Assembly (NCBI GenBank): GCA_014859375.1
Contig: JACUUH010000002.1
Coordinates: 1 to 64,000, forward strand
Direction: 5' to 3'
DNA length: 64,000 bases
From: Gammaproteobacteria bacterium
GTDB lineage: Bacteria; Pseudomonadota; Gammaproteobacteria; Nitrosococcales; Methylophagaceae
How positions within the stretch are numbered: position 1 is the stretch's first letter; each line of letters begins with the position of its first letter. Below are positions 1 through 64,000 of the stretch, piece after piece. The translations under genes were made by a program, and so were the position numbers. Below the pieces are notes generated by a model. That model made no database searches. It was given only the letters and a program-made list of their open reading frames with translations, and was not told the origin of the DNA.

Positions 1-65
1 TGAGAAAATTGCTAACAAATTTAGCTTAAAAAATTATTAAGAACATATTTATAGAGAGGATTAAG

Positions 66-2102
66 ATGTTCCCGTTGAAAAGAATCACGTTGATGTTAGC
101 GCTTACTAGTGCTGCATCATTGGTACAAGCTCAAAGCAATGTTGCATTAGACGATTTAGTTGTTACTGGTACTCGCTCTGAAACAGCCTTATTGGATCTT
201 GCCGGTAATACCAGCAAGATTTCTGAACAACAAATTGATTTTGTTCGTGCTGATCACATTACCGAAGTCATTAACCGTCTTCCTGGTGTTATGGTACAGC
301 GCGGTAATGGTCAGGAACACTTGACTGCGATTCGTTCGCCTATCTTAAATGGCGGTGCTGGTGCCGGTTCATTTTTATACCTTGAAGACGGTATTCCAAT
401 GCGTGCTGCCGGCTTTGCCAACGTAAATGCTTTGTTTGAAGCAAACACCGAACAAGCGGGCGGTATTGAAGTTGTTAAAGGTCCGGGTAGTGCTTTATAT
501 GGTTCTAATGCGGTTCATGGCCTGATTAATGTATTAAGTCGTGCACCATCGTTAGAGTTAGAGCGTAGCGTTGACGTATCTGTAGGGCCACATGATTTGT
601 ATAAATTCAAGGGCACGGTCAGTGAAACGATAGGTAATCAAGCCTATCGCTTTAGTTTGAATGGTACTCATGATGGCGGTTGGATTGATGATTCTGGTTT
701 TGATCAACAAAAAATGACCTTCCGCCATGATTATTTTGGGGTGCGTAATAGTTTTAAAACTGTGTTTACTGCCGCTAATTTAAATCAAGAAACGGCTGGT
801 TTTGAAGTTGGGCCAAGAGCCTATAAAAATACTGCTGCATCAAAAACTAATGAAAATCCAGAAGCATATCGTGATGCTAAATCAGTAAGATTATCGACAC
901 GTTGGGATCATGAATTAACCGATTCATCTTATTTCAGTTTGACACCTTATCTACGTCATACCGAGATGGAATTTTTAATGCACTTTTTACCCGGTACGCC
1001 GGTTGAAGAGAATGAACATGACAGTGTGGGTTTATTGGCTGCTTATTACAAAGATCTGGACGGTGGTCATAAAGTTATTATTGGTACGGATTTTGAGTAT
1101 ACCCAAGGTTCATTGACTGAAATACAAACGGTACCCAATCCATTTAGCTTCCCTAAATATGTACAAGGTACACATTATGATTATGAAGTCGATGCTACAG
1201 TGATTGCACCTTATATTCATACTGAATGGCAAGTAGCTGAAAAAACTCGCATTACTGCTGGCGCACGATATGAACATACGCGCTATGAATATGATAATAA
1301 AACGGCTGATGGCTTATTTGGTAATACCTTTTTTCGTCCAGCTGACAGAGATGACACCTTCAATAACTTTAGTCCTAAGTTAGGTTTGGTGCAGCAATTG
1401 ACCGAAGATACCAGTGCTTTTGTTAATCTTGCTCGGGGTAACCGTGCTCCTCAAACGACAGATTTATATCGTTCGCGTAAAGCATCGAATGTGTCACTGG
1501 AACCGGATTCAGAACAAATTGATAGCATTGAAGTTGGCTATAGAAAAGTAGGTGCCGGTATCCAATTTGAAACGTCAGCATATTATATGAAGAAAGAAGA
1601 TTACTTCTTCCGCACATCTGAAGACAATAATGTGCCTGATGGCAAGACAAAACATTATGGTATTGAGTTGAGTGTTTTTGCTCCATTGGGTAATCAGTTT
1701 GATTTAGGTGGCAGTTTTACTTATGCGCGACATCAGTATGATTTTGATAATGCAGATAATGGCATTGTCGACGGTAACGACATGGATACTGCTCCACGCC
1801 ACACGGGCAATGTCCGTTTAGGTTGGAATTTTATGCCACAAAGTCGTGCTGAATTAGAATGGATCCACGTTGGCCGTTATTACACCGATGATGCCAATGC
1901 ACATACATACGATGGGCACGATATTTTTAATCTACGAGCAACACACCAGGTTTCTAAACAAGTGACAGTTTATGGTCGAGTTTCTAACTTGCTCAATACC
2001 GAATATGCCGAACGTGCAGATTATAGTGGTCCAGGCGGTGGTGATCGTTACTTCGTTGGTGAAGAACGTGGGTTGCATGTTGGTGCAAGTTACTCGTTTT
2101 AA
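66..2102 (+). CDS. TonB-dependent outer-membrane receptor
   Basis: The 678-residue product has a signal peptide (about residues 1-22, ending VQAQ), a TonB-box-like stretch (DDLVVTGTRSE), a plug domain with the typical VVKGPGSALYGSNAV segment, and a long beta-barrel ending in an aromatic residue (SYSF). This is the family that takes up iron chelates, cobalamin or other scarce ligands through the outer membrane using TonB energy. The start is supported by AGAGAGGA at 53-60. It stands alone, convergent with the RimK-like gene, and shares a bidirectional terminator with it. No riboswitch or convincing Fur box is visible in the 65 bases upstream, so the ligand cannot be named. Family assignment is secure; substrate is unknown. 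Confidence 0.93.
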   Translation: MFPLKRITLMLALTSAASLVQAQSNVALDDLVVTGTRSETALLDLAGNTSKISEQQIDFVRADHITEVINRLPGVMVQRGNGQEHLTAIRSPILNGGAGAGSFLYLEDGIPMRAAGFANVNALFEANTEQAGGIEVVKGPGSALYGSNAVHGLINVLSRAPSLELERSVDVSVGPHDLYKFKGTVSETIGNQAYRFSLNGTHDGGWIDDSGFDQQKMTFRHDYFGVRNSFKTVFTAANLNQETAGFEVGPRAYKNTAASKTNENPEAYRDAKSVRLSTRWDHELTDSSYFSLTPYLRHTEMEFLMHFLPGTPVEENEHDSVGLLAAYYKDLDGGHKVIIGTDFEYTQGSLTEIQTVPNPFSFPKYVQGTHYDYEVDATVIAPYIHTEWQVAEKTRITAGARYEHTRYEYDNKTADGLFGNTFFRPADRDDTFNNFSPKLGLVQQLTEDTSAFVNLARGNRAPQTTDLYRSRKASNVSLEPDSEQIDSIEVGYRKVGAGIQFETSAYYMKKEDYFFRTSEDNNVPDGKTKHYGIELSVFAPLGNQFDLGGSFTYARHQYDFDNADNGIVDGNDMDTAPRHTGNVRLGWNFMPQSRAELEWIHVGRYYTDDANAHTYDGHDIFNLRATHQVSKQVTVYGRVSNLLNTEYAERADYSGPGGGDRYFVGEERGLHVGASYSF

Positions 2103-2125
2103 ATAAAACCAAAAGTTAGGCAATT

Positions 2126-2153
2126 AAAAAGCGGCTGAAAAGCCGCTTTTTTT
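2126..2153. terminator. Bidirectional intrinsic terminator
   Basis: A perfect stem GCGGCT/AGCCGC with a GAAA loop is flanked by A-runs on the left and T-runs on the right, so it can end transcripts of both convergent genes, the TonB receptor and the RimK-like gene. Confidence 0.88.
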
Positions 2154-2167
2154 GTATAAATTTGTAA

Positions 2168-3652
2168 TTAACGATTACCTGACTTTTGCTGTTCAAGTCG
2201 ACGTAAAAACTCACGCATAATATCGTCGTATAAGGCAATGCCAAGATAAGCATCTTCAACGCCACTATCAATATTAGGATTGTCATTAATTTCAATCAGC
2301 ACCACCCGATCACCACTTTGTTTGATATCTAGTCCATAGAGCCCTGAACCGACCAAACGAGCGGCTTTTGTCGCTATTTTGAGTACTTTTTCAGGTACAT
2401 AGCTAATTGGTATTGTCGCAGAAGCACCACTATCGGTACCTTTCTTACCGTTATGATTATAAATTTGCCAGTGGCCTTTACTCATAAAGTATTGGCAGGC
2501 AAAGATCGGTTTGTTATTGAACATACCAATACGCCAGTCATAATCGGTATACATAAATTCTTGTAATAGAATGATTGCTGATTGTTGGAAAAAATCAGCC
2601 GCATGTAGGCGCAGTTCTTCTGATGAATTAACTTTGATGACACCTTTGGAAAAAGCACCATCAGGAATTTTCATAACCAATGGAAACGCAACTTCATTAC
2701 AGATCTTTTCCATACCGGCATCATCATTGCGATAGAGCAAATGTGATTCAGGCATCGGCAAATTATTAGCGGCTAATAATTCTTTAAGGTAGATTTTGTT
2801 GGTGCAACGAATGATCGAGGTTGGATCATCAATCACGATCAAGCCTTCACTTTCAGCTCTGCGAGCAAATTTATAGGTATGGTTATTGGTTGCGGTCGTT
2901 TCACGTATAAACAAGGCATCATATTCAGCAAGACGCACATAATCTTTGGGCGTGATTAGCTCTACGTCGATCCCAATGCGGCGGCCACTTTGAATAAAAC
3001 GTTTTAGGGCAGTGGCATCACTTGGCGGCATTTTCTCTTCAGGATTATGCAAAATAGCCATGTCATAACGGAAACTGCGTTTTTTAGATGGTTTGCGCCA
3101 TAACTTGCGATCAAAGTTATCCAGGGCATTAGCAAAACTATCTTGCTCATTGTCCAACAATCTATCGATAGCACCGGCTTTAACCTGGCTTATCTGCCAA
3201 TGAGTTTTGCAACTGAATTCTATTTCTAATATAGGGCATGGGAACTGGTCATAAATCTGGCGAGCTAATTTCTGTAACGGTTTGATATCACACCGCCCAA
3301 AAAACACATTGACTACAAAATGAGTGTGTTCACTGTTATCGGTGGCCGAGATCAGTTTTTCAAGTTGGGGTGCAAGTTCAGTAATGTCATAACCATATAA
3401 ACTTTTGCGAGATAGATCATTAATGGTACGAATACTGGGAATGACTTTGTGACCCCGTGCTTCAGACACCATTGAACAATAATAGCCTGGGCTTAAGTAA
3501 TCTAAACTGTGACACAGATTAATAACTTGTGCGCGACCTTTGCTGAGTTGCGACGGTTTTTGTAGGTAATCATCAACGGTTACGACTTGAACACTGGGGA
3601 AATACGGTGCCCAATCTTCTTTATTTTCTATAATTATCAAGTGATTAGTCAT
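2168..3652 (-). CDS. RLAN-domain RimK-like ATP-grasp ligase
   Basis: The 494-residue protein has a long N-terminal region of the RLAN type (RimK-like ATP-grasp N-terminal domain, about residues 1-195) followed by a RimK-type ATP-grasp domain (about 205-490). Visible ATP-grasp features are the FPLVMKIPDGAFSKGV strand-loop, the QEFM segment and the metal-binding ending EINDNPN (Glu454, Asn456). ATP-grasp ligases of this group join an amino group to an activated carboxylate. Genes with RLAN domains usually sit beside a GNAT acetyltransferase fused to a papain-like peptidase, and exactly that gene lies here, divergently, at 4871-5980. A role in peptide synthesis or peptide tagging was inferred by comparative genomics; the substrate is unknown. 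No strong ribosome-binding site is seen before the ATG. Confidence 0.88.
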   Translation of the reverse strand: MTNHLIIIENKEDWAPYFPSVQVVTVDDYLQKPSQLSKGRAQVINLCHSLDYLSPGYYCSMVSEARGHKVIPSIRTINDLSRKSLYGYDITELAPQLEKLISATDNSEHTHFVVNVFFGRCDIKPLQKLARQIYDQFPCPILEIEFSCKTHWQISQVKAGAIDRLLDNEQDSFANALDNFDRKLWRKPSKKRSFRYDMAILHNPEEKMPPSDATALKRFIQSGRRIGIDVELITPKDYVRLAEYDALFIRETTATNNHTYKFARRAESEGLIVIDDPTSIIRCTNKIYLKELLAANNLPMPESHLLYRNDDAGMEKICNEVAFPLVMKIPDGAFSKGVIKVNSSEELRLHAADFFQQSAIILLQEFMYTDYDWRIGMFNNKPIFACQYFMSKGHWQIYNHNGKKGTDSGASATIPISYVPEKVLKIATKAARLVGSGLYGLDIKQSGDRVVLIEINDNPNIDSGVEDAYLGIALYDDIMREFLRRLEQQKSGNR

Positions 3653-3819
3653 AACGATGGCCTATAGCCTCACAAAAATGTGGTGGTGTTAAATGTGAAT
3701 AGTAAAGTTATTATTCTCTTTATGTGATATTTATTTTTACAGTAGAAAATAGCGCTAGCGAAAAGTGATTAACTCACCTATTCTTCGCAAAAAAATGTAG
3801 GTTCAGGAGGGCGTTTGCA
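3653..3819. promoter_or_regulatory. Divergent intergenic region
   Basis: This 167-base AT-rich gap separates the ATP-grasp gene (minus) from the DUF2817 gene (plus) and must hold both promoters. A strong ribosome-binding site, AGGAGGG at 3805-3811, serves the DUF2817 start. I see no clear -35/-10 pair and no riboswitch. Confidence 0.5.
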
Positions 3820-4881
3820 ATGTATGCCGATACTATCTTAGACGTGTTCTGTCAGCGTTATAGAGATGCGCATGATACGTTTACTGCCGCGATAGAAACC
3901 AGTTCTATTGTTGAAAAAACCAATAAACATCTACACCCGATGAGAGGTCCGAGTGGCGAAAAACTGTTCTGTGATATTGCTTGGTCTGGCGATCTTAATG
4001 CAAAGAATGTTCTGGTATTAATTTCTGGTCTGCATGGTGTCGAAGGTGGAGTTGGTTCTGCAATTCAAACAGATTTTGTCAGTCGTCATCGACGCTTGCC
4101 TGCCGATGTCTGTGTGGTATTAGTTCATGCTATTAATCCATGGGGTTTTGCCTGGAGTAGTCGTAACGATCATCAAGGTATTGATGTAAATCGTAATTTC
4201 ATTGATTTTAATCAGCAACTACACCAATCAAAGTCTGACAAAATTTGGCAAAAACTGCTTAATAATGACGCTAATATTCAAGAGATCGGAGCAAATCGCG
4301 ACACGTTTGATCTTTTGAGTGAAGGCCAATATAACAATCCATCCGCTTTGTATTATGGTGGCGAACAGGCGAGTTGGTCACGTCAGTGCATTGAGCAACT
4401 AGCTGGACAATTAAAATGTGATCAGCGTGACAAGATCATTGTTGTTGATATCCATAGTGGCTTAGGATCTTATGGTTATGGTGAGTTGATCAGTGATCAT
4501 CCCAGCGATTGTCTGGCAAGACAGCATTTAATTGATATATTCGGTCCGACTGTGACAGAACCACTATTAGGTACTTCAAGTTCAGGCATCAAATATGGTT
4601 TACATGATTATTTTTGGCACGCTCAAGGCGATCATGTTGCTTTTGTGACCTTGGAATTTGGTACTTTCGGCCGTAGTGAGATGTTACGAGCATTATTTGC
4701 CGATCAACAATTACAACAACAAGATGAAATTGATTGGCAAGATGATGACACCTTAGTGATTAAACATGATATGCAGGATTTCTTTTGTCCCGTTGAGAAA
4801 CAATGGCAAGAACTGGTGTTGTTTCGTGGACGACAAGTGATTGAAATGGCATTAACCGGATTAAATCAGCATGACGGATGA
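3820..4881 (+). CDS. DUF2817 M14-like zinc carboxypeptidase
   Basis: The 353-residue product matches the DUF2817 branch of the zinc carboxypeptidase fold. The putative zinc ligands are His72 and Glu75 in SGLHGVEGG and His212 in VVDIHSGLG; substrate-binding DVNRNF lies at 122-127, and Glu279 (TLEFG) is placed like the catalytic Glu of M14 enzymes. The QYNNPSALYYGG segment is also typical of the family. No signal peptide is visible, so it is probably cytoplasmic. It overlaps the next gene (ATG at 4871 inside its last codons), so the two are translationally linked. Its likely job is removing a terminal residue from a peptide handled by the same cluster; that is inference. Confidence 0.87.
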   Translation: MYADTILDVFCQRYRDAHDTFTAAIETSSIVEKTNKHLHPMRGPSGEKLFCDIAWSGDLNAKNVLVLISGLHGVEGGVGSAIQTDFVSRHRRLPADVCVVLVHAINPWGFAWSSRNDHQGIDVNRNFIDFNQQLHQSKSDKIWQKLLNNDANIQEIGANRDTFDLLSEGQYNNPSALYYGGEQASWSRQCIEQLAGQLKCDQRDKIIVVDIHSGLGSYGYGELISDHPSDCLARQHLIDIFGPTVTEPLLGTSSSGIKYGLHDYFWHAQGDHVAFVTLEFGTFGRSEMLRALFADQQLQQQDEIDWQDDDTLVIKHDMQDFFCPVEKQWQELVLFRGRQVIEMALTGLNQHDG

Positions 4882-5980
4882 TGCTGTAATAAGACTGGCG
4901 GAGCTCACTGACGTTAGTCAGTTAGTGACGCTAGAAAATGATTGTTTTGAAACCGATCAACTGTCGCGTCGCAGTTTCAAATGGATGATAACCAAAGCTA
5001 AAGCCTTGTTGCTGGTGGCTGAAATAGAGCAACAAATAGTGGGCTATGTGCTGTTGCTATATCACCAAGGTACATCATTAGGTCGGGTCTATTCTTTAGC
5101 GGTAGCACAAGATCAGCGTAAATCGGGCTTAGCGGCACGTTTAATGACCATTGCTGAACAAGAAGCGTTAGAAGATGGTCGTAGTTTTCTGAGACTTGAA
5201 GTACGTCCCGATAATGTAAGTGCAATTCGACTTTATCAAAAGTTGGGTTATGAAGCCTTTGATGTTATTAGTGACTATTATGAGGATCATGCTGATGCCT
5301 TGAGAATGATGAAAGTATTGCATCATCAGCCTGAGCACATCCAGCAACATGTTGCTCATTATTCCCAAACAACAGATTTTACCTGTGGTCCCGCGTCATT
5401 AATGATGGTGATGAAAACGCTTAGACCATCAATTACATTAGATCGTAGTTTAGAACTTCAGTTATGGCGTGAAGCAACCACTATTTTTATGACTTCGGGG
5501 CATGGAGGCTGTAGTCCTCATGGTTTGGCATTGTCAGCCTATAATCGCGGCTTTGATACGACATTGATAACGAATAGTACGGATGTACCTTTTATCAATA
5601 GTGTCCGTTCTGATCAAAAGAAAGCCGTGGTCGAATTAGTTCACCACGATTTTGAAAAAGCGATAGCAGCATCAACAATTACAACGCGAACTGAGAATAT
5701 TGATGTTGCTATGTTACAAACCGAATTACAGCAAGGTCAATTAGCGGTAGTTTTGATCAGTTCGTACCGTTTAAATCAAAATAAATCACCACATTGGGTC
5801 GTATTGGCATCAATATCAGATACCTTTGTCTATTTTCATGATCCAGATATTGATTGGGAAGAAAATAAAAGTCTGACTGACAGTTTATATATTCCTGTCG
5901 CCCATAAAGAATTCAACCGTATTTTAGGCTATGGTCAACCACGTTATCAGGCAGCGATTATTTTATCTTCGACCAGTTAA
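4871..5980 (+). CDS. GNAT acetyltransferase fused to C39-like peptidase
   Basis: A two-domain protein of 369 residues. Residues about 5-150 form a GNAT acetyltransferase; the acetyl-CoA loop is RKSGLA at 83-88 and the end is the usual NVSAIRLYQKLGY. Residues about 155-369 form a papain-like, C39-type peptidase with Cys172 in TDFTCGPAS, His308 in PHWV and Asp324 in FHDP as the probable catalytic triad. This fusion is the known genomic partner of RLAN ATP-grasp ligases. No export signal is present, so the peptidase domain probably acts inside the cell, either processing a precursor or transferring acyl groups. The start overlaps DUF2817 by 11 bases. Domains are clear; the reaction is unknown. 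Confidence 0.9.
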   Translation: MTDDAVIRLAELTDVSQLVTLENDCFETDQLSRRSFKWMITKAKALLLVAEIEQQIVGYVLLLYHQGTSLGRVYSLAVAQDQRKSGLAARLMTIAEQEALEDGRSFLRLEVRPDNVSAIRLYQKLGYEAFDVISDYYEDHADALRMMKVLHHQPEHIQQHVAHYSQTTDFTCGPASLMMVMKTLRPSITLDRSLELQLWREATTIFMTSGHGGCSPHGLALSAYNRGFDTTLITNSTDVPFINSVRSDQKKAVVELVHHDFEKAIAASTITTRTENIDVAMLQTELQQGQLAVVLISSYRLNQNKSPHWVVLASISDTFVYFHDPDIDWEENKSLTDSLYIPVAHKEFNRILGYGQPRYQAAIILSSTS

Positions 5981-6044
5981 ACAAGAGCTCAATTGATTAC
6001 GGTGAGACGCCCAAGTGACTTGACGATGCACTTATATTTGCCGA

Positions 6045-6094
6045 GAGCTTGTCCAACCTTGAACTTAGGTCTTTGATAGGCTCAGGGCGAACGG
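6045..6094. repeat. Degenerate dispersed intergenic repeat with inverted arms
   Basis: The right part (CTTTGATAGGCTCAGGGCGA, then ACGG) closely resembles the intergenic element containing TTCGACAGGCTCAGGGCGAA seen in many proteobacterial genomes. The left part GAGCTTGTCCAA (6045-6056) is an imperfect inverted match to TTTGATAGGCTC (6072-6083), 9 of 12 positions. It lies in the gap between the GNAT-C39 gene and the broken PepSY gene. The rest of 5981-6124 holds nothing I can recognise. Confidence 0.55.
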
Positions 6095-6124
6095 AAATTT
6101 TAGCAATACCTGTAAATTCATTGA

Positions 6125-7603
6125 TCATGGGTATCTCTTTCTTGTCTTGCGTTTAACTCGTCTCCAACCGATTACAATTCCACTGATACATATAACTAAT
6201 CCACCAAGACTAAAGGCAATAATTAACAGTTCTCGAAACAAAGACTTTTCCAGCAGTATATGCCAATCCCAGCTATGTAATAAGTTGAATAGCCAGCGGG
6301 CTACTCGTCACCGATGATCAATATTTGCCAACATTTCACCACTGGCAGGATCAATATGCAACCATGTTTGGGCTGGATCAGAAAACTTTACTCGTAAAAT
6401 AGGCAAAGGCTTAGTACGGCCGCCATACATACTTTGTTGTTGTCGCGCGTAATAATAAAAATCGTAGTTGTGCACCCACTCATGATCGAATGTTTGAACA
6501 GGTGCAATATTTTCCAAGCCTTTTAGTACGTTCTCAATCGGGATTTGGCTCTTTACCTCACCGGCTCCAAATAATGGAATAACCCGGCTCTGACCGGTGG
6601 CGTTGTATCGAGTAAGCCAGAATTGTCCGTTTATTTTATGCCACGTTAGTTCTTTTGGTTGAAGGCCGGCTTGATTGAATTTAGTCAGTAGCTCCGTGAG
6701 TGGCCATGGTGACTTAAGTTGGCTAAACGAGGTATTTTCAAATTTTTTTACAGGTAATTGTGATTGGTTTGCTAGCAGATGCCATGGTTCCATAGAAAGC
6801 AGTCCACTAACTATCCATGCAATCAATACAAAACCAAATAATAAACCTCCAATGTGATGCCAACGAGCGAATACTGTTTGATAGGGAGAGTGAGATCCAT
6901 TACGATATGTCGCTGAAAATCGCCAACGTTTAATTCCTAAATACTGTCCAAGTGAAGACATAACCGTTGCAAACAGTGACAGATAAATAATCATATCAGC
7001 CCACCACGGCATTGTTTTAAGTGGGTAAATCCAATGTAACCATGCACCTATCCAGCCCCAGCGACGTTCCATTAATGTGGCATCGCGAACGATAAGTCCA
7101 CTATGAGAAGATATGTACAATAATCGCTGTTGATCATCGTCAATCTTGACTACATGCAGGGGACGTTCATCATTAAGACCACGGGATAACGTCCAGGTAT
7201 CGCTATCAATAAGTCCTATATAGTGAGGGTCAGAACGATCATAAAAAGCACGTGCAGAGTTGAGTGCTTGTTGTTGATTAACACCATTAATTCGCTCACC
7301 TGAAATCGCATTAATGGCTATGGTGGCCATGTTAGCAAATTTGAACAGATAAACAGGTTCACCAGCTATTGAACTTAAGCTTATTTTACTTGGCTCTGTA
7401 GCTTGCCCAGTATTGTGTAAAGCCTTTTCTACATTAATATAGGGTATGTTAGTTGATAGCTCCGGCAAGGCGTTTAAATGTTCAGCGGGGCTTAGCTTAG
7501 GATACCCTACATACAGCATCACAATACCGGATATAAACCATAGGGCCATGAAAATACATAGCCCTATGCCAAGCCAACGATGCCATAGAAAAAGCTGGCG
7601 CAT
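6125..7603 (-). pseudogene. PepSY-domain membrane protein (PiuB-like), in-frame TGA
   Basis: The intact part (6308-7603, 431 codons) begins with a membrane segment after MRQLFLWHRWLGIG, contains PepSY-type repeats and further membrane segments, and belongs to the PiuB-like family found beside siderophore receptors. It stops at TGA (6308-6310) right after NIDHR. The same frame then stays open for 60 codons to a TGA at 6125-6127. That tail encodes WLFNLLHSWDW, a hydrophobic segment with SLGGL, and GWRRVKRK, which is what the C-terminal membrane helix of this family looks like. A single base change therefore seems to have cut off the last helix. The gene starts 1 base after the receptor stop, as in an operon. 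The 431-residue product might still be made. Confidence 0.82.
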
Positions 7604-7604
7604 C

Positions 7605-9727
7605 TTAGTATTTTAAATCAAGTGTTAACTCAACACTACGGGGTTCTCCTACATAATATTGTGTGCCTGATCCTACATAAGCATAAAGTTTGTCAGATAA
7701 ATTTCGTCCACGTAATGTCACATCAAGATGAGAATCGACCCTGTAGCGCGCATAGGCATCAAAAAGAGTGTATGGCGGTAGATACTGTGTATTGGCGTTA
7801 TTAGCTTTAACCGAATCGACATAACGAGTACCAATGCCTAGATCCCAATCTAAACTTGGTTCACTGATTAGCCATAAGTTGGCCACACGTTTAGGAACAT
7901 TCGATGGCGTATTGCCAGCACGTGACACTCCTCCTTCAAAGAATTGATCGTATTCAGCATTGACAAAGGCAATGTTGCCATCGGCACGGATTTTTGATGT
8001 AAATTCAAATGAAGAAGCAAGCTCAATACCTTTCGATGTTTGTTGTCCAACCTGTAGGAATTGAGAGTTATCATTCGGATCGCGCACCAAGAAATTTTCT
8101 CGTACGATATGGTATGCAGCTATCGTGGCGCTACCACGATCATCCAAATAATTGAACTTGGCACCGATCTCAATCTGACGACCTTTACTGATATCAAAAT
8201 TGTCGATAGTACTATTACTAGACGTTGTTAATGTTCCGCCTGGTGGCTCAGACGAGGTGCTATATTGGCTATAAACACTGACATCATCATTGAGATCAAA
8301 CACCAATCCTACGCGACCGGAAAAGGTATCCCATTGACTGGTAGTTGCAGTACTTCCTGGTGACTTGATTAACCTGAAATCGATGTGGTCATAACGAAGT
8401 GCTGTTACTAAAGATAAGCGATTAGTTAAACCTTGGCGGTTCTCAATAAATGCAGATAGCATCTCAACGCGATTGCTACGTCCTTGTTGCAGAGCACCAA
8501 TACCAAGATCGCTAAAATTGCCTGGATCAAAGTTAAAGGGATCAATCACATCAAATACACCAGAGGAGGTTGGAAAGCCGGTATGGTGGTTGACGTTATA
8601 ATCTAAACCAAAAGCCCAATCACTACGCTGATTAAACAGTTCGCCATTATGAGTTAATTCAATGCGGTCTCCAGTCATTTCTTGTTCATGGCGTTGTTGT
8701 AAACCTGAAGAGCGAGTAATTGTAGAATTGGTACTGTTATAGGCATACCCTTCTAAATTACGGTAATCACGCTCAGCTCGGTAATGGTAAAAGGTTTTTT
8801 AACAGAGGTGTTAGTGTTTAGCTGATAGTCGGTAATAGAACGCAACCAACGCACACGTTGCTCATAAATACCATCTTTAACATTGTAGTTTTTATATCGC
8901 GTATTTTTGTCGATAGTTAATTTGCCGATTTGAGGTCGCAGTGTAGGTGTTCCCCAATATGGGTTATCCACTTGCTCTTCCTGATATTCAAAAGCTAGGG
9001 TATGCGTGAGATTATCAGTGATGTCACTTAGCCAGGAAAACGCCATACTGTCTGATTGGCTTTCATTTCGATCAATATAACCATTACTTTCAGCCTTACT
9101 GTAGTCAAAACGGATCCAGTTATGATCATTTAAGGCCTGATTAATTCCGACAGCAACTTTTCTGGTATCAAAACGGCCATAACTAAGTTGCCCGGTAATT
9201 TCGTGATCCTTACGTTCTGCCGTTTTGGTCACATAGTTTAAACTACCACCGACCGAACTTGCGCCATATAAAAATGATGATGGGCCGCCCACTGATTCAA
9301 CGCGATCATAAAGCCATGAATCTACAGGTCTAGCTGCAATAACATAAGCAAGAGGGATCCCGTTGAATAAATGATTAACTTGCGAACCGGTAAAGCCGCG
9401 TAATGATGAAAAAGCACCCCGACCAGGAAATTTAGCAAGATTGACCCCAGGTAAGATATTGGCAACATCTTGTAGATCACGAGCACCAATTTGGTTCATT
9501 ACTACTCTATTGGCAATAGCAACCGAAGCAGGATTTTCTTTTGCAGATAAACCTAATCTGGAGCCAGCTAGTGTCGGCACATCTAAATCAATGAGTGATG
9601 ATTGATGCGTGCCAGTGACAACCAGTGTTGATAATTTATCGACATCATCGGCAATACTGGTATCAGCATAAGCCTGCGATAGTATCCCTATTAAAATAAT
9701 GCTTAAAGCTGTCGGTTTTATTGACAT
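7605..9727 (-). pseudogene. TonB-dependent siderophore receptor, frameshifted
   Basis: Two adjoining reading frames make one receptor. The N-terminal part (to about residue 310) has a signal peptide, TonB box (LSTLVVTGTH), plug and first barrel strands. The C-terminal part (frame of 7605-8678, open back to the junction) carries the remaining barrel and the terminal LDLKY. The frames join at an A6 run on the coding strand (T6 at 8795-8800): adding one A gives a continuous frame reading KKTFYHYRAERDYRNLEGYA, so a one-base loss from an A7 tract is the simplest explanation. The likely start is the ATG at 9725-9727, with GGAG upstream. The repaired length would be about 707 residues. The PepSY gene follows directly and is also damaged. 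Confidence 0.85.
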
Positions 9728-9802
9728 TACGTTCTCCAAATTAATCCTGGAGGCATTGTACAAGTAGCTAAAACCTATAAATATGTTATTTGATTTTTGT
9801 TT

Positions 9803-9916
9803 ATGGCATTTGACCCAGTGCGTGATCGAGGTGGTACTGGCACGATATTGACTGCTAGTTTGGCATTCAATACCAACCCTTTATTGACTATGCAAAAACG
9901 TAGCTATCAACAATAA
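9803..9916 (+). CDS. Possible small ORF or gene remnant, 37 codons
   Basis: A frame from ATG 9803 to TAA 9914-9916 encodes 37 residues with an ordinary composition (MAFDPVRDRGG ... SLAFNTNPLLTM ... YQQ). A TGA lies just upstream in frame and no ribosome-binding site is seen. It could be a small gene, the 3' remnant of a lost gene, or chance. I do not recognise it. Confidence 0.2.
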   Translation: MAFDPVRDRGGTGTILTASLAFNTNPLLTMQKRSYQQ

Positions 9917-9979
9917 AGACATACTTTGCATTTATAATCAGCTTACAATCAAAACAGTGTGATGATATGGGTATTGCTG

Positions 9980-10528
9980 ATGTCAAAAAGTCTTCGAAAT
10001 TTTTTAATTTACACCGTGATTGTGCTGATCGTATCGCTTGTATATTTCATATATGCCTATACGGTGTATCCACCGATACCTGAGCGAGAAACATTTTTAT
10101 CAGAGCTAGGCGAAGGCTTTGGTGAAATTGGATTATGGGCTTTGGTGTTTATTTATGCTCGCACTTTGCTGAAATTAGTGATGGGCAAAGGAAAGCTGGC
10201 AAATAGACTTCTCCCCGACTATTCGCCACCTGCTATATCGGGTTTGCAGCAATTACTTGGTTTCTTGAATAGAACACATGTCTATGTAGGTATTGCTACG
10301 GTTGCCGTTATCGTTTTGCACATTGCATTGATGGGTGTGCCAATGAACATTTTATTCTTTCCAGCCGTTTTGGCGTTAGTGATTTGGCAAGGTTTATTTG
10401 GCCTATTTATAACATGGAGGTATACACCTAAACAGTTGAAAAAATTCTCCTATTTAGTCCATGCACAATTCATCACTGGCATTATGATTGGGATCTTTGC
10501 CTATTTTGGACATTTATTACTTGATTAG
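9980..10528 (+). CDS. Small cytochrome b561-like/ferric-reductase-like membrane protein
   Basis: About 182 residues from the ATG at 9980 (189 from the earlier ATG at 9959; neither has a strong ribosome-binding site). There are about five hydrophobic segments, with histidines placed in or near helices (NRTHVYVG, VLHIAL, LVHAQF, FGHLL), the pattern of a membrane b-type cytochrome or ferric-reductase-like core. It would move electrons in the inner membrane. It stands beside the damaged siderophore receptor operon, so a link to iron reduction is possible but unproven. The family is inferred from histidines and topology only. Confidence 0.6.
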   Translation: MSKSLRNFLIYTVIVLIVSLVYFIYAYTVYPPIPERETFLSELGEGFGEIGLWALVFIYARTLLKLVMGKGKLANRLLPDYSPPAISGLQQLLGFLNRTHVYVGIATVAVIVLHIALMGVPMNILFFPAVLALVIWQGLFGLFITWRYTPKQLKKFSYLVHAQFITGIMIGIFAYFGHLLLD

Positions 10529-10559
10529 ACAGCTCCCAGCCCTATTTTCAACAAAGTAC

Positions 10560-11957
10560 TTATTCGACCTGGTCATCACGTTGCGAGCGAGCATATCGAA
10601 TGGCAGAACGTACTTGATTCGGCGCCGTACCACCAAGGTGATCGCGGGCAGCAACTGAACCTTCTAGCGTTAATACCTCAAACACATCTTCATCGATTTG
10701 ATCAGAAAATGAGCGTAATTCATCTAGGCTAAGTTCAGATAAATCTTTGTTATGTTTGATGCCATACGCTACTGATAACCCAACCACTTCATGCGCATCG
10801 CGAAAAGCAACACCTTTACGAACTAGATAATCAGCTAAATCTGTCGCTGTCGCATAACCACGTAATGCCGCAGTTCGCATATTGTCAGGCTTGACGGTAA
10901 TTGCTGCCATCATGTCGGCATAAACACGCAATGAGCCTAATAAAGTATCGATTGTGTCAAAAAGAGGTTCTTTATCTTCCTGATTGTCTTTGTTGTAGGC
11001 TAAAGGCTGATTTTTCATCAAGGTCATCAGGTTAAACAAATTGCCATAGACACGGCTGGTTTTACCACGAATCAATTCAGGTACATCCGGGTTTTTCTTT
11101 TGCGGCATGATCGATGAGCCGGTGCAGAAAGCATCGCCCAAATCAACAAAATCAAATTGAGCAGAAGACCAGATAATCAGTTCTTCTGAAAAGCGAGAAA
11201 GATGCATCATCAAGATCGAGGCAAAGCTATTAAATTCAATCGCAAAATCACGATCACTGACCGCATCAAGCGAATTTAAACAAATACGATCAAACCCGAG
11301 CAATTTAGCGGTTAATTCGCGATCAATAGGGAAGGTTGTTCCTGCCAAGGCCGCTGCACCTAATGGCAATGAATTAACGCGTTTTGCACAATCTTCTAAA
11401 CGTTCAGTATCACGCACTAGCATTTCGTACCAGGCCATCATATGGTGACCAAAGGTGACAGGTTGCGCAGTTTGTAAATGAGTAAAGCCGGGCAGAATGG
11501 TATCTGCTTCTCGTTCAGCCACCACTAGTAATGATTCTTGCAGTCTGAACAACTCTGACTTTATAGGTCGTATCATATCACGTAAGTAAAGCCTTACATC
11601 TGTTGCAACTTGATCGTTACGAGAACGGCCAGTGTGTAGTTTTTTACCCACTTCACCGATAAGACTAATAAGGCGTGCTTCGATGTTCATATGCACATCT
11701 TCTTGTGCGATTGACCACTGAAATTGATCATTGTCTATTTCAGTTTCGATCGCTTTCAAACCTGAAATAATCTGATCACGTTCATCGTCAGTCAGGACAT
11801 TAACACTCGCAAGCATCGTGGCATGGGCGATCGAGCCTTCAATATCTTGCTTATACATACGTTGGTCAAATTGGACTGATGCGGTGAATTGTTCAACAAA
11901 GGCATTGGTTGGTTGAGTCAGGCGTGCAGAAGACAATTTTTTGTTAGGTGATGTCAT
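10560..11957 (-). CDS. argH: Argininosuccinate lyase
   Basis: The 465-residue enzyme splits argininosuccinate into arginine and fumarate, the last step of arginine synthesis. The fumarase/aspartase superfamily signature is intact ([12 protein letters not shown]), as are TGRSRNDQ and [12 protein letters not shown]. Length is typical for the family. It is divergent from hemC, an arrangement shared with Pseudomonas. Start at ATG 11957 fits the family N-terminus. Confidence 0.97.
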
Positions 11958-12033
11958 GATCGTGATCTTAAATAATCAAATAAAAAAGCAATTATAACGT
12001 GGTTATTCGGCAATCATGCTACTAATGCTAGAA

Positions 12034-12062
12034 TTGAACTATGATCGTTCAGTCTTCATACT
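12034..12062 (+). promoter_or_regulatory. Candidate sigma70 promoter of the hem operon
   Basis: TTGAAC at 12034-12039 and CATACT at 12057-12062 are separated by 17 bases, and the hemC start follows 42 bases downstream. Both hexamers are near the sigma70 consensus. Confidence 0.5.
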
Positions 12063-12104
12063 GACATTGACCAATAAAGATATACATTATTTAAAGACGA
12101 ATAT

Positions 12105-13034
12105 ATGACCAACAGAATAGTAAAAATTGCTACACGTAAAAGTGCATTAGCATTGTGGCAAGCTGAATATGTACGCGATGCACTGATTGCGCATCATCCT
12201 GACTTGCAGGTTGAGCTGGTTAAGATTAGCACGCAAGGTGACAAGATTTTGGATGTGCCCTTGGCTAAAGTGGGCGGAAAGGGTTTGTTTGTAAAAGAGC
12301 TGGAACAAGGTATGTTGGCTGGCGATGCTGATATTGCGGTGCACTCGATGAAAGATGTGCCGGTTGAGTTTCCTGAAGGACTACATTTACCGGTAATTTG
12401 TCAACGTGAAGACCCTCGCGATGCGTTTGTATCAAACAATTTTGCATCACTTGATGATCTTCCCCACGGTGCCAGAGTCGGAACTTCAAGTTTGCGGCGC
12501 GAATGTCAGCTTCGAGCAAGCCGTCCTGATCTGACGATTGTATCGTTACGCGGCAATGTCAACACGCGTTTAGCTAAGCTGGATGCCGGTGAGTACGATG
12601 CGATTATTTTGGCAGCTGCCGGATTAAAACGTCTAGGATTTGAAGATCGTATTCGCAGAGCATTAACACCTGAACAAAGTTTGCCCGCGATTGGCCAAGG
12701 TGCGGTTGGGATTGAAACCCGTGTTAATGATGATGAAATTAATGCCTTAATAGCGCCCTTAAGTTGTGTTAAAACAACGATAGTTGTTAAAGCAGAACGA
12801 GCAATGAATAAGCGTTTAGCTGGTGGCTGCCAGGTGCCGATTGGCGGTTTTGCATTATTAAATGGTGATGAACTGTGGTTGCGAGGCTTAGTTGGTCGGC
12901 CCGATGGCACCGAAATGTTATATGCGCAAGTGAGAGGCAAAGCTGACGATGCCGAAGTTTTAGGTATTCAACTTGCAGAAGATTTATTATCACAAGGTGC
13001 GGATAAAATTTTGGCAGATGTCTATGGTAGCTAA
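12105..13034 (+). CDS. hemC: Porphobilinogen deaminase (hydroxymethylbilane synthase)
   Basis: The 309-residue enzyme joins four porphobilinogen units into hydroxymethylbilane in the haem/sirohaem pathway. The N-terminal [14 protein letters not shown], the HSMKDVP segment and the dipyrromethane-cofactor cysteine in [11 protein letters not shown] are all present. It is the first gene of a hemC-hemD-hemX-hemY run and overlaps the hemD start. Confidence 0.97.
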
Positions 13035-13770
13035 TACCACACTTAATGGGCTCAAAATACTAGTGACACGGCCGGAGCAACAGGCACAGGCATTATGTGA
13101 TGCTATTACTAATAATGGTGGTGAAGCAATCGTGTTTCCGGTGATCGATATTGCGACGTTACCAGTTAAGGATTGGATGCCTAGTAGGCTTGATCGCTAT
13201 GGCATGCTTATTTTTGTGAGTCGTAATGCCGTGTCTTTATTTGTTGAGGCATTGTCTGAATCCATTTCAGAGCAGATTCAATTAGTTGCGGTGGGCGATG
13301 GTACGGCTGACACAATTCGATCTTACGGTCTGAAGGTAGCTATTCAGCCAGATTCAATAGCAGGTAGCGAAGGTTTGTTAGCCATGCCAGCATTACACGA
13401 TGTTGCAGGCAAAACCATCGCTATCGTTAAGGGTAAGGGTGGTCGAGAACTGTTAGCTGATTCATTGATAGCGAGGGGGGCGAACATTGCTTATATCGAA
13501 GTTTATGAGCGTGTGATTTCTTCACCGTCAGCATCACAGCGCCAGCAAGCCCTGACCAGTGATTGCATTGTGTGTACCAGCGTTGCAGGTGTCGAAAATC
13601 TGTGTCAGATCCTAGGTGAAGATATAAAAATCTTACTGGATAAACCTTTGGTTGTGGTTAGTGAACGTATAAAAACAGTTGCCGATAAACTCGGATTTCA
13701 ACGTATTATGGTGACAGATGATGTGAGTGATGCAGAGATAATGCGTCAATTGACAGAGATGGAATACTAA
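13024..13770 (+). CDS. hemD: Uroporphyrinogen-III synthase
   Basis: About 248 residues from the ATG at 13024 (ATG at 13018 is a close alternative); both starts lie inside the end of hemC, so the genes are coupled. The enzyme closes hydroxymethylbilane into uroporphyrinogen III. Low conservation is normal for HemD; the N-terminal [10 protein letters not shown], the SRNAV segment and the C-terminal [10 protein letters not shown] are typical. Context between hemC and hemX makes the call firm. Confidence 0.92.
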
Positions 13771-13771
13771 A

Positions 13772-14800
13772 ATGACGGAAAATAACGGGCAAAATAAAAC
13801 GGCTGATACTATCAATAGCCCAGAACTCGGTGTTAACGATAAAACAGCTAGGTCATCAAATAAGGTTTTAATCGGCTTAATAGTTGTGCTGATAATAGCC
13901 GGTGGATTAGTTTGGCTATATTTACAGCAGATAAAATTAAACGATGCCATTGATGCCAACATAAGTAGTTTGGCTGTATCGCTGTTAGCGAAAGATGAAA
14001 AAGTACTGGCTTTGGAAAATGCCAATTCAAAACTAAATCAGCACCTATCTGAACTTGTCGAACAACAAAAACTGTTGTTGCAAAAAATGGATCTATTAAG
14101 CGATAGTCAAACGTTAACAGGTGCTGATGTAAAGCAATTTTGGATATTGTCTGAAGTCGAGTATTTATTGAATATTGCTAATCAGCGAGTCGCATTAGCT
14201 TCAGATATCATTGGTGCCCAAGCTGCATTAACAATGGCAGATGATTTGGTCAAAAACCTTAATGAACACCGCCTGTCGCCATTGAGAGAGCGAATTGCTC
14301 AAGAACAATTGGCCTTGGCATCGGTGGTCAAGCCAGATGTTGAAGGTATTGCTTTTAAATTACGAAGTGCCATCAATGCTGTTGATACGTTACAAGTGTT
14401 AATGGCTGCACCAGTCAGCGAGTCAGAACAAGCATTATCGATAGGTGATGTTAATGATTGGAATGGCATTGCCTCGTCTGCATGGCAACAAATTAAATCA
14501 CTTGTTGTTATCCGACATCAACAAGATGGTCGCGCGGCAGTATTAGTGCCTGAGCAACGCTATTTTTTATATCAAAATCTTAAACTTAAGCTTGAAACTG
14601 CCCAATTGGCCTTACTGAGTGGAAAAAATAGTGTTTTTGAATCAAGTTTAGCTTCGGCTGCAGATTGGTTAACGACCTATTTTGTCGGTGACAAGCGTGA
14701 TGCAATGCTGGCGATGATCAGACAGCTTCAATCTGAAAATATCAGTGTAGAATTGCCCGATATTTCTGGTTCAGCAACGTGGCTCAAAGGATTTGAATGA
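13772..14800 (+). CDS. hemX: HemX-family membrane protein
   Basis: A 342-residue inner-membrane protein with one N-terminal membrane helix (about residues 33-51), a coiled-coil stretch (about 65-120) and a periplasmic domain of the HemX family. In enterobacteria it is annotated as related to uroporphyrin-III methyltransferase, but no methyltransferase motif is visible here, so an enzyme role is doubtful. Its last four bases, ATGA, overlap the start of hemY. Confidence 0.9.
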   Translation: MTENNGQNKTADTINSPELGVNDKTARSSNKVLIGLIVVLIIAGGLVWLYLQQIKLNDAIDANISSLAVSLLAKDEKVLALENANSKLNQHLSELVEQQKLLLQKMDLLSDSQTLTGADVKQFWILSEVEYLLNIANQRVALASDIIGAQAALTMADDLVKNLNEHRLSPLRERIAQEQLALASVVKPDVEGIAFKLRSAINAVDTLQVLMAAPVSESEQALSIGDVNDWNGIASSAWQQIKSLVVIRHQQDGRAAVLVPEQRYFLYQNLKLKLETAQLALLSGKNSVFESSLASAADWLTTYFVGDKRDAMLAMIRQLQSENISVELPDISGSATWLKGFE

Positions 14801-15990
14801 TGAAATCCTTATTTATTATTGCACTTGCTCTATTACTCGGTGCGGGTCTTATTTGGGCGGCAGACTTTGAGCCTGGTTTTGTTTTATTGCAATATGGTAG
14901 TTGGAGTCTCGAAACTTCATTAATTGTGTTTGTAGTTGCATTTATATTGCTGGTGGTTTCTAGCTATATGGCACTTAGAGGTCTTATTTTATTGAAACAG
15001 GCACCACATCGTATTTCATTATGGCAAAAATTACACCGTAGCAAACGTGCCAGTGAAATGCTAACACGAGGTCTTATCGCTTTGGAGGAAGGTCGTTGGG
15101 CAGAAGCGGAGCGGATTCTAATTCGTCATGTTGCTTATAGCGATACACCACTATTGCATTATCTTGCTGCAGCGAGAGCAGCTCAAAAGCAAAATGCGCC
15201 TGAGCGACGCGATAATTATTTAAGTCTTGCCCACCAAACTACAGCAGGATCTGACATTGCTGTCGGTGTTGTGCAGGCCGAACTACAGCTTGCTGCTGAT
15301 CAAAAAGAACAAGCCTTGGCAACATTACAACATCTACGTGACGTTGCACCAAAGCATCCTTATGTTTTACAGCTGTTACAGCAAGTATATAGCGATATGT
15401 ACCAATGGCAGGATGTGCAAGCAGTGTTACCCGATTTACGCAAACGTAATGTGCTTGCCTCTTCTGATGTTGAGGCACTGTCATTGGAAGCTCAGGTAGG
15501 GCAGATCAATACGGCGCTGGCGCGTAAAGATTGGGATGCAGTCCATGCTGTTTGGCAACGCGCATCAGCCAAAGTAAGACATATGGAACCCTTGCTGACA
15601 GTTTATATTTCAAGTTTGATTGCACAAAAAGAGTGTGCAACAGCAGCTGAATTAATCGAAGACTTTATCCGCAAACAATGGAGCGATCAGCTTGTGTATC
15701 AATATGGACTGATCGATATGGTAGAACCGTTAGCAGCGCTTGCGAAAGCCGAAAAATGGTTAAAAAATAGAGAAAATAATCCATGGTTATTATTGACCTT
15801 AGGCCGCTTGGCTAAAGCGAATAAGTTGTGGGTTAAGGCGGAAGAATATTTAACAGCGAGTGTGGCACATGGTGCCAGAGGTGAGAGTTATCAGATTCTG
15901 GCTGAGGTCTTAGCCGCACAAGGAAAGCATCAACAACAAAGTGCTGCCTATCAAAAAGGCTTAGCATTGATGCTGGCGAGTAACACCTAG
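14797..15990 (+). CDS. hemY: HemY-type TPR membrane protein
   Basis: 397 residues with two N-terminal membrane helices (about 4-22 and 41-63) followed by the HemY N-terminal domain and TPR-like helical repeats. It is the gammaproteobacterial HemY of the hem operon, not the unrelated Bacillus protoporphyrinogen oxidase. Its role is not settled; a helper in haem synthesis or envelope function is assumed. The start overlaps hemX by ATGA. Confidence 0.9.
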   Translation: MMKSLFIIALALLLGAGLIWAADFEPGFVLLQYGSWSLETSLIVFVVAFILLVVSSYMALRGLILLKQAPHRISLWQKLHRSKRASEMLTRGLIALEEGRWAEAERILIRHVAYSDTPLLHYLAAARAAQKQNAPERRDNYLSLAHQTTAGSDIAVGVVQAELQLAADQKEQALATLQHLRDVAPKHPYVLQLLQQVYSDMYQWQDVQAVLPDLRKRNVLASSDVEALSLEAQVGQINTALARKDWDAVHAVWQRASAKVRHMEPLLTVYISSLIAQKECATAAELIEDFIRKQWSDQLVYQYGLIDMVEPLAALAKAEKWLKNRENNPWLLLTLGRLAKANKLWVKAEEYLTASVAHGARGESYQILAEVLAAQGKHQQQSAAYQKGLALMLASNT

Positions 15991-16024
15991 ACATTACCAT
16001 GATTAATAAAGGCATTTTCCAACT

Positions 16025-17758
16025 ATGACTAGCACCAGCGCACATTATTTAATTGATATTTTAGCCTTGCTGTTGGCAACGGTTATTGTCATTCCCTTGT
16101 TTCATGCAATTCGCTTAGGTGCAATTTTAGGTTATTTAACTGCAGGTATTATTTTAGGGCCATGGGGCTTAGGCATTATCACCGAAGTTGAGCAAGTACG
16201 TCATCTGGCAGAATTTGGCGTTGTTTTCTTATTATTTGCACTTGGGATTGAGCTTGAACCTAATAAATTGTGGCAGATGCGCAAGATGGTTATTGGTCTT
16301 GGGTTAGGTCAATTGCTGTTAACTGCAGCCATACTCTATGGTGTTGCTGTACTATTTGGATTGCCAACGAAAACGGCCTTGGTTGTTGGCTTTGGCTTGG
16401 CGCTGTCATCAACGGCTTTCTGTTTGCAGATTCTGGCACAAAAAGGTGGTATTTCGACGGTAATGGGGCGCATGTCTTTTTCGGTGCTTTTGTTGCAGGA
16501 CTTGGCTGTGGTGCCCTTATTAGCCATGGTATCGTTACTGACAGATAGTAGCGCGAGTGAGCCTCATAGCCTTATCAGCATGCCATATTCAATTCTAGTC
16601 ATTATTGCTTTATTGATCGCTGGTCGTTATTTATTGAATCCAATCTTAGGAAGAGTGGTTGCCAGCCGAGATCCTGAAGTATTCATTGCGATGGCGGTAC
16701 TGCTGGTATTAGGTGTGGCATGGATCATGGAGTCGATAGGTTTTTCTATGGCCTTAGGTGCATTTTTGGCGGGGGTGATGTTAGCTGAATCGCAATATCG
16801 CCATCAAATCGAAGCAGATATTTTGCCATTTAGAGGGATTTTATTAGGCTTGTTTTTCATGACGGTGGGCATGGGTATCGACTTCGCCCTGCTATGGGAA
16901 AAACTGGGGTTGATCATTGCTCTGACACTTGGTTTGATGATAATTAAAGCTGCGGTAGTTTATCTTCTTGCGCGTATTGCCGGCACTCGCCATGATATTT
17001 CGTTGCGAACAGCAGTATTGTTATCTCAAAGTGGTGAGTTTGGTTTTGTTATGTTTGGTTTTGCCACTGTAGCAGGTGTTTTATCGCTACAACAAAGCCA
17101 AATGTTGACCTTAATTATTGCACTCACAATGGCGTTGACACCTTTCGTGGTGATGTTGGCAAATTATGTGTTGGCTCACTTTGCGACACCCGAGACACAT
17201 GAAGGAGAGCGCTTTAGTGAGTTTATTGATGCCTCAGAGCAACATATCATTCTGGCTGGATTTGGACGGGTTGGTGCGCGTATTGCAGCGATCCTCAATA
17301 TTGCCGGAGTGCCATACATTGCCCTGGATATGAAACAAGATCGTGTTAAGGTGGCAAGAGCGCAGGGGTTCCCCGTATTTTTTGGCGATGCTAGTAATGT
17401 TAAAGTGCTACAGGCAGCTGGTGCAGATGATGCGAAGATGATCGTGGTTGCTCTGGACAATCCGGAGCAGATAGATAGATTAGTCTCGATTGTCAGCCAA
17501 CATTATCCTAATATGCCGATTCATACTCGGGCAAAAGATCGCAAGCATTGTGCTGATTTGATTCGCAATGGTGCGACTACAACGGTGTCTGAAACCTTGG
17601 AAACAAGTTTAAGGCTGACAGAAGAAGTGTTGCTTGGAAGTGATGTTGACCCGACGATAGTTGCCAACGTGCTCAATCAATTCCGTGATGACTACTACTC
17701 AAATGTTGTACAGAAAGTCACCGAAGATAAAGTGGTGTTGGGTGAATTAAAACACTAG
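16025..17758 (+). CDS. Kef-type monovalent cation:proton antiporter (CPA2)
   Basis: 577 residues: about 12 membrane segments of the Na+/H+ exchanger CPA2 family (to about residue 390) and a C-terminal TrkA-N nucleotide-binding domain with the Rossmann loop GFGRVGARIA (about 415-425). KefB/KefC/YbaL-type proteins exchange K+ or Na+ for protons under nucleotide or thiol control. No TrkA-C domain is evident. It lies 34 bases after hemY and converges with dnaN, where recF would be expected in many relatives. The exact paralogue cannot be assigned. Confidence 0.88.
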   Translation: MTSTSAHYLIDILALLLATVIVIPLFHAIRLGAILGYLTAGIILGPWGLGIITEVEQVRHLAEFGVVFLLFALGIELEPNKLWQMRKMVIGLGLGQLLLTAAILYGVAVLFGLPTKTALVVGFGLALSSTAFCLQILAQKGGISTVMGRMSFSVLLLQDLAVVPLLAMVSLLTDSSASEPHSLISMPYSILVIIALLIAGRYLLNPILGRVVASRDPEVFIAMAVLLVLGVAWIMESIGFSMALGAFLAGVMLAESQYRHQIEADILPFRGILLGLFFMTVGMGIDFALLWEKLGLIIALTLGLMIIKAAVVYLLARIAGTRHDISLRTAVLLSQSGEFGFVMFGFATVAGVLSLQQSQMLTLIIALTMALTPFVVMLANYVLAHFATPETHEGERFSEFIDASEQHIILAGFGRVGARIAAILNIAGVPYIALDMKQDRVKVARAQGFPVFFGDASNVKVLQAAGADDAKMIVVALDNPEQIDRLVSIVSQHYPNMPIHTRAKDRKHCADLIRNGATTTVSETLETSLRLTEEVLLGSDVDPTIVANVLNQFRDDYYSNVVQKVTEDKVVLGELKH

Positions 17759-17765
17759 ATCGTAA

Positions 17766-18869
17766 TTATAGGCGCATCGGCATCACGACATATTGTCGAT
17801 CAAGCTTTTCATCGGCAGGTGTGATTAATACACTACTGTTATCATCACTGAACACCATCTTAACCTTGCTATCTGGAATAGCATTAAGTAAATCGAGTAA
17901 ATAGGCATTATTGAATGCTATTTCTAGAGGTGCACCTTGATAGTCTACGTTGATTTCTTCTTCAGCAGATTCTTGCTCCTGATTGATAACAGTTGCTTTA
18001 AACAAGCCAGTTTCAAGATTAATTCGGACACTACGCTGTTTATCACTCGATAAAATTGCTGCGCGTGATAAGGCTTGTTTTAACAGATCACGCTCAGCAA
18101 TAACTTCTTTATCACCACCTAAAGGCAATACACGTTGATAATTTGGAAATTGGCCATCAATCAATTTTGAGGTGAAATGTAAATCCGGTAACTCAACTTT
18201 GATCTGCTGACTGCTAAATGCAATTGTGACATTTTGTTCGATATCATTGAGCAGACGACCGAGTTCCAGGATAGCTTTGCGTGGCACGATAATGCTATTT
18301 TTTTCTGCAACTGAGGTTGAGGTAGTAATGCTACCTAATGCCAGGCGATGGCCGTCAGTTGCAACAGCACGTAATAGATTGTCTTCACGTTCCAGTAATA
18401 AACCATTGAGGTAATAGCGCACATCCTGGCTTGCCATAGCAAAGCTGGTTTCATCTAATAATGATTTTAGTGCTGATTGCGGTAAGCTGATTTCATCAAT
18501 GTAATTGGCGCCTTCGCTATCAGGAAAGTCATCGCTGGGTAAGGTCGATAAAGAAAAGCGGCTCTTACCGGCACGCACTATAGCTTTATTATCTTTGGCA
18601 TTAAAACTGATAGTTGCATTACTTGGCAAAGCACGGCAAATATCGAGAAATTTACGTGCAGATACCGTTGTCTTACCTTCTTGTTCAACAGAAACGGGTA
18701 ATGTCGCGATCATTTCCAGTTCCATATCGGTACTGGTCATCGTTAACTGATTGCCATGAGCCCGCAACAGAATCATAGATAAGATAGGTAAGGTTGCACG
18801 ACGTTCGACAATGCTACAAACAAGTTGTAATGGGCGGACAATCGATTCTTGGCTAACAGTAAATTCCAT
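17766..18869 (-). CDS. dnaN: DNA polymerase III beta sliding clamp
   Basis: The 367-residue clamp holds the replicative polymerase on DNA. The N-terminal half (SIVERRATLPILSMI), the central ATDGHRLAL segment and the C-terminal VVMPMRL ending are standard. It lies 15 bases after dnaA in the same direction. recF and gyrB do not follow; the next gene is the convergent Kef-type antiporter. Confidence 0.98.
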   Translation of the reverse strand: MEFTVSQESIVRPLQLVCSIVERRATLPILSMILLRAHGNQLTMTSTDMELEMIATLPVSVEQEGKTTVSARKFLDICRALPSNATISFNAKDNKAIVRAGKSRFSLSTLPSDDFPDSEGANYIDEISLPQSALKSLLDETSFAMASQDVRYYLNGLLLEREDNLLRAVATDGHRLALGSITTSTSVAEKNSIIVPRKAILELGRLLNDIEQNVTIAFSSQQIKVELPDLHFTSKLIDGQFPNYQRVLPLGGDKEVIAERDLLKQALSRAAILSSDKQRSVRINLETGLFKATVINQEQESAEEEINVDYQGAPLEIAFNNAYLLDLLNAIPDSKVKMVFSDDNSSVLITPADEKLDRQYVVMPMRL

Positions 18870-18884
18870 GATTATGTTCTCAGT

Positions 18885-20240
18885 TTAACTCGACAAGGTT
18901 CGAAGTAAATTACGATAATCTTCAGCAATACGGGCATCAGATTCTTTTAACTCAGCCACTTTTCGGCAAGCATGTAACACCGTAGTGTGATCACGTCCGC
19001 CAAAGGCATCACCAATTTCTGGCAAGCTATGATTGGTGAGTTCTTTTGCCAAAGCCATTGCAATTTGTCTAGGCCTTGCGATAGAACGCGTTCGTTTTTT
19101 AGATAATAAATCGGACACGCGAATTTTAAAATATTCAGCCGCTGTTTTTTGAATGCTTTCCAAGGTAACTAATTTTTGGTGCAAAGCCAGCAGATCTTTT
19201 AGTGCTTCTTGTGCCATATCAATCGATAGCGGTTGATTGGTAAAGCGAGCAAATGCCATCACCCGTTGTAGCGCACCTTCCAAGTCACGTACATTCGATT
19301 TAATGCGTTTTGCAATGAAGAAGGCAACATCGTCCGGTAACACGATCAAATTCTGCTGTGCTTTTTTAATTAAAATGGCGACGCGTGTTTCTAATTCGGG
19401 TGGCTCAACCGCAACGGTTAACCCCCAACCTAGTCGTGATTGCAAACGTTCATCTAAATGTTCAACTTCTTTGGGGAAGCGGTCACAGGTTAGGATAATT
19501 TGTTTTTGGCCTTCGAGCAGACTGTTAAACGTGTAAAAAAATTCTTCCTGTGAGCGTTCTTTTTTGGCAAAGAATTGGATGTCGTCAATTAATAGCGCAT
19601 CGGCACTGCGATAATGTGATTTAAATTGATCGATAACGTTATTGCGTAATGCGGTAATCATATCTTGTACAAATCGTTCTGAAGACAGATAAATGACATG
19701 CGCGCGCGGATTATTTTTCTTAATTTGGTTAGCTACTGCCAGCATCAAATGGGTTTTGCCCAACCCGGTTCCGCCATAGAGGAACAAGGGATTATAACCA
19801 CTGGTACCCGGTGCTTCAGCGACATGTAATGAGGCTGCGCGTGCAATTTGATTTGATTTGCCTTCTACAAAAGCATCAAAGGTGAATAATGGATTTATCG
19901 GGCTACCTGCTGCAGGTGCGGCACGACGATCGACTTTGGCTGATGATGAAGCTTGCTGCGCACTTCTGTTGTTGCTTGTTGATTTTGGCTTAACATTATG
20001 TGAGCCGACTTCAATTTCAACCGTCTGAATTGCACCATCACTTAGCGCGCTAATCAGTGTATTTATCTTGGTTTCAAGTTGTTCTTCTACCCAGGCTTGA
20101 ACATAGGCATTAGGGGCTAACAAACGAAGGCGGTTCGTTGTTTGGATGGCTTGTAAGGGGCGTAACCACGTGTTCAGCTGTTGCGCTGACAGTTCACCTT
20201 CAAGATGGGATAGGCATTTTTCCCATAAGGGTGAAGACAC
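18885..20240 (-). CDS. dnaA: Replication initiator DnaA
   Basis: 451 residues with the four DnaA domains: helicase-loading N-terminus (ends near 85), a linker, AAA+ ATPase (Walker [10 protein letters not shown], Walker B LLIDDIQF, sensor SRLGWG) and the C-terminal helix-turn-helix with the DnaA signature [12 protein letters not shown]. It starts with GTG at 20238-20240 behind a clear AAGGAG. It opens the replication origin and often represses itself through DnaA boxes, but none is clear upstream. Confidence 0.98.
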
Positions 20241-20395
20241 AGGAACTCCTTGATTATCAGATAAATAGAAAGATATTGGGTCGTCAATAGATGACGTCTC
20301 TGCTATAGTATAACCCTGATAGCACAGCCGCTAAAGTTATCTTCAATACTGAATTTTGGCAAGTAAAATTATTCGCGTTGCAGATAAACTATTGG
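20241..20395. other. dnaA-rpmH intergenic region, possible oriC locus
   Basis: In many Gammaproteobacteria oriC lies between dnaA and rpmH. This gap is short (259 bases in all) and contains no consensus TTATCCACA; the nearest are TTATCTTCA- and TTATTCGCG-like strings with two mismatches each. A dnaA -10 candidate (TATACT on the minus strand) is near 20310. I would not call an origin from this alone. Confidence 0.3.
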
Positions 20396-20425
20396 TTGAC
20401 CTAGACTGTTGTAAAGCACTATAAT
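20396..20425 (+). promoter_or_regulatory. rpmH promoter
   Basis: TTGACC (20396-20401) and a perfect TATAAT (20420-20425) are 18 bases apart, 74 bases before the rpmH start. This is one of the best sigma70 matches in the window and fits a highly expressed ribosomal protein gene. Confidence 0.75.
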
Positions 20426-20499
20426 CTCATCCCTTTTGCCCCTGCACGATACTGCGTTGATGGGCAAAACGGTATTTAGTATTAAGTGGAGTTGGTGAA

Positions 20500-20634
20500 A
20501 TGAAAAGAACTTTTCAGCCTAGTAATTTAAAACGTAAGCGTACACATGGCTTTCGCGCCCGTATGAAAACTGTTGGCGGTCGTCGTGTAATCAACGCTCG
20601 TCGTGCAAAAGGTCGTGCAAGCTTAACAGTATAA
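20500..20634 (+). CDS. rpmH: Ribosomal protein bL34
   Basis: The 44-codon gene encodes the small, very basic large-subunit protein L34: starts [19 protein letters not shown], contains [13 protein letters not shown], ends LTV. GGAG lies upstream of the ATG. It heads the conserved rpmH-rnpA-yidD-yidC-mnmE run. Confidence 0.98.
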
Positions 20635-20664
20635 TCTTCTCTAATTATTAAGGGAGGGCATGAC

Positions 20665-21018
20665 TTGGCAACATTCAGCCGGGCCATGAGAATGAATAAC
20701 CCGAGAGACTTTTCTCGGGTGTTTCGTCAAGCGAAACGCACAGGTGGCGGTGGTTTGACGATATTAACGGTAGAAAACTCGGTAGGGCATCCCCGATTGG
20801 GTTTAGCTGTTGCTAAAAAGCATTTAAAGTTGGCGACGCGTCGCAATCGATTGAAGCGAATTGTGCGAGAATCTTTCCGCCAACATCAACTAAACTTTGC
20901 CAATATAGATATTGTTGTTCTTTCCCGCGCTGATGTCGGACAAAAACAAACAGCTCATATCTGGGCAGCATTGGAGCGACATTGGGTAACGGTGGCAGCA
21001 CAATGGAAAAAATCATAA
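20665..21018 (+). CDS. rnpA: Ribonuclease P protein component
   Basis: 117 residues; the protein subunit that helps RNase P RNA cut the 5' leader from tRNA precursors. The family signature [13 protein letters not shown] is present. The start is TTG at 20665, chosen because AGGGAGGG (20651-20658) is 6 bases before it and the frame of the ATG at 20660 closes at once. The end overlaps the yidD start. Confidence 0.96.
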
Positions 21019-21239
21019 TTGGCCTCGTTCGAGGTTATCAGATACTACTAAGCCCGCTTCTGGGGCATAATTGTCGTTTTCAGCCTACCTGTTCACATTA
21101 TATGATTGAAGCAATACAGCGCTTTGGTGTTATGCGTGGCAGTTGGTTAGGTATACGTAGAATTTCACGATGTCACCCTTGGCATGAGGGTGGTATAGAT
21201 CCTGTTCCTGACTTAAAGATAAATAAACATAATGGATAA
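21003..21239 (+). CDS. yidD: Membrane protein insertion efficiency factor YidD
   Basis: 78 residues from ATG 21003 (an earlier in-frame start at 20982 would only add residues inside rnpA). The conserved core [11 protein letters not shown] and the C-terminal [13 protein letters not shown] are diagnostic. It aids YidC-dependent insertion of membrane proteins and overlaps both rnpA and yidC. Confidence 0.95.
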
Positions 21240-22890
21240 TCTCAGAACCTTTTTTATATTTGGCTTGTTGATCGTTTCTTTATTGCTATGGGAAGCGTGG
21301 CAAAATGACTATGTGCGTCCGCAACAGCCAGCACAACAACAAGCAACAGCTATGTCTGATGCTACATTACCTGCTATTGATGAATTCAATAAACACGATT
21401 TACCCGACATGCCATCGGCAACACTGCCATCACTTACTAGCTTACCTGAGTTACAACAAGAGATTGCCGCAAACCCCAAACAAGCTATTCATATTAAAAC
21501 AGATGTGATTGATGCTTATATCAATACACGTGGTGGTGATATCGATAGATTAGCGTTACTTGCGTATCCTATTGATTCAAGTGAGCCAGACCAGCCTGTT
21601 CAATTACTCAATAATCAAATTAATGACTTGTTTGTGGTTCAATCGGGTTTACGCTCTAATGTTGCTGCGCCAACGCACTACGACCAATTTTTTGCAGAAA
21701 ATGATTTTTATGAACTTGAACAGGATAGCGATACTATCGTTGTTCCACTTCGTTGGTATTCTGAAACAGGTTTAACGGTAACTAAAACGTTTACGTTCCA
21801 CAGAAATAGCTATTTAGTTGATATTGATTATCAGGTTACAAATAACAGCGGTGAGTCATTTACAGCTTATCCCTACGCTCAATTTAATCGTACTCGACCT
21901 GAGAGTTCTTCTGGATTTATTTATACCTATACCGGTGCTGTGTTTTCGAGCCCGACCGAACAATATGAAAAAGTTGATTTTGATGACTTGGACGATGCTG
22001 CCTTTAGTCGCAATGCAGAAGATGGTTGGGCTGCAATGATTCAACATTATTTTGTGACAGCGATTATCCCTACATACGATCAAAAACCGAAAGGTTTTTA
22101 TGGCAAATCAATTGGTGAAACCAACTATACCGCTGGCATCAAGATGCCAACAATCACTGCTGCAAACGGTGAACAAGCTAAGGCTAAATACAGTCTTTAT
22201 TTAGGTCCAAAAGAATATAAACGCCTAGAAGCCGCGGCTGAAAACCTGGACTTAACGGTTGATTACGGTAAATTGACGATTATTTCTCAGCCCTTATTTA
22301 CCATTATGGAATGGATCCATAAGCTCACTAATAACTGGGGTTGGTCGATTGTATTTTTAACCATTCTGATTAAATTGGCTTTTTACCGTTTATCAGCAGC
22401 AAGTTATCGCTCAATGGCATCAATGCGCAAATTAACGCCTAAACTAGCAAGCTTGAAAGAGCGTTTTGGCGATGATAAACAAAAATTCAATCAAGCAATG
22501 ATGGACTTGTATCGCACCGAGAAAATTAATCCGCTAGGTGGTTGTTTGCCAATTTTGATTCAGATGCCAGTTTTCTTAGCTTTTTATTGGGTGTTAGTTG
22601 AAAGTATCGAATTGCGCCAAGCACCATTTATTTTCTGGCTACAAGATCTAACAGCAATGGATCCGTATTTCATCTTGCCCGTATTATTTGGTTTGAGTAT
22701 GTGGTTTCAACAAAAGCTAAATCCGGCGCCACAAGATCCTGCGCAAGCAATGGTTATGAAAGCTTTTCCAGTGATATTTACGGTATTTTTTGCCTTCTTC
22801 CCATCAGGTTTAGTGTTGTACTGGGTAGTCAATAATGCGCTTTCAATCGCACAGCAATGGCATATTACCCGTAAATTGGGCGCACTCTAA
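21232..22890 (+). CDS. yidC: Membrane protein insertase YidC
   Basis: 552 residues: an N-terminal membrane anchor (about 5-22), a large periplasmic beta domain (about 60-345) and the conserved C-terminal membrane core (from about 355, with [20 protein letters not shown]). It inserts and folds inner-membrane proteins with or without SecYEG. The length suits the Gram-negative type. It overlaps yidD by 8 bases and precedes mnmE. Confidence 0.98.
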
Positions 22891-22903
22891 AGTCTGCAGG
22901 TAA

Positions 22904-24244
22904 ATGGAAACGATAGTTGCAGTTGCTACTGCACCAGGGCGAGGCGGTGTTGGTGTTGTCAGATTATCTGGTGACACCAGCGTTAGTATTGCAACCGCGA
23001 TATGCGGCAAATTAGCCGCGCCACGTTATGCCAAATTCAGTCATTTCAGAGATGAAGATGGTGACATTATTGATAGTGGTGTGGTCATCTATTTTCCTAA
23101 TCCTGCTTCTTTTACTGGTGAAGATGTTATTGAACTGCAAGGACATGGTAGCCCTTTAGTTTTGGATCGACTCTGCCAACGCGCTATTGCTCTCGGTGCT
23201 CGCATGGCGCGTCCTGGTGAGTTTTCAGAACGCGCTTTTGTTAATGGCAAGATGGATCTGGCGCAAGCGGAAGCGGTCGCTGATCTTATTGATAGTTCAA
23301 CCGAACAAGCAGCTCGCAGTGCCATGCGATCATTACAAGGCGTATTTTCAGAGCGTATCAATCACTTATTATTGCAACTGACCGAATTACGTATGTTTGT
23401 AGAGGCGGCGATTGATTTTAGTGATGAAGAAATCGATTTTCTTGCTGAAGCTGCCGTTGGCGATCAGTTATTGGCTTTATTAAAAACAGTCGCAGGTATA
23501 AGCAGCAGCGCCCAGCAAGGCCGATTGTTGCGTGAAGGTATGAGTGTTGTTTTGGCAGGCCAACCTAATGCTGGCAAATCGAGTTTACACAATCAATTAG
23601 CCGGACATGATGCAGCGATTGTGACCGATGTTGCTGGCACTACACGTGATATTTTACGTGAGCAAATACATCTTAATGGATTACCGTTGCGGATATCTGA
23701 TACGGCGGGTCTACATGACTCAACCGATGTAGTTGAACAAGAAGGTATACGTCGTACTCAAAACGAACTGGCACAAGCCGACCATATTTTATTGATTATT
23801 GATGCTGGTCAGGGTATGACAGAGAAAGATCAACAGATCTGCTCTGAATTACCGTCACATATACCACTTACTATTGTTCATAATAAAATAGACAAAAGTG
23901 GCATACCAGCAAGTATAGCGTCAGAAGGTGATGATACCGTTATTTACTTGTCAGCTAAAACTGGCGAGGGTATGGATTTATTGGAAAAACATTTATGCGA
24001 CTCGGTTGGTTACCATCCGCAAGATCAAGGGGTGTTTATTGCCCGTAGACGTCATCTAGATGCCTTAGAGCGCGCTCGAATTGCTATTCAAGTAGGCTAC
24101 GACTGTTTGAATGGTATGGGAGCCGGAGAATTGCTGGCAGAAGAACTTCGCCAAGCACAAAATGCACTTGGCGAAATTACAGGAACATTTACTAACGAAG
24201 ACTTGCTAGATAAGATATTTTCCAGTTTCTGTATCGGAAAATAA
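22904..24244 (+). CDS. mnmE: tRNA modification GTPase MnmE
   Basis: 446 residues: N-terminal folate-binding domain, helical domain and an inserted GTPase with G1 GQPNAGKSS, G2 TTRD, G3 DTAG and G4 NKID, ending in the invariant CIGK, whose Cys is needed for activity. With MnmG it modifies the wobble uridine (cmnm5U34) of several tRNAs. Convergent with erpA, only 7 bases apart. Confidence 0.98.
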   Translation: METIVAVATAPGRGGVGVVRLSGDTSVSIATAICGKLAAPRYAKFSHFRDEDGDIIDSGVVIYFPNPASFTGEDVIELQGHGSPLVLDRLCQRAIALGARMARPGEFSERAFVNGKMDLAQAEAVADLIDSSTEQAARSAMRSLQGVFSERINHLLLQLTELRMFVEAAIDFSDEEIDFLAEAAVGDQLLALLKTVAGISSSAQQGRLLREGMSVVLAGQPNAGKSSLHNQLAGHDAAIVTDVAGTTRDILREQIHLNGLPLRISDTAGLHDSTDVVEQEGIRRTQNELAQADHILLIIDAGQGMTEKDQQICSELPSHIPLTIVHNKIDKSGIPASIASEGDDTVIYLSAKTGEGMDLLEKHLCDSVGYHPQDQGVFIARRRHLDALERARIAIQVGYDCLNGMGAGELLAEELRQAQNALGEITGTFTNEDLLDKIFSSFCIGK

Positions 24245-24251
24245 TTAGCTA

Positions 24252-24614
24252 TTATGCTGAGAAAGATGAGCCACAGCCGCAGGTAGTGGTTGCATTAGGG
24301 TTTCGAATAACAAACTGAGAACCTTCAACACCATCGGTGTAATCAATTTCAGCACCTACCAAATACTGATAACTAGATGGATCGATTAGTAAGGTAACAC
24401 CCGCTTTTTCAACTTGCGTGTCACCCTCACTAATTTCTTCTTCAAATGTAAAGCCATATTGAAAGCCAGAACAGCCACCGCCAGTAATAAACACGCGAAG
24501 TTTTAGTGCATCATTACCTTCTTCTTTAATTAAATCACTGACTTTATTTGCTGCTGCATCAGTAAAATTAACGGGGCTAGGCATTTCAAACTGACTTACT
24601 ACTGCACTATTCAT
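24252..24614 (-). CDS. erpA: Iron-sulfur cluster insertion protein ErpA
   Basis: 120 residues from the ATG at 24614; a TTG 12 bases upstream is in frame, but GGAG sits just before the ATG. A-type carrier with the three cluster-binding cysteines (CSGFQYG and CGCG near the end). It passes Fe-S clusters to target enzymes, including isoprenoid-pathway proteins. Its neighbours, bactofilin, DUF6776 and argC, match the order in Pseudomonas. Confidence 0.96.
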
Positions 24615-24666
24615 AATGGACTCCAAAATTTAGATTTATGTGCTTAGTATGTAAAAACCAAGCAAA

Positions 24667-25122
24667 TTAGTCAAGATTAGACTTTTGTTCTAATTGAAAT
24701 GTTTCGCTGTCTTCGATAGTTTGATGGGCCAGATCAAGAATATTTTCATTATCACTGCTGATACGGATGAGTTGACCATTTACTTCTGCGCCTATCACCA
24801 TTTCCAGCATTCGGTAATAGACATTACCTTGAACTTTGGCTTTCGGCGCCAATTCTACATGTTCGGTAGCATATACGTTACCGGTTATAGTGCCATTGAT
24901 GACCAGGTTCGGCACTCTTATCTCGCCTTCAATGGAGCCTAAATCACTTAACGTCAGTACCGATTCGTTATCGCCCATCGCATTAACATTGCCAACAATA
25001 TTACCGTCGATGCGTAAACCACCGCTAAAGCTGATATCGCCTTTAATGTGAGTATATTGTCCAATTAACGTATCAATTCGAACGGATTTAGCTCTGTTTT
25101 TGCTTTTTCCTTTGTTAAACAT
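24667..25122 (-). CDS. Bactofilin-family cytoskeletal protein
   Basis: 151 residues with the bactofilin (DUF583) beta-helix core, seen as repeated strands (THIKGDISFSGGLRIDG, LVINGTITGNVYATEHVEL), between short polar tails. Bactofilins polymerise without nucleotide and position envelope or cell-shape proteins. It probably forms an operon with the membrane protein just upstream (14-base gap). Its partner here is unknown. Confidence 0.92.
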   Translation of the reverse strand: MFNKGKSKNRAKSVRIDTLIGQYTHIKGDISFSGGLRIDGNIVGNVNAMGDNESVLTLSDLGSIEGEIRVPNLVINGTITGNVYATEHVELAPKAKVQGNVYYRMLEMVIGAEVNGQLIRISSDNENILDLAHQTIEDSETFQLEQKSNLD

Positions 25123-25136
25123 AATAGGCCTCTACG

Positions 25137-25826
25137 TTAGTTTTGCTTAGCAATTTGCCAATCAAAGGTTTGTGATAGGGTGATTTTTTTATTTTGTTTT
25201 AAAGTCACTGTGATGCTGTTGGGAGTAGTGTCGTCAACCAATTTCAACGTGCCTTCAATCATTTGCACATGGCGCAAGTTAAGCTGATGTTCGCTGATTA
25301 CGTCGTGTTTGTCTGTGTCATAGTTCAAAGTTAAAGTAATTATGCCCGTTAACGGTTTAGTAATTCTTTCGCCTTGGGTGATAACGATTCGATAGCTAAT
25401 ATTTTCAGGCTTATCAGTTGCGATTGCATTGAGTTCCAATTCTCGAATTTGCAATTTACTGGAGGCGTTGCCTTGAGTAATGGTTTGATAAAACATTAAT
25501 TCTTTGTTGAGATGAACCACTTTGTTTTGAAGCTCATCAAGCCGGCGTTTTAACTGTGTATCGGTTTCGTTTTGAATAGCTATAAACTGATTTTTGTCTT
25601 CAAGCTCATGCTGCATCGATTTAAGCTGTTGTTGCAAGTGTTGGTTTTGATTCGATAGCTGTTGCTGCTGCTGTTTTAGTTGTGATAATTCTATAAATAG
25701 CGACTCATTCGTTTGTGTTAAATAAAACCAAATCAACACTGAGGTGAGCAAGACTGCAACCGTAACAATGATCAGACATCGATACGGTTTGGGTTGGTAA
25801 ATAACGTGTTTTGCCAGTGACGACAT
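25137..25826 (-). CDS. Coiled-coil inner-membrane protein (DUF6776-like)
   Basis: 229 residues: one membrane helix (about 17-36), a long Gln/Leu-rich coiled coil (about 42-115), then a periplasmic beta-rich domain. The start abuts the end of argC. The same gene order, argC, this protein, bactofilin, erpA, occurs in Pseudomonas, so I place it in the DUF6776-type family by context and shape. It may anchor or oppose the bactofilin polymer across the membrane; this is inference. Confidence 0.75.
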   Translation of the reverse strand: MSSLAKHVIYQPKPYRCLIIVTVAVLLTSVLIWFYLTQTNESLFIELSQLKQQQQQLSNQNQHLQQQLKSMQHELEDKNQFIAIQNETDTQLKRRLDELQNKVVHLNKELMFYQTITQGNASSKLQIRELELNAIATDKPENISYRIVITQGERITKPLTGIITLTLNYDTDKHDVISEHQLNLRHVQMIEGTLKLVDDTTPNSITVTLKQNKKITLSQTFDWQIAKQN

Positions 25827-26855
25827 TTATGGCAGCGCTGCAATAGTGTTGATAGCTAATGTTTCATCGAAGCCAAACATGATGTTCATATTCTGAACCG
25901 CTTGGCCTGATGCTCCTTTCACTAAATTATCAATCACCGATAATACCACCACCGTATCACTATTTTGGGGTTGATGAATGGCTATCCGGCAGGTATTGCT
26001 ACCACGAACACTACGAGTTTCAGGGTGAGAGCCAATAGGCATTACATCAACAAACGGTTCATCGGCATAACGCTGTTGATATAATGCTTGCAGATCACAG
26101 TCCTTAGTCAGTCTGCCATATAAGGTTGCATGGATACCGCGGATCATTGGGGTTAGATGTGGTACAAACGTTAAGTTTACAGCCTTGCCGTAAGCACCTG
26201 ATAAGCCTTGCTCTATTTCGGGTAAGTGACGATGACCGGCAACGCCGTAGGCCTTCATGTTTTCTGAGGATTCAGACAATAAGCTGGCAACAGCTGCTGT
26301 TCTGCCTGCACCACTAACCCCCGATTTAGCATCGGCAATCAGGTGTAATGGATCAATTACGTCATTTTCTAGCAAGGGAAGAAATCCGAGTTGAGTTGCA
26401 GTAGGGTAGCAACCAGCAACAGCAATTAACTGGGCAGATTTTATTTGTTCACGATTTATTTCAGGCAAGCCATAGACGGCAAGATCGAGCAGTTCAGGAC
26501 AGCTATGAGGCATGTTGTACCACTGTTCCCATTGTTTGGCATCTTTAAGTCTAAAGTCTGCTGACAAATCAATGACACGAGTTCCACGCTTGATTAATTC
26601 AGGCACCATTGCCATGGCGACACAGTGAGGTGTTGCAAAAAATACCACATCACAACTAGCTAATTGGTCTACATCGGGCTCACTAAAGCACAGATCGACA
26701 AAACCACGAAGATTGGGGAACATATCAGAGACGGGCATGCCTGCTTCTGCACGAGATGTAATGATTTTTAATGTCACTTCAGGATGCGTTACAAGCAGAC
26801 GTAATAACTCTACTCCGGTGTAGCCTGTCGCGCCTACAATGCCAACATTAATCAT
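25827..26855 (-). CDS. argC: N-acetyl-gamma-glutamyl-phosphate reductase
   Basis: 342 residues; the NADPH-dependent third step of arginine synthesis. The N-terminal Rossmann loop [14 protein letters not shown] and the active-site cysteine in [12 protein letters not shown] are present; length is typical. It heads a minus-strand block with DUF6776, bactofilin and erpA. Confidence 0.97.
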
Positions 26856-26906
26856 GTTCGGTCAGGTCTCTGTTGATTTAAACAGTACATAATAAAAGAG
26901 CGGGGG

Positions 26907-29555
26907 CTAAAGCGAAAGGATTTGACGATTGTTCAGTAAGTTTTCGAGGTGTTGTTTGAAAATAAGATGATCGTGAGTAGTTGTTATTGGTGTGGTTTGC
27001 TCAAATGTAAGTTCGGTAATGTAGAGTGAAAAAGAACTGGATGATTTACGCAAACTAAGCATAAATTGCGATACTTGATCAAATAATGCTGCGTCGTTGG
27101 CTTTGCCACTAAACTGTTTGGGTCCACATTTTATTGTGCATTGTGAGTCAGTTTTTACCTGTTCCATTTTAACTTGAACTGGGAGATAGTTATGTGTGGT
27201 ATCAGGTGACGGAAGAGCTAATGCTTTCAACGACCACTCACCGTAGATGTTATGTAATTTATAAAAATGCGGTTTACTAAGATGTTGGGTGGCAGCTACA
27301 GCAGATAGAAATTGATTCAAATTAGTCAGCAAAGTAGCTTCTTTTAATGTTGAAAAATGTTGTTTATCGAGGTGCCCAAGTTCATCAACAATATACACAT
27401 CGATCTGTGATTTTTGGGTATCAATAAACACACGTATTTGCTGTCGATTTTGTTCCTTTAGTAACAATCGATAAAGACCTTCATGATCCAAATTCTCATC
27501 AACATGGGTGGCATAAAATTCATTTCTAGTCAGAGATAAGATGGTGTCGAGATCATAACGACGAGCATAAAGCGTGGCATCGACATGTTGCTGTTGCCAT
27601 TGGATTCGGCATAATTGGTCACCTACTTCAAGAATGTAGATGCCATTTTTTGGTGCATGTTGAACCTGCTCAGATAGATGCTGGCACAGCGTCGTTATTC
27701 TTTTATTAATATTGCTGGCAAAAGACGGTGTTGGACACCAACACTCTACATAATTTTGTTGTGAAGTAGGTGAGTGCCAACGAACAAAATTGGCAAGGGT
27801 TTCTCCCACTGCATTGACACTATCATTATGCAAGTAGTGCCATGTATTATCTTTTGAACGCGTTATTACCTCTAAACACAAGATCATATTTCGACGATGA
27901 TAACCATAATTTAGCGGATCGCGAAGACGGAGAGCTAGTTTTATATCTTGCTGTTTATAGGCTTGTTTAGGGGTGATCTCTGTATTAGCAAATACTAGCC
28001 AAATTAAATTTTCATCTGATGGCGGCATCGTTACCAAAGGCGATTTGACTAACTGCTCAATCAAGCTATAAAGCGTCGTTGTCGACACATCACTATTATT
28101 TGAAAGTAATTTAACACGGGTATATTTGGACAGCGCACCGTTAATAATCGCCCATGCAACAGTAAGTAATAACGAAGCGCTAGTATATAACGGAGAAAAG
28201 CCTTGATCTTTTTTTAGCGTTGTTCGTTCAATTTCATTGATACGCCATTGTCTGTTTGCCGAGTCAAATTCAATAAATAGTATATCTTCAGAAACGTCAG
28301 GTATCAGCGACGGAGGTAAACATGGAATAACATCAGGAGGACTATCAAACAGATCTTGAAATGCTTTTTGTAGTAATACAAACTTTTTTGACGCATCTGG
28401 AGCTGAACTTTTTATTACCCCACTAAGTGTGCTGTTGAATTGTTGTGTCAGGGTTTTGGTCAGCTTAAATTCATCTAAACGTTGACGGATTTGTGCCTGA
28501 TTGCGCTGATCTAATTCGGCTAATTCCTGGTTATTCCATTGCCATTGATTAACAAGATCGGCCATATTGTCTCGCCGCCAGGGAAACCGTGGCGATGTCA
28601 CTTTGGTCGATAAGCGTTCATTAGCCAATAAATAGAGTGAACGCTGGAGATAGGGGATAAATTCAGATGGGATCTCTTCTGAGACCAACTCATATTTTAA
28701 TATAAGAGGTTCACAGAAAAAGGTATTGGTCTCTTTGCTATATATAGCTTGTTTATAGCGGGGTGACAGCCATAAATTGTCCGAGAGATGATCGAGTAAG
28801 GTTTGCTGAAAAAATAACTCGAGATAGCAAGGCAGTCCATAATTCAAGGCAGCTAAACTTGCTTTAATAGCGGTATCAACAAGCACGGATGCCGAGTGCT
28901 TTTCTAAAGGACCAAAGTCAAGAATAGCGGCATCGACGGCAGGAGCAGAAACTAACTGTCTTGCATGGGTTTGATAGTCTAGCTCTTGTTCGGGCGAAAG
29001 CAACCACCATAAAGGAATACTGCCAGCCAGAATAAGTCCGCTACTGTAAAACCTGTCTAAATCATCGGATTCAATTTTATATTCTTTGATAGCAGTATCA
29101 TTGAGCAATCGAGCATTCAGTTTTATTCCCAACGATTTTGCCAGGCTAATACTATCGTGTAATTTAGTTTTGAGTAATTGGATCTGCTGTTCGGTATTGT
29201 CCGAACAATAGATTAGCCATAAATCAAACTGAGGATCATCTGGATAATACAAGGCACCAATATCATTTATCAGGTATAGACCTTGAATCGGATAGTGTCT
29301 AAAAGCATGTTTGGAATAAGAAAGAGTGGGATGATTTTTCTTGGCGAGGGCTAATAGCTTATTACTTGGCTGATAGTCAACGATGCCAAATGGTGCACCT
29401 TCAACATAACATGGCAAAGCCGAATCATTAGACTGAAAAATTAATGGTAAAAATTGTAAAAAAGTCTGATGTGCTGATGGTGCTAACTCAAGCAATCGCT
29501 CAATCCTGGAGCGATTGTGAGCATTAAATAATTTTGTAACTTCGATTAGATCCAT
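26907..29555 (-). CDS. Class I adenylate cyclase homologue, degenerate active site
   Basis: 882 residues that align along their length with class I (CyaA-type) adenylate cyclase: LRLA-like N-terminus, an AKSLGIKLNARLL segment, DRFYSSGLILAGSIPLWW, the LEKHSASVLVDTAIKAS helix, WRRDNMADLVNQWQW, and the C-terminal regulatory half (IDVYIVDELG). The catalytic signature, GSTSSVGQS followed by SDLDIW in E. coli CyaA, is replaced near residues 92-113 by an unrelated stretch ending PQFDLW; the glycine-serine loop is gone and only one of the two metal-binding aspartates (Asp111) remains. It is probably not a cyclase in the normal way. It follows purH on the minus strand. The comparison uses remembered CyaA sequence. 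Confidence 0.82.
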   Translation of the reverse strand: MDLIEVTKLFNAHNRSRIERLLELAPSAHQTFLQFLPLIFQSNDSALPCYVEGAPFGIVDYQPSNKLLALAKKNHPTLSYSKHAFRHYPIQGLYLINDIGALYYPDDPQFDLWLIYCSDNTEQQIQLLKTKLHDSISLAKSLGIKLNARLLNDTAIKEYKIESDDLDRFYSSGLILAGSIPLWWLLSPEQELDYQTHARQLVSAPAVDAAILDFGPLEKHSASVLVDTAIKASLAALNYGLPCYLELFFQQTLLDHLSDNLWLSPRYKQAIYSKETNTFFCEPLILKYELVSEEIPSEFIPYLQRSLYLLANERLSTKVTSPRFPWRRDNMADLVNQWQWNNQELAELDQRNQAQIRQRLDEFKLTKTLTQQFNSTLSGVIKSSAPDASKKFVLLQKAFQDLFDSPPDVIPCLPPSLIPDVSEDILFIEFDSANRQWRINEIERTTLKKDQGFSPLYTSASLLLTVAWAIINGALSKYTRVKLLSNNSDVSTTTLYSLIEQLVKSPLVTMPPSDENLIWLVFANTEITPKQAYKQQDIKLALRLRDPLNYGYHRRNMILCLEVITRSKDNTWHYLHNDSVNAVGETLANFVRWHSPTSQQNYVECWCPTPSFASNINKRITTLCQHLSEQVQHAPKNGIYILEVGDQLCRIQWQQQHVDATLYARRYDLDTILSLTRNEFYATHVDENLDHEGLYRLLLKEQNRQQIRVFIDTQKSQIDVYIVDELGHLDKQHFSTLKEATLLTNLNQFLSAVAATQHLSKPHFYKLHNIYGEWSLKALALPSPDTTHNYLPVQVKMEQVKTDSQCTIKCGPKQFSGKANDAALFDQVSQFMLSLRKSSSSFSLYITELTFEQTTPITTTHDHLIFKQHLENLLNNRQILSL

Positions 29556-29577
29556 CTAGTTAAGTTAACCATAGTGA

Positions 29578-31143
29578 CTAGTGTCTAAAATGACGCATGC
29601 CAGTGAATACCATTGCAATACCATGTTCATCGGCTGCCGCAATCACTTCATCATCTCGCATTGAACCGCCCGGTTGAATAACGGCGCTAATTCCCGCTTC
29701 AGCTGCCGCATCTAAACCATCACGGAACGGGAAGAAGGCATCAGAAGCCATAACTGCTCCTGGCACCGTTAAGCCTGCATCATTAGCTTTGATTCCGGCA
29801 ATACGGCTACTGACTACACGACTCATTTGGCCGGCGCCAATGCCAACGGTTTGTTGGTTTTTAACATAGACAATCGCATTGGATTTAACAAACTTAGCAA
29901 CACGCCATGCAAATAAAAGATCAGACATTTGTTCTGGTGTTGGCGCTTTTTGGGTGACAACTTTTAATTCGTCTGCTGTCACTAATGCGGTGTCACGATC
30001 TTGTACTAATAAACCGCCAGTCACACGTTTGTAATCTAAACCTTGAGCGTGTTGTTGTGGGAATGCACCGCAGCAAAGTAGGCGAACATTCTTTTTAGTG
30101 CTAATGACTTCTATGGCTTGTTCACTGATAGCAGGGGCAATAATGACTTCGACAAATTGGCGATCAATAATAGCGTGTGCCGTTTCGGCATCTAATTCTC
30201 GATTAAACGCGATAATGCCGCCAAATGCAGAAGTTGTATCAGTTTGGTAAGCCAAATCATAGGCTATTAACAGGTTATCAGCTGTTGCAACACCACATGG
30301 GTTAGCATGTTTAACTATCACACATGCTGGTGATTCTGGAAATGCCTTAACGCATTCCAATGCGGCATCGGTATCAGCAATATTGTTGTAAGACAAGGCT
30401 TTACCTTGCAGTTGAACCGCTGCACCAATCGTACCTGTTTCTGGTGCTTTTTCAGTATAAAAAGCGGCCTTTTGGTGAGGGTTCTCACCATAACGCATTT
30501 CTTGTGCTTTATGGAATTGGGTATTGAAGGTGCGAGGGAAATTCACTTTGTCAGCACCCTCAGTCAAAGTGCCAAAATAGTTTGAAATAGCACCATCATA
30601 ATGGGCAGTGTGTTCGAATGTTTTAATGGCTAGATCAAAACGGGTTGCATCATCAACACCACCATTTGCTTCGATTTGGTCAATTACCCGTGAGTAATCA
30701 GCAGGATCAATTAATACCGTCACTGAGGCATGATTTTTAGCGGCAGCACGTAACATAGTTGGGCCACCGATATCGATATTTTCAATCGCCATTGCCAAGG
30801 TGCAATCATCACGCGCAATAGTTGCTTCAAACGGATATAAGTTAACAACAACTAAATCAATCGGAGCAATATCGTGTTCTGCCATAATAGCTTCATCAGT
30901 GCCGCGACGACCTAATAAACCACCATGAATTTTAGGATGTAGAGTTTTGATGCGGCCATCCATCATCTCTGGAAAACCAGTATGTTCAGATACTTCTTTT
31001 ACTGGCAAACCTGCTTCTTGTAGTAACTTTGCCGTACCACCGGTTGATAGTAATTCAACGCCAAGGCGAGTGAGTTGTTGTGCGAGTTCTAGTACACCCG
31101 TCTTATCTGAAACGCTAAGTAAGGCGCGTTGGACTTTGTTCAT
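29578..31143 (-). CDS. purH: Bifunctional AICAR transformylase/IMP cyclohydrolase
   Basis: 521 residues, the last two steps of IMP synthesis. The N-terminal cyclohydrolase ([31 protein letters not shown]) and the C-terminal transformylase ([16 protein letters not shown]) are complete and end MRHFRH. It lies 31 bases after fis, in the frequent dusB-fis-purH order. Confidence 0.98.
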
Positions 31144-31174
31144 GAATGTTTCCTGATCTAAATAATTATCTGTT

Positions 31175-31465
31175 TTATAAGCCGTAAGCTTTTAATTTTT
31201 TGCGTAAGGTGCCACGGTTGAGACCCAAAATCTCGGCGGCACGACTTTGATTGCCTTGAGTGTGCTCTAAGGTCGCTCGTAATAAGGGCGCTTCGACTTC
31301 ACTTAATAACATTTCGTAAAGATTGGCAGCACTATGACCATCAAGGTGTTTGAAATAGGTTTTTAATGCAACTTCAACACATTCACTGAGTGGTGCATGG
31401 GTGCGTTCAGCGTCAACTGCAAGGTCAAAGCAGGCTGTTATCTGCTGGTCTTGTGGATAACTCAT
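31175..31465 (-). CDS. fis: Nucleoid-associated regulator Fis
   Basis: 96 residues; Fis bends DNA, activates rRNA and other promoters and aids recombination. The C-terminal helix-turn-helix ([19 protein letters not shown]) is typical. Its ATG overlaps the dusB stop by four bases (ATGA), so translation is coupled as in the dusB-fis operon of enterobacteria. Confidence 0.96.
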
Positions 31466-32463
31466 GCTGCCAAGGTATCCTGTTGTTGCAGTTGAGCAAA
31501 AAAGTGTTCGGTAAACTCGAGTTGTTGCTGCGCTGTGTCCAAGGTGTTGATGTGTTGACGAAATGGATTGCCATTTCGTAAGCCTTTACTGTACCAGGCA
31601 ATATGTTTTCTCGCCATTCGGACACCCGTGTATTCACCATAGAACGCATACAATGTAGCGAGATGTTCAAGCAATGTCTGTCTTACTTCATTCAAACAAG
31701 GTGCTGCTAAAAATTGGTTATAGTCCAGATAATGTTGAATTTGTTTGAAAATCCAAGGGTTTCCTTGTGCAGCTCTACCGATCATGATGCCATCAGCATG
31801 GGTGTAGTCAAGGATCTGTTTCGCTTTTTCAGGTGTTGTGATATCGCCATTGGCTATGACAGGTATGGCTATGGCAGCTTTAATTTCAGCAATTGTGTCA
31901 AACTCGGCCTCGCCTTTATAAGCACAGGCACGTGTGCGTCCATGAACTGCAAGTGCTTGAATGCCAGTGCTTTCAGCTATTCGGGCAATGTTTACACCAT
32001 TGCGATGTTGCGGATCCCAACCAGTACGAATTTTTAAGGTGACGGGCACATCAACGGCTTTAACTACGGACTCTAGAATTTGAGCTACCAGTTTTTCATG
32101 TTGCAATAAGGCCGACCCCGCCATCACATTACAAACTTTTTTAGCCGGGCAACCCATATTGATATCGATAATGTGAGCGCCTTGCTCGACATTATGTTGG
32201 GCAGCTTCAGCCATCATATAGGGATCCGTCCCGGCAATTTGCACACTGCGCGGTTCAGGTTCACCATCATGATTAGCACGAAGTAATGATTTTTTACTTG
32301 CCCACAACATTTTATTTGCAGTGATCATTTCAGATACTGCCATACCGGCACCTAAGCGGCGACATAATTGGCGAAACGGGCGATCTGTCACACCTGCCAT
32401 AGGTGCTAAAAATAAATTATTTGGCAGTTGATAAGACCCAATTTTAAACACAGATTTAGTCAT
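31462..32463 (-). CDS. dusB: tRNA-dihydrouridine synthase B
   Basis: 333 residues; a flavin enzyme that reduces uridine to dihydrouridine in tRNA. The signatures LAPMAGVTDRPFR, NMGCPAKKVCNVMAGSALL (catalytic Cys in that block) and IMIGRAAQGNPWIF are present. Overlaps fis by 4 bases and prmA by 8. Confidence 0.97.
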   Translation of the reverse strand: MTKSVFKIGSYQLPNNLFLAPMAGVTDRPFRQLCRRLGAGMAVSEMITANKMLWASKKSLLRANHDGEPEPRSVQIAGTDPYMMAEAAQHNVEQGAHIIDINMGCPAKKVCNVMAGSALLQHEKLVAQILESVVKAVDVPVTLKIRTGWDPQHRNGVNIARIAESTGIQALAVHGRTRACAYKGEAEFDTIAEIKAAIAIPVIANGDITTPEKAKQILDYTHADGIMIGRAAQGNPWIFKQIQHYLDYNQFLAAPCLNEVRQTLLEHLATLYAFYGEYTGVRMARKHIAWYSKGLRNGNPFRQHINTLDTAQQQLEFTEHFFAQLQQQDTLAA

Positions 32464-33331
32464 GTTTCAGACCTGTTAATCGGATCCATTCTTCTTTTTG
32501 TACAGGTGGATTCATATCAAACCAAGCTTGGTAACGTTGGCTGACCATATCTGCTTGTGTATCTAAAATGCCGGACAAGACTATCGGTGCGCCGGTTTTG
32601 GTTAGTGCCGCTAAACGCGGTGCTAAAGACTGTAATGGTCCTGCCAAGATATTGGCAAGTAATAGGTCGCAAGCTAGATCGGGGCATTCATCGGGAAAAT
32701 AGGTGTCGATTTCTACACCATTACGTGCTGCATTAGCTTGTGTTGCTTCCAAAGCTTGTGGATCGGTATCGACGCCAATTACTTTGTTGGCACCAAGCAA
32801 TGCTGCTGCGATCGCTAAAATGCCACTACCACAGCCATAATCAATAACATATTTGTCTGTGACATCAGCTTGATCGAGCCAGTTAAGACATAATGCAGTT
32901 GTAGGGTGTGTGCCGGTACCAAAGGCCAGACCGGGATCTAACATGATATTGATGGCATGTTTGTCAGGTGGCGTTTGCCAGCTTGGACAAATCCACAAAC
33001 GATCACCAAAATTAATAGGATGGTAATTATCCATCCATTCTCTTACCCAATCTTTATCTTCAACGGCTTCAACACGATAGCGTGGTAACGCAGTGGGCGC
33101 CATTAAGCCAGTTAATAATGTAATAACTGAGTCAGGATCGGTTTCGGCATCAAACAAAGCGACGACATCAGTCGATGACCATAAAGGTGTTGTGCCTAGC
33201 TCTGGTTCGTAGATGGGTTGATCTTGATTATCTTGAAATGTGATCGCATCAGCACCGCACTCTGACAGCATATCTGATAGGTGATCAGCAGCGTCAGGCG
33301 TACTGTTGAATATAAATTGAATCCAGGCCAT
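32456..33331 (-). CDS. prmA: Ribosomal protein L11 methyltransferase
   Basis: 291 residues; methylates L11 using S-adenosylmethionine. The SAM-binding motif DYGCGSGILAIAAA, the preceding GTGTHPTTALCL and the NILAGPL motif are in place. It lies between dusB and accC, the common gammaproteobacterial order. Confidence 0.97.
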   Translation of the reverse strand: MAWIQFIFNSTPDAADHLSDMLSECGADAITFQDNQDQPIYEPELGTTPLWSSTDVVALFDAETDPDSVITLLTGLMAPTALPRYRVEAVEDKDWVREWMDNYHPINFGDRLWICPSWQTPPDKHAINIMLDPGLAFGTGTHPTTALCLNWLDQADVTDKYVIDYGCGSGILAIAAALLGANKVIGVDTDPQALEATQANAARNGVEIDTYFPDECPDLACDLLLANILAGPLQSLAPRLAALTKTGAPIVLSGILDTQADMVSQRYQAWFDMNPPVQKEEWIRLTGLKHD

Positions 33332-33339
33332 GGTGAAAG

Positions 33340-34680
33340 TTATAGCCCCAGTTTCTTTTCAAGATAGTGGATATTAGTGCCACCCTCTTGGAAGTGGGTA
33401 TCATCCATAATACTTTGTTGAAGGGCGACATTGGTTTTGATGCCTTCAATGCCAATTTCATGCAATGCCGTTTTCATTCGCGCGATAGCTGATTCACGCG
33501 TTGTGCCATAAACAATCAATTTACCGATCAATGAATCATAGTTAGGTGGCACACGATAGCCACTATAAATATGTGAATCCATACGGATGCCGGCACCGCC
33601 TGGAGCATGGTAATGCGTGACTAAACCGGGACTAGGCATAAATGTTTTAGCATCTTCAGCATTAATACGACACTCAATAGCATGACCACGAATAACAATA
33701 TCATCTTGAGTTAACGATAAGGGTAATCCCGAGGCAACACGAATTTGTTCAGCGACTAAGTCAGTATCAGTCACCTGCTCGGTAACAGGGTGTTCTACTT
33801 GAATACGAGTATTCATTTCAATGAAATAGAATTCACCATCTTGGTATAAAAATTCAAACGTACCTGCACCACGGTAGCCAATACGAACACAGGCATCGGC
33901 ACAGATTTTACCCATACGAGCGCGTAATTCAGGTGTGATGCCAAGCGCTGGCGCTTCTTCTAATACTTTTTGATGGCGACGTTGCATTGAGCAATCACGT
34001 TCACCTAAATGTATGGCATTGCCGTGTTGATCGGCTAATACCTGAAATTCAATGTGACGTGGATTTTCAAGGAATTTTTCCATGTAAACCATATCATTAG
34101 CAAAGGCTGCTTTTGCTTCGGCACGCGTCATCGCAATGGCATTTAGCAGATGCGCTTCACTGTGTACTTCACGCATACCACGACCGCCGCCGCCGCCAGA
34201 TGCTTTAATAATAATGGGATAACCAATGTCATGAGCCAGACGAATATTAGTTGCATCATCATCGCCAAGTGGACCATCGGAACCTGGCACACAAGGCACA
34301 CCAGCTGCTTTCATGGCGGCAATGGCTGACACTTTATCGCCCATCAAGCGAATGGTTTCTGCTTTGGGTCCGATAAAGATAAAACCGCTGTTTTCGACAC
34401 GTTCAGCAAAATCAGCATTTTCTGATAAAAAACCATAGCCAGGATGGATGGCAGAAGCATCGGTAATTTCAGCAGCACTAATAATTGCCGGTACGTTCAA
34501 ATAACTATCAGTGGAAGCAGCAGGACCGATACATACGGTTTCATCTGCGAGTAAAACGTGTTTTAAATCACGATCTACATCAGAGTGAACCGCGACGGTT
34601 TTAATGCCAAGCTCTTTACAAGCACGAAGGATACGAAGTGCAATTTCACCGCGGTTAGCAATGACTATTTTTTCAATCAT
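33340..34680 (-). CDS. accC: Biotin carboxylase subunit of acetyl-CoA carboxylase
   Basis: 446 residues; ATP-grasp enzyme that carboxylates biotin on AccB, the first step of fatty-acid synthesis. The N-terminal [14 protein letters not shown], the glycine-rich ATP loop GGGGRGMR and [14 protein letters not shown] are intact. It follows accB by 56 bases in one operon. Confidence 0.98.
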
Positions 34681-34736
34681 GATATGTGTAATCCGTTGTT
34701 TGGGGCTTTTGAATCATCGAGCGTGCTAATTGGTTA

Positions 34737-35189
34737 TTATTCGATTATCACTAAAGGTTCGTCATATTCAACGGGTTGACCATTTTCAACCAGAATCGCT
34801 TTTACGACACCACTACGATCGGCTTCAATCTGATTAAACATTTTCATTGCTTCAATGATGCAAATAACATCACCGGCAGTAACGGTTTGACCAACTTCGA
34901 TAAATGAAGGCGCTTCAGGCGAAGATGAACGATAGAAGGTTCCCACCATTGGCGATTTTACGGCATTTGCAGTATTGGGAGCAGCTGGCGCTGGTGCTTC
35001 AACAACTAGTGCCGCTGTTGCAGGATCACTAACTGGTGCTGGAGCGGCAGCAGGTGCATGCATCATCACTGGGGCAGTAGAACTGGCACGACTGATGCGA
35101 ACAGATTCTTCACCTTCGTGAATTTCGATTTCTACAACATCTGATTCTTGAATAAGATCGATCAGCTTTTTTATTTTACGAATATCCAT
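34737..35189 (-). CDS. accB: Biotin carboxyl carrier protein
   Basis: 150 residues: an N-terminal helical region, an Ala/Pro-rich flexible linker (about 40-75) and the biotinyl domain with the biotinylation motif EAMKMF, whose lysine takes the biotin. Carries CO2 between AccC and AccAD. Lies 15 bases after aroQ. Confidence 0.98.
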
Positions 35190-35204
35190 GAGATAGCCTT
35201 TGTA

Positions 35205-35648
35205 TTATTTATTTTTATTAATATGTGAGATGGCTGCTTGTAGAGCAAGCTCATAACCTTGTGCACCCAAACCACAGATAACGCCGACAGCGATATCAGA
35301 TAAGTATGAATGATGACGAAATGGTTCGCGTGCATGCACATTTGAAAGATGCACTTCGATAAATGGAATTTCAACAGCGGATAAAGCATCACGTAGTGCG
35401 ACACTTGTATGTGTAAATGCGGCCGGATTGATGATGATAAAATTTGTGTTGTTACGAGCGTTGTGAATACTATTGATCAGCTCGTGTTCAGCGTTGGATT
35501 GGACGCTTTCCAGCTCAACATTTTGGGTCTTTGCCTGTTGGTGCAATCGTTGTGCAATTGTGGCCAAAGTATCTGAACCGTAATGCTCTGGCTCTCTGCT
35601 ACCTAAAAGATTTAAGTTGGGGCCGTGCAGCACTAAAATTTTTGCCAT
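35205..35648 (-). CDS. aroQ: Type II 3-dehydroquinate dehydratase
   Basis: 147 residues from the ATG at 35648; a longer in-frame form starting at 35696 adds 16 atypical residues. The start [20 protein letters not shown] is characteristic, with the catalytic Tyr in EHYGSDTL and His in EVHLSN. Third step of the shikimate pathway. aroQ-accB-accC is a widespread operon. Confidence 0.97.
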
Positions 35649-35778
35649 TGGAATGATTGCGCCTAAATCAACATTTATATCATGTGAATTTTGCACGAGT
35701 GGTTAATTATTGTCCAGTTTTTTAACAGAAAATGCGGTTTTTTGAAGCTAAATTCGTCGAACTGGGTAGTTCTGAATA

Positions 35779-37614
35779 TTATGGTGCTGACGGTGGAAGA
35801 TTGGCAATGTGATTGATCAGTTCACCAGCACTGACAAGTCCGATAAGGCGATGGTGTCGATATTCATGCCCATTGCTATCAAAAAACAATAGAGTAGGCG
35901 GGCCAAATAAACCAAAATGTTTAAGTAGTGCTTTGTGGTTATTGTTATTCTCGGTCATATCAACTTGTAATGCGCTTATGTTTGACAGCGCATCAACAAC
36001 CAGTGGATCGTTGAAGGTGGTGACTTCCATACGTTTGCATTCAACACACCAGTCGGCATAGAGATCGAGCATTGATACGGTTTGAATGTTGCTTAGTGCG
36101 TGATCTAATTCTGCTAAATCAGAAACCCGCTTAAATTGAATGCCTGATGGTGCTCTATCAGCATTTGCAGATTTTAATGTAAACGTGTCAAGCGGTTGCC
36201 AAACATTATGACTACCACTGGCTGCACCGATAATCAGTAGTGAGCCATAAATTAATAAAATGATGCCAGTACTTTTCCAGCATTTTTCCCAGCCACTTGA
36301 ATCAACATGAAGGCTGTTAAGTGCGCCCAGGAAAATAGCAACGCCAATGATAAGCGAGCCCCACAGCAGCATAATGATCCACGCTGGCAAAATGCGTTCT
36401 AACATCCAGACTGCCAAAGCCAGCATCAATACACCAAATATGGTTTTTATCGTGATCATCCAGTCACCTGCTTTTGGTAATAAACTGCCAGCGGATGTAC
36501 CTATAATCAATAATGGCAAGCCCATACCCATACTTAGGGCGAACAATGCCATTCCTCCCAAAACAGGATCGCCTTGTTGACCAATAAAAATAAGTGCACC
36601 AGCTAATGGTGGTGCCAAACAAGGGCCAACAATCAAGCCCGATAATAAACCCATGGTTGCAGCCCCAATCACATGACCACCTTGTTGTTGATGACTGATG
36701 CGATGAAGTCGATGTTGTAAGGCATGAGGTAACTGCAGTTCAAATAAACCGAACATGGATAAGGCTAAAATGACAAATAGGCCACTGAAACTGCCGATGA
36801 TCCACGGGTTTTGAAACATGGCCTGTAAGTTTTCACCGACTAAGCCTGTTACGACTCCGGCTGCGGTATAGGTGACTGACATGGCAAGGACATAACTTAG
36901 CGATAATATAAAAGCACGATGGGTGGTGATGCGTTCACCTTCACCAACAATTATGCTTGATAAGATCGGGATCATTGGAAACACACAGGGAGTGAATGCG
37001 AGCAGCAAACCTAAGCCTAAAAAGCCAAATAAGATTTTGGCTAAGCTATCTTCTGACAGGCTTTTAGCAATGCGATCCTGTTGTGAAAATGGGTTGGCAA
37101 CATCACTTTTGCTTACTGTATTGACAGCGTTAGTTTCGTCAGAAGTAATCGTTGGCAATAGTAATTCGATGGTTGATTGAGTGGGTGGATAACAGATATG
37201 GAATGTTTCTGAACAGCCTTGGTAATGGGCTATAAGCGTGATTGAGCGGCTACCAGGGTTATCACGTTTTAGTGGCAGTGTTAGCGATGTGTCATGGGTA
37301 TAAACTTCGCTCAGCCCGAAGATTTCATCCACCTTGTTTTCACCAACGGGCAATGATATTGGCAGCAAAGAAACGCCATCACTATCAGCAAGTTCGAAAC
37401 GAATTTTATCTTTATATAAATAATTACCCTGTGCAATTTGCCATTGTGCTGTTAGTGATGTTTCATCTTTAATAATTGCAGAAAATTGGAAGGCTTGTTC
37501 AACCGGCAGCGGCGTGTCGTAATCATTAGTTAAACCGAGGCTATCGAGCAAACCTGGTCGCGATTGGGCTGTCATTGAGACAAGCAGAAGCATTAAAAAT
37601 AAAAATTTTTTCAT
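35779..37614 (-). CDS. dsbD: Thiol:disulfide interchange protein DsbD
   Basis: 611 residues: signal peptide (about 1-18), periplasmic alpha domain with the cysteine pair in GCSETFHICYPP, eight-helix membrane beta domain (CVFPMIPI and GPCLAPPLAG carry its cysteines) and a C-terminal thioredoxin-like gamma domain with WCVECK. It moves electrons from cytoplasmic thioredoxin to periplasmic DsbC, DsbG and cytochrome c maturation proteins. Divergent from pit. Confidence 0.97.
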   Translation of the reverse strand: MKKFLFLMLLLVSMTAQSRPGLLDSLGLTNDYDTPLPVEQAFQFSAIIKDETSLTAQWQIAQGNYLYKDKIRFELADSDGVSLLPISLPVGENKVDEIFGLSEVYTHDTSLTLPLKRDNPGSRSITLIAHYQGCSETFHICYPPTQSTIELLLPTITSDETNAVNTVSKSDVANPFSQQDRIAKSLSEDSLAKILFGFLGLGLLLAFTPCVFPMIPILSSIIVGEGERITTHRAFILSLSYVLAMSVTYTAAGVVTGLVGENLQAMFQNPWIIGSFSGLFVILALSMFGLFELQLPHALQHRLHRISHQQQGGHVIGAATMGLLSGLIVGPCLAPPLAGALIFIGQQGDPVLGGMALFALSMGMGLPLLIIGTSAGSLLPKAGDWMITIKTIFGVLMLALAVWMLERILPAWIIMLLWGSLIIGVAIFLGALNSLHVDSSGWEKCWKSTGIILLIYGSLLIIGAASGSHNVWQPLDTFTLKSANADRAPSGIQFKRVSDLAELDHALSNIQTVSMLDLYADWCVECKRMEVTTFNDPLVVDALSNISALQVDMTENNNNHKALLKHFGLFGPPTLLFFDSNGHEYRHHRLIGLVSAGELINHIANLPPSAP

Positions 37615-37708
37615 CGGTCACATAGCATCTGTCGTTAAGTGATAAGTAGACAATAGTAACAACTGATAGTTACAGCCGATAGTTTAAAAAGCGAATTAGT
37701 TAGTCAAT

Positions 37709-37726
37709 ATGTTACAAAATTGACAT
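37709..37726 (+). promoter_or_regulatory. Pho box before pit
   Basis: ATGTTAC-AAAA-TTGACAT fits the PhoB site plan of two CTGTCAT-like heptads with a 4-base spacer. It lies 36 bases before the pit start, inside the dsbD-pit gap. The -10 is weak. Confidence 0.6.
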
Positions 37727-37761
37727 AATTAGCCGACTTTTGAAACACAGGTTGATTTCTG

Positions 37762-39411
37762 GTGGAAATAAATACAATACATGAATTAGAAAAGCAGGCG
37801 CTAAAGCGTAGCAAAAATGATTTGGCGCGTATCGGCTTTGCACTGTTTTTTTTGGTAGGGGTCCTTGCTTATAGTTTTGCAACGAGTGGTTCTGTTCCTA
37901 ATAGTGTGTTTCTAGCTATTGCTGCCGTTTTTGGTGGTTATATGGCGATGAATATTGGTGCTAATGATGTCGCCAATAATGTTGGGCCTGCTGTCGGCTC
38001 AAAAGCCCTAACAATGGGTGGTGCGATCGTGATCGCGATGATATTTGAAGCTGGCGGTGCTTTTATTGCTGGTGGTGATGTCGTATCAACTATTAAAAAA
38101 GGCATCATTGATATTAATGGCTTTGGCAGCGATACCGATAGTTTCTTGTGGGCTATGATGGCGGCATTATTGGCAGCGGCACTATGGCTAAACGTTGCTA
38201 CCATGGCGAAAGCACCGGTTTCAACAACCCATTCTATTGTTGGTGGTGTGATGGGAGCCGGTATTGCCGCAGCAGGGTTTGGTATTGTCAATTGGTTCAC
38301 TATGGGACAAATAGTTGCTTCTTGGGTTATCTCTCCAGTTATCGGTGGAATTATTGCTGCGATATTCTTATTTGCCATAAAAAAAACCATCGTATTTCAA
38401 GAGGACAAAATTTCTGCTTCATATCGGTGGGTGCCGTTGTATGTTGCGATTATGGCGTGGGCATTTGTCACCTATTTAATATTAAAAGGGTTGAAATCGA
38501 TTTGGCCACACATAATTACTGGCATTAATGATTTCACTTTTTTGACGTTTGAAGTCACTAACAAACCTTCTTTCACAACAGCGGCAATATTAGGTCTTAT
38601 TGTGGGTGTGGCGGTGTTCTTTTTGCTAAAACAAACGCTTAAATCCAAGTTGGCTACCCTAGATAATTCGCGTGCGGGTGTTAATTTATTATTTACGATT
38701 CCATTGATTTTTGCTGCGGCATTATTGAGTTTTGCTCATGGTGCCAATGATGTTGCGAATGCGATTGGACCATTGGCAGCGATTAATGATGCAGTAATGA
38801 CCGGCGGTATTTCTGTCAAAGCCGGTATTCCTTTCTGGGTAATGGGTGTTGGCGCTTTTGGTATTGCTATTGGTTTGGCTTTGTATGGACCACGTCTCAT
38901 TAGAACCGTCGGTAGCGAAATCACGGAATTGGATCAAATGCGCGCATTTTCAGTGGCAATGGCTGCTGCTGTAACAGTGATTATTGCCAGCCAATTGGGT
39001 TTACCCGTTAGTTCGACCCATATCGCCATTGGCGGTGTCTTTGGTGTCGGTTTTTTGAGAGAGTGGTTGGATACTTCTGCATCAATTGAACATGAAATAG
39101 AACAAGATTTGGCAGAACTTGAAAATGAGAAAAAACGCCGTCATGCCTTGCGTCGAGAGCTTAATGATTTACGTAAAAAACAAGATAAATCTGTCGAAGA
39201 TTATCAGCGTATAACCGCGCTTTATCGACTTATAGATGAAGAAGATGATGCGATTAAATATGTTAAAAAGGAACTGAAGAAAGATCAGAAAACCTTATAT
39301 GTGAAACGCGATGCGATTAAGAAAATCATTACAGCGTGGCTGATCACTGTTCCAGCTGCCGCTGTTTTAGCGGCATCCATCTTTTATATGATTAAAGGCA
39401 TCATGGCTTAA
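37762..39411 (+). CDS. pit: PiT-family inorganic phosphate transporter
   Basis: 549 residues with about ten membrane helices and the duplicated family signature (GANDVANNVGPAVGSKAL and HGANDVANAIGPLAA). PiT proteins carry metal-phosphate by proton or sodium symport. A charged coiled-coil stretch (about 445-515) before the last helix is longer than in E. coli PitA. The only reasonable start is GTG at 37762, since the next Met lies inside the conserved core. A Pho box lies upstream, so unlike E. coli pitA it may be induced by phosphate hunger. Confidence 0.9.
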   Translation: MEINTIHELEKQALKRSKNDLARIGFALFFLVGVLAYSFATSGSVPNSVFLAIAAVFGGYMAMNIGANDVANNVGPAVGSKALTMGGAIVIAMIFEAGGAFIAGGDVVSTIKKGIIDINGFGSDTDSFLWAMMAALLAAALWLNVATMAKAPVSTTHSIVGGVMGAGIAAAGFGIVNWFTMGQIVASWVISPVIGGIIAAIFLFAIKKTIVFQEDKISASYRWVPLYVAIMAWAFVTYLILKGLKSIWPHIITGINDFTFLTFEVTNKPSFTTAAILGLIVGVAVFFLLKQTLKSKLATLDNSRAGVNLLFTIPLIFAAALLSFAHGANDVANAIGPLAAINDAVMTGGISVKAGIPFWVMGVGAFGIAIGLALYGPRLIRTVGSEITELDQMRAFSVAMAAAVTVIIASQLGLPVSSTHIAIGGVFGVGFLREWLDTSASIEHEIEQDLAELENEKKRRHALRRELNDLRKKQDKSVEDYQRITALYRLIDEEDDAIKYVKKELKKDQKTLYVKRDAIKKIITAWLITVPAAAVLAASIFYMIKGIMA

Positions 39412-39506
39412 AGCTGATAAGATTATTTGGTTTGTTTTAGACCACGTGCTGATAGTCAATCATCGTGGTAGACTCGCCTTCACTAACCACGTTGAAACTA
39501 TCTGTT

Positions 39507-41639
39507 ATGAATGCTCGGATGAACACGGCTCATGAGCTTCTAAAATCGGTTTTTGGCTATGATCAGTTTCGACATGATCAGCAGGCGATTATTCAACAAA
39601 TAGTCGAGGGCAATGATGCTCTGGTTTTAATGCCGACGGGTGGTGGTAAATCACTGTGTTATCAAATCCCAGCATTAGTTCGTGATGGTACGGCCATCAT
39701 CGTCTCGCCATTAATTGCCTTAATGCAAGATCAGGTTGATGCTTTGCTACAACTTGGCATCAAAGCCGCTTTTTTAAATTCAAGCTTGACGGTTAGTGAC
39801 ACGCAAGCGGTGCAAACCAAACTGCTTAATAACGAACTTGATTTGTTATACATTGCCCCAGAACGGCTATTATCTTATGCAACCTTAGCATTATTAGAAC
39901 AGTGCCAAATAGCACTATTTGCTATTGATGAGGCACATTGTGTTTCACAGTGGGGCCATGATTTTCGGCCAGAATATCAAAAACTCTCGGTCTTGCATCA
40001 ACGGTTTCCGAATGTACCACGGCTTGCATTAACAGCAACGGCCGACAGGCGAACACGTGATGAAATTGTCACGCAACTAGAGCTACAGCAAGCGCAACAT
40101 TTTATTACCAGTTTTGATCGGCCCAATATTCACTATGCCATCTCGGAAGGTAATAATCCGAAACAGCGCTTATGGTCTTTTTTACAAGCTAATCATCCAC
40201 ATGATGCTGGTATTGTCTATTGTTTGTCGCGAAATAAAGTCGATGACATTGCCCAGTGGTTAAATGAGCAAGGTCGAGTTGCTCTGCCATATCATGCTGG
40301 TTTGGGCCAACAAATACGTCAGCAACACCAGCAACGGTTTTTACGCGAAGACGGTGTCATTATGGTCGCAACCATTGCCTTTGGAATGGGTATTGATAAA
40401 CCTGATGTGCGCTTTGTTGCACACTTAAATTTGCCTAAAAGTGTTGAGGCTTATTATCAAGAAACGGGTCGAGCAGGGCGCGATGGCATGCCAGCCAATG
40501 CGTGGATGGCCTATGGGCTACAAGATATGATTACATTGAGGCAGTTCACTCAAAACTCCAACGCAGATCAGATACATAAACAGGTTGAACACCATAAACT
40601 CGAGTCTATGCTGGGTTTATGTGAGCTTATTAGCTGCAGACGTCAAACCCTATTATCCTATTTTGATGAACACGACACCCAGCCCTGTGGCAATTGTGAT
40701 AATTGTTTGTCACCGCCACAGCAATGGGATGGTACTGAAGCCGCACAAAAAGCATTGTCGTGTATTTTCCGAACAGGTCAGCAGTTTGGGGTTAATTATT
40801 TAATTGATGTGTTGCAGGGTAAAACCGATCAACGCATTGTTCGAAATGGTCATGATCAGATCACGACCTTTGGTATAGGTAAAGAGCTGTCGGTGACACA
40901 CTGGCGTAGTCTATTTCGACAATTAATTGCCCTGGCCTATATCGATATTGATATGTCACGTCATGGCGCATTATGTTTGACTGAGAAATGTCGTCCACTA
41001 TTACGAGGTGAGCAAACAATCGCACTAAGAATGCCGGTAGCACCAGAATCATCTAAGTCGGCTAAACAGCGATCAGGAAAAATTGCGGTGAAACCCCAAG
41101 ATATGGCGTTATGGGAGGCATTACGCAGTTTACGCAAAACATTGGCTGATGAGATGGATGTTCCCGCCTATGTCATTTTTAGTGATGATAGCTTGCATGA
41201 CATGCTCAAAAAACGACCAACCACATTGGCTGACTTTGCCAAGGTGTCAGGTGTTGGCCAGCTAAAACAAACTCGCTATGGGCAATATTTTATTGATCAA
41301 ATAAAGCGTTATCCTCAGTCTGAATTACTTAATAATCGTTTAAGCGACACCGTTAATGAGACCTTAATACTCTATCAACAACAGCTATCAATAGACGATA
41401 TTGCACAACAACGCGATGTTAAAACCACGACCATTTATACGCATTTGGCTCAGGCTATTGAGGTTGGTTTGCTTGATGTTAGAGAGGTGATTGATATTGA
41501 CGATAGCGTGTATGCCGAAGTTGTTTTTTTGATTGAGTCAATGCAAGATGACAGCAAAGGCAGATTAAAACCAATATATGACGAGCTGGATGGGCAGTTG
41601 GATTATGGCATTTTAAAATGTATCCAAGCGGCTCTGTGA
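39507..41639 (+). CDS. recQ: ATP-dependent DNA helicase RecQ
   Basis: About 710 residues from the ATG at 39507 (39519 and a GTG at 39465 are alternatives). Helicase motifs are complete: [27 protein letters not shown], the aromatic-rich loop, [10 protein letters not shown]; then the zinc-binding cysteines ([15 protein letters not shown]), winged helix and HRDC domain. It unwinds DNA at stalled forks and in RecF-pathway repair. Confidence 0.95.
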
Positions 41640-41659
41640 GTCTATTGATATAGCATTAG

Positions 41660-41693
41660 CTGTTACAAAAATGTAACAATTAATCGGTATGAT
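41660..41693 (+). promoter_or_regulatory. Pho box and -10 of phoB
   Basis: CTGTTAC-AAAA-ATGTAAC (41660-41677) is a good PhoB site in 7-4-7 form; TATGAT (41688-41693) follows 10 bases later as a -10. PhoB would then activate its own gene, as in E. coli. Confidence 0.72.
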
Positions 41694-41720
41694 AAGCCAG
41701 TTAATCCTAAAGATCGGGAA

Positions 41721-42428
41721 GTGGAAACAGTGGCGACAACGATTTTAGTAGTAGAAGATGATGCAGCAATTAGAGATATGCTGTGTTTTTCATTGCGTCA
41801 TGCCGGCTTTGTGTATGAACCGGTAGCAGATGCTGAACAAGGTTTGCAGTGGCTGGGGCAATCGAAACCAGACTTGATTTTACTTGATTGGATGTTGCCC
41901 GGCATTGATGGGATAGAGTTTATTCGACGCTTACGTTCGAATGAATATATCGCTGATATTCCAGTCATCATGCTAACAGCCAAAGGCGAAAGTGACGATC
42001 TGGTTAAAGGTTTCAGTGTCGGTGCAGATGATTATGTTAACAAGCCATTTTCACCACCGGAGTTAATTGCCAGAATCAAAGCGTTATTAAGACGATGTAA
42101 ACCAGATGACTCAGCTAGTGCTAGTGGTCAGCAGTTATCATTTGCAGGTTTAGATCTCGATACTCAAAGCCATCGCGTGACTATTGATGGTAAACGCATT
42201 GATTTAGGTCCAACCGAGTTTCGTTTATTACACTTTTTTATGAAAACGCCAGAGAGAGCGTATAGCCGTGGTCAGGTGCTTGATCAGGTGTGGGGTGATA
42301 CGGTTTATATCGAAGAACGTACGGTCGATGTACATATTCGTCGATTACGTAAAGCGCTTGAACCTACAGGTCACGATAGGCTTGTGCAAACGGTACGTGG
42401 TGTTGGCTATCGATTTGCTGAAGATTAA
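41721..42428 (+). CDS. phoB: Phosphate response regulator PhoB
   Basis: Up to 235 residues from GTG 41721; a second GTG at 41730 gives the tighter family N-terminus (ATTILVVEDD). Receiver domain with phospho-acceptor Asp56 in LLDWMLPG and Lys in MLTAKG, then an OmpR/PhoB winged helix with VWGDTVYIEERTVDVHIRRL. It binds Pho boxes when phosphate is scarce. phoR follows at once. Confidence 0.95.
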   Translation: METVATTILVVEDDAAIRDMLCFSLRHAGFVYEPVADAEQGLQWLGQSKPDLILLDWMLPGIDGIEFIRRLRSNEYIADIPVIMLTAKGESDDLVKGFSVGADDYVNKPFSPPELIARIKALLRRCKPDDSASASGQQLSFAGLDLDTQSHRVTIDGKRIDLGPTEFRLLHFFMKTPERAYSRGQVLDQVWGDTVYIEERTVDVHIRRLRKALEPTGHDRLVQTVRGVGYRFAED

Positions 42429-42431
42429 TTG

Positions 42432-43721
42432 ATGCAGTGGGATTATTGGCGACTGCTCACTATCGTTAGTTTGGCTGGATTTGTTGGACTATTATTCGGA
42501 CAAATGATGACATTTATGTTCATTGCATCATTTGGCTATGCCTTATGGTTGCAACGAACATGGTATCAACTCTGGTTTTGGCTGGATAAACCCAAAAAAA
42601 CAGCATCACCAAGTGCCGATGGCATTATTGATGATGTCTGTCGTCAAATTGACCAGATACGCAACCAGAATAATTCTCGAAAAAAGAAACTTGCTGGCTA
42701 TCTCAAGCGTTTTCAGGCGGCAACAGCGGCTTTGCCTGATGCTATTGTGGTGTTAGGCGAATACGGTGAAGTTGACTGGGCCAATACTGCTGCACGTGAA
42801 TTATTGGGCATTCATTGGCCTAGAGATAATAATGTTCGTCTCAATAATTTAATTCGTGATCCAAATTTCCAACTCTTGTTAGATGCTCCGGTTGGCAGTG
42901 GCCAGGTTGCCATTGTAGCCTCACCGCTCAACCCTAAAATTCAGCTTGAAATGAAAATTGTAAACTATATGGGTAGCGGTCGCTTGTTGATTGCACGCGA
43001 TATGACGGCCACCATTAAGCTACAAAAAATGCGGCGTGATTTTGTGGCCAATGTATCGCATGAATTACGTACACCACTGACGGTATTGCGAGGTTATTTA
43101 GGAACATTCACCGAAGATAGTCCACAGGAATTATGGCAAGGTGCGCTGCCGGTGATGCGAGAACAGTCAGAACGTATGCAGGTTATGATCACTGATTTGC
43201 TTGCCTTATCGCAATTAGAAACCGGTGAAAAACCACTGCGGCATTTACCTGTTGATACACAAGTATTATTAGAAACGATCATCGAACAAGCAAAACGTTT
43301 ATCACATTATCAGCAGCATCACATAAATCTGAACATTAAAACTGATCGGTGGCTTTTGGGTGATCGTGATGAATTACACGCCGCAATTTCAAACTTAGTA
43401 TTCAATGCCGTTAAATATACGCCACCAGAATGCAAGATCACGCTACGTTGGCGTGTGGATGATCGTTATGCCTATATTGATGTCAATGATGAAGGTGATG
43501 GTATTGCTGAACATCACCTTGAGCGCTTAACCGAGCGTTTTTATCGTGTTGATAGTGGGCGCTCCAAACAAACGGGTGGCACAGGTCTGGGTTTGGCAAT
43601 CGTAAAACACGTGCTACAACGTCACGATGCCGAACTTATTATCAGCAGTGAACCAGGTTCTGGCTCGCAATTTTGTTGCCGTTTTCCTCGCAGAAGAGCC
43701 GTCCATCAACCTGATATTTAG
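42432..43721 (+). CDS. phoR: Phosphate regulon sensor kinase PhoR
   Basis: 429 residues from the ATG at 42432, three bases after the phoB stop. Two close N-terminal membrane helices, a basic linker, a PAS domain (about 100-195), the dimerisation domain with the phosphorylated His (VSHELRTPLTVLRGY, about residue 210) and an ATPase domain with NLVFNAVKYTPP and GTGLGLAIVKHV. It senses PstSCAB/PhoU status and phosphorylates PhoB. Confidence 0.95.
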   Translation: MQWDYWRLLTIVSLAGFVGLLFGQMMTFMFIASFGYALWLQRTWYQLWFWLDKPKKTASPSADGIIDDVCRQIDQIRNQNNSRKKKLAGYLKRFQAATAALPDAIVVLGEYGEVDWANTAARELLGIHWPRDNNVRLNNLIRDPNFQLLLDAPVGSGQVAIVASPLNPKIQLEMKIVNYMGSGRLLIARDMTATIKLQKMRRDFVANVSHELRTPLTVLRGYLGTFTEDSPQELWQGALPVMREQSERMQVMITDLLALSQLETGEKPLRHLPVDTQVLLETIIEQAKRLSHYQQHHINLNIKTDRWLLGDRDELHAAISNLVFNAVKYTPPECKITLRWRVDDRYAYIDVNDEGDGIAEHHLERLTERFYRVDSGRSKQTGGTGLGLAIVKHVLQRHDAELIISSEPGSGSQFCCRFPRRRAVHQPDI

Positions 43722-43744
43722 CGGCAATGCCAGTATTTTTGTGA

Positions 43745-43799
43745 CTGTAATATAACTGTCATATTTATTTAATACCCTTGTCATATTAAAACCTAATAC
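43745..43799 (+). promoter_or_regulatory. Tandem Pho box and -10 of pstS
   Basis: Four heptads at exactly 11-base steps: CTGTAAT (43745), CTGTCAT (43756, perfect), ATTTAAT (43767, weak) and TTGTCAT (43778). TAATAC at 43794-43799 is a -10 nine bases after the last heptad. This fits two PhoB dimers in tandem and a strongly induced promoter. Confidence 0.85.
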
Positions 43800-43851
43800 T
43801 TCTCTGGGTAATTTCATTACACATTTATATTAACTTGGGAGTTGAACAACC

Positions 43852-44805
43852 ATGTTCAAGAAAAAACTTGCAATTTTAGGTGCTGCAGTAACGATGGCAT
43901 TGTCAGCAGCAACATTTGCTGATGTTGATGCGACATTACCGGATTATCAAAAACAAAGTGGTATCTCTGGTAACTTATCTAGCGTTGGTTCTGATACCTT
44001 AGCTAACTTGATGACGCTTTGGGCTGAAGAGTTCAAACGTGAATATCCAAACGTTAACATTCAAATCCAAGCTGCGGGTTCTTCTACTGCGCCTCCTGCA
44101 TTAACAGAAGGTACATCAAATTTTGGTCCGATGAGCCGTAAAATGAAAGACAAAGAAAATGCGGCTTTCGAAGAAAAATATGGCTATAAAGCAACACCAA
44201 TTCGTGTTGCTATTGATGCGTTAGCCGTTTATGTACACAAAGATAACCAAATTGATGGTTTAACTATTCCTCAAGTTGATGGGATTTTTTCTGCAACACG
44301 TAAATGCGGCTATGCGGAAGATATCACTAGCTGGGCTCAATTGGGTAGCGATTTAGGCCGCATCCAACTTTATGGTCGTAACTCAGTTTCAGGTACATAC
44401 GGTTACTTCAAAGAAAAAGCATTGTGTAAAGGCGACTTCAAAGACAGTGTCAATGAACAACCAGGTTCAGCATCTGTCGTTCAAGGTGTGACTAAATCAT
44501 TAAACGGTATCGGTTATTCAGGTATTGGTTACAAAACGTCAGGTGTTAAAGCATTAGCATTAACCAAAGAAGAAGGTAAACCATTTGTTGCTGCGACAGA
44601 AGAAAATGCAGCAAATGGTACCTACCCATTATCACGCTATCTATACGTTTACATCAACAAAGCGCCTAACAAACCATTAGCACCTATTGATCGTGAATTT
44701 ATCAAACTGATCATGTCGAAAGTAGGTCAACAAGTTGTAGTTAAAGATGGTTATGTTCCTCTACCAGCTTCAGTTGTTGAAAAAGAGTTAGAAAAATTAA
44801 ACTAA
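43852..44805 (+). CDS. pstS: Phosphate-binding protein PstS
   Basis: 317 residues with a clear signal peptide ([13 protein letters not shown] ... FADV). The mature protein has phosphate-contact segments such as [21 protein letters not shown] and [12 protein letters not shown]. It captures phosphate in the periplasm for PstCAB. GGGAG lies before the ATG. A hairpin terminator after it probably makes pstS mRNA more abundant than the rest of the operon. Confidence 0.95.
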
Positions 44806-44832
44806 AACACTTGTTTTAAGTTAAGTTTAGAT

Positions 44833-44870
44833 AAAACGCCTCGGTATAGTGATACTGGGGCGTTTTGTTG
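44833..44870 (+). terminator. Terminator/attenuator between pstS and pstC
   Basis: AAAACGCC (44833-44840) pairs with GGCGTTTT (44859-44866), with an inner GTAT/ATAC stem, followed by TGTTG. It probably ends part of the pstS transcripts, giving more binding protein than permease. Confidence 0.7.
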
Positions 44871-44904
44871 TGAATATAATCAAAAAAGGCTTTCCGAAGT
44901 TAGT

Positions 44905-44926
44905 TTTGATTGTGTTTACAATCAAA
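44905..44926. repeat. Perfect 9-bp inverted repeat in the pstS-pstC gap
   Basis: TTTGATTGT (44905-44913) and ACAATCAAA (44918-44926) pair perfectly around GTTT. There is no T-run, so it is not an ordinary terminator. It may be a protein site or an mRNA-stabilising hairpin ahead of pstC. Confidence 0.45.
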
Positions 44927-44966
44927 GGCAAAACATGCCGATAATCGTTTATAGAGTATTTACTTT

Positions 44967-47243
44967 ATGGTTGAAGAATCCATGAGCACTAGTGTTTTAC
45001 CTGCAACAGACTCAGCTGTGGCTATTCGCCGTAGAGCATGGCGTGAATTTAAAGATCGTCTGGCAAAATATGGCGTAGCCATGGGCGGCATGTCGGTTAT
45101 TTTTGCCATCGTATTGATCTTCTTTTATTTGTTGTATGTGGTCTTCCCATTATTTTATGGTGCCGATATTGAACAGCATGCCGAATTTAATCTGGAAAGC
45201 CAAAATGTTCAGCATTTAACATTAAATGAGTATAACGATATTGGCTCAATGTTGACGATGCAAGGTAAGGTTCGGTTCTTTAATGCCAATAATGGCCAAA
45301 CGATACTGGAGCCGAGGTTGCCTGTGCCGGCTGAAAGCACCATCACCAGTTTTAGTAAGGGTGCATCTTCTACTGGTGTCTTTGCTTATGGCTTAAATGA
45401 CGGTCGCGTTTTGGTTTTCAAGCAGGACTATAAGATTAGTTATCCACAAGGTAATACACGTAAAATCACCCCAATCATTTCTTATCCAATGGGTGAAGAT
45501 GCCTTGGTGCTTGACTCACAAGCACAGCCATTAACCTTGTTAAGTGTACAAAGTAATGATGAACAGACGACCTTGGTCGGTTTGACACAAGACAAGCGAT
45601 TGGTTCTGAAACGTTTTGAGCGTGAACAGGATTTTATGGATGAAGAACTGTTTACAATTAAGCAAAAAACGGCTGAAATTCTACTTGATAATCGCGATAC
45701 TCAAACTCATCTTCAACTCGATATTGACCAGCGTGAATTATATGTTGTTAACGATAAGGGTTTTATCAGTTATTTCGATATCAGTAATAGTGATGCACCG
45801 CGTTTAATCCAAAAAATTAAAGCGGTACCCTCTGGCATTGATATTACTGCACTGGAATTTTTAACGGGTGGAATATCAATTCTGGCTGGACGTAGTGATG
45901 GTCAGATTGATCAATGGTTTCCAGTACGTGATGACAATAACAATTACACCTTACACAATGTGCGTAGTTTTAATAATCAAACTGCACCGATTACCACAAT
46001 TGCACCAGAATATTCCCGCAAAGGCTTTTTAGCCTTAGATACCTCTGGTCAGCTTGGTGTTTATCATACTACCGCACATCGGACCTTACTGATTGAGCCA
46101 CTGGTTGAGCCAGGCCATGCATTAATGGCTATTTCGCCTCGGGCTAACGGCCTCATCACCATGACTGATGATGGCCAGACAAAATTAGCTTATATCGATA
46201 ATGAACACCCAGAAGTGTCCTGGCATTCGTTATGGGAAAAAGTCTGGTATGAAAGTCGTGATAAACCGGAATATATTTGGCAATCGTCATCGGCCAGTAA
46301 TGACTTTGAGCCTAAGTTTAGTTTAAGTCCATTAACCTTTGGCACCCTAAAAGCGGCATTTTACGCGATGATGGTAGCGGTACCGTTAGCAATTATGGGC
46401 GCGATTTACGCAGCGTATTTTATGTCACCACGAATGCGTACCATTGTTAAGCCAACCATTGAAATTATGGAGGCATTGCCAACCGTTATCCTCGGCTTTC
46501 TGGCAGGCTTATGGCTAGCACCATTGGTAGAGGGTAATTTGCCTGGTGTCTTTTCTATTATGATTATGATGCCAATAATGATTGTTTTAACGGCATGGGC
46601 GTGGACAAAATTACCTGCGACATTGAAAGAACGTATTCCTGATGGTTGGGAAGCGGCGATTTTGATCCCGGTTGTGATCGCTGTTGGTGTGTTATCAATG
46701 CTGGCCAGTCCAACACTCGAATTATGGTTGTTTGATGGCAATATGCCGAAATGGTTAACCGACATGGGTATTGGTTTTGATCAGCGTAATTCACTTGTCG
46801 TCGGTATGGTGATGGGGTTTGCGGTTATTCCAACCATTTTTTCGATTACTGAAGATGCGATATTTGGCGTGCCTAAACATTTGACGATTGGGTCATTGGC
46901 ATTAGGTGCGACACCGTGGCAAACACTGACTCGCGTTGTGTTATTGACCGCTAGTCCTGGTATTTTCTCAGCTGTGATGATTGGCCTGGGCCGTGCTGTC
47001 GGTGAAACCATGATTGTGTTAATGGCAACCGGTAATACACCGATCATGGACTTCAATATCTTTGAAGGTTTCAGAGCCTTATCAGCCAATATCGCTGTAG
47101 AAATGCCGGAAGCAGAGGTGGCGAGTACGCATTACCGCGTTTTGTTCTTAGCCGCTCTGGTGTTGTTCATGGCGACATTTATTTTTAATACGATTGCTGA
47201 AGTTGTCCGTCAGCGTTTGCGTAACAAATACAGTAGCCTGTAA
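44967..47243 (+). CDS. pstC: Phosphate ABC transporter permease PstC (long form)
   Basis: 758 residues: an N-terminal membrane helix (about 37-58), a large periplasmic insert (about 65-445, with WD-like repeats such as GLNDGRVLVF) and the permease core (about 460-750) with the EAA-type loop GALALGATPWQT-like segment (SLALGATPWQTL). E. coli PstC lacks the insert; long forms are common in marine Gammaproteobacteria. ATG 44982 is an alternative start. Forms the phosphate channel with PstA. Confidence 0.92.
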   Translation: MVEESMSTSVLPATDSAVAIRRRAWREFKDRLAKYGVAMGGMSVIFAIVLIFFYLLYVVFPLFYGADIEQHAEFNLESQNVQHLTLNEYNDIGSMLTMQGKVRFFNANNGQTILEPRLPVPAESTITSFSKGASSTGVFAYGLNDGRVLVFKQDYKISYPQGNTRKITPIISYPMGEDALVLDSQAQPLTLLSVQSNDEQTTLVGLTQDKRLVLKRFEREQDFMDEELFTIKQKTAEILLDNRDTQTHLQLDIDQRELYVVNDKGFISYFDISNSDAPRLIQKIKAVPSGIDITALEFLTGGISILAGRSDGQIDQWFPVRDDNNNYTLHNVRSFNNQTAPITTIAPEYSRKGFLALDTSGQLGVYHTTAHRTLLIEPLVEPGHALMAISPRANGLITMTDDGQTKLAYIDNEHPEVSWHSLWEKVWYESRDKPEYIWQSSSASNDFEPKFSLSPLTFGTLKAAFYAMMVAVPLAIMGAIYAAYFMSPRMRTIVKPTIEIMEALPTVILGFLAGLWLAPLVEGNLPGVFSIMIMMPIMIVLTAWAWTKLPATLKERIPDGWEAAILIPVVIAVGVLSMLASPTLELWLFDGNMPKWLTDMGIGFDQRNSLVVGMVMGFAVIPTIFSITEDAIFGVPKHLTIGSLALGATPWQTLTRVVLLTASPGIFSAVMIGLGRAVGETMIVLMATGNTPIMDFNIFEGFRALSANIAVEMPEAEVASTHYRVLFLAALVLFMATFIFNTIAEVVRQRLRNKYSSL

Positions 47244-47257
47244 TCAAGAGTAAAACG

Positions 47258-48928
47258 ATGACTAATAAATCTTTTTCGAGTTGGTACAAAAGCGGTAGTC
47301 CATGGGTATGGCTAAATGCAGGTGCTGTCAGTATCTCTTTAGTAATGGTTGTAGGCCTACTTTTACTTATCGCGGTGCGAGGCTTGAGTCATTTTTGGCC
47401 AGCAGATGTGATGGCGTTATCCTATCAAGAGCCAGGTGGTGAAGCGATTACCCTAATAGGTGAGGCGATAGATACTGAAGAGGTGTCTGCTTTGCGCTTA
47501 AAAAGTACGGGTGTTGATTTACCGGAAGGTCAAGCAAGTGCACAACGTCATTTACTAAAAGTGGGTAACCGTGATTATTTCGGTTTGGATTTTCGATGGG
47601 TGAATGGGCCTTGGATGGGTGAAATCAGTTATCCAACGGATATTGTCGCGATTGAACGTCGGGAGTGGGGTAATTTTTATGGTTATTTGACTCAGGTAAA
47701 GCAACAACATGAAGTCGTTGCAGACGGTGACAATGCATGGCAAGAATTACAAACAAGGCTTATTCGTAGCAATGACTTAGTCGCTCAGGCTAAAAAAATT
47801 GAGAAAAAAGACATTGGTGAAATTAATCATGGCTTAGAACAACTTCGTCTTGAACAGCGTCGCCTGCAATTAGCGGGAGTACCTGAAGGTGCTATTCAAT
47901 ATCAGGAAATTGAGCAAGAACGCAAACAGTGGGATGTGCGATATAGCGATCTCCAACAAAAGTTATTTGATTTAAATACTGCCTTGAATAGAGATCAGAT
48001 CATGGTTCGCATGTCCGATGGCAGAGAGGTAGAAATTCCCTTAGCCAAGATAGTCGAAGTCATTAAACCCAATGCAATGAGCGTATGGGATAAGCTTGGT
48101 TTTTACGGGCATGCTGTATGGAAATTTGTATCAGGCGAGCCGCGCGAGGCCAATACTGAAGGTGGTATTTTCCCAGCTATTTTTGGTACGGTGATGATGG
48201 TTATGATCATGGCTGTTTTGGTGACGCCATTTGGTGTGATTGCAGCAGTGTATTTGAAAGAATACGCAACACAAGGTCCAATTATTCGTCTGATTCGGAT
48301 CGCGGTCAATAACTTGGCGGGTGTGCCCTCAATTGTTTATGGTGTATTTGGCTTGGGCTTTTTTGTCTATTTTATTGGTGGCAATATTGACGATCTGTTT
48401 TTCTCGGCTAAATTACCTGCCCCAACCTTCGGTACTCCCGGTCTGATGTGGGCATCGTTAACCTTGGCAATTTTGACGGTACCCGTGGTGATTGTAGCAA
48501 CAGAAGAAGGCTTATCACGCATTCCTCGTGCAATTCGTGAAGGGAGTCTGGCATTGGGAGCAACCAAAGCCGAAACCTTATGGCGAACAGTGTTACCAAT
48601 GGCGGCACCAGCGATGATGACGGGTTTGATTTTAGCGGTGGCACGCGCTGCTGGTGAAGTGGCACCATTGATGATGGTTGGTGTGGTCAAATTAGCACCT
48701 GCTCTAGCAGTTGATACCATTGCACCTTATTTACATCTAGATCGTCAATTTATGCATCTTGGTTTTCATATTTATGATGTCGGCTTCCAAAGCCCTAATG
48801 TTGAAGCGGCTAGACCTCTAGTGTATGCCACAGCATTATTACTGGTGTTGATTATTATTGTATTGAATTTAGCTGCGATTAGTATACGTAATCGTTTACG
48901 CGAGAACTTTAAAGCAAGTGAGAGTTAA
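47258..48928 (+). CDS. pstA: Phosphate ABC transporter permease PstA (long form)
   Basis: 556 residues: N-terminal membrane helix, a long periplasmic insert with a coiled coil (about 160-250) and the permease core with [19 protein letters not shown] and the EAA loop [13 protein letters not shown]. The insert parallels that of PstC, so the two probably pair outside the membrane. 14 bases after pstC. Confidence 0.93.
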
Positions 48929-48929
48929 T

Positions 48930-49775
48930 ATGAATGCAAATAGACAACAAACAATGACAGCGGCACGAACAATTGACATTGAATCAATGGGGCGTGGTCC
49001 TAAATTAAACATGGCAAATGAAACTGTTTGTCTTCAAGTCAAAGACTTTAACTTGTTTTATGGGCAACAACAGGCTTTGCATAACATTAATATGTCAATT
49101 GCAAAAAACAGAGTAACTGCATTTATCGGTCCAAGTGGTTGTGGTAAATCAACCTTATTACGCTGTTTTAACCGCATGAATGACTTGATCGATAGTGTCA
49201 ATATTCAGGGTGAGATGTTACTGGATGGTAAAGAGTTGAATGCACCATCGGTTAATGTCGCTGATTTACGCCGTCAGGTTGGTATGGTGTTCCAAAAACC
49301 TAATCCTTTCCCGAAATCGATTTATGAAAATGTGGCTTATGGACTACGTTTGCAAGGCGTTAATGACCGCGCTACCCTAGATAAAGTGGTCGAAAAATCA
49401 CTTAAAGGTGCAGCATTGTGGGATGAAGTTAAAGATCGCTTGCATGAATCGGCGATGGGTATGTCTGGCGGTCAGCAGCAACGTTTAGTGATAGCACGAG
49501 CAATCGCGATTGAGCCTGAAGTGTTATTACTGGATGAGCCAGCATCAGCGCTTGATCCTTTATCAACACTTAAAATTGAAGAGTTGATTTATGAACTCAA
49601 ACATAAATATACCATCGTAATTGTGACCCATAATATGCAACAGGCTGCACGGGTATCAGACTATACGGCCTTTATGTATATGGGAGAATTGATTGAGTTT
49701 GGCGCAACCGATGAGTTATTTACTAACCCATCTAAGAAGCAAACTGAAGATTATATTACAGGCCGTTACGGTTAA
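48930..49775 (+). CDS. pstB: Phosphate ABC transporter ATPase PstB
   Basis: 281 residues from ATG 48930; a GTG 12 bases upstream lies inside pstA. ABC motifs: Walker [11 protein letters not shown]-loop, signature MSGGQQQR, Walker B LLLDEPAS and the H-loop VTHNMQQA. Powers phosphate uptake and forms part of the PhoR signalling complex. Confidence 0.97.
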
Positions 49776-49801
49776 TAGAACAGCATTTAGGAGGTTAAGT
49801 A

Positions 49802-50515
49802 ATGGTTACGAATTCACAACATATTTCACAACAATTCGAGAATGAATTGGAAGATATTCGCTCACGTGTTTTAGCCATGGGTGGCTTGGTTGAGCAGCAA
49901 GTAAATAATGCACTAGAAGCATTGATGACCGGTGATAATGAATTAGCGCGTGAAGTCATGGCGTTAGATGAAGATGTTAATGATTTGGAAATCACAATTG
50001 ATGAAGAATGTATCCAAATTATTGCATTACGCCAACCAACAGCCGGCGATTTACGCCTTGTTGCGGGTATATTAAAAACAATTACCGATCTGGAACGCAT
50101 TGGTGATGAATCAGTCAGTATTGCCAAAATGGCCTTAAACCTGTCTGAAAAAGATCGTCCTAAGAAGAATTATCGTGAATTACAAACCTTGGGCAATCAT
50201 GTCCGTGGCATGTTACGTGATGCGTTAGATGCCTTCGCTCGTTTTGATGTTGATCAGGCAATGCAAGTAGCGCGTGAGGATCAAGCGGTTGATTCGGAAT
50301 ATGAAACCATTATTCGTCAATTAATCACCTATATGATGGAAGATCCGCGAGCAGTGACTCGGGTTATTGATATGATGTGGTCTGCACGCTCACTGGAACG
50401 GATTGGTGATCATGCCCATAATATTTGTGAACACATTATTTATCTGGTTGAGGGTAAAGATGTGCGTCATCTTAGCATTGAGCATATGGAACAGTTACTC
50501 GATCGAAAAATATAA
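49802..50515 (+). CDS. phoU: Phosphate signalling protein PhoU
   Basis: 237 residues of two repeated three-helix bundles with metal-binding motifs EDVNDLE and ERIGDHAHNI. It holds PhoR in its inactive state when phosphate is plentiful. AGGAGG precedes the ATG. Last gene of the pst operon; a hairpin terminator follows. Confidence 0.96.
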   Translation: MVTNSQHISQQFENELEDIRSRVLAMGGLVEQQVNNALEALMTGDNELAREVMALDEDVNDLEITIDEECIQIIALRQPTAGDLRLVAGILKTITDLERIGDESVSIAKMALNLSEKDRPKKNYRELQTLGNHVRGMLRDALDAFARFDVDQAMQVAREDQAVDSEYETIIRQLITYMMEDPRAVTRVIDMMWSARSLERIGDHAHNICEHIIYLVEGKDVRHLSIEHMEQLLDRKI

Positions 50516-50522
50516 ACATCGA

Positions 50523-50560
50523 GCTATTCCGTTGATAAACACATCAGCGGAATAGCAATT
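50523..50560. terminator. Hairpin between phoU and the GGDEF-EAL gene
   Basis: GCTATTCCG (50523-50531) pairs perfectly with CGGAATAGC (50548-50556), followed by AATTTT. It sits between two convergent genes and probably ends the pst operon. Confidence 0.65.
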
Positions 50561-50566
50561 TTCTGG

Positions 50567-53500
50567 CTAATAATGCGAAGCAAAATAATCAGTTACATCC
50601 TGAACTGATAGCGGCTTGCTAAATAAATAGCCCTGACAATGGTGACAGCCTAATTCCTGTAAAACGGCCGGTGTCGATACCTGTTCAATGCCCTCAGCCA
50701 GCAATGATAATCCCATAGAGTGCCCCAGCGCACAGATACTTTTGACGATAGCATAACCATCTTTATGTTCAATATCTCGGATAAAACTTTGATCAATTTT
50801 AAGTTCATCAAGAGGCAATAATTTGAGATATTGCAAGCTGGAATAGCCGGTACCAAAATCATCAATCGACAGCTTCAAGCCTAGCGCTTTGAGCTGATTG
50901 AGTAGTTTTATTGCATGTTCTGGTTTGGTTACCATAATGCTTTCAGTGAGCTCGATAGTGATTAGTTTTGGGTTAACCATCGTTTCAGTCAAGATAGTGT
51001 GTACGGAACTAATGAATTCCGAATGCAATAACTGACGAACAGAGACATTGACTGAGACATTAAGTTGTCCATAACCCTGCTGATGCCATTGTTTCGCTTG
51101 TTGACATGCCGTTTTAAGTACCCAATTGCCGATGTCAATGATTTGTCCAGTATCTTCAGCAAATGGAATAAAGGTCAGAGGTGAAATCATGCCGCGTTCG
51201 GGATGGTGCCAGCGAAGTAAGGCTTCTACCCCTGCCACAGTCTGTTTTTCTAAATCTATTTGAGGTTGGTAATGCAGTTCAAACTGATTATCGTGCAGCG
51301 CTGTTTGCAGATCCTGTTCCAAGGTCAGTCGAGCCTGCATGGTGTCATTAATAGATTGGGTGAAAAACTGGATATTATTTCGACCTTGTTCTTTGGCATG
51401 ATACATTGCAGCATCTGCGTGACTGAGCAATTGTTCTGATGTTGTGCCATCGTGTGGATAGAGGCTAATGCCAATACTTGTGGTGAGTTTGAGTTGATTA
51501 CCCTGAATATCAAATTTGTGTTTGAAATTTTCAAGCACTTTCATCGCGATGTCATTGATTGACTCTATGTTTGCAATGTTTTCTACCAAGATCACAAATT
51601 CGTCACCACCAATACGAGCTAGGGTATCAGCTTGACTAAGCAATGAACTCAGGCGTTGTGCGAGCTGTTGTAAAATCATGTCACCGGTATGATGGCCAAG
51701 CGAGTCATTGATGTTTTTAAACCCATCTAAATCCATAAACAAAACAGCATGTTGTTGTCTTTGGCCTGTTTCAATGGCGTGATCGAGTCTTTGTTTTAGC
51801 ATAAATCGATTAGGTAAATCGGTTAAGAAATCATGCGTTGCTAAATATTGCATGCGTTGTTCAGCGGCTTTGAGTTCACTGATGTCTTCTTGAACGGCAA
51901 CAAAGTGAGTAATTTCACCTCGATCATCGATTAAGGGTGTGATGGTTTGAACTACCGAATACAGACTGCCATCTTTTCGTTGGTTAATGAGTTCACCACG
52001 CCATATCTTTTTATTAGACAAGTATTGCCACATTTCTTGATAAAGTGACGCGTCTTGCTGACCTGAGGCGAAAATACGTGGGTTTTTGCCTTGAATAGAC
52101 TCCAGTGAATAGCCGGTTAAACGGCTAAAGGCCTCATTACACCATTCAACATTGGCGTTGTTATCGGTAATCAGAATGGCATTAGCCGTTGTTTCGACTG
52201 CGGTGCGATGTAACAACATCCATTTTTGATCTTCTGCCAGCTGGATGATGATGGCAATCTTGGCGGTTAGCTTGGCTAAGCGCTCAGTATCATGCTCAGA
52301 AAAATGCTGTGTTAGTCCAGTGTGAAAAAGAACGATAGCATTGCTATCATCATTTGGTAAGCACAGTGGTATTACCAGGCTATCGCCAATACCATTAACG
52401 GTTAAATCAGTGGTTAATGTCTGTGGTTGTGTTGAGGTTGAAAATTGCTGCCATTGCTCTGAATCACTGAGTAGCCGTTGATTAAGCGTGTTGACCTGAT
52501 TCACCGCTTCACCGGCAGCAGCAATAACGCGATGCGTGTGTTCAGTCGGGCGAACAACCCAGACTAACGGTAATGACAGTGCTTGTGATAGCTCAATGCA
52601 GAAAATACCAAGTATATGTTCCAGATGACGACCTTGCATAGCTTGACGTTCAAGAGTGTTAATCAAGCTATCGATCAACTGTGTATATTTTCGGGTGGTA
52701 ATGTTATCCATGTGGCCGGTAATAACAAGCTGTTCACCTGCGTGTGGCTTGGGTTCGATAGAGGCTTGCATTTCAAGCTCGACCCAGATCGATTGTTGAT
52801 GTCTATTGAGTAGTTTTATTTCTCCATGGAATAAGAAAGAGGGGTCATCTAGCGTAGCTTCAATCGCTGTTTCAACATCAATCAGTGATTCTGGATGAAT
52901 AAAATCAGTAAAAAAACGATCGATAGATGATGACGGTACATGACCTGTCAGTTGTTGCCAGGCCGCATTGACGAATTGTACTCGTCCGTTGTTATCGAGC
53001 TTGAAAATGGCTTCATTAATGGTATTGATGACGTGACTGTATTCGCCCTGACTTTTTTGAAGTGTTTGTTGCTGTTGTTGAATATTGTCAGCCATTTGGT
53101 TAAAAGTCGAGGCAACATTACCCAATTCATCGTGCTTGGGGTAGTTAATACGACTATCAGATAGACCATGACCATAGTCGTAGGCCGTCTTTGCAAACTG
53201 AGTTAAGGGATGTATAAATAATCGACGTACGGCCTGATTCATTAAAATGGTTGAGAGCAGGGCGATCAGGATTAATAACACAGCGATATCGATAAACAGT
53301 TGATGCATCGGTGCCAGTAGTTCATCGATCAAAACTAAACGATAATAACGCCAGTCTAGCCCAGGCAGCGTTAATGAGAACGCGACATAATGCTGATTAT
53401 GTAAGCTGAGATCATAATGATTTCCATCGAGCGTCAAATCACCATTGAAAAGAGCCTGTAGCTCGGGTTCTTGGCTAAGATCAGGTTTAAATTCACCTGA

Positions 53501-54331
53501 TGCTTGTTCCAGTTGTTGTTGCCAGGGACCTGCTAAAATAAAACTGCCATACGCATCAATTAAAAAGTGTTGACTATGTTGGTAAGCATCTTGTTGAGTG
53601 AAACCAGTAATAAGTTCTGTCAGAGCAATGTCATGGCCTAATACTCCAAGCCAGTTGCCATCGATGTCTAAAGGATAAACACAGCTTACAACCCAGGTGC
53701 CAACAGGTGATTCTTGAATGGGAGGCGTCCATTTTGGTGTTCGTTCAGGATTGAGTTCAGGTGATGCTAAGGTATTCCACAAAGTTTGGGTATAATCATG
53801 ATCTGGTGCTAATTGATAAATAAAATCGGCATCGCGCCGCCAGAAAATAACCGATGTTTTATCGGCTTGATCAAACCAGACACCATCAAAAAATTGCAGG
53901 GCCGCCTGACCGTAACGGCTGAGTAATTTCATTGCGCGCAACTTGGTTCGTTTAACGTCATCAGTAACATTGACATCGGCAGGGATAAAAACACCTGCTT
54001 GACGCTGACCATCAAATAAATTTGAGTTGTTGCGAGTAACACCATGCTCATCAGTAGAGACCAGTTTATCAAACTCATCTAGTTCACTTGCTAACGGTGG
54101 TTGGGATAGGCTGAGTCTGAGTTCATCAGCCAAGGTGATTAGGCTGGTTTCTGCTCGCCGAATATGATCGATAGGGATAGAAGCATTGGCGCGTGTGGTT
54201 TTAGCTAGTTGGGCCAGAGTTTGTTCTAGATAACTGTCGCGGGCAAGATAATACAATGCAAACAATGCGGGAAGCGTAATCAATAAGCTACCCAAAACAG
54301 CAATTAGAGTCAGTTTTTTTCTTAACAACAT
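50567..54331 (-). CDS. Membrane sensor GGDEF-EAL protein (cyclic di-GMP turnover)
   Basis: 1254 residues in order: membrane helix (about 7-28), periplasmic Cache-type sensor (about 35-330), second helix (about 340-362), HAMP (to about 415), PAS, a GAF-like region (about 555-690), PAS, GGDEF with intact RIGGDEF, and EAL with intact EALLRW plus DDFGTGYSSLQYL. Both catalytic motifs are present, so it may make, degrade or switch between both with cyclic di-GMP. The 5' end of the gene is partly duplicated just upstream (54377-54411). It follows the porin gene on the same strand. Confidence 0.93.
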   Translation of the reverse strand: MLLRKKLTLIAVLGSLLITLPALFALYYLARDSYLEQTLAQLAKTTRANASIPIDHIRRAETSLITLADELRLSLSQPPLASELDEFDKLVSTDEHGVTRNNSNLFDGQRQAGVFIPADVNVTDDVKRTKLRAMKLLSRYGQAALQFFDGVWFDQADKTSVIFWRRDADFIYQLAPDHDYTQTLWNTLASPELNPERTPKWTPPIQESPVGTWVVSCVYPLDIDGNWLGVLGHDIALTELITGFTQQDAYQHSQHFLIDAYGSFILAGPWQQQLEQASGEFKPDLSQEPELQALFNGDLTLDGNHYDLSLHNQHYVAFSLTLPGLDWRYYRLVLIDELLAPMHQLFIDIAVLLILIALLSTILMNQAVRRLFIHPLTQFAKTAYDYGHGLSDSRINYPKHDELGNVASTFNQMADNIQQQQQTLQKSQGEYSHVINTINEAIFKLDNNGRVQFVNAAWQQLTGHVPSSSIDRFFTDFIHPESLIDVETAIEATLDDPSFLFHGEIKLLNRHQQSIWVELEMQASIEPKPHAGEQLVITGHMDNITTRKYTQLIDSLINTLERQAMQGRHLEHILGIFCIELSQALSLPLVWVVRPTEHTHRVIAAAGEAVNQVNTLNQRLLSDSEQWQQFSTSTQPQTLTTDLTVNGIGDSLVIPLCLPNDDSNAIVLFHTGLTQHFSEHDTERLAKLTAKIAIIIQLAEDQKWMLLHRTAVETTANAILITDNNANVEWCNEAFSRLTGYSLESIQGKNPRIFASGQQDASLYQEMWQYLSNKKIWRGELINQRKDGSLYSVVQTITPLIDDRGEITHFVAVQEDISELKAAEQRMQYLATHDFLTDLPNRFMLKQRLDHAIETGQRQQHAVLFMDLDGFKNINDSLGHHTGDMILQQLAQRLSSLLSQADTLARIGGDEFVILVENIANIESINDIAMKVLENFKHKFDIQGNQLKLTTSIGISLYPHDGTTSEQLLSHADAAMYHAKEQGRNNIQFFTQSINDTMQARLTLEQDLQTALHDNQFELHYQPQIDLEKQTVAGVEALLRWHHPERGMISPLTFIPFAEDTGQIIDIGNWVLKTACQQAKQWHQQGYGQLNVSVNVSVRQLLHSEFISSVHTILTETMVNPKLITIELTESIMVTKPEHAIKLLNQLKALGLKLSIDDFGTGYSSLQYLKLLPLDELKIDQSFIRDIEHKDGYAIVKSICALGHSMGLSLLAEGIEQVSTPAVLQELGCHHCQGYLFSKPLSVQDVTDYFASHY

Positions 54332-54411
54332 GCTATCTTCCGTGTCTTGTTAGAGGTAATACCTGCTGATTCGTTTGAGTCAGTTTTTTTCTTAACAACG
54401 TGCTATCTTCC
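54307..54411. repeat. 35-bp direct repeat at the GGDEF-EAL gene start
   Basis: Positions 54307-54341 (start codon, Shine-Dalgarno and first codons) recur at 54377-54411 with one mismatch, exactly 70 bases apart. The mismatch turns the ATG into ACG in the upstream copy. The copy can be read from TTG at 54398 for 21 codons to a TAG at 54333-54335, one base before the true ATG. Confidence 0.85.
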
Positions 54412-54419
54412 TTGACCCT

Positions 54420-55127
54420 TTAAAACAGCTGGAAATCTGTTCGAACATCGATGCTGAACGTGCTGTCACACCAGTCGGTGCCAAAAAAGCAGGCATCGTT
54501 ATTATTGACATCGGTATCGGTCCAACCTAACGCTACTTGAAAGCCAGCAATGTCACGTCCAACGGCAATGCGCCAATCGGTGTAATCGGGCAGACCGTAC
54601 CAGACATTATTAGCAAATGTTTGGTGGCCAGCGTGCAATGCTAAATTAAACTCATAAGGTAAGGGTAGGTCGATATTGGTTTCGATATAATGGCTATGGC
54701 CGGCACCGGAATAATCGGGGGAGTAATGGTAGACAGCGCCAATAGTTATATCATTGATCGCTTTGCTTAATCCCAGATGAAATTCATGTGCATCTAACTT
54801 CCATTTACTGGCCGCATTAGGGTAGGTAAATCGGAGAAATCCAATATCCCAGTTTATGCTGGCAAATTCGCCAGTAACACCGCCATAGATATCAAATTCG
54901 TAACTGGGATCGCCATCAGGTAACTGAAAGTCCATGCTGGTTGCCCAAACACCGGCATAAAGTCCTAAGGCATTGTAATAATCAATACCGCCTTGAATAG
55001 CAGGCCCATTATTAGAATTGGATATGCCGCGATAGACATAATTATCTGTAAAATTAAGATTAGCGCTGACATCAGCCTGAGCTTGCAGACAAAATAAAAT
55101 GCCTAGTGCAAATAGACTAATCTTCAT
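54420..55127 (-). CDS. TorF-family putative porin
   Basis: 235 residues with a signal peptide (about 1-18, ending QAQA) and a beta-strand-rich mature part of the family called TorF/Gcw_chp (NFTDNYVYRGIS, AIQGGIDYY, LYAGVWATSM), ending in Phe like an outer-membrane barrel. Its solute is unknown. It is upstream of the GGDEF-EAL gene with 88 bases between, so they may share a transcript. Confidence 0.82.
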   Translation of the reverse strand: MKISLFALGILFCLQAQADVSANLNFTDNYVYRGISNSNNGPAIQGGIDYYNALGLYAGVWATSMDFQLPDGDPSYEFDIYGGVTGEFASINWDIGFLRFTYPNAASKWKLDAHEFHLGLSKAINDITIGAVYHYSPDYSGAGHSHYIETNIDLPLPYEFNLALHAGHQTFANNVWYGLPDYTDWRIAVGRDIAGFQVALGWTDTDVNNNDACFFGTDWCDSTFSIDVRTDFQLF

Positions 55128-55301
55128 TATGGATCCTAAATTGAATTGTATTTATTAGCGTATGTCGAAAATTGTAAAGACCGATGCTAGCATACTAAAC
55201 CGCTACAATATAGGTGATTAAGAAAGGTCGTGCAGTTTGTTTGGCAATGATCGCAGAAGTCATGCAAAATAGTTTCGACTTTGTCAGTAAAGCGAGCAAC
55301 A

Positions 55302-56798
55302 ATGAAACCTGATAGCGAACACGATATTTTAGCGGCCATAGACCTTGGCTCGAATAGTTTTCATATGATCATTGCTCGTGTGCGAGATGGTCACTTTCAA
55401 GTGATGGATCGCCTGCGCGAAATGGTGCAATTACGTGCGGGTTTAAAACATCATCGACTTTCTGATCAAGCACAAGATCGTGCCATTGGGTGTTTAGAAC
55501 GATTTGGAGAACGTATCAAGGATTTGCCGGCAGGAAGTGTTCGCATTGTCGGAACTAATACCTTACGCGTTGCTGAAAATAGCCGTTCCTTTTTGCGCCG
55601 TGCCAAACACGCTTTGGGTCATCCAATAGACGTTATTACCGGTGAAGAAGAAGCTCGGCTGATTTATTTGGGTGTGGCGCGCTCGCTCGCCTTTGATGAA
55701 TCACGTCGCCTGGTGATGGATATTGGTGGAGGCAGTACCGAATTTATTATCGGTGAAGGTCTAAAAGGCCAAATGCGAGATAGTCTGGAGATGGGCTGTG
55801 TCAGCTTTTCTCAGCGTTTTTTTGGCGATGGCACCATCAGTAGACCGCGCATACAAATGGCACTGGTTGCAGCTGGCACGCGTTTACGAGCCATTCAGCA
55901 GCCGTTCCGTAAAATAGGCTGGATCGAAGCTGTAGGCGCATCGGGCACCATTCGTAGTGTTGCTAATATTGCCAAAGAAAATGGCTGGTCAGACGATGGT
56001 CTGATTACGCCAGATGCATTAGATGCCTTGATTGATGTGATGATAGCCTCGGGTCATAGTGATAATCTTGATATTGCCGGCTTAAGCCCTGAACGCAAAA
56101 ATGTAATAGCAGGCGGTGTCTGTATATTGCGAGCAGCGTTTGATCGTTTAAAAATTGAGCGAATGATTGTGTCAGATGGTGCTTTGCGTGAAGGCCTATT
56201 GTATGACTTATTGGGTCGTATTCGACACGATGATGAACGTGATCGTACTGTGCAGGCATTAGCACGACGCTACCATGTTGATGAACCTCATGCTGAACGT
56301 GTTGTTATGATGGCAACGCAGCTGTATGAGCAGGTCGCTAAAGACTGGAATATTGATCAAGAAATACATTTACAACACTTACAATGGGCCGCTAAATTAC
56401 ACGAAATCGGTTTAGCGATCTCACACGACCAGTTTCACAAGCACTCGGCCTATTTGGTCGCGCATTCTGACTTGCCCGGCTTTTCACGAGAAGAACAACA
56501 TGCGTTAGCGGCAATGGTCAGAGGGCAGCGCCGTAAGTTTCCTAAAACAGAAATCAACCATTTGCCAGATGAGTTACAACAGGCCACAGAAAAATTAACC
56601 ATTTTGTTACGGTTGGCAATGGTGTTTAATCGTGGGCGTTCAGAGCAAACCAATACTTTTGTTAAACTCAAAGTGACCAATAAAGGGCTTCGGATTGGCT
56701 TACCTAATGGTTGGTTAATTGAACATCCATTGACCGAAGCCGACTTATTACAAGAAGCCGATTATTTAAAATCTATTGGTATTAAGATCAAACTTTAA
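55302..56798 (+). CDS. ppx: Exopolyphosphatase
   Basis: 498 residues from ATG 55302; a TTG at 55281 is in frame but less likely. Ppx/GppA family: AAIDLGSNSFHMIIARV, TGEEEARLIYLGV, DIGGGSTEFI and a C-terminal HD-like helical domain. It releases phosphate from polyphosphate and may also act on pppGpp. No Pho box is seen before it, although the phosphate cluster is nearby. Confidence 0.95.
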   Translation: MKPDSEHDILAAIDLGSNSFHMIIARVRDGHFQVMDRLREMVQLRAGLKHHRLSDQAQDRAIGCLERFGERIKDLPAGSVRIVGTNTLRVAENSRSFLRRAKHALGHPIDVITGEEEARLIYLGVARSLAFDESRRLVMDIGGGSTEFIIGEGLKGQMRDSLEMGCVSFSQRFFGDGTISRPRIQMALVAAGTRLRAIQQPFRKIGWIEAVGASGTIRSVANIAKENGWSDDGLITPDALDALIDVMIASGHSDNLDIAGLSPERKNVIAGGVCILRAAFDRLKIERMIVSDGALREGLLYDLLGRIRHDDERDRTVQALARRYHVDEPHAERVVMMATQLYEQVAKDWNIDQEIHLQHLQWAAKLHEIGLAISHDQFHKHSAYLVAHSDLPGFSREEQHALAAMVRGQRRKFPKTEINHLPDELQQATEKLTILLRLAMVFNRGRSEQTNTFVKLKVTNKGLRIGLPNGWLIEHPLTEADLLQEADYLKSIGIKIKL

Positions 56799-56853
56799 GA
56801 GCCTCAGAACTAAAGCATAGCTGATTAGTCTCTACCTATATAAGAGGTTGCTT

Positions 56854-57426
56854 ATGAATTCGATTTTTCGTGCTTTAGCCAGTTTGTTATTACTCTATTG
56901 TGGTTCATTGTCAGCCCAGATCACATTGATCGAACTGGTCAGTGACACCGGTGATATTTTGATGATTCATCGTTTAAATGATGGTGAATTATGGGGGAGT
57001 TTTATTATTACTGATCAGGTGGCTGACAGCTTTGCTGATAATGAGCTTATCGTTTTACAAATTGATCAGAATAAACCGATTAAATTAGAACATCAGAAAG
57101 TGTGTGGTGGTGGCAAGGCTGATCAACAACAAGTCATGTTTGGCTTTGACTATGACCCTGAGCAAATACAATGGTTGTTCAGTCAGGTTAAACAAAATAA
57201 CCCCGATATTTTGAAACTGGCAGGATGGGATCATGATAGCTATGATCACATGCGAGCCGATCGTAGACCGGAAGTAGTCGACTTTGCTATACAAGGTGAA
57301 CTGGCAGTAGCGTCATTATTACAGCAGTTTCAGCAAGGCAGTTTGATTACGTTTCGCTATACCACTGAATCAGGTGAAACCCGGCAAGCCGAATTTCACC
57401 TTCAACAACTCAGCGATGTGTTGTAA
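56854..57426 (+). CDS. Secreted protein of unknown function
   Basis: 190 residues from ATG 56854, with AAGAGG upstream. A signal peptide (about 1-21, ending SLSA) suggests periplasmic location. The mature part has ITLIELVSDTGDIL and a single cysteine region (KVCGGGKA); no known domain is recognised. It follows ppx by 55 bases on the same strand and converges with the TonB receptor. Confidence 0.7.
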   Translation: MNSIFRALASLLLLYCGSLSAQITLIELVSDTGDILMIHRLNDGELWGSFIITDQVADSFADNELIVLQIDQNKPIKLEHQKVCGGGKADQQQVMFGFDYDPEQIQWLFSQVKQNNPDILKLAGWDHDSYDHMRADRRPEVVDFAIQGELAVASLLQQFQQGSLITFRYTTESGETRQAEFHLQQLSDVL

Positions 57427-57440
57427 ACCAAGCGTGGGAG

Positions 57441-59489
57441 TTACCAGTTAACATTGACACCGACATAGCCGCTACGACCCAAGCCATGCAAACGTTCGCC
57501 TTGTGCAATATCTGGATTGTCACTAATTCGGTTATAACCACCTAAGTGATCTTGATAATCACGATCAAAAAGATTGTTGATACCGGCAGTTAAGGTCACT
57601 TGCTGTGTTGGTTGGTAGCTTGCTGAAAGATGAAACAATGCGTAACCGCTGGTTTTTTGTTCTTCATTTTCAACAGATACTTTATTTTGGGCGGCAACCG
57701 TTTCAGCTTCAAACCCTACACGCCATGTTGTTTGTACATAACTCAGCATAGTACGGGCTGTAAGCGGCGCAATCCGATAGAGATTATCGTTAGTATCACG
57801 GCGTTCACCGCGAACATAACTTACTGTTCCATCTAATTGCCAGTTAGATGAGATAGTGGCAAACCAATTCGTATCAAAACCATAAAGTTTGGCATCGACA
57901 TTACTAAATTGTAGTGGTGTGGCATCTCCCATCATGGTACTGACAGCAATAACTGTTGCATCGTCACTAGCGACACCTTGGATATAGTCATTGATATGGT
58001 GATAAAAAATACGTGGTGACAAGCCTGCTTTAGCTGTATGCCAGTCTAGGCCTAGTTCAACTTGATAAGCGGTTTCTTTATCTAAATTAACATCACCGAC
58101 GTAATTATTGCCATCAGCTAAACCCGACGTTGATTCCATTGTTGCCCATAAATAACGTTCTTGATAACTAGGAGCGCGTTCCTTACGTGCCAAAGCGAAT
58201 TCAAAGTCTAAATTTTGATCTAGGTTGTGGGTAACTTTGGCAACGATATCAATTAAATGTTCGTCCTGACTTTTATCTTGGTTATTAAATCGAGTTGCCA
58301 AGGTTGCCAGTCCACCCGTCATAGAGGATGACACGTCTGCTGCATCCATCGAAACAAGCGTGTATCTTGCTCCAAATTCAGCTTGCCAGTCAGAAGCTAA
58401 CTGAGTCTTGACTTCGCCAAATAAACTATAACGATCACGTTCGATGTCTTTATAGTTTTCGAGAAAAAAACTGGTCATGTTTGGATTGAAAACAGTTGCA
58501 TTATGTTCAGCTTGATCGGCATCTATTCCGATAGCCCAATTATCTTGTTGATAACTAAGTTTGAAACCAGCACTTTCGACATCGGTCAGGGTGTAACGGT
58601 GTTTGCTTTTGTCTGTTTTTGTTCTTAACTGATAGTTGTTCATCAAGTGATCAGTATCTTGGTAATTAATGCGAGCACTTATTTTGCCACCATTATTTAA
58701 GTCTTTGCCAAAGTCGAGTTTGTAGTGTTCTCCACGAGCAAAAATAATATCCATCGGCAAGGCTGGTGTACCTGTTTTGCCAGTATCATTGTGCTCAAGA
58801 TCAATATCGAGTTGGTGTCCTGAATTTTGGAAGCCGTATGATAGTCCAACAGTATCTCGCTCATGTTGACTTGGTCTGATATCTCCATCTGCAAATTCGA
58901 GCGTATTACCTCGGTCAGCACTGCCTGCAATCTGGAAACGATGGCTTTCATTAGCGGCACTGGCCGCAATGCCTGCGTAACGAGTATTACCATTGGTAGC
59001 GTAACCGGCATTAGCGTTACCGTGGGTTTCAAATGATTGACCGGATCCAAATTCTGCTTTTTTAGAGTTGGCAGTTATGGTGCCACCGATTGTTTCGATG
59101 CCGGTGCTGACAGGTGCTATACCACGATAAACAGATACATTAGCTACACGAGAGCTAGGCAAATAACTTAATGGTGAATCCATTTGGTTAGGACCAGCTT
59201 GACTGATTCTTACCCCATCAATCAAGACATTGACGCGATCACCAAATAAGCCACGATATTGAGTAATACTGGTAATAGGGCCATTTTTATTGATGTTGGC
59301 ACCAGGAAGACGCTTAACCAAATCACCGGTGTCATTAGAAGAAATAATATGAGGTGGCAATATATAAGGTGCATCTTCAGCCGCAACACCCTCAACAGAC
59401 ATAGCAGGAAGGCTGAGGTGTTCAGCATGTGATGTCATACCATAACCAAGCATCATCAGCGATAAAGGTAGTAAGTTAAAATAGCGCAT
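57441..59489 (-). CDS. TonB-dependent receptor (possibly OprC/NosA-like)
   Basis: 682 residues from the ATG at 59489, chosen because GGAG precedes it and a signal peptide (MRYFNLLPLSLMMLGYG ... SHA) follows; the longer frame to 59657 adds 56 unlikely residues. Plug domain with KRLPGANINKNG and NVLIDGVRISQ; barrel motif APSYQERYLW followed by GLADGNNYVGDVNLDKE, which recalls receptors annotated as copper receptors; final residues VNVNW. The substrate is not proven. It is divergent from the TauE/SafE-family gene. Confidence 0.9.
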   Translation of the reverse strand: MRYFNLLPLSLMMLGYGMTSHAEHLSLPAMSVEGVAAEDAPYILPPHIISSNDTGDLVKRLPGANINKNGPITSITQYRGLFGDRVNVLIDGVRISQAGPNQMDSPLSYLPSSRVANVSVYRGIAPVSTGIETIGGTITANSKKAEFGSGQSFETHGNANAGYATNGNTRYAGIAASAANESHRFQIAGSADRGNTLEFADGDIRPSQHERDTVGLSYGFQNSGHQLDIDLEHNDTGKTGTPALPMDIIFARGEHYKLDFGKDLNNGGKISARINYQDTDHLMNNYQLRTKTDKSKHRYTLTDVESAGFKLSYQQDNWAIGIDADQAEHNATVFNPNMTSFFLENYKDIERDRYSLFGEVKTQLASDWQAEFGARYTLVSMDAADVSSSMTGGLATLATRFNNQDKSQDEHLIDIVAKVTHNLDQNLDFEFALARKERAPSYQERYLWATMESTSGLADGNNYVGDVNLDKETAYQVELGLDWHTAKAGLSPRIFYHHINDYIQGVASDDATVIAVSTMMGDATPLQFSNVDAKLYGFDTNWFATISSNWQLDGTVSYVRGERRDTNDNLYRIAPLTARTMLSYVQTTWRVGFEAETVAAQNKVSVENEEQKTSGYALFHLSASYQPTQQVTLTAGINNLFDRDYQDHLGGYNRISDNPDIAQGERLHGLGRSGYVGVNVNW

Positions 59490-59576
59490 TGTCGACTCCG
59501 AAATTTGTAATCGGACTATTCTAATGATGATGCAATCGACAAAAGTGTGTTTTTTCACGATAAAGTAGGTGAAATG

Positions 59577-59620
59577 ACACGATAGTATTTTTTTAGGTCG
59601 TGTTACTGTGCCACTATAAT
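59577..59620. promoter_or_regulatory. Candidate operator and -10 in the receptor/exporter gap
   Basis: ACACGA (59577-59582) and TCGTGT (59598-59603) form an inverted repeat spaced by 15 bases, with a perfect TATAAT at 59615-59620 ahead of the exporter gene. No good -35 is seen, so an activator may be needed. Confidence 0.35.
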
Positions 59621-59647
59621 GTTGATTTTTAGTTTGGGTTAGACAAG

Positions 59648-60379
59648 ATGGATGCAATTGTAACTTCTTATATCACAGCATTTTTGCTCGGTTTATTCAG
59701 TACTGTTCACTGTATTGCGATGTGTGGTTCCGTCATTGGTGCGTTGACATTAAGCCTGCCAGTTGAAATAAGAGAAAGTCAGGCCAAGATGTTTCCTTTT
59801 GTATTTAATTATAATCTGGGACGTTTACTGAGTTATGGTGTTGCCGGTGTCATAGTGGGGATCGTAAGTTCTCCACTGACAGCATTTAATGGTCATCTTG
59901 TTTTACGCTATCTATCAGTTATTGTCATGATTGCGATGGGCTTATATCTCGCTGGCTGGTTTCCCAAATTTGCTCGAATGGAACGAATGGGAGCACCGAT
60001 TTGGCGATGGTTACAACCGATAGGTCAAAAATTTTTACCGGTTAAGACTAAATCTCAGGCCTTATTTTTAGGATTGGTTTGGGGATGGTTGCCCTGTGGT
60101 TTGGTTTATGCGGCATTGGCAGTAGCATCAACAGCGGGTGATCCCGTAAAAGCATCACTAGTGATGTTGGCTTTTGGTGCCGGAACTTTGCCCGCAGTTA
60201 TGGGGGCAGGACTGTTTACAGGCATGTTAGCGTCCTTGGCTAGAAATGCTCAGCTTCGAAAAGTAGCCGGGATATTGATTATCATTATGGCGTTAGCCAC
60301 TGCATTGTGGCCAATGGATTATCATACTCAACACGGCGATAGTGTGCAGCCTAATGAGCATGCTCATCACACGATGTAA
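59648..60379 (+). CDS. TauE/SafE (UreH-like) family transporter
   Basis: 243 residues with about six membrane helices. The motifs HCIAMCGS (about 21-28) and WLPCG belong to the sulfite exporter TauE/SafE group that includes the UreH-like protein found near cbb3 oxidase assembly genes in Pseudomonas. The His/Cys motifs suggest metal or thiol handling. The last residues are His-rich (HAHHTM). The next gene starts directly after the stop. Substrate uncertain. Confidence 0.8.
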   Translation: MDAIVTSYITAFLLGLFSTVHCIAMCGSVIGALTLSLPVEIRESQAKMFPFVFNYNLGRLLSYGVAGVIVGIVSSPLTAFNGHLVLRYLSVIVMIAMGLYLAGWFPKFARMERMGAPIWRWLQPIGQKFLPVKTKSQALFLGLVWGWLPCGLVYAALAVASTAGDPVKASLVMLAFGAGTLPAVMGAGLFTGMLASLARNAQLRKVAGILIIIMALATALWPMDYHTQHGDSVQPNEHAHHTM

Positions 60380-61312
60380 ATGGACACCTCAATGAAGCAA
60401 CTATTAGGTCAATCACCCGCCGTTACACATATTGTTCGCACCCTGCCGATGATCGCACTTAGCGATGCCAGCGTGTTAGTTTATGGTGAAACGGGTACTG
60501 GAAAAGAGCTTGTCGCACAGGCTTTACATGCTGAAAGTCGACGTAAACAGCAGTCCATGATTACAATTAACTGTGCGGCATTACCAACAGAGGGTATTGA
60601 GGCTGACTTATTTGGTCGAGCCAATCCAAACGGTGAGATTGACTATAAAGGTCGATTATTAGCGGCCGATGGCAGTACGGTTTTTTTAGATGAAGTCGAT
60701 GCCTTACCGTTATCAATTCAGGCAAAAGTATTACGTTTTTTAGAAGCAGGTGAATGTCAGCTTCAAGGCAGTCATAAACTGCATGTTGCTGATGTTCGAA
60801 TCATCGCTGCTACCAGTGCCGACTTACAACAATATGTAAAAGATGGACGTTTTCGATCTGATCTTTTTTATCGTCTGCAAGTCGTCCCCATTATTCTGCC
60901 ACCATTGCGTGAACGTTATGATGACATTGTGTTACTACTTCGGCATTATAGCCATGAATTTGCTGGTAACAATGCGGTGGTACGTTATTCCAAAGAGATT
61001 GAACAGTTTTTAAAACGCTATCAGTGGCCGGGCAATGTTAGAGAGTTAGTCAATTTTTGCCAACGCATGGCCTTGTTGAATCCTGGAAAATTATTAACAC
61101 AAGACGACTTACCTTCAGAAATGTTGCCTGATGTAATTTCAGGTCAGCATACGGTTAAATTGCCTGCAAATGGTATAAAATTGGCGGATGTAGAGCTTGA
61201 TTTGATAGAACAAGCCTTGGAAATGGCTGCAGGCAACCGTTCCAAAGCAGCAAGATTGTTAGGTATTAGTCGCGATACCTTGCTCTATCGGATGCAAAAA
61301 TATGATTTATAG
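60380..61312 (+). CDS. Sigma54-activator-like AAA+ regulator lacking GAFTGA
   Basis: 310 residues: AAA+ domain (Walker A GETGTGKE at 36-43, Walker B VFLDEV at 101-106, arginine-finger region FRSDLFYRL) and a C-terminal Fis-type helix-turn-helix (AAGNRSKAARLLGISRDTLL). No receiver or sensor domain precedes the AAA+ part. The GAFTGA loop that touches sigma54 is missing: between LFG and KGRLLAADG there are only ten residues (RANPNGEIDY) instead of the usual thirteen. It may act like TyrR on sigma70 promoters. Starts right after the exporter stop. Confidence 0.88.
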   Translation: MDTSMKQLLGQSPAVTHIVRTLPMIALSDASVLVYGETGTGKELVAQALHAESRRKQQSMITINCAALPTEGIEADLFGRANPNGEIDYKGRLLAADGSTVFLDEVDALPLSIQAKVLRFLEAGECQLQGSHKLHVADVRIIAATSADLQQYVKDGRFRSDLFYRLQVVPIILPPLRERYDDIVLLLRHYSHEFAGNNAVVRYSKEIEQFLKRYQWPGNVRELVNFCQRMALLNPGKLLTQDDLPSEMLPDVISGQHTVKLPANGIKLADVELDLIEQALEMAAGNRSKAARLLGISRDTLLYRMQKYDL

Positions 61313-61347
61313 CTAAATAACCAAGCTTAAGACTGTTAAGGGCAAGC

Positions 61348-62199
61348 ATGAAACAATACTTAGATCTGTGCCAACGTATTATTGACCAGGGCTCATGGAT
61401 AGAAAATGAACGTACTGGCAAACGTTGTTTAACCGTCATCAATGCGGATCTGGAATACGATGTCGCCAATAATAAATTTCCGATCATCACCACGCGTAAA
61501 AGTTATTGGAAATCAGCGATTGCAGAGATTTTAGGCTATATCCGTGGTTATGATAATGCCGCAGCTTTTCGGGCATTAGGTACCAAAACATGGGATGCCA
61601 ATGCCAATGAAAATCAGGTTTGGTTGAATAGCCCGTTCCGTAAAGGTCAAGACGATATGGGTCGCGTTTACGGCGTACAAGGTCGTCGTTGGCAAAAGTC
61701 CGATGGTTCAACGCTCGATCAACTCAAGAAAATAGTCGATGACTTATCACGAGGTATTGATGATCGCGGTGAAATCCTGACCTTTTATAATCCGGGTGAG
61801 TTTGAAATGGGTTGTTTACGCCCCTGTATGCATACACATACCTTTTCTTTGCTCAATGACACGCTGTATTTAACGTCTTATCAACGTTCATGCGATGTGC
61901 CACTTGGTTTGAATTTTAATCAGATACAAGTATTTTTCTTGTTGCAGATCATGGCTCAGATCACAGGTCATAAGGCGGGTATGGCCTACCATAAAATCAT
62001 TAACGCACATATCTATGACGATCAGTTGGAACTAATGCGCGATGTTCAACTTAAGCGTGAGCCGTTTGAGTCGCCGCAACTGAACATCAATCCAGATATT
62101 AAAACGCTGGAAGATTTGGAAACGTGGGTTAGCTTAGATGATTTTGAAGTGATTGGTTATCAATGCCACGATCCGATTCAATATCCTTTTTCGGTTTAA
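61348..62199 (+). CDS. thyA: Thymidylate synthase
   Basis: 283 residues, the same length as the Vibrio-type enzyme. Converts dUMP to dTMP using methylene-tetrahydrofolate. Catalytic Cys in CLRPCMHTH; nucleotide-binding [13 protein letters not shown]; ends DPIQYPFSV as in that group. Lies 35 bases after the AAA+ regulator. Confidence 0.97.
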
Positions 62200-62255
62200 G
62201 CTTCATTTAAGGACGTTACGATTTAATTATCGCTAAACATTCACTGGAGCATGTT

Positions 62256-62987
62256 ATGAGCGAGCAAGTTACTCATTATCAAGTATGGGATAAAACAGTA
62301 CGACTTTTTCACTGGGTCAACGTCATTTGTGTGCTGTGCCTAATCGCCATTGGGGTTGCGATTTTGAATACCAAAGCCCTTGGGGTAACGAATGATGGTA
62401 AAATTCTGCTCAAAACACTGCATATCTATTTTGGCTATGTCTTTGCCATCAATTTACTATGGCGAATTATCTGGGGCTTTATCGGCAGTCGCTTTGCCCG
62501 CTGGAAAATGGCCTTACCATTTGGAGCTGACTATAAAGCCCAACTAAAAGCTTATATCGACGGTGCTAGAAACAATAAACCCGTTGAGTTCTTAGGTCAT
62601 AACCCCATTGGCCGATTAATGGTCGGTTTACTGTTTTTATTGATGTCTTTACAGGCAATTACCGGCTTAGTGTTAGCGGGTACTGATATGTATATGGCAC
62701 CGTTTGGCAACACGTTTAAACACATGGTTGCTATTGATGCTGCCAGTGTTGATTTAGTTAAGCCCTATTCAAAAGAAGGCATTGATCAAGCGGCCTACAC
62801 AGAAATGCGTGATCTCAGAAAACCGTTTGTTACGGTTCATTACTATGTGTTTTATAGCCTGTTAGCGGCGATAATTTTGCATCTTGTTGGGGTATTGGTG
62901 GCAGAGCTACGGGAACGCAATGGGCTTGTTTCAGCGATGATTACGGGTAAGAAGGTGTTTGCTGAAAAGCCGTTTGATGCAGAGTAA
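62256..62987 (+). CDS. Di-haem cytochrome b membrane protein
   Basis: 243 residues with four or five membrane helices of the cytochrome b561/hydrogenase cytochrome b type. Candidate haem ligands are in LFHWVN, KTLHIYFGY, TVHYYVF and ILHLVG. It would pass electrons between the quinone pool and a periplasmic partner. No cytochrome c gene adjoins it in this window. GGAG precedes the ATG. Confidence 0.87.
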   Translation: MSEQVTHYQVWDKTVRLFHWVNVICVLCLIAIGVAILNTKALGVTNDGKILLKTLHIYFGYVFAINLLWRIIWGFIGSRFARWKMALPFGADYKAQLKAYIDGARNNKPVEFLGHNPIGRLMVGLLFLLMSLQAITGLVLAGTDMYMAPFGNTFKHMVAIDAASVDLVKPYSKEGIDQAAYTEMRDLRKPFVTVHYYVFYSLLAAIILHLVGVLVAELRERNGLVSAMITGKKVFAEKPFDAE

Positions 62988-63315
62988 GTTATATTAGCTG
63001 CCGCTGGGCGTTCATTTCTTTTGCGTTGCCAAAAGAAACGAACCAAAGAAAAGGCAACCCAATATCGCCTTATTTCCAAATTCTAACCTATTTGTTGGGC
63101 GTAGACGAAAACTCGCTACGCTCAGACACTCGTCCACTTATTCCCATCAAATAGCTCAGAGTTTGGCAGCGATAACATGGGGATTAGGTGCAAGTCTAAC
63201 AGTAAGAAAAATCCCCTGAGCGCCCTTGATGTGAAGCCGAGCATCGGAAATATGACTGGATTAGCACTTCGGGTGTTTGAGCGATAGCGACAAATTTGAG
63301 ATTTTTGTTATAAGT
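62988..63315. repeat. Gene-free gap with a hairpin repeat
   Basis: A 328-base gap. TTTCTTTTG (63015-63023) and CAAAAGAAA (63030-63038) form a perfect 9-bp stem around CGTTGC; the string around it (GCGTTGCCAAAAGAAACGAA) is of a kind I remember as recurring between genes in several proteobacteria. Further right, the CTCGCTACGCTCAGACACTC segment also looks repeat-like. No coding frame is convincing. Confidence 0.5.
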
Positions 63316-63699
63316 TCATTTAAACCAGAGTACATAACTAAAACCACATAAAGCAGCCAACATTATTAAGCTGAAAATAAAGAGTAATAAAGTTAGAACA
63401 GCTAGCTCGGGAGCTACTTCTAACCCAAGTTTATCTCTTAATTTAAAAACATCTTTTCTTGTGACCGTTGACCAGTAAGCACCCATAGCAAAGAAAACTA
63501 AAAATCCTAAACTCATAAGCCAAGGGAGATAAAGAGCTAGCTTAGCGTCTGCATCATTTCCATTGGCGAAATAAAACGAAAGCATTGCACCTGCAACAAC
63601 AAAGTAAACGCCTATAAGCTTGACGAGTATTTCTAGATAAAACTTATACATAACTATATGTTGTTCGTACTGTTTCCACAAAAGTTCAGTTTGATTCAT
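63316..63699 (-). CDS. Small three-helix membrane protein, unknown
   Basis: 127 residues with three predicted membrane helices (about 23-45, 56-75, 98-124) and a short charged loop (TRKDVFKLRDKLG). No family recognised. The ribosome-binding site is weak. It sits between a repeat-rich gap and radC, a typical place for recently acquired or lineage-specific genes. Confidence 0.6.
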   Translation of the reverse strand: MNQTELLWKQYEQHIVMYKFYLEILVKLIGVYFVVAGAMLSFYFANGNDADAKLALYLPWLMSLGFLVFFAMGAYWSTVTRKDVFKLRDKLGLEVAPELAVLTLLLFIFSLIMLAALCGFSYVLWFK

Positions 63700-63840
63700 A
63701 GCTTTAGCAACTTATAACTTGTTGTTAACGGAAATAACAATTTCCAGAAATTCTTACTACATAGACGACAATAATTGCCTTGTATCCTTGAAACGAGTGA
63801 AGCAGGAATTTTTCTCGCATCTGACTTTAACATACTCATT

Positions 63841-64000
63841 CTATAGCCTCCCTATCTCTGCAAACGAAACCGTTTCCCCATCCCCAACCACTATATGATC
63901 CAACACCCGAATATCAACCGTATTCAAAGCTGATTTAAGTCGTTCGGTGATCGCAAAATCAGCTTGACTCGGTTCAGCAACACCAGAAGGGTGGTTGTGA
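63841..64000 (-). CDS. radC: RadC-family JAMM protein, 3' end only
   Basis: The window cuts the gene; only the last 52 codons are here. The frame begins at HNHPSG, the JAMM metal-binding motif, continues with [12 protein letters not shown] and [14 protein letters not shown], and ends SFAEIGRL with TAG at 63841-63843. RadC is now thought of as a JAMM-fold protein of unclear biochemical role. The gene continues to the right of the window. Confidence 0.93.

Follow-up and report, generated by a model that had tools for sequence, protein, structure and literature searches.

The window, a stretch of 64,000 nucleotides from a Methylophagaceae genome of the class Gammaproteobacteria (contig JACUUH010000002.1), carries near its start a ligase gene and, divergent from it, two overlapping genes. 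An earlier note made from the sequence had described this arrangement, and an open reading frame check combined with Pfam searches returned the same three genes, coordinates, strands and divergent, overlapping layout:

2168..3652, minus strand: RLAN-RimK-like ATP-grasp ligase, 494 aa (RLAN at residues 27-176, ATP-grasp at about 200-474)
3653..3819, no strand: divergent intergenic region of 167 bp between the ligase and DUF2817 genes
3820..4881, plus strand: DUF2817 protein of the RLAN-linked subfamily, predicted M14-fold zinc carboxypeptidase, 353 aa
4871..5980, plus strand: RimI-like GNAT (residues about 6-150) fused to a C39-like papain-fold peptidase (DUF3335, residues 162-365), 369 aa

Pfam assigns the ligase ORF to RLAN (6e-50, 169 bits at a cut-off of 25) and to the RimK ATP-grasp family (2e-9, 38 bits at a cut-off of 21), the second ORF to DUF2817 over its full length (2e-73), and the third to both DUF3335 (C39-like, 2e-83) and Acetyltransf_1 (5e-17). 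The locus has the two features of an RLAN-ATP-grasp/GNAT-papain module, namely an RLAN domain fused to a RimK-like ATP-grasp domain and a neighbouring GNAT-DUF3335 gene. The nearest relatives of the ligase come from a MAG (87% identity) and from Methylophaga (78%), which suggests that the source is a methylotroph resembling Methylophaga.

The DUF2817 and GNAT-C39 genes share 11 nt, an arrangement like that of a coupled operon. An AGGAGG ribosome-binding site lies immediately upstream of position 3820 on the plus strand. No sigma-70-like match was found in the 167-bp intergenic region, and PADLOC models of anti-phage defence gave zero matches for the locus.

Active sites and predicted folds

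All three proteins retain the intact catalytic residues that had been ascribed to them, and these residues are invariant among relatives. In the fusion protein, Q166, C172, H308 and D324 of the C39 domain are preserved, and the GNAT pair E110/Y122 is invariant in 24 sequences; its spacing equals that of E103/Y115, 12 residues apart, which we take to be the catalytic pair of RimI. The GNAT domain is nearest to RimI and to archaeal and eukaryotic N-terminal acetyltransferases. It scores 81.9 bits against the curated RimI model, below the cut-off of 86.4, and its match to TIGR03103 is far below cut-off.

The structure predicted for the DUF2817 protein (mean pLDDT 87) matches M14 carboxypeptidases (VIA Z 23.2, 262 residues, rmsd 2.8). 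H72, E75, R115, N124, R125, H212, Y264 and E279 are intact and invariant in 10 sequences; by motif rather than by superposition, we take them to include the M14 zinc ligands, the NR pair (N124-R125), the tyrosine and the catalytic glutamate. K258 is likewise invariant. DUF2817 thus has, in the predicted structure, an M14 metallocarboxypeptidase fold with its zinc and substrate residues, as expected of the zinc carboxypeptidase family proposed for it, and is a predicted enzyme. DUF2817 shares its fold and zinc/substrate residues with M14 metallocarboxypeptidases and with the AstE/AspA and CphZ hydrolases, whereas by sequence it is weakly linked to solved structures (E 9e-4 for the best profile match).

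For the ligase (predicted structure, pLDDT 80), RimK bound to RpsF and ArgX bound to LysW are among the best structural matches. The matches listed are all ATP-grasp enzymes (~300 residues) and cover the ATP-grasp part alone; by sequence and fold, the enzyme is closest to the RimK/LysX-type branch, with RimK, ArgX and LysX as nearest folds. Its K286, K328, D372, R374, D442, E454 and N456 are intact, and the corresponding ATP/Mg catalytic residues of RimK (K, K, D, R, D, E, N) are all invariant in 28 sequences. In Pseudomonas aeruginosa RimK, seven residues hold the polyglutamate chain (S7, R8, S14, R64, S68, R189 and N262; PMC10092738). Only R64, R189 and N262 are conserved in the RLAN ligase; S7, R8, S14 and S68 are not, R8 aligning to a gap, and an invariant HWQ replaces the FRSN-x-H-R loop of RimK.

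Because most of the polyglutamate contacts are missing, the incoming substrate of the RLAN ligase probably differs from polyglutamate. A RimK-type glutamate specificity was considered and is unsupported. Judged from its residues, the RLAN ligase is RimK-like but not RimK, keeping the ATP chemistry and losing most polyglutamate contacts. The earlier designation as a RimK ligase therefore holds for the ATP-grasp fold and the intact ATP/Mg site, but not for polyglutamate ligation, four of the seven contacts being lost.

A true RimK gene is encoded separately in the window's genome and is followed 6 bp on by a gene for an AstE/AspA-type hydrolase of the M14 clan; pairings of RimK-type ligases with M14-clan hydrolases thus recur. 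RimK/RimABK, which polyglutamylates the ribosomal protein RpsF, shares with the RLAN module the ATP-grasp fold, the ATP/Mg residues and the association of a ligase with a hydrolase. In contrast, the RLAN ligase has the additional RLAN domain, and its module contains neither RimA nor the retropepsin RimB.

Distribution and partners of the ligase

Among 370 genomes sampled from the window's class, Gammaproteobacteria, RLAN is present in 91, strong DUF3335 in 63 and full-length DUF2817 in 14. All but one of the DUF3335 genomes contain RLAN (62/63; Fisher 1e-46). Conversely, the GNAT-peptidase fusion occurs in 62 of the 91 RLAN genomes, at least two of which carry RLAN and the fusion on different contigs. 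To say that RLAN proteins nearly always have the GNAT-peptidase fusion as a neighbour is therefore too strong when read from RLAN, but from the side of the fusion the partnership is nearly obligate.

Half of the DUF2817 genomes in the class sample (7/14) have RLAN, and in six the two genes adjoin. In these six the RLAN gene diverges from DUF2817 followed by GNAT-C39, apart from one tandem arrangement; genes in GC-rich loci were called by third-position GC. A phylum sample of 224 genomes supplied 30 RLAN genomes outside the class; in 13 of these, 12 from one family and 1 from another, DUF2817 adjoins RLAN or lies a few genes away. There the order is GNAT-C39, RLAN, in some cases DUF155, and then DUF2817 on the opposite strand. 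RLAN-linked DUF2817 is thus present in two classes, which differ in gene order. ArgE/ArgA genes divergently adjoin many tandem GNAT-C39/RLAN pairs, an adjacency from which we draw no pathway link.

In a tree of 64 DUF2817 proteins, the 35 RLAN-linked members and three unlinked ones form a single clade (bootstrap 100, SH-aLRT 99), and the remaining 26 fall outside it; one of the three unlinked members comes from a genome with RLAN elsewhere (G414). Each of the 35 linked loci has the full GNAT-C39 fusion and none has GCS2 or FGase. On the RLAN tree, which consists mostly of members of the window's class, DUF2817 stays within one of the two large clades. Seven gains or losses, six of them forced by well-supported branches, are required to explain its distribution, which makes it an optional but specific component. 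RLAN-linked DUF2817 is thus a dedicated subfamily, co-inherited with the module as its optional but specific partner.

The earlier note had counted DUF2817 as a module member and had named its rarity beside RLAN genes in other genomes as evidence to the contrary. Membership is borne out by the dedicated clade and its constant GNAT-C39 partner; by frequency, the contrary evidence is partly present, DUF2817 being found beside RLAN in a minority of RLAN genomes (6/91 in the class, 13/30 outside).

A second lineage, nested within the other RLAN clade, has exchanged GNAT-C39 and DUF2817 for a different set of genes, in the order solo C39, RLAN, GCS2 and FGase (N-formylglutamate amidohydrolase). None of 13 GCS2 loci has the GNAT-C39 fusion, and the two partner sets, DUF2817 with GNAT-C39 and solo C39 with GCS2 and FGase, are mutually exclusive. 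From their Pfam clans we take FGase and DUF2817 both to be M14-like zinc hydrolases, and each module therefore has its own optional hydrolase of the M14-like clan. A classical M14 peptidase, a third hydrolase, stands beside three further loci, and in some lineages the GNAT half is present alone.

DUF155 (PF02582, RMND1/Sif2-Sif3/Mrx10) occurs in 53 of the 370 class genomes. RLAN is present in 30 of these (Fisher 5e-8), and in about nine the two lie within a few kb of each other. DUF155 is also found at 10 of the 12 loci with linked DUF2817 in the family outside the Gammaproteobacteria. In a quick tree that contains two long rows, so that the count of recruitments is approximate, the linked DUF155 proteins divide between two deep branches, and at least five changes of linkage are forced, even within that one family. 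DUF155 has thus been recruited repeatedly to the RLAN system from two deep branches, which points to a working link more strongly than adjacency passed on by descent would. Since DUF155 is absent from the window's genome, it bears on the system rather than on the window. A sequence search found no DUF155 relative among solved structures.

RMND1 is a proposed tether of mitochondrial ribosomes near mRNA maturation sites (PMC7564844). The RLAN ligase, GNAT-C39, DUF2817 and, elsewhere, DUF155 might tag peptides reversibly, as a system connected with the membrane or with the translation machinery, in which DUF2817 would be the dedicated eraser and DUF155, in bacteria the relative of mitochondrial RMND1, a membrane-anchored target or docking factor; we regard this elaboration as improbable.

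Proposed function of the module

We hypothesize that the locus encodes a cytosolic module for making, capping and trimming a small N-acetyl peptide of non-ribosomal origin, a tentative reading that we place somewhat short of an even chance; a protein tag seems less likely. More specifically, the RLAN-ATP-grasp enzyme would activate a carboxylate at the expense of ATP and couple it to an amine, probably that of an amino acid. The RimI-like GNAT would acetylate an alpha-amine on the product or acceptor, its C39 fusion partner would cut or transfer an internal amide, and DUF2817 would take off a C-terminal residue or de-acylate, for processing or turnover.

Several considerations lead us to prefer a small peptide to a protein tag. 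With GCS2 the alternative module gains a second glutamate-type amidoligase, and with FGase it gains an acyl-amino-acid hydrolase; genes for an acceptor or a precursor are not linked; the module is distributed patchily; and there is a worked precedent in NAGGN. The ArgE/ArgA genes beside many tandem GNAT-C39/RLAN pairs count on the same side. The operon for the osmolyte NAGGN has genes for a GNAT-family ligase protein, for an asparagine synthase and for a peptidase (PMC8070244), and thus applies the same logic of GNAT, ATP-grasp ligase and peptidase to an N-acetyl dipeptide. It differs in that Ngg is one protein whereas GNAT and ATP-grasp are on separate genes here, in its AsnO amidotransferase, which is not adjacent at our locus, and in its peptidase fold. 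Some observations count against the make, cap and trim reading: the window's genome is without DUF155, most RLAN loci are without DUF2817, and neither a transporter nor a regulator is conserved at the locus.

That the module instead tags a protein is rather unlikely in our judgement, although several findings lean that way. The ligases nearest in fold, RimK and ArgX/LysX, have proteins or carrier proteins as acceptors (RpsF for RimK, LysW for ArgX), which counts against a small peptide; RimK/RimB is a writer/eraser precedent (PMC11957791); and the window's own RimK gene is paired with a hydrolase gene of the M14 clan. DUF155 has been recruited repeatedly, and its eukaryotic relatives serve mitochondrial translation, as RMND1 does (PMC7564844), again leaning to a protein target. 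Against tagging stand the loss of the RimK S7, R8, S14 and S68 contacts together with the FRSN-x-H-R loop, the absence of an acceptor gene at the locus, and the presence in the second module of GCS2, a family acting on free glutamate. RLAN is also patchy within the window's genus (6 of 29 genomes, some incomplete), which would be odd for a ribosome modification.

The small-peptide reading also has to be weighed against a ribosomal product. No small ORF that could serve as precursor or acceptor is conserved across RLAN loci; only lineage-restricted small ORFs were seen, in keeping with the earlier remark that no ribosomal precursor peptide is apparent. A graspetide-type RiPP, in which the ligase would cross-link a ribosomal precursor and C39 would cut off the leader, draws on the RiPP-like pairing of an ATP-grasp enzyme with a C39-fold peptidase, familiar from general knowledge of these families. 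Given zero conserved small ORFs and a ligase nearest the RimK/LysX-type branch, we find it highly improbable.

Alternatively, the module could degrade or detoxify an incoming peptide or amide, with C39 and DUF2817 hydrolysing it, the GNAT inactivating it by acetylation and the ligase recycling or coupling the pieces. Two hydrolases and an acetyltransferase against one ligase would fit, as would the scatter of RLAN, which most genomes lack and a P. aeruginosa plasmid carries. In all, RLAN was found in 11 plasmid records and in no phage. However, the ligase is constant in the module while the hydrolases are optional, and neither transporter nor resistance genes are linked to it; we think this explanation doubtful at best.

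Relation to known systems and significance

Literature searched by accession for DUF3335, DUF2817 and RLAN yielded passing mentions only, and no demonstrated product of an RLAN ligase was found in it. The Pfam text for RLAN names GNAT-papain proteins, M20 peptidases and GCS2; to our knowledge, it does not name DUF2817, FGase or DUF155. Iyer et al., 2009, as cited in PMC10318531, predicted that the RLAN/GNAT-papain-like pair functions in the synthesis or modification of peptides. The present locus has the same ligase family and the same GNAT-C39 (DUF3335) partner as that system, to which it adds a dedicated M14 hydrolase, DUF2817. In the literature examined, which covers the 2009 prediction through its later citation, there is no earlier description of a DUF2817 subfamily dedicated to RLAN, of mutual exclusion with GCS2/FGase or of DUF155 being recruited repeatedly.

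The RLAN ligase is found in about a quarter of the sampled species of the class, many Pseudomonas among them. Two exclusive partner sets, each with its own optional zinc hydrolase, together with the DUF2817 subfamily and the repeated recruitment of DUF155, provide a strong functional link for DUF2817 and for DUF155 of bacteria. These links narrow the choice of mutants and of mass differences to seek.

Neighbours of RLAN loci

Genes of the DUF155 (RMND1, PF02582) family adjoin the RLAN-RimK-like ATP-grasp ligase (RLAN) at many of the compared loci, and ArgE, often with ArgA, recurs near GNAT-C39/RLAN:

L102, L104, L105, L126, L128, L143, L173, L175, L181, L242, L268, L270, most of L286-L297, L316: DUF155 adjoining RLAN
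L117, L129, L130, L132, L133, L140-L142, L151, L152, L157, L165, L170-L172, L299: ArgE, often ArgA, near GNAT-C39/RLAN

The linked DUF155 proteins neighbour RLAN in both module types and come from two deep branches of the DUF155 tree: DUF155 has been recruited to RLAN loci repeatedly. By eye, RLAN-neighbouring DUF155 carries a C-terminal transmembrane helix. The tandem GNAT-C39/RLAN pair is flanked by divergent ArgE, often also by ArgA, in many different families.

True RimK and features downstream of the cluster

The pairing of RLAN with DUF2817 is paralleled elsewhere in the window's own genome, where an AstE/AspA M14-clan hydrolase starts 6 bp after the true RimK gene:

L281:388-2352 (contig C55): true RimK and AstE/AspA M14-clan hydrolase
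window 6075-6094: repeat-like sequence GATAGGCTCAGGGCGAACGG, downstream of the GNAT-C39 gene
window 7605-9763, minus strand: split TonB-dependent receptor (plug ORF 8753-9763, barrel ORF 7605-8678)

The plug/barrel split is a frameshift or an assembly error; a near relative (L121) has a single 707-aa receptor ORF at the corresponding position. GATAGGCTCAGGGCGAACGG, present once within the window, is one mismatch from a dispersed repeat of many bacterial genomes.

Duplicate and plasmid-borne RLAN

Two genomes of one genus each hold two RLAN loci (L310/L311 and L312/L313), one with a GNAT-C39 fusion and the other with a short GNAT-only neighbour; a third genome of this genus (G531) likewise has two RLAN matches. 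Since an RLAN ligase is also carried by a Pseudomonas aeruginosa plasmid (NZ_CP133752.1:38453-39922), this copy suggests that the RLAN gene is capable of being mobile.

Follow-up and report, generated by a model that had tools for sequence, protein, structure and literature searches.

Results

A CyaA-like Gene Lies between purH and argC

The window, by which we mean the whole 64,000-nucleotide stretch of DNA that was analyzed, contains an 882-codon open reading frame at 26907-29555 on the minus strand, which ORF calling, profile searches, and alignment identify as a class I adenylate cyclase homologue that lacks the active site. The first-pass annotation had given the same coordinates, and the frame indeed runs without an internal stop. 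The gene lies in a tight co-directional block with the order accC-prmA-dusB-fis-purH-[gene]-argC-DUF6776-bactofilin-erpA, all on the minus strand. Directly upstream, across a gap of 22 bp, is purH (29578-31143), with fis, dusB, prmA, and accC beyond it (31175-34680). Directly downstream, across a gap of 51 bp, is argC (25827-26855), followed by the DUF6776, bactofilin, and erpA genes (24252-25826). The downstream order is shared with a sister family, in which accC, prmA, and purH are also found. A promoter and terminator scan gave only chance-level signal.

Elsewhere in the window argH (10560-11957, minus strand) adjoins hemC (12105-13034, plus strand). The first-pass annotation had remarked on this arrangement, the place near hemC being the usual one for cyaA in enterobacteria. 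It is no anomaly and carries no weight, because the intact cyaA of the sister family sits between purH and argC as the window gene does, making this the local cyaA slot. A 336-residue open reading frame at 8753-9763 covers only the beginning (positions 3-206) of a 649-position model for TonB-dependent siderophore receptors and is possibly a truncated receptor.

The Protein Is a Full-length CyaA Homologue without the Catalytic Site

The window protein is a full-length member of the class I adenylate cyclase homologous family. The match to NCBIfam model NF006984 spans residues 4-876 (E 2.9e-98, 330 bits), and Pfam models PF12633 and PF01295 were matched with 93 and 129 bits, respectively, both above the cut-off of 27. 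The full-length resemblance to CyaA seen in the first-pass annotation, including the C-terminal half, is thus borne out. Both Pfam models were also matched by each of the 31 aligned rows in the profile search. The NF006984 cut-off is 1300 bits, however, and the window protein scores well below the equivalog thresholds set for intact cyclases.

Residues S103, S113, D114, D116, and W118 of E. coli CyaA are essential, as established by mutagenesis, and the C-terminal half of that enzyme is regulatory. In the window protein the position of the G-S...S-D-x-D signature is taken by residues 94-113, ending PQFDLW (29217-29276, minus strand). Alignment with active cyclases places N97, D98, P108, and Q109 at E. 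coli G102, S103, S113, and D114, while D111 and W113 preserve D116 and W118, in agreement with the earlier claim that the signature loop and one metal-binding aspartate had been replaced. No signature motif was found elsewhere in the window protein, the alignment to cyclases being collinear throughout. There is a second lesion, which the first-pass annotation had missed. A loop of 12-13 residues carrying Gly175 and Gln178 in E. coli is missing at about residues 156-163 (29067-29090, minus strand; edges approximate), and E185, K260, and other residues are replaced.

The same losses extend across the family of the window organism. All five of G102, S103, S113, D114, and D116 are kept in 17/17 reference cyclases, namely that of E. 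coli K-12, two sister-family enzymes, and 14 others. Among 34 distinct full-length family copies, 17 retain none of the five, 15 retain one, and two retain two. Gly102 is lost in 34/34 copies and D114 in 33/34; the loop with Gly175 and Gln178, which are invariant in active cyclases, is deleted in 34/34; E185 is kept in 0/34, and K260 is lost in every copy. A near-invariant new asparagine stands at position 102 (33/34). Position 116 is acidic in 28/34 copies (16 Asp, 12 Glu) and T, S, G, or Q in the other six, and the position of E. coli D300 is acidic in all 34. Because acidic residues are retained at 116 and 300, the family proteins may still bind a metal or nucleotide to some extent. The positions shared by 16 or all 17 of the active proteins split clearly by type: invariant polar residues such as K260 are lost from the family, whereas structural Trp, Gly, Pro, and Tyr residues are kept, with P58, G60, K136, Y187, G195, W200, W464, and N557 present in 34/34 copies.

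From these substitutions we infer that the window protein most likely makes no cAMP.

Distribution, Integrity, and Origin

The CyaA-like gene was found in 48 of 57 genomes of the window family (Methylophaga and relatives), mostly as a single copy, and in 31 of the 36 good genomes. Named carriers are M. thiooxydans, M. sulfidovorans, M. aminisulfidivorans, M. muralis, and M. lonarensis; metagenome-assembled genomes are also among the carriers. Of the 48 copies, 39 read open for 840 residues or more. Some of the nine shorter copies lie at contig ends (G011, G046), and some have stops or frame changes (G008, G021, G023, G036). In one of these genomes, G021, both the CyaA-like gene (L161) and crp (L132, L137) are in pieces. 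Among the 36 good genomes the gene is absent from five and broken in at least four; being missing or broken in at least nine, it is not essential everywhere, and in those genomes it is dispensable and perhaps slowly decaying. In six gene-less genomes (G004, G026, G027, G029, G033, G056) argC follows directly after purH. Of the other three, G003 has purH without argC next to it, G024 has a contig that breaks off within purH, and in G042 no purH was found.

A search at the level of the order found intact cyclases in two of six sister-family genomes (G058 and G060; 242 and 236 bits to PF12633), in both cases between purH and argC. The other four have no class I cyclase, and purH is followed by argC. 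All copies from the window family form one clade with support of 100 in the C20 tree. Grouping of this clade with the sister-family CyaA was not rejected (p-AU 0.52) but is absent from the C20 tree, so that orthology rests on position. The intact sister-family cyclases in the same slot indicate that the window gene is, as judged by this position, a cyaA orthologue in which the active site was lost in place.

A sample of the whole class was searched for similar proteins. PF12633 was matched by 116 of 370 genomes, with a bimodal score distribution in which 109 of the 116 lie at 189-269 bits. The remaining seven comprise three genomes of the window family (G000, the genome of the window, with G021 and G049), three of a family that we designate f121 (G181, G360, and G425; 83-94 bits), and one sub-cut-off match. 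The window family and f121 were the only sources of low-scoring full-length class I homologues in this sample. The f121 proteins are full-length homologues of ~900 residues without the signature (L144:5562-8258, L145:3900-6593, and L146:3648-6344). The two degenerate families stand apart in the C20 tree and are joined in the LG tree, with a long-branch warning. The f121 gene adjoins a double-receiver response regulator gene in L144, and a similar open reading frame is present in L145.

Selection, Conservation, and Fold

Nei-Gojobori dN/dS values were 0.096-0.195 in eight close family pairs with dS under 1.2, and 0.089-0.243 when the two parts of the protein were taken apart. Two of the ten family pairs that were run had a dS that was infinite or above 2 and were left out. 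The intact sister-family pair gave 0.118. A ratio under 1 means that the protein is constrained and does not indicate its function. The selection that the first-pass annotation had deduced from the uninterrupted frame is supported by these ratios and is of the purifying kind.

Within-set identity in the family versus the active cyclases was 0.423 versus 0.480 for the core and 0.317 versus 0.407 for the helical region (201-400), but 0.354 versus 0.279 for the C-terminal half. Residues 401-882 (26910-28355, minus strand) are thus relatively more conserved in the family than in active cyclases. This shift of conservation from the catalytic and helical half to the C-terminal half is no more than indicative, the family and reference sets differing in evolutionary depth. 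Several C-terminal residues, for example N524, W653, and Q702, are invariant in all 34 copies.

An AlphaFold2 model of the window protein had a mean pLDDT of 87.7. In VIA-align comparisons residues 13-384 (28404-29519, minus strand), which include the helical part, matched AadA nucleotidyltransferases with a Z-score of 9.6 (223 aligned residues, rmsd 6.0); a model of the intact homologue L104 scored 12.1 in the same comparison. Foldseek matches to solved nucleotidyltransferases had E values of 0.02-0.1. With moderate confidence the model therefore predicts a retained nucleotidyltransferase-like fold. No sequence relative of the window protein was found in the PDB. The C-terminal half gave weak fold matches to actin-like/ASKHA and RNase-H-like folds (3hrg, pantothenate kinases, Ppx/GppA, and MreB; E 0.009-0.02 at best), and these were seen with both the model of the dead protein and that of L104.

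Other Possible Sources of cAMP

The first-pass annotation had suggested a search of the genome for an intact cyaA and for crp. No second class I cyclase, and hence no intact cyaA, was found in G000; crp is present. Class III cyclases were matched in two of 57 family genomes and in none of the 36 good ones. A class III enzyme was rejected as the cAMP source, the matches being confined to these two genomes, one of which (G030) lies exactly at the cut-off. Across the 57 genomes a single strong class III match was found, a CHASE2-class III cyclase in G001 (L071:4227-6440). At least one CYTH protein is encoded in 52/57 genomes. For the CYTH protein encoded in G000, no NCBIfam class IV cyclase model gave a match, and the closest relative with a solved structure is an inorganic triphosphatase; assignment of the protein as a class IV cyclase is not supported.

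The Receptor Carries D-helix Substitutions

CRP (NF008732) was matched in 53 of 57 family genomes, in 45 of them over the cut-off. Forty-eight complete proteins were used, with G002, G011, G021, G039, and G042 left out as weak, split, or partial. For comparison we took CRPs from 26 of the 28 genomes that encode an intact class I cyclase (intact-cyclase genomes), G063 and G362 having no over-cut-off match. An OsmC-like gene lies beside crp at all 23 of the loci inspected in the family and the sister family (L061-L064, L113-L131), at 28/29 others (L195-L223), and in E. coli; because of this shared neighbor we take the family protein to be CRP proper. The DNA-recognition residues R180, E181, and R185 and the ligand residues E72 and R82 are kept in 48/48 family CRPs.

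The D-helix is altered. Residue 144 is Ala in 25/26 intact-cyclase CRPs, versus Glu in 34, Ala in six, Lys in four, Thr in two, and Met and Arg in one each of the 48 family CRPs. Residue 148 is L, I, or M in 26/26 intact-cyclase CRPs and is none of L, I, M, or V in 45/48 family CRPs. All 48 family proteins are changed at 144, 148, or both, compared with one of 26 intact-cyclase CRPs. On the tree of all 83 CRP rows the change at 148 requires two steps and that at 144 five, and the 48 family CRPs are therefore not independent events. The CRP of the window genome, encoded outside the window (G000:C21:44284-44910; L073:2099-2944), has Lys83, Glu144, and Gln148.

In the three f121 genomes and four of the sister family, each with class III cyclases, CRP residues 144 and 148 are unchanged. 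A further sister-family genome, G062 (L117), has neither a class I nor a class III cyclase, and its CRP carries G141D, A144N, and Asp83; it is a possible independent case of a receptor of this kind. An exception is G001, which has a class III cyclase yet a changed CRP (L124). As a marker of lost cAMP binding, Ser83 is only suggestive and gave way to residues 144 and 148, since 4/26 intact-cyclase CRPs also have no Ser or Thr there. An association between loss of CRP and of the CyaA-like gene in the 36 good genomes (Fisher p 0.04) was set aside because it ignores relatedness and is mixed with genome reduction.

Discussion

We consider it probable that the CyaA-like protein of this family is catalytically dead and has been selectively retained. 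A vertically inherited CyaA would have lost the glycine-serine loop, the first metal-binding aspartate, and the substrate loop in the family ancestor, while the rest of the CyaA body stayed under purifying selection as a pseudoenzyme. The C-terminal half may still serve as a sensor or binding module that contacts a partner; such a role is suggested by the shift of conservation to this half. That the pseudoenzyme acts specifically as a sensor through protein contact is put forward tentatively and with less confidence. The first-pass annotation had proposed a non-cyclase role as a regulator or binding protein. Its premise, loss of the cyclase reaction together with purifying selection on what remains of the protein, is supported; the role itself is plausible from the sequence, and no partner or ligand was found.

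Were the gene a functionless relic, with the cyclase having died in the ancestor and the copies now eroding in the purH-argC operon, its absence from 9/57 genomes, the breaks in G008, G021, G023, and G036, and the closure of the gap between purH and argC in six gene-less genomes would all be expected. Against this, 39/48 copies are full-length despite deep divergence (the window protein is 27-38% identical to 23 relatives), dN/dS is 0.10-0.20, like that of the intact sister pair, and the C-terminal residues N524, W653, and Q702 are invariant in 34/34 copies. We regard simple decay as unlikely.

Continued catalysis is the least probable reading. A site rebuilt around D111 and the acidic residue equivalent to D300 might make cAMP or another nucleotide product; in its favor are the retained fold, the new near-invariant Asn at position 102 (33/34), the acidic residues kept at 116 (28/34) and 300 (34/34), and E72 and R82 of CRP, kept in 48/48. 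However, every copy has lost Gly102, E185, K260, and the loop with G175 and Q178, 33/34 have lost D114, position 116 is T, S, G, or Q in six of 34, and the D-helix changes of CRP are of the kind associated with cAMP independence. It is also improbable, though somewhat less so, that cAMP comes from another enzyme that the CyaA-like protein regulates or to which it is unrelated. CYTH proteins in 52/57 genomes, the class III cyclase of G001, and the four to five class III cyclases of f121 genomes that have a degenerate CyaA would fit such an arrangement; the triphosphatase relationship of the G000 CYTH protein and its want of a class IV match, together with the absence of class III enzymes from all 36 good genomes, do not. 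Moreover, f121 and four sister-family genomes, which do encode class III cyclases, show no CRP D-helix changes.

The preferred reading, a dead but retained CyaA, may be part of a larger change. The textbook example of a regulatory circuit in bacteria is CRP-cAMP, and both its halves appear to have been altered together across the family, with a cyclase that is dead but kept and a receptor carrying A144E, a substitution selected in E. coli without cya. By analogy with the E. coli mutants the family CRP would be active without cAMP, and a cAMP-free CRP circuit would fit the data except for G001. The family could then be a natural "cya-minus crp*" system, in which cAMP was abandoned in the ancestor, CRP was rewired through the D-helix (perhaps to another nucleotide), and CyaA persisted as a signaling protein without catalytic activity; we hold this synthesis to be a credible possibility but not an established one. 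The cultured carriers offer a natural system for asking what the CRP regulon does without cAMP, and what the large C-terminal half of CyaA does apart from catalysis. There is also a consequence for annotation, as the family genes match cyclase models and are likely to be labeled adenylate cyclase.

In the portions of the open-access literature covered by our search, no report was found of a Methylophaga class I cyclase, of a catalytically dead class I cyclase, or of a CRP circuit free of cAMP with a retained CyaA body. According to two reviews (PMC8879981, PMC9214030), laboratory evolution of E. coli for growth on methanol favored a mutation in cyaA, with lower TCA-cycle activity as its presumed effect. 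A natural methylotroph family without cyclase chemistry would be a suggestive parallel to this, and is not evidence of cause.

The systems closest to the one described here are the CyaA proteins of E. coli, the sister family, and f121, and the CRP* mutants of E. coli. E. coli CyaA (PF12633 and PF01295) is collinear with the family protein over its full length and shares its nucleotidyltransferase-like N-terminal half, its C-terminal half, and its structural residues; the family protein differs in having no glycine-serine loop, first aspartate, or G175/Q178 loop and in scoring far below the equivalog cut-offs. Sister-family CyaA (G058, G060) occupies the same slot, purH-X-argC-DUF6776-bactofilin-erpA, but, unlike the window protein, keeps all five signature residues and the loop. 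The f121 proteins resemble those of the Methylophaga family in being full-length class I homologues without the signature (83-94 bits to PF12633), but they have a different local deletion and different gene neighbors, and their genomes encode four to five class III cyclases each and a CRP unaltered at 144 and 148.

For the receptor, a study of E. coli without cya reports that the crp mutations of evolved isolates were mostly A144T (67%) and A144E (17%), and that the A144T protein shows partial cAMP independence and a response to cytidine (PMC8497467). Aiba and colleagues, as cited in PMC6603298, identified positions 53, 62, 141, 142, and 148 in a strain deleted for cya, and L148R is a characterized mutant (PMC6157895). 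The family CRPs resemble these E. coli CRP* proteins (A144T/E, G141D/S, L148R) at 144, where 42/48 differ from Ala and 34 have the A144E substitution itself, and/or at 148, where 45/48 are changed (PMC8497467, PMC6603298, PMC6157895). They differ from the E. coli mutants in that the altered D-helix is the native state and is accompanied by further D-helix and pocket changes at positions 83, 84, 128, 131, 145, and 146.
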